12,123 nucleotides of DNA, taken from Kiritimatiellales bacterium (lineage in GTDB: Bacteria > Verrucomicrobiota > Kiritimatiellia > Kiritimatiellales > Tichowtungiaceae). The notes below the pieces were generated by a model. The model did no database searches. It had not been told where the DNA came from and was given only the letters and a program-made list of their open reading frames with translations. Where the stretch lies: assembly GCA_028692515.1 (NCBI GenBank), contig JAQUXG010000025.1:1-12123 (forward strand). The letters run 5' to 3'. Position 1 is the stretch's first letter; each line of letters begins with the position of its first letter. This document shows, piece by piece, positions 1 through 12,123 of the stretch. Position numbers and translations under genes: made by a program.

Positions 1-1154
1 ACGCTCCTAAAGCGCTGGTGGAAAAAAAGTTCGCCAAAGATATGGCCGCCGATTTGAAGGATCGCGTCGTTCCGAAGTTTTTCCACGAAGCCGTCGCGCA
101 GGAAAAAATTAAAGTCGTCGCCGTAGTGGATGTCAGCGAGCCGGAAGTGGCTGACGGGAAACCGCTTAAATTTGAAGTAACCGTCGACGTTCCGCCGGAA
201 TTTAAACTGCCGAAATACGAAGGCATTGCCATCAAGGCCGAGAAGACCGACGTTTCCGAAAAACAGGTTGAAGAAACCGTCCAGAGTATTCTGCGCCAGC
301 ACGCGACCTACGAAGATGTCGCCGGCCGCGCCGCCAAAGAAAAGGACATGGTGCAGGTGTCTTATGAGTCCACCATCGACGGTCAGCCGCTCGAAGAAAA
401 AGTTCCACAGGCGCGCGGCATGGGCAAAGGAAACGGCTACTGGATCACTTGCGACGAAGAATCGTTCCTGCCCGGTATGGGGAAAGCGCTGATCGGTTCG
501 AAGATCGGTGACAAAAAAGACGTCACCGTTAAATTTCCGCAAGGCTTCATTGTTAAAGAGCTGGCCGGCATGAAGGCCGAATTCAAGGTGGAAGTCACCG
601 GTATGCGCGAAACCAAGCTGCCGGAAATGAACGAAGAATTTTTGAAACAGCTTCGCGTTGAATCCGAAGAGGAACTGCGCAAGAACATCCGCATGCACAT
701 GGAAGAGTCCGCGAAGGACAAAGAGAAGGGCCGCCAGCAGGACGCCGTTTGTGAATTCCTGCTCGGCAAAACCAAGCTCGACGTGCCGGAAAGCGCTGTG
801 AAAGAACAGGCCCGCAACGTGATGTACGATATGGCCCGCCAGCGCATGATGAGCGGCATGAGTCAGGATCAGATCAAAGCACAGACCGGCGATATGATGA
901 AAGAAGCTCAGACCAAAGCCGAAGAGCAGGTCAAACTGCGCTACATCATTATGGCGATTGCCGACGAAGAAAAAATCACCGTTGCCGATCAGGACGTTTC
1001 CGAAGAAGTCGTTCGTATGGCCGTTCAGCAACGTCGCGATGCCGCCGAATACCGCAAAGAGCTTGAAAAAGAAGGCCATCTGGAATCGGTCGGCGACCAG
1101 CTTCGCTTCGGAAAAACCGTTGAGTTCCTGCTCGAAAAAGCCAAAATCAAGTAA
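1..1154 (+). CDS. tig: Trigger factor, ribosome-associated chaperone and peptidyl-prolyl isomerase (5' partial)
   Basis: Trigger factor binds the ribosome near the exit tunnel and shields nascent chains. The reading frame is open from the window edge (first full codon at 3, reading APKALVEKKF). This matches the family just after the ribosome-binding signature, so about 40 N-terminal codons lie outside the window and the GTG at 18 is not the start. Counting from that GTG, residues 1-105 are the rest of the N-terminal domain, about 108-197 the FKBP-type isomerase domain (VQVSYESTIDG, LPGMGKALIGSKIGD, AGMKAEFKVEV) and 200-378 the helical C-terminal chaperone domain (LPEMNEEFLKQL onward, charged and helix-rich). 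The stop TAA is at 1152-1154. clpP follows after 46 bases, the usual tig-clpP-clpX order, which supports the assignment. Whether the isomerase site is active cannot be judged by eye. Confidence 0.95.
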   Translation, partial: APKALVEKKFAKDMAADLKDRVVPKFFHEAVAQEKIKVVAVVDVSEPEVADGKPLKFEVTVDVPPEFKLPKYEGIAIKAEKTDVSEKQVEETVQSILRQHATYEDVAGRAAKEKDMVQVSYESTIDGQPLEEKVPQARGMGKGNGYWITCDEESFLPGMGKALIGSKIGDKKDVTVKFPQGFIVKELAGMKAEFKVEVTGMRETKLPEMNEEFLKQLRVESEEELRKNIRMHMEESAKDKEKGRQQDAVCEFLLGKTKLDVPESAVKEQARNVMYDMARQRMMSGMSQDQIKAQTGDMMKEAQTKAEEQVKLRYIIMAIADEEKITVADQDVSEEVVRMAVQQRRDAAEYRKELEKEGHLESVGDQLRFGKTVEFLLEKAKIK

Positions 1155-1166
1155 GTTACCGGTTGT

Positions 1167-1190
1167 CAGTTAACAGGAATCGGTTAACTG
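1167..1190 (+). promoter_or_regulatory. Stem-loop touching the clpP ribosome binding site
   Basis: CAGTTAAC (1167-1174) and GTTAACTG (1183-1190) form a perfect 8-bp stem with an 8-nt loop in the tig-clpP gap. The last base of the stem is the first base of the clpP Shine-Dalgarno GGAGG (1190-1194), which sits 6 bases before the ATG at 1201. The stem has no T-tract, so it is not an intrinsic terminator. It could affect clpP translation or tig mRNA stability; that is inference. Confidence 0.45.
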
Positions 1191-1200
1191 GAGGATTAAA

Positions 1201-1800
1201 ATGAAAGAGATGGCACAAATGCTTATTCCAATGGTTGTTGAACAGACAGGTCGCGGCGAACGGTCGTATGACATTTACTCACGCCTGCTCAAAGAGCGGA
1301 TCATTTTCCTCGGCACAGAAATTAACGATGACGTGAGCAATCTCATTATTGCGCAGCTGCTGTTCCTGCAGAGCGAAGATGCCGAGAAAGACATCAGCAT
1401 GTACATTAACTCACCCGGCGGTGTCGTCACTGCCGGCATGGCGATTTATGACACCATGCAGTTCGTGAAATGTCCGATCACCACCTATTGCATGGGTCAG
1501 GCCGCCAGCATGGGCGCTGTTCTGCTGGCCGCGGGAGCTAAAGGCAAACGCTTTGCGCTGCCCAACGCGCGCATCATGATCCATCAGCCGCTCGGCGGCT
1601 CACAGGGTCAGGCCACCGATATCGAAATCCAGACCAAAGAAATTCTCCGCATGAAAAAGCGGCTGAATGAAATTCTGGCCGACCATACCGGCAAGCCGCT
1701 CAAAACGATCGAAAAAGACACCGACCGCGACTTTTTCATGTCCGCCGAAGAAGCCGTTAAATACGGCCTCGTCGACGAAGTGGTCACGAAAAAGCTATAG
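1201..1800 (+). CDS. clpP: ATP-dependent Clp protease proteolytic subunit ClpP
   Basis: ClpP is a self-compartmentalised serine protease that forms a barrel of two heptameric rings and degrades proteins unfolded by ClpX or ClpA-type ATPases in the cytoplasm. The 199-residue product aligns along its whole length with E. coli ClpP as I remember it. The catalytic triad is visible as Ser103 (GQAASMGA), His128 (MIHQPLGG) and Asp177 (DTDRDFF), each exactly 8 residues before its position in the E. coli precursor. The N-terminal [24 protein letters not shown] and the substrate-groove motif [11 protein letters not shown] (70-80) are conserved. The start is set by GGAGG at 1190-1194. There is little or no propeptide. 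The stop is followed directly by a run of nine T and then the repeat array that flanks the inserted four-helix-bundle gene. Confidence 0.98.
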
Positions 1801-1809
1801 TTTTTTTTT

Positions 1810-1845
1810 GGTTCAGAGTTCAGCGTTCGGGGTTCAGGGTTCGAA
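1810..1845. repeat. Left arm of inverted 7-nt repeat array flanking the four-helix-bundle gene
   Basis: Five consecutive 7-base units follow the pattern GTTCRGN, variable mainly in the last bases. The reverse complement of 2225-2257 shows the same units (AGTTCGG, GTTCAGA, GTTCAGG), so the two arms face each other across the four-helix-bundle gene. The arrangement looks like terminal inverted repeats built from microrepeats. Confidence 0.8.
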
Positions 1846-1860
1846 GTGGGGAGAGGCACG

Positions 1861-2232
1861 TTGAAGATAGAGCGATTTGAGGATATCGAGGGCTGGCAGC
1901 TCGGGCGAAAACTGGCAAACCAAATCTATGATTTGACGGCTTGCGGATTGTTTGCTGCAGATTTTGGATTGAAGGATCAGATTCAGCGGGCTGCCGGATC
2001 CATCATGCACAACATCGCTGAAGGCTTTGATTCTGGAACAAATCCGGAATTTGTACGATTTCTTGGCTATTCCAAGCGCTCCTGCACAGAGGTGCAGAGT
2101 GAACTTTATTTGGCATTAGATAGAGGATATATTTCCCAAACGAAATTTGAAGTGGCATACAAGCTGGCGGGAGAGGCGAAAGCCGTTGTCGGCGGATTTA
2201 TTCATTACTTGAGAAATCATCCAAAACCCTGA
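1861..2232 (+). CDS. Four-helix bundle protein, S23 / 23S rRNA intervening-sequence family
   Basis: The product, about 123 residues, has the hallmarks of the S23-type four-helix bundle family: IERFEDIEGWQLGRKLANQIYDLT at the start, GLKDQIQRAAGSIMHNIAEGFDSGT in the middle, and FLGYSKRSCTEVQSELYLALDRGYI followed by a last amphipathic helix. Family members were first seen as reading frames in intervening sequences of 23S rRNA and also occur as stand-alone genes; a related protein, Avd, is an accessory factor of diversity-generating retroelements. The biochemical role of stand-alone members is unknown. I prefer the TTG start at 1861 because GGGGAG (1848-1853) lies 7 bases upstream and family proteins begin at this point. 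A GTG at 1846 in the same frame lacks a ribosome binding site. The stop codon (2230-2232) lies within the right repeat array. The gene separates clpP from clpX, which are usually adjacent, so it is probably a late insertion. Confidence 0.88.
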   Translation: MKIERFEDIEGWQLGRKLANQIYDLTACGLFAADFGLKDQIQRAAGSIMHNIAEGFDSGTNPEFVRFLGYSKRSCTEVQSELYLALDRGYISQTKFEVAYKLAGEAKAVVGGFIHYLRNHPKP

Positions 2233-2257
2233 ACTCTGAACCCCGAACTCCGAACTT
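2225..2257. repeat. Right arm of inverted 7-nt repeat array; supplies the gene's stop and the clpX leader
   Basis: Read on the minus strand, this stretch is made of GTTCRGR-type heptamers like the left arm at 1810-1845. It overlaps the last two codons and stop of the four-helix-bundle gene and runs up to the clpX ATG at 2258, so the clpX 5' leader is repeat DNA. Confidence 0.8.
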
Positions 2258-3502
2258 ATGAATAAACAGCCTCGTAAACCCGTCTGCTCCTTTTGCGGAA
2301 AAACCGAAAAAGACACCCAAAGCCTGATCGCCGGTCCGGACGGCATCTGCATTTGCGACGAATGCGTCGAACTTTGCGGAGCCATGATCACCCAGCAGGG
2401 TCAGCACGGAAAACCCAGTGCTGCCGCCATCAAAGTACTCAAGCCGCACGAAATCAAAGCGCATCTCGACGAATACGTTATCGGGCAGGAGCACGCCAAG
2501 AAAGTGCTCTCCGTCGCGGTTCACAACCACTATAAGCGGCTGACCGACACCACTGCCAAAGACGACGGTGTCGAGCTCGAAAAGAGTAACGTCCTGCTCA
2601 TCGGTCCAACCGGCTCTGGAAAAACCCTGCTGGCCAAAACGCTTGCGCGCATTCTCGACGTGCCGTACGCCATCACCGATGCCACCACCGTCACCGAAGC
2701 CGGCTACGTCGGCGAAGACGTCGAAAGCATTCTGCTCGCGCTGTTGCAGAATGCCAACCACGACGTTAAACGCGCCGAGCGCGGCATCGTCTATATCGAC
2801 GAAATCGACAAAATTTCCCGCAAAACCGACAACGTCTCCATCACGCGTGACGTCTCCGGCGAAGGCGTTCAGCAGGCTCTGCTGAAAATCATCGAAGGCA
2901 CCATCGCCAGTGTTCCGCCCAAAGGCGGACGCAAGCACCCGCAAGAGGAATACATCAAACTCGACACGAGCAATATTCTCTTCATCTGCGGCGGCGCATT
3001 CGTAGGGATCGATGAAATCATCAAACGCCGCAGCGACAAAAAGGTACTCGGCTTCGGCGCGACCACCGAAAAAGTTTCCGAGGATTGGACGCCCGAAACC
3101 ATGAACGTCGAGCCGGAAGACCTGCTCAAGTATGGTTTGATTCCGGAATTTATCGGCCGCATTCCGCTGGTCGTTCAGCTTCAGGAACTTTCCGAAGACG
3201 ATCTCATTCACATTTTGACTCAGCCGAAAAACTCCATGATCAAGCAGTACAAAAAACTGCTTGCCATGGATGACGTCGAGCTGGAATTTGATGATGACGC
3301 GTTGCGCTCGCTCGCCAAAATGGCGTTGAAACGCAAAACCGGTGCCCGCGGACTGCGCGCCATCCTTGAGCATCTTATGCTCGACGTCATGTACGAAGTG
3401 CCGCAGCGCAATGATATTACGAATTGCCGCATCACTAAAGACGTTGTCGAAGGCCGCGCCCATCCCATCGAACTCGGCGACTTGAAAAAGAAGTCGGCTT
3501 GA
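2258..3502 (+). CDS. clpX: ATP-dependent Clp protease ATP-binding subunit ClpX
   Basis: ClpX is a hexameric AAA+ unfoldase that recognises tagged substrates and threads them into ClpP. The 414-residue product has the N-terminal zinc-binding domain with Cys10, Cys13, Cys33 and Cys36, one residue longer between the cysteine pairs than in E. coli. Next come Walker A GPTGSGKT (116-123), pore loop GYVG (149-152), Walker B IVYIDEID (177-184), the RKH pore loop (225-227), the ClpP-docking loop as LGF (264-266; IGF in E. coli), the arginine finger in FIGR (Arg301) and sensor 2 in TGARGLR (361-367). All the elements expected of an active ClpX are present. The ATG at 2258 is the only sensible start before the zinc domain, but the bases in front of it are heptamer repeat with no Shine-Dalgarno sequence. 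Expression may therefore depend on unstructured leader or on coupling with the upstream gene (inference). Confidence 0.98.
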
Positions 3503-3504
3503 GA

Positions 3505-3537
3505 ATTTAACAGAAGGCCGCGAAGTTCACGAAGGTG
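3505..3537. repeat. 9-nt periodic repeat array (GAAG-type), single arm
   Basis: Directly after clpX, a TTTAACAGAAGG motif is followed by units with GAAG every 9 bases (GAAGGCCGC, GAAGTTCAC, GAAGGTGG). The same array type recurs at 5651-5700 and at 9977-10073. No inverted partner is seen nearby. Confidence 0.6.
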
Positions 3538-3673
3538 GAACGTGACCTCCGGGCGCATTCAGATGCCGCTCGGCCTGTCGCGCTGGAATTCAATAAAGAC
3601 GGAAGATCGGCATCCACCTGTTTCACATGATCTTAGCGTTCGACTCGCTTCGCCGTTTTGTTACACTTCGGGC

Positions 3674-3874
3674 ATGAAAACCGCCGGAAATTTATATCCT
3701 GAACTGGATAAAAGCGTCCTTTCCGTTGGCTGGGTAAATGAGCCTGACGAACCGGCTTATTGGCACGCCAGAACGTTCGACGAACGCTGGCGGGCTATTG
3801 AAATTAATCGCAGTGTGGTTTATGGCTATGGAAACAATCCCCCTCGATTTCAACGAGTTCTTGAGACTGCTTAA
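3674..3874 (+). CDS. Small protein upstream of and overlapping a nucleotidyltransferase; candidate antitoxin-like partner
   Basis: This 66-residue reading frame has the pattern EPAYWHARTFDERW, AIEINR, YGYGNNPPRFQRVLE. It resembles small proteins (YW..RT..ER near the middle, RLQRV near the end) commonly encoded just before minimal nucleotidyltransferases. The resemblance is from memory and their function is not established. The frame is open back to 3542, but the ATG at 3674 gives a product of the usual size and the upstream part has no family-like character. The 3' end overlaps the nucleotidyltransferase by 47 bases (3828-3874), so the two are probably translated together. An antitoxin or regulatory role is inferred from gene order only. 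Confidence 0.68.
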   Translation: MKTAGNLYPELDKSVLSVGWVNEPDEPAYWHARTFDERWRAIEINRSVVYGYGNNPPRFQRVLETA

Positions 3875-4271
3875 CGCTGAAGGCGTTGAATATCTCCTGA
3901 TCGGCGGATACGCCGTTGGACATTACGGCTTTCCCCGTGCGACCGCAGATATGGATATCTGGATCGCCATCCATCCCGACACGGCAAAACGAATGGTCTC
4001 AACGCTTCTTAAATTCGGGTTCCGTCCGGATCAGGTTGACGAAGAAACCTTCCTTGAAAAGGGCCGCATTATCCGGATGGGCGTTCCGCCGCTACGCATT
4101 GAAGTACTCAACGACATTTCAGGTGTGGAATTTGCAGAGTGTTACAGTCGGCGCAACGTAGTCGAAATTGACGGAACTTCGATCCCGCTGATTAGTTTTG
4201 AGGACTTGAAGCGCAACAAAAAGGCCGCCGGACGCTACAAGGATTTAGAGGATTTGGAAAATCTCAAATAG
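3828..4271 (+). CDS. Minimal nucleotidyltransferase (DUF6036 / AbiEii-like), possible toxin component
   Basis: The 147-residue product belongs to the nucleotidyltransferase-fold superfamily. Seen directly are VEYLLIGGYAVGHYGFPRAT with the conserved Gly-Gly helix, DMDIWI with the paired metal-binding aspartates about 15 residues later, and a later acidic strand (LRIEVLNDISG) that could give the third carboxylate. The end, ISFEDLKRNKKAAGRYKDLEDLENL, matches the usual C-terminal helix of these small proteins. Related proteins include AbiEii-type toxins and other stand-alone transferases whose substrates are mostly unknown. The start could be ATG 3828 or ATG 3822 (two residues more); neither has a strong ribosome binding site, consistent with coupling to the overlapping upstream gene. 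The stop codon sits in the loop of a 9-bp stem-loop and an intrinsic terminator follows 37 bases later. Confidence 0.82.
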   Translation: METIPLDFNEFLRLLNAEGVEYLLIGGYAVGHYGFPRATADMDIWIAIHPDTAKRMVSTLLKFGFRPDQVDEETFLEKGRIIRMGVPPLRIEVLNDISGVEFAECYSRRNVVEIDGTSIPLISFEDLKRNKKAAGRYKDLEDLENLK

Positions 4272-4281
4272 CTTGAGATTT
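4259..4281. other. Perfect 9-bp stem-loop around the nucleotidyltransferase stop codon
   Basis: AAATCTCAA (4259-4267) and TTGAGATTT (4273-4281) are exact inverted repeats with a 5-nt loop, and the TAG stop (4269-4271) lies in the loop. It is AT-rich and has no T-tract after it. It may protect the 3' end of the message. Confidence 0.5.
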
Positions 4282-4285
4282 ACCT

Positions 4286-4302
4286 TTTCCAATGTTTGGA
4301 AA
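4286..4302. repeat. Palindromic repeat TTTCCAATGTTTGGAAA, copy 1
   Basis: Seven-base arms TTTCCAA/TTGGAAA surround TGT. The identical 17-mer occurs at 6400-6416 inside glgA. Other copies are at 10565-10579, 10624-10644 and 11854-11872. This one is intergenic, between the nucleotidyltransferase and its terminator. Confidence 0.9.
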
Positions 4303-4307
4303 CGTAG

Positions 4308-4335
4308 ACGCGACGCCCTCGTCGCGTTTTTCTTT
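4308..4335 (+). terminator. Intrinsic terminator of the small-protein/nucleotidyltransferase pair
   Basis: ACGCGACG (4308-4315) and CGTCGCGT (4320-4327) form a perfect, GC-rich 8-bp stem with a CCCT loop, followed by TTTTTCTTT. This is a textbook rho-independent terminator for plus-strand transcription and the clearest one in the window. Confidence 0.8.
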
Positions 4336-4343
4336 CAGGGTGG

Positions 4344-4362
4344 AAGCGGCAAGCTGCCGCTT
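4344..4362. repeat. GC-rich hairpin, dispersed-repeat-like
   Basis: AAGCGGC (4344-4350) and GCCGCTT (4356-4362) form a 7-bp stem with a 5-nt loop, followed by TT and GGCGGGAGA. It may be a backup terminator or part of a composite intergenic repeat with the preceding palindrome and terminator. Confidence 0.5.
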
Positions 4363-4364
4363 TT

Positions 4365-4545
4365 GGCGGGAGAGACTTTAACAAAATCATGGCCGACAAA
4401 ATCATTTTTCAGCTGCCGGCGTGATAGCCATAATTCCTCTTACATGTTTTTCACAGTTTGTCAGATAGAATATTTTGCGGTTATTAAGACCGGAAAATAG
4501 CTGAAAGACCGGTTGTGGGGAAGGGTTTTCGGAGGGAGAAGTCTA
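4365..4545. other. Intergenic stretch without recognised gene
   Basis: The intergenic region 4272-4693 is 422 bases long; its left and right parts are repeats and are listed separately. In this middle part I see no convincing coding region. The only frame (ending at 4500) crosses the terminator and has no family-like pattern. An AT-rich patch at 4440-4490 contains loose promoter-like hexamers but none I would call. AAGACCGG occurs twice, about 20 bases apart, near 4486 and 4505. Confidence 0.4.
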
Positions 4546-4640
4546 CCCACGAATCACACGAATGGGCACGAATCAGAGATGTTCCAAACACTGGGAATTC
4601 TGGTCTTAAAAATTCGAGTTAATTCGTGAGATTCGTGGGC
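4546..4640. repeat. Inverted pair of 9-nt repeat arrays (CACGAATNN type)
   Basis: Left arm 4546-4574 has three units of CACGAAT plus two or three variable bases. The right arm, 4610-4640, read on the minus strand begins CCCACGAATCTCACGAAT and continues with a third, diverged unit. The arms face each other across 35 bases that contain a degenerate TTCCAA palindrome (4582-4597). No gene lies between the arms. It sits downstream of the convergent parB and nucleotidyltransferase genes. Confidence 0.8.
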
Positions 4641-4643
4641 GAT

Positions 4644-4718
4644 TTACAGATTGTCAGAGCTGATGCCTGATCCCTTTCTCCTGATTCCTGATCTTACAGA
4701 TCGTCTGAGCTGATGCCT
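4644..4718. repeat. Duplicated 3' end of parB, separated by a 7-nt repeat array
   Basis: Positions 4644-4668 repeat 4694-4718 with 23 of 25 bases identical and an offset of exactly 50. The inner copy (4694-4718) is the real end of parB. Read on the minus strand the outer copy encodes GISSDNL and a stop, against GISSDDL and a stop in the gene. The bases between the copies (4669-4693) are CTGATYC-type heptamers. This looks like a target duplication or tail regeneration around a small insertion. Confidence 0.75.
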
Positions 4719-5605
4719 AGAATCTCGAGGACGCGGGTAAGGTCTTCGTTGTTGTAGTAGTCGATCTGGATGGAACCTTTGACTTTTTTGCCGTTGGAGA
4801 GCGTTTTTGTGCTGCTGATGTGTACCGCCGTACCGAAGTGCTGGTGCAGTTTTTCGGAGAGGTGGCGGACATAATCAATCGGCAGATCCGTTTTTTCGGC
4901 GCGCGGCTTTTTGGTTGGTTTTTTGAGGCGTTCGATGATTTTTTCCAGGGCCCGGACAGAGAGTCCTTCGCGGATGACGCGCTGAGCGAGCAGTTCCCGT
5001 TCCGCGATGATATCTACGCCGAGCAGCACTTTGCCGTGTCCGGCTGAGATCTGTCCGCCTTCGAGCATTTTTTTGATGCCGGTAGACAGATCAAGCAGGC
5101 GGAGCATGTTGGCGACGCTGGCGCGGGCTTTGCCGACGCGCTTGGCGATTTCGTCCTGCGTAAGGTCAAACTTGTCGGCGAGTTCGCGGTAGCCTTCCGC
5201 CTCTTCCATGATGTTGAGGTCGTCGCGCTGTAAGTTTTCGATGAGGGCAATTTCGAGCGCTTCCTGATCGCCGATGTCGAGCAGGATGACCGGCACTTCG
5301 GGCAGGTTGGCGGCTTTGGCGGCGCGCAGGCGGCGCTCCCCGGCGATCAGTTCAAAATGTTTTTCTTTCTGGCGGACGAGCAGGGGCTGGAGAATGCCGT
5401 GTTCTTTGACCGAGGCGACCAGTTCGTTGAGCGCCTGTTCGCGGAAGACGCGGCGCGGCTGCATTGGATTGACCTTAATGCGCCCGACGGCAATTTTTGT
5501 GATACCGCTATTATCCGGAGCCGGAGCGTCCATGACGGGAGCCGTAACCTTTTTTTCCTGAATGAGCGCATCGAGCCCGCGACCTAAACCCATTTTTTTT
5601 GCCAT
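4694..5605 (-). CDS. parB: Chromosome-partitioning protein ParB (Spo0J family)
   Basis: ParB is a CTP-dependent DNA clamp that loads at parS sites, spreads, and works with ParA and SMC in origin segregation. The 303-residue product begins MAKKMGLGRGLDALI, the N-terminal motif that stimulates ParA in chromosomal ParBs. Then come NPMQPRRVF (46-54), the CTP-binding box GERRLRAAKAA (89-99), ENLQRDDLN (123-131), a helix-turn-helix around 148-170 (LTQDEIAKRVGKARASVANMLRLL) and a C-terminal dimer domain ending SIQIDYYNNEDLTRVLEIL. GAGG in the leader, 6 bases before the ATG (5605), sets the start. No parA lies next to it in this window; glgA is upstream on the same strand after about 200 bases of repeats. 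No perfect parS was found. The last residues are duplicated downstream. Confidence 0.97.
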   Translation of the reverse strand: MAKKMGLGRGLDALIQEKKVTAPVMDAPAPDNSGITKIAVGRIKVNPMQPRRVFREQALNELVASVKEHGILQPLLVRQKEKHFELIAGERRLRAAKAANLPEVPVILLDIGDQEALEIALIENLQRDDLNIMEEAEGYRELADKFDLTQDEIAKRVGKARASVANMLRLLDLSTGIKKMLEGGQISAGHGKVLLGVDIIAERELLAQRVIREGLSVRALEKIIERLKKPTKKPRAEKTDLPIDYVRHLSEKLHQHFGTAVHISSTKTLSNGKKVKGSIQIDYYNNEDLTRVLEILGISSDDL

Positions 5606-5640
5606 CTTCTACCTCATTTTAACTGCCAGCCATTGGCATG

Positions 5641-5708
5641 AATAAAGAGTTTTTAACAGAAGGAAACGAAGGTGGCGAAGGAGAAATCGCAACTTCGTTC
5701 TCTTTATT
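5641..5708. repeat. 9-nt repeat array inside a 9-bp terminal inverted repeat, upstream of parB
   Basis: AATAAAGAG (5641-5649) and CTCTTTATT (5700-5708) are exact inverted repeats. Between them lies TTTTAACAGAAGG with GAAGG units every 9 bases (AGGAAAC, AGGTGGC, AGGAG), and a second inner inverted pair AACGAAG (5665-5671)/CTTCGTT (5693-5699). It lies in the gap between glgA and parB and would be in the parB leader or in a glgA-parB transcript. Confidence 0.7.
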
Positions 5709-5733
5709 GTCTCCGGCGATCTAGTTGTAGTCA

Positions 5734-5803
5734 CGATCCACTTGTCGCGCCATAGCCGTAGGCGACGGCAGAGGATCGCGGAGGCGGGCTCACGGAACCC
5801 GCC
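5734..5803. repeat. Composite GC-rich inverted repeats (REP-like) after glgA
   Basis: Nested inverted pairs CGATCC (5734-5739)/GGATCG (5773-5778) and GTCGC (5744-5748)/GCGAC (5762-5766) are followed by GGCGGG (5783-5788)/CCCGCC (5798-5803). The last hairpin directly abuts the glgA stop codon (5804-5806), and the bases of the stop fit the outer flank of the hairpin (TAGGGCGGG on the minus strand). There is no T-tract, so this looks like a REP-type repeat rather than an intrinsic terminator. Confidence 0.6.
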
Positions 5804-7396
5804 CTACAAAGAATAAAGTTTTTCGATGTACAGTTTGGCGCTGTCGCTCCACAGGAAGCGGGCTTCGGCGGCGGCGTCACAGATTTTTTTCCAATGTTCG
5901 GAATTTTCGCTGTGCAGCTTGAGCGCATCCGCCAGCGCGGCGGCCATATTGTCGACTTGTTCGCTGAGCGTGGCCCCTTCAAAGCCGAATCCATTGATGC
6001 CGGGCTGGACAGTGTCGCGCAATCCGCCGGTGCGATGGACGAGGCAGGGCTGGCCGTCGCGCATGGCGAGCATTTGGCCGATGCCGCACGGCTCGAAGGA
6101 GCTGGGAATGAGGAAGAGGTCGCCGGAGGCGTAGCGCGCGTCAGACAGGCCGGCGGCGTAGCTGTTGAGGAAAAGAAAATTGCTGTGCGTGGCGGCGGCT
6201 TGGGTGAGAAAGATTTCTGTTTCGCGGTCGCCGGTGCCGAGCAGAATATAGAGGCCTTTCGGGCCGATGGTATTGAGAATTTTTTCGAGTCCGGTGACAC
6301 CGTCAGAGCCGGGCGCTTTCATCAGGAGCATCTTCTGGTCGACGACGCGGCTGATGCTGGTGGCGATGACCGTCGGTTTGCTGCGCGCGTTTTGCAGTTT
6401 TTCCAATGTTTGGAAAGCGGTGAAGTCGGCGAAGGAGAGGGTGGTTTTCCGAGAGGCCCAGCAGACGGCCTCCGCCTTAATCTTTGCGAGCAGATCTTTG
6501 GCCCCGAGTTTTACGGGCCGTGCGGCGGGATATTCACATCCGTTGAGGATGCCGTGCAGACGGCCTTCGGACATGGCGCGTTGCAGGTCGCGATCAAGTC
6601 CTTCGCCACCGAAGAATTGCGGCGGGCGGCTGGGCTCGAGAATTTCTTCCGCGTAGGAGGGCGAAACGGCATGTACCGCGTCGGCCAGCCGGATTCCGAT
6701 GGCCATGGGGTTGATACAGTCGATCCAGCGCGGGTCGCTCAGTTCGCCGGGAATTTCATCGCCGAAGTTGATGTCCGGATACCAGCTTTCGAGCGAGGAG
6801 CGGTCGCCGCTGATCGGGCGGATGCCCTGCAGGGCCAGGTTGTGGATGGTGTAAACGGTGCGGAGGTTTTTCAGTGCGGTGGCGGCCGGGTCATATTTCC
6901 TTAAGAGGAGCATGAGGGCGGCGTGCCAGTCGTGAAGATGAAGAACGTCGAGCGGGCCGAATAGATTTTCTTGCACGGCGGCGGCGACGGCGGCGCAGAA
7001 ACAGGCGAATTTGGTGGCGTCGGTTGCAAAGGGGCGGCCGAGCGGGTCGTTGCTGTAGATATCGTATTGTTCCCGTTCGGCGTTGTAACTTAGAAAAGCG
7101 GGATGATCGATGACGTAGTGCGTCGAGCGCGCAGCCTCTTCGGTGCGCGGTCGAACTTTGTATAGGGCGGCATGATCCGGATGGCCGGCAAATGAAAAAT
7201 GAAGGGTCGCAACACGGGTGGCACCGCCAAGTTCGTGTAAAAAGCCGTAGGAGGGGGTGATGACGGAGGTTTTGCACCCCTGATCAGCCAATGCGGCGGG
7301 GATGTCGCGGATGACATCGCCGATTCCGCCCACTTTACAACGTGAAATGCCGTCATTTTCAGCGGCAACCATCAGAATATTCAGTGGGTGACTCAT
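5804..7396 (-). CDS. glgA: Glycogen/starch synthase (GT5 family, ADP-glucose type)
   Basis: The enzyme adds glucose from a nucleotide sugar, usually ADP-glucose, to growing alpha-1,4-glucan in the cytoplasm. From the preferred ATG at 7396 the product has 530 residues. The start MSHPLNILMVAAEN places the first strand where the family has it; a longer frame to 7462 adds 22 unlikely residues. Neither start has a clear ribosome binding site. Motifs by residue of the 530-aa form are KVGGIGDV (21-28; KTGG in most bacterial enzymes), HDWH (155-158), YTIHN (182-186), GILNGCEY (282-289), SRVVDQK (349-355), SFEPCGIGQ (433-441) and TGGLRDTV (456-463). They include the catalytic Glu and sugar-binding residues of the GT-B fold. 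Residues about 328-336 (FQTLEKLQN) are encoded by a copy of the TTTCCAA palindrome. A degenerate copy lies near the 3' end at 5888-5904. The stop abuts a REP-like hairpin. Confidence 0.92.
   Translation of the reverse strand: MSHPLNILMVAAENDGISRCKVGGIGDVIRDIPAALADQGCKTSVITPSYGFLHELGGATRVATLHFSFAGHPDHAALYKVRPRTEEAARSTHYVIDHPAFLSYNAEREQYDIYSNDPLGRPFATDATKFACFCAAVAAAVQENLFGPLDVLHLHDWHAALMLLLRKYDPAATALKNLRTVYTIHNLALQGIRPISGDRSSLESWYPDINFGDEIPGELSDPRWIDCINPMAIGIRLADAVHAVSPSYAEEILEPSRPPQFFGGEGLDRDLQRAMSEGRLHGILNGCEYPAARPVKLGAKDLLAKIKAEAVCWASRKTTLSFADFTAFQTLEKLQNARSKPTVIATSISRVVDQKMLLMKAPGSDGVTGLEKILNTIGPKGLYILLGTGDRETEIFLTQAAATHSNFLFLNSYAAGLSDARYASGDLFLIPSSFEPCGIGQMLAMRDGQPCLVHRTGGLRDTVQPGINGFGFEGATLSEQVDNMAAALADALKLHSENSEHWKKICDAAAEARFLWSDSAKLYIEKLYSL
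6400..6416. repeat. Palindromic repeat TTTCCAATGTTTGGAAA, copy 2, inside glgA
   Basis: The same 17-mer as at 4286-4302, in the glgA reading frame, where on the minus strand it encodes FQTLEK between the poorly conserved linker and the second Rossmann domain. No frameshift results. Confidence 0.9.
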
Positions 7397-7642
7397 GAGA
7401 AGCACGGTAGCAAAGGCGTTTGCCGGCGGGAAGAAGCATTTTTGAGTTTGAGAATCCAGCATGTCAGCTTAACGAAAACAATATTTAACTGAAAAGCAGT
7501 CTATTTTCATAATATCTATAAATTACACATTAAAACAGCCATTGAATTTATTGTAAAAATTTAAAAATCGACTTGATCGTGCCAAAAACAGTGCTAAATT
7601 TTGTGAAGATTTTTCAGGCGAATAGATTTTAAGGAGAAAATA
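7397..7642. promoter_or_regulatory. AT-rich divergent regulatory region between glgA and ilvB
   Basis: This stretch lies between the 5' ends of two divergent genes and is strongly AT-rich from about 7470 to 7640, unlike the rest of the window. It must hold the promoters of both. The ilvB promoter is listed separately. On the minus strand several TATA-rich hexamers near 7510-7530 could serve glgA, but none has a good -35 partner. I see no leader peptide with runs of Ile, Val or Leu codons, so classical attenuation of ilvB is not supported. Confidence 0.6.
7573..7600 (+). promoter_or_regulatory. Predicted sigma-70-type promoter of ilvB with extended -10
   Basis: TTGATC (7573-7578) and TAAATT (7595-7600) are separated by 16 bases, and TG at 7592-7593 makes an extended -10 element. 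Transcription would start near 7607, giving a leader of about 36 bases before the ATG at 7643. Confidence 0.6.
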
Positions 7643-9376
7643 ATGGACAAAACGGTTATGGACGGCGGGCAGGCGCTGATTAAGTGTCTGGAGGCTGAAG
7701 GCGTTGAGTATATCTTCGGATATTCCGGCGGATCGGTCATTCCGATCTTCGATGCGATGATCACGACTCCCAGCAACATTAAGTTTGTTCTGGTTCGTCA
7801 TGAGCAGGGTGCCGCGCATATGGCCGACGGCTACGCCCGCGCCACCGGCAAGCCCGCTGTTGTTCTCGTCACCAGCGGCCCCGGCGCCACCAACGTCATT
7901 ACCGGTATTATGACCGCGCAAATGGACTCTGTTCCCATGATCTGTCTGACCGGACAGTCCGTTTCGTGGATGATCGGTAAAGACGCGTTTCAGGAAGCGG
8001 ATATTTTCGGCATGACCATGCCGGTTGTTAAGCACAGCTATCTGCTGAAATCCACCAATGAAATTCCGCGTGTCATTCGCGAGGCGTTTCATATTTCCAC
8101 CACCGGTCGTCCCGGCCCGGTTCTCATTGATATTCCCAAAGACATGAGTGCCGGTGCGTTCACCGGCAACCTGCATGCGGAAATGGATATTCCCGGTTAT
8201 AAGTCGCACGTTGACGAGCTGGATATGGACAAGGTTAAAACGATTGCTGAAGCCATTAGCAAGTCACAGCGGCCTGTCATTCTTGCCGGACACGGCGTAA
8301 TGATTTCCGGTGCGCACGACGAACTGTTTGCGTTGGCCGAAAAACTGAACGCGCCGGTCACCACCACGCTGCTGGGAAAAGGTATTTTCCCGGAAACACA
8401 CAACCTGTCGCTGGGCTGGCTCGGCATGCACGGCACAGCTTATGCCAATAAAGCCATGTGCGAATGCGACCTGTTGCTCAACATCGGTTCGCGCTTCGAT
8501 GACCGTATCATCGGCGACCCGAAATGGTTCTGTAAAGACGCCACCGTCATTCACATCGATATCGACCCGGCGGAAATCGGCAAGATGATTTGCCCGACCT
8601 ATCACTGCATCGCGGATGCGAAGAAATTCCTCGGCGAGATCATCAACCACGTCGGTAAGCTCAACACGTCTGAGTGGCTCAAAACGATCGACGGCTGGAA
8701 GCAGAAATACCCGCTCAAATTCAAACGGCAGGGCAGTCTGAAAATGCAGCACGTCATCGACGAGTTCTATAAACTCTCCAACGGCAAAGCCATCGTCGTC
8801 ACCGATGTCGGCCAGCATCAGATGTGGGCTGCCCAGTTCTACAAAACCGATGAGCCGAACAACTTTATCAGCTCCGGCGGAGCCGGCACCATGGGCTTCG
8901 GTGTTCCCGCCGCCATCGGCGCGCAGTTCGGACGTCCGAAAGACACCGTCATCGCCTTCTGCGGCGACGGCGGTTTCCAGATGACCGAATTTGAACTCGC
9001 CACCGCCGCGCTCTATAAACTGCCGATCAAGTTTGTTGTTCTCAACAACCATTATCTCGGCATGGTTCGCCAGTGGCAGGAACTTTTCTATGAAGACCGC
9101 ACCAGCGGCGTGGATCTCGAGGGCAACCCCGACTTCGTCAAACTGGCCGACGCCTACGGCATCAAAGGCTTCAACCTGCGCCGCCCCGGCGACGCCAAAC
9201 GCGTCATCAAAGCCGCGCTCGCCTATAACAAAGGCCCGTGTCTCATCAACTGCGAAGTTGAGAAGACCGACAACGTGTTCCCGATGATCCCGGCCGGAAA
9301 ACCGATTGAAGCCATGATCATCGAAGCGCCGAAAGCAGGCGGTAAGAAGCTCGAAAAACCCACCGGATCAACGTAA
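7643..9376 (+). CDS. ilvB: Acetolactate synthase (acetohydroxyacid synthase) large catalytic subunit
   Basis: The enzyme condenses pyruvate with pyruvate or 2-oxobutyrate, the first common step of valine, leucine and isoleucine synthesis, using thiamine diphosphate, Mg2+ and FAD. The 577-residue product has the N-terminal pyrimidine-binding domain with the catalytic Glu54 (VRHEQGAAHMADGYAR), GRPGPVLIDIPKD (155-167), the central FAD domain with GSRFDDR (282-288), and the C-terminal diphosphate domain with SGGAGTMGFG (411-420) and GDGGFQM ... NN (441-469). RQWQELFY (476-483) contains the tryptophan of the herbicide-sensitive site. AAGGAG at 7631-7636, 6 bases from the ATG, fixes the start. The small subunit ilvN follows after 94 bases of repeat DNA. 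The short charged tail after about residue 560 is variable. A biosynthetic AHAS rather than catabolic AlsS is indicated by the linked regulatory subunit. Confidence 0.97.
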   Translation: MDKTVMDGGQALIKCLEAEGVEYIFGYSGGSVIPIFDAMITTPSNIKFVLVRHEQGAAHMADGYARATGKPAVVLVTSGPGATNVITGIMTAQMDSVPMICLTGQSVSWMIGKDAFQEADIFGMTMPVVKHSYLLKSTNEIPRVIREAFHISTTGRPGPVLIDIPKDMSAGAFTGNLHAEMDIPGYKSHVDELDMDKVKTIAEAISKSQRPVILAGHGVMISGAHDELFALAEKLNAPVTTTLLGKGIFPETHNLSLGWLGMHGTAYANKAMCECDLLLNIGSRFDDRIIGDPKWFCKDATVIHIDIDPAEIGKMICPTYHCIADAKKFLGEIINHVGKLNTSEWLKTIDGWKQKYPLKFKRQGSLKMQHVIDEFYKLSNGKAIVVTDVGQHQMWAAQFYKTDEPNNFISSGGAGTMGFGVPAAIGAQFGRPKDTVIAFCGDGGFQMTEFELATAALYKLPIKFVVLNNHYLGMVRQWQELFYEDRTSGVDLEGNPDFVKLADAYGIKGFNLRRPGDAKRVIKAALAYNKGPCLINCEVEKTDNVFPMIPAGKPIEAMIIEAPKAGGKKLEKPTGST

Positions 9377-9378
9377 TC

Positions 9379-9454
9379 GGTCAAAGGTCGGAAGGTCAAA
9401 GGTCCAAAGTCTTTGACTCCCGACATTCAGACTTTAGACTTTTAGACTGTAGAC
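9379..9454. repeat. Inverted pair of 7-nt repeat arrays between ilvB and ilvN
   Basis: Left arm 9379-9411 has GGTCAAA-type units every 7 to 8 bases (GGTC recurring four times). Right arm 9412-9454 has GAC every 7 to 8 bases (GACTTTA type), which on the minus strand reads as AGTCTAAA units facing the left arm. GTCAAAG (9395-9401)/CTTTGAC (9411-9417) form a 7-bp stem at the junction. The array is 'empty': no gene lies between the arms. It fills nearly the whole ilvB-ilvN gap, leaving the ilvN ribosome binding site intact. Confidence 0.75.
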
Positions 9455-9470
9455 AAAACGGAGTTGAAAA

Positions 9471-9971
9471 ATGATTAATAACAAACCGATTCATACCTTG
9501 AGTGTTTACGTCACCAACAAACCCGGCGTTCTGGCCCGCATCGCGCAGACCTTCTCGCGTCGCGGCTATAACATCGAATCGCTTGTCGTCTCGCCCGCCA
9601 TCGACGGTCATTTCTCGCGTATGACCATCGGCGTCAGCGGCGAAGCCGACGGCCTCGACCAGATCATCCGTCAGGTCAGCAAGCTCATTGACGTTCTGCA
9701 CTGCACCGACCACACCTTTGACGACGCCGTCGTCAAAGAAATGGGGCTCATCAAAATTTCCGTCAGCGCAGAAGAACGCGGCGAAGCCTTGCAGATTGCC
9801 GAACACTTCGGCTGCAAAACCGTCGACCTGACGGAAACGTCAATGATTCTTCAGGCGGTCGGCGATCCGGCCAAACTGGATGCGCTCGTCGAAATGATCG
9901 AAAAATTCAGAATCATCGAGCTCGTCCGCACCGGCAAAGTCCTGCTCGCGCGCGGTGCCGAAACGACGTAA
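9471..9971 (+). CDS. ilvN: Acetolactate synthase small regulatory subunit
   Basis: The small subunit binds the catalytic subunit, raises its activity and gives valine feedback inhibition. The 166-residue product has an N-terminal ACT domain (about 5-80) with HTLSVYVTNKPGVLARIAQ and FSRRGYNIESL, the region that contributes to the amino acid effector site, then the C-terminal small-subunit domain (about 85-160) ending IIELVRTGKVLLARG. Length and both domains are typical of IlvN/IlvH. GGAG (9460-9463), 7 bases from the ATG, fixes the start. It is very probably cotranscribed with ilvB despite the intervening repeat. ilvC, the usual next gene, is absent; a palindromic repeat and an unrelated radical SAM gene follow. 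Confidence 0.97.
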   Translation: MINNKPIHTLSVYVTNKPGVLARIAQTFSRRGYNIESLVVSPAIDGHFSRMTIGVSGEADGLDQIIRQVSKLIDVLHCTDHTFDDAVVKEMGLIKISVSAEERGEALQIAEHFGCKTVDLTETSMILQAVGDPAKLDALVEMIEKFRIIELVRTGKVLLARGAETT

Positions 9972-9976
9972 GTCAG

Positions 9977-10073
9977 TTTTTACAGAAGGAAACGAAGACA
10001 ACAAAGGTTGGGGTTTCGCGTTCAGTCTATCCCGTATCCCCTTCGTTTACCTTCGTTATCTTCTGTTGAAAAT
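9977..10073. repeat. Inverted pair of 9-nt repeat arrays between ilvN and the radical SAM gene
   Basis: Left arm 9977-10014 (TTTTTACAGAAGG, then GAAG/AAAGG units every 9 bases) and right arm 10036-10073 (on the minus strand TTTTCAACAGAAG, then ACGAAGG units) face each other across about 20 bases. The motif is the same as at 3505-3537 and 5651-5680. A transcript could fold the arms into a long imperfect hairpin with AT-rich ends; it may act as a weak terminator for ilvBN. Confidence 0.75.
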
Positions 10074-10104
10074 ATTTTATTCGGTGTGCAGGTGTTTCGA
10101 ATTT

Positions 10105-11853
10105 ATGAAGACCCTTTTGATTACTTCGCCGCTGTTGCAGCCGAACACGCCGTACGCGGCGACTCCGATTCTGACGGCATGGCTTCGCTCGCAAGGGCAG
10201 GAGGCCGTGCAGGCCGATCTCTCGCTCGAACTGCTGCTCAAGCTCTTTTCCGCCGACGGCCTCGCGCAGTTGGATCTCGAAGAAGAATATCGCGGCATTA
10301 TCGGCGACGTAATAGAATTTTTGCAGGATAAAAATCCGTCCGCCGCCAAACGTTTCGCCAAGCGCGGCGCGCTTCCCGAGGGGCCGCACCTCATCCGCGC
10401 CTGGGAGCAGGAAAAACAGTTCCGCTGGAACTTTCGCGGACTCGGCCGCGATGACCGGGCGAGGCATCTGTGCAGTCTCTTCCTCGACGACATCGCCGAA
10501 GCCGCCGCGCTACTTGATCCGTACTTCGGCTTTTCCCGCTATGCCGAGCCGCTCGCTGCGAATCTTCCAAACTTTGGAAAATTGCGGGATGCGTTGGAAA
10601 ATTCTGTGCCGCAACGCAGTTGCTTTTTCCAATGGTTGGAAAAACTGACGGACGAGCAGCTTGCAAAACATAATCCACAGATTGTCGCCATCACCGTTCC
10701 GTTTCCCGGTTGTCTGTTCGGTGCATTGGCCATCGCCCGGCGAGTCCATCACACTTGCGCAAGTGTGAAAATCGTGCTGGGCGGCGGCTATGTAAATACC
10801 GAGCTGCGTGAGCTGACCGATCCGGCCATTTTTGATTTTGTCGATTTCATCTGTCTCGACAGCGGCATGCTTCCGCTTCTGCGGATCGTCGAAGGCGCGG
10901 CACCAGAAAAATATGTGAGAACTTTTGTGCGCGAAAACGGCGTTGTCCGTTTTTACGACTGCGCCGAGGAGCCCGTCGCGCACGATAAACTCCCGCCCCC
11001 GGTCTATGACGGACTTCCCATGGATCGCTACTTCGGGCTGTTTGAAGTGCTCAATCCCATTACGCGGCTCTGGTCGGACGGACGCTGGAACAAGCTCGTT
11101 CTCTCGCACGGTTGCTGCTGGAGCCGCTGCGCGTTTTGCGACACCTCAATCGACTACATCTGCCGCTACGATCCGGCGCGGCCGGCCACCGTCTGCGACT
11201 GGATGGAAGCGGTAATGGCCGAAACCGGTTTTAACGGATTCCACTTTGTCGACGAAGCGTTGCCGCCCGCGCTGCTCGATGGATTGTGCGATGAAATTTT
11301 GCGTCGCGGACTGAATGTTGAGTGGTGGGGCAATATCCGTTTTGAAAAACGGCTAACTCAACAGCTGATTGAAAAAATGGCCGCCGCCGGATGTGTCGCT
11401 GTCACCGGCGGACTCGAAACCTGCGGCGACCGCACGCTTCAGCTGATGAAAAAGGGCATCACCGTCGAAGGCGCGGAGCAGGTGCTGGCCGATTCTGCCG
11501 CTGAGGGCATCATGACGCACGCCTACCTGATGTACGGATTTCCGACGCAGACGCTGGACGAAACGTTCCAGGCGTTGGAAACCGTCCGCCGCCTCATGGA
11601 AGAGGGCGTTCTGCATTCGGCGTTCTGGCACCGCTTTGCGCTGACGGCGCACAGCGAAATTGCCCGCGAGCCGGAACGCTTCGGAATCAAGCTTCTGCCG
11701 GAAGAGCCGGGTAGTTTTGCCCGTAATGAAATTCCGTTTGAGGGAGAGTTTGACTATGACCTTACCGCCGTCGGCGAAGCGCTCCGCGCCGCCGCCTACA
11801 ATTATCAGCACGGTATGGGCTTTGATATTCCGGTCGGCGAGTGGCTGAGCTGA
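10105..11853 (+). CDS. Radical SAM protein, COG1032 type with N-terminal B12-binding-like region, function unknown
   Basis: The 582-residue product has the radical SAM cluster motif CxxxCxxC at Cys338, Cys342 and Cys345 (HGCCWSRCAFCDTS), which binds a 4Fe-4S cluster that cleaves S-adenosylmethionine. The N-terminal half begins MKTLLITSPLLQPNTPYAATPILTAWL and contains VAITVPFPG and KIVLGGGYVNTEL (195-234), typical of the Rossmann-like B12-binding domain that precedes such enzymes. The cobalamin-histidine motif DxHxxG is not seen, so B12 binding is uncertain. FHFVDEALPP, WWGNIRFEKRLT, GGLETCGDRTLQLMKKG and YLMYGFPTQTLDET are standard barrel motifs of the family. I choose ATG 10105 because the family begins with this strand; the upstream 50 codons of open frame are translated repeat. 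The ribosome binding site is weak. Three TTCCAA-type palindromes lie inside the gene (10565, 10624, 11566) and one directly follows its stop. The substrate cannot be told from sequence or neighbours. Confidence 0.85.
   Translation: MKTLLITSPLLQPNTPYAATPILTAWLRSQGQEAVQADLSLELLLKLFSADGLAQLDLEEEYRGIIGDVIEFLQDKNPSAAKRFAKRGALPEGPHLIRAWEQEKQFRWNFRGLGRDDRARHLCSLFLDDIAEAAALLDPYFGFSRYAEPLAANLPNFGKLRDALENSVPQRSCFFQWLEKLTDEQLAKHNPQIVAITVPFPGCLFGALAIARRVHHTCASVKIVLGGGYVNTELRELTDPAIFDFVDFICLDSGMLPLLRIVEGAAPEKYVRTFVRENGVVRFYDCAEEPVAHDKLPPPVYDGLPMDRYFGLFEVLNPITRLWSDGRWNKLVLSHGCCWSRCAFCDTSIDYICRYDPARPATVCDWMEAVMAETGFNGFHFVDEALPPALLDGLCDEILRRGLNVEWWGNIRFEKRLTQQLIEKMAAAGCVAVTGGLETCGDRTLQLMKKGITVEGAEQVLADSAAEGIMTHAYLMYGFPTQTLDETFQALETVRRLMEEGVLHSAFWHRFALTAHSEIAREPERFGIKLLPEEPGSFARNEIPFEGEFDYDLTAVGEALRAAAYNYQHGMGFDIPVGEWLS
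10565..10579. repeat. Palindromic repeat TTCCAA-ACT-TTGGAA, inside the radical SAM gene
   Basis: Exact 6-base arms around ACT, in frame, encoding part of LPNFGKL (residues 154-160). It lies 45 bases before a second copy. Confidence 0.85.
10624..10644. repeat. Longest palindromic repeat copy (9-bp arms), inside the radical SAM gene
   Basis: Arms TTTTTCCAA and TTGGAAAAA surround TGG, giving a 21-base perfect inverted repeat. In the reading frame it encodes FFQWLEK (174-180), in a variable linker before the B12-like domain. Confidence 0.9.
11566..11580. repeat. Degenerate palindrome TTCCAGGCGTTGGAA inside the radical SAM gene
   Basis: Five-base arms TTCCA/TGGAA with a 5-base centre, encoding FQALE (488-492). 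This could be a diverged copy or chance within ordinary coding sequence; the shared peptide FQxLE favours a copy. Confidence 0.45.
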
Positions 11854-11872
11854 TTTTCCAAGGTTTGGAAAA
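11854..11872. repeat. Palindromic repeat directly after the radical SAM stop codon
   Basis: Arms TTTTCCAA/TTGGAAAA surround GGT, starting on the base after the TGA stop. The hairpin ends in AAAA on the plus strand and TTTT on the minus strand, so it could serve as a weak 3' end structure. A degenerate copy (TTCCAGGGATTGGAA) lies 15 bases further at 11888-11902. Confidence 0.85.
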
Positions 11873-12123
11873 ATCCGGGAAGAACCGTTCCAGGGATTGG
11901 AAGAGGTCGAAGCGGCGAAAACTCGAGAAGGAGCGTGTCGCCGGATACGGTTTTCACGGGTTCTATGCGCCGGGATGCCTCAGCGACAAATACGCCCTTA
12001 TCCCGACGCAGAATCCTTTGACCGTAGAGATGATCCGGGCGTGGAACGCTACAGCCTGCTGACGTACTGAACATCCAATATTCCAGCGGCCCAACACGGG
12101 CCACGCGCTTGTGGCGCTCCTTT
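11873..12123. other. Window-end intergenic stretch without recognised gene
   Basis: I see no gene with a family-like pattern here on either strand. A frame ending at 12062 (plus) has no ribosome binding site and starts inside the radical SAM gene. The stretch contains the degenerate palindrome at 11888-11902 and a GGCCC/GGGCC inverted pair near 12089-12103. It may include decayed coding sequence. Confidence 0.4.

Follow-up and report, generated by a model that had tools for sequence, protein, structure and literature searches.

An intervening sequence of Coxiella rRNA is the closest described counterpart of the element analyzed here. In the available portion of PMC4990558, this 428-nt sequence is described as containing an S23p ORF and a 28-bp terminal stem and as being excised by RNase III. 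Tandem heptamers are located ahead of the ORF, and their copy number varies between strains. Intervening sequences with S23p ORFs are named there for Leptospira and others, and their distribution is given as sporadic.

A looser analogy is provided by the REP/REPIN sequences with their RAYT partners, which share with the elements described below the presence of intergenic inverted repeats with or without a gene. REP/REPIN repeats are short, inverted and intergenic, are built on one genome-wide palindrome, and have a coding partner at some copies and none at others. RAYT is a Y1-type transposase.

Short intergenic repeats of 7 nt have been described separately. In the available portions of two reports, these are GGGAATC in Xanthomonas and GGGGATT in Nostoc (PMC4692102) and TAACTGA, found upstream of start codons, in marine Beggiatoaceae (PMC4679880). 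Convergent heptamer pairs were counted in two Xanthomonas (70 and 75), and most of the near-gene heptamers of Xanthomonas and Nostoc are no more than 50 bp away from a stop codon, if on the coding strand, or from a start codon, if on the noncoding strand; the same text records few inverted pairs in Nostoc and generally no association with mobile elements (PMC4692102). G-quadruplexes or regulator sites were proposed as their function in the parts available of both reports (PMC4692102, PMC4679880). It was stated in 2015, in the available part of PMC4692102, that no detailed literature was available on the over-representation of heptamers in bacterial genomes. The term "S23" occurs 0 times in the main text of PMC4692102, PMC4679880, PMC4853749 and PMC3542288, and a literature search, from which subscription journals were mostly absent, returned no report that connects S23 genes outside rRNA with 7-mer arrays in their flanks.

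The S23 element between clpP and clpX

The window is the whole 12,123-nt stretch of DNA that was analyzed. The element lies in the gap between clpP (1201–1800, + strand) and clpX (2258–3502, + strand) and not inside an rRNA gene. Both host genes were taken from the ORF list; clpP was named from its sequence and from the gene order, which is the same in relatives, and clpX was supported by a search of relatives. The left array (1811–1845, + strand) was read directly as five 7-nt units of the GTTCRGR type (AGTTCRG in the AGK rotation), namely GTTCAGA, GTTCAGC, GTTCGGG, GTTCAGG and GTTCGAA. The S23 gene, encoding a four-helix-bundle protein of the 23S rRNA intervening-sequence family, spans 1861–2232 (+ strand). 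The right array (2228–2255, − strand), also read directly, consists of four inverted units of the left-array type: CCTGAAC, TCTGAAC, CCCGAAC and TCCGAAC, which on the other strand are GTTCGGA, GTTCGGG, GTTCAGA and GTTCAGG. The ATG of clpX is found at 2258, 2 nt past this array.

Each array coincides with a run of lag-7 identity, at 1800–1857 on the left (matches up to 17/21) and at 2214–2266 on the right (up to 18/21). The exact four-unit pattern GTTCNNNGTTCNNNGTTCNNNGTTC has four matches in the 1.81 Mb assembly to which the window belongs, three of them within the two arrays and one at a single other place, on C143; its reversed control has 0 matches in the same assembly. The initial annotation had described an S23 gene between inverted heptamer arrays, a stop codon supplied by the right array, and a unit that splits clpP from clpX. 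All three descriptions were borne out: the match score of the two arms is 21, compared with a mean of 6.8 and a maximum of 15 in 1000 shuffles; the TGA stop (2230–2232) lies inside the first right-array unit; and the gap measures 457 nt here, whereas 7 of 17 parsed gaps measure 11–18 nt. Translation likely begins at TTG 1861 and not at GTG 1846, since an SD-like GGGAGAGG precedes the former and the relatives L343, L344 and L345 begin at the same residue. In the predicted RNA fold of 1800–2262 the two arms are paired, with a z-score of −4.62 and none of 100 shuffles as good. No family was reported at its gathering score in an Rfam scan of the window.

The protein matches PF05635 (6.9e-29), which is the sole Pfam family found in it, and TIGR02436 (2.7e-27). 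The element thus has the S23p/IVP ORF of the 23S rRNA intervening sequences, and it has their terminal inverted repeats with the ORF in the loop. An AF2 model was obtained with a mean pLDDT of 96 and was compared with known structures using Foldseek. The target-normalized TM scores are 0.91–0.94 for 2gsc and 0.74–0.87 for 2rld. The same four-helix fold is found in Avd of the diversity-generating retroelements, with scores of 0.82–0.84 for 4dwl and 0.80 for 8ub7_E; sequence identity in the 4dwl alignments is 10–12%. Avd is an RNA- and reverse transcriptase-binding partner, and the title of the 8ub7 entry names a ribonucleoprotein.

Eleven pairs of S23 genes were compared, and five of them gave a finite dS (1.2–2.1). 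These five have dN/dS values of 0.04–0.23, so that the protein, judged from these comparisons, is under purifying selection. A defense-system reading was dropped because 0 families of the PADLOC models were matched by the two S23 proteins submitted. No match was found in the phage collection that was searched.

Inverted arrays at other S23 loci

The genome that contains the window has 10 matches to PF05635, of which 8 lie above the cutoff. Array-like repeats were recognized by eye in the flanks of the other S23 loci of this genome, with a word that changed from locus to locus (GCTTTAG, AGTCAGG, AACTTGA, GTAATCC and others); at one locus, L002, only the right side is present on the contig. Because the word differs at each locus, further loci were gathered by the protein alone and the arrays were ignored. 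The collection comprised 8 loci from this genome, 30 and 27 from relatives, and at least 80 from genome contigs of many phyla. Titles in this last, far set include Bacteroidetes, Planctomycetes, Clostridia, Acidobacteria, a cyanobacterium, candidate phyla (Kaiserbacteria) and several proteobacterial groups; it was collected with a profile (A2) made from one S23 subgroup, and S23 proteins are therefore sampled unevenly. A total of 145 loci were entered. Three of these (L008, L132 and L136) are without a profile match, L008 having an arm score of 26, and 139 of the remaining 142 have both flanks of at least 120 nt.

Flanks of 200 nt were compared in inverted orientation, and the thresholds were set at the 95th and 99th percentiles of 263 in-locus controls. 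Inverted matching flanks were found above the 95th percentile at 124 of the 139 loci and above the 99th at 113 of 139, with the far loci taken from among the matches listed. By group, and with the same restriction, the 95th percentile was exceeded at 5/6 loci of this genome, 49/54 of the relatives and 70/79 of the far set. The other 15 loci have no inverted flanks above the control threshold. The initial annotation had asked whether such arrays are regular when S23 genes are collected with 200 bases of flank, and they are, consisting of 7- or 8-mers; the opposite outcome, S23 genes elsewhere lacking such arrays, was not found.

When the arms were chosen by the inverted match alone, the lag identity within them was 0.53, 0.51 and 0.46 at lags of 7, 14 and 21. 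Arms chosen in the same way gave 0.36, 0.32 and 0.33 at lags of 8, 16 and 24, and the background, from other lags of the arms and from gene interiors, is 0.23–0.28. The best period is 7 nt at 91 of the 124 loci, 8 nt at 27 and another value at 6. The ParE loci of the relatives served as a small-gene control: with 200-nt flanks none of 29 is above the threshold, compared with 54/60 S23 loci, and with 500-nt flanks 5/29 pass the lower threshold (a score of 12) and 0 the upper one (14), compared with 55/60 and 47/60 for S23. A chance origin of the inverted flanks was rejected on the basis of the shuffles, the in-locus controls, the reversed pattern and the ParE loci. The quartiles of element length are 441, 478 and 532 bp, close to the 428 nt given in the available text for the Coxiella intervening sequence, in which the same protein family likewise lies in the loop of terminal inverted repeats; the quartiles of arm length are 28, 33 and 40 nt. 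From these sequence comparisons, the S23 gene with its inverted arrays is very likely a real, recurrent unit.

A single genome-wide word, as in REP, was rejected since left and right flanks of different loci seldom match. A few swapped pairs do match, with scores of up to 82, and are supposed to come from closely similar loci. The likeness to RAYT/REP systems drawn in the initial annotation therefore holds as an analogy and goes no further: the window gene, in which PF05635 alone is found, is not a RAYT transposase, and the units differ by locus.

The repeat units were analyzed at the 93 of 124 loci with arrays that are long enough. The core AG[GT] is present at 68 of these 93 loci, compared with 35.1 (sd 4.3) for shuffled units, and in the left arm the sense strand of the units is rich in G. 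At L131 the arms include units of the AGTTATC type, which corresponds to the complement of the Beggiatoaceae heptamer TAACTGA in another rotation. The conserved unit positions agree between the two arms, with a mean r of 0.51 versus −0.08 when phase-shifted (p = 7e-14); the phase of the right arm was picked for the best overlap with the left, which favors agreement somewhat. The succession of unit variants in one arm does not mirror that in the other when arrays are found by periodicity alone (p = 0.13). The arms thus resemble two sets of sites for one motif and not the halves of one copied hairpin. Mismatches compatible with G:U pairing in the sense strand are not in excess (187 versus 199, p = 0.58), and there is accordingly no sign of selection on RNA pairing itself.

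The repeat word is locus-specific and yet was shown by sequence comparison to track the S23 protein. Among 7501 context-unrelated pairs of loci, i.e., pairs without detectably related neighbors, with far loci from among the matches listed, similar arms are found in at most 1.9% of pairs below 50% protein identity, in 4.2% at 50–55% and in 8.9% at 55–60%. The fraction is 33% of 123 pairs at 60–70% identity and 11 of 11 at 70% or above. The observed Mantel correlation was reached by 0/1000 label permutations for all 124 loci, by 0/1000 for the 70 far loci and by 2/1000 for the 54 near loci, the correlations themselves being modest (rho of 0.18, 0.24 and 0.16, respectively). The GTTCRGG arrays of the window element recur at an unrelated site in a relative (L128 in G008), beside a panB-like gene. 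At four loci (L140, L141, L143 and L146), which belong to different phyla and have unrelated surroundings, protein and unit are shared. Elements from Nostoc and Geminocystis plasmids are 71% identical over 474 columns; the homology extends from a few bases ahead of the left array to within the right array, and the neighbors differ. In the S23 elements at large, both arms are arrays of 7- or 8-nt units with a locus-specific word that follows the protein, which sets them apart from the rRNA intervening sequences.

Occupied, gene-less and empty sites

The gap between clpP and clpX was parsed at 17 of 29 loci, the end of clpP not being locatable in the other 12. It measures 15 nt in two genomes of the same genus (G004 and G007) and 11–18 nt in a further five genomes from the order (G016, G037, G022, G042 and G015). 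Empty sites in relatives, for which the initial annotation had called, are therefore present, and it is not the case that close relatives all carry the gene here. The corresponding gap of G002 contains an S23 gene (L353) with right-arm units of the GTTCRGR type, the left side reading N; its protein is 76% identical to that of L128 over 45 residues. Gaps of 96–112 nt that are gene-less and hairpin-like, with differing words, were found in G013, G008, G011, G006, G003 and G036, with arm scores of 16, 11, 9, 8, 9 and 8, respectively. Only that of G013, which has the GTTC-type word of the window, passes the control threshold, and the others were judged by eye. These gaps may represent one old insertion with concerted change of the word in both arms, or repeated insertions.

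Eleven genomes of the genus supplied 42 S23 loci for a comparison with 792 kb of G007: 17 were unmatched, 8 were unpaired, 1 was G007's own and 16 were paired. Nine of the 16 paired loci, at seven gaps, are empty in G007, with 26–80 nt between the anchors versus 449–642 nt in the occupied genomes. These are L003; L033; the pair L114 and L124, which share one gap but have different words; L121; L125; the pair L130 and L131, which share one gap; and L137. The other seven have an S23 gene in G007 too: L001, L037, L115 and L119, which share a place between gltB- and gltD-like genes; L004; and L041 and L139, which share another. Part of the family has thus been inherited vertically. The gltB–gltD-like place of G007 (C2:156426–156953) is composite, with a left array, an inverted array, the S23 gene and a second inverted array. 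Recombination between the two arrays of the same direction, which flank the S23 gene, would leave a gene-less hairpin.

Two sites on Nostoc plasmids, which are ∼95–96% alike, were found without the element. The traM gap is occupied in L223 and L226, empty in L224, L227 and L229, and has gene-less arrays, recognized by eye, in L225 and L228; the nrdB–nrdA gap is occupied in L222 and empty in L230. No S23 remnant was seen by eye in the loop of the gene-less copy L225. The elements of L223 and L226 are identical at 469 of 472 positions (99.4%), whereas the flanks are identical at 349 of 415 positions (84.1%) on the upstream side and at 480 of 507 on the downstream side; this looks like a recent exchange of the element or of the surrounding tract. 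The copy number of the arrays is unequal between these close strains.

The terminal inverted repeats at 124 of 139 loci are MITE-like. A consistent target-site duplication, as in MITEs, was not found: the traM and nrd sites of Nostoc show no clear one, and a possible AACTGAGGT duplication at L121 is the sole candidate. Recent transposition was not caught among the S23 pairs in unrelated contexts, which have large or saturated dS. An apparent case between two Calothrix plasmids was rejected, because both loci share their neighbors and represent one plasmid context.

The coupling of protein to unit in unrelated contexts and the pairs of occupied and empty sites make the gene with its arrays a well-supported candidate for a mobile unit, as the initial annotation had proposed; the support is comparative. 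The strongest alternative is that nothing moves. The S23 protein would then be an autoregulator that binds nucleic acid, or a translational regulator, the arrays would have evolved locus by locus as its operator or mRNA sites, and the gene would be an ordinary accessory gene that is patchily lost. The coupling of protein to unit, the conservation of the same unit positions in both arms, the purifying selection, the inconsistency of target duplication and the conservation of some S23 sites across species all agree with such regulation. We nevertheless consider it unlikely, given the recurrence of one protein with its unit in unrelated surroundings of different phyla (L140, L141, L143 and L146), the empty sites in plasmid regions of ∼95–96% identity, the G013 gap with gene-less arrays of the window word, and the Nostoc–Geminocystis homology that stops at the arrays.

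The density of 7-nt arrays was determined in genomes with and without S23. Lag-7 runs occur at 37.1 per Mb in six S23-bearing genomes (68 in 1.83 Mb; other lags, 2.2 per Mb) and at 7.4 per Mb in six S23-free genomes of the class, out of seven such relatives (4 in 0.54 Mb; other lags, 5.0 per Mb), with a Fisher p of 1.1e-5. Some of the G008 stretches come from contigs known to carry S23, which favors the S23-bearing group; when G008 is left out, 48 lag-7 runs remain in 1.59 Mb. The initial annotation had suggested an autonomous element with nonautonomous relatives. The excess of arrays in S23-bearing genomes as a group fits this suggestion, with the caveat that two of the six, G023 and G024, have just 0 and 1 runs; autonomy, with S23 as the mobilizing agent, would be a putative property.

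Within the 792 kb of G007, all four S23 genes found sit in inverted arrays with scores of 18–21 and loops of more than 300 nt. Two of these genes were left unlabeled by the script, since the open frame runs past the arms. Conversely, all four inverted arrays with a score of at least 18 and a loop of more than 300 nt enclose S23. Gene-less pairs with short loops (31–42 nt) and scores of 14–17 are found at 83064, 293725 and 379539. The remaining pairs without S23 are a repeated palindrome (scores of 19 and 22; loop of 278) and several pairs with scores of 13–16, the weaker long-loop ones scoring 13–14. A palindrome of the AGCCGCGATCCCTGATCGCGG type, repeated in three copies at C1:320753–321126 outside any S23 element, is perhaps a REP-like sequence.

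These counts bear on a second alternative, that the 7-nt hairpin arrays are products of host slippage that arise anywhere between genes and that S23 enters their loops by array recombination. Slippage has been proposed for heptamers in the available text of PMC4692102 and PMC4679880, the copy number does vary in close strains (L223 versus L226), and six relatives have the gene-less, hairpin-like clpP–clpX gaps of 96–112 nt with differing words, of which that of G013 alone passes the threshold. S23-free relatives are without a lag-7 excess, however (4 runs, 7.4 per Mb), the four high-scoring, long-loop arrays in the 792 kb of G007 all enclose S23, and the unit tracks the protein. S23 as a passive passenger is accordingly regarded as quite improbable.

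Two arrays were observed in the window apart from the S23 element. A gene-less, weak inverted pair of AGGTCAA and AGTCTAA types (9379–9412 and 9415–9456) has an arm score of 11, below the threshold for S23 loci, and lies in the gap between ORFs resembling the large and small subunits of acetolactate synthase. A lone array of TGATTCC-type 7-mers (4660–4693) is found by a parB-like ORF and has no partner within 600 nt.

Orientation and proposed mechanism

At 128 loci the orientation of the neighbors was taken from the longest open frame found on either side within ∼1.26 kb. Both neighbors are sense to S23 at 94 loci, both are antisense at 7, and the arrangement is mixed at 27 (p = 1.5e-20). Insertion without regard to orientation would give equal numbers; either antisense insertions are lost, therefore, or reading of the element requires the host transcript.

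The mechanism that we favor starts from the element as a left array of 7-nt (sometimes 8-nt) units, the S23 gene, and inverted units on the right. This gene-plus-arrays unit is probably a genome-wide relative of the rRNA intervening sequences that is expressed from host operons and moves as a unit into the gaps between genes. Taken by itself, movement as a unit is likely. Expression would occur via the transcript of the host operon, the two arms of which would pair as a long stem closing a loop that contains the S23 gene. RNase III could cut this stem as in the rRNA intervening sequences, and such cutting is proposed to make an insertion inside an operon tolerable; the prospects for and against this processing step are about even. 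An oligomer of S23, with its Avd-like fold, might bind the units and be responsible for the maintenance or spread of the element, although recognition of the units by S23 is rated at slightly under an even chance. Gene-less arrays would be derived or nonautonomous copies, and the arrays would change in length through slippage.

The rRNA intervening sequences of the available literature reside in 16S and 23S rRNA genes, whereas the S23 elements are found between protein genes in many phyla. The simplest reading of the sequences would make the rRNA elements a special case of a genome-wide class. The rRNA intervening sequences would then be widened into that class, and the pattern points to an overlooked kind of small mobile element related to them. 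The large S23, or "four helix bundle protein", family would gain a testable genomic role, and its locus-specific words, which follow the protein, constitute a natural data set for a code of short-word nucleic acid recognition.

An RVT_1 match was obtained in 21 of 58 genomes. No match to this family was found in the genome of the window (86% complete), which in this respect differs from systems with Avd as an accessory of a diversity-generating retroelement. The same search was negative for G003 (13 S23 matches), G006 (11), G007 (8), G008 (18; 97% complete) and G055 (15). A canonical reverse transcriptase thus seems unneeded, and a third alternative, in which the Avd-like S23 recruits a host reverse transcriptase in trans that copies the hairpin RNA into new gaps, is highly improbable in view of the several S23-rich genomes without RVT_1, notwithstanding the fold similarity to Avd and the sense bias of S23.

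The placement of the Xanthomonas and Nostoc heptamers relative to stops and starts, as given in the available text of PMC4692102, is the geometry of the left and right S23 arms. The few inverted pairs in Nostoc and the lack of association with mobile elements in the same text count against reading the published heptamers as S23 elements. S23 elements do offer a concrete explanation, other than polymerase slippage, of why heptamers are over-represented in bacterial genomes. In a more tentative extension, a phylum-spanning class of autonomous elements could be envisaged in which one small oligomeric protein recognizes, and diversifies together with, a short word whose repeats flank its own gene on either side. 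Such a class might move without a recognizable transposase or reverse transcriptase, and it might be the source of the rRNA intervening sequences, of the orphan arrays of heptamers in Nostoc, Xanthomonas and Beggiatoaceae, and of the heptamer excess reported for bacterial genomes.

S23 domains were also observed within long open frames of 584 residues (G034:C433:13609–13908) and 352 residues (G051:C8:22029–22343), which are possible fusions or read-through frames.
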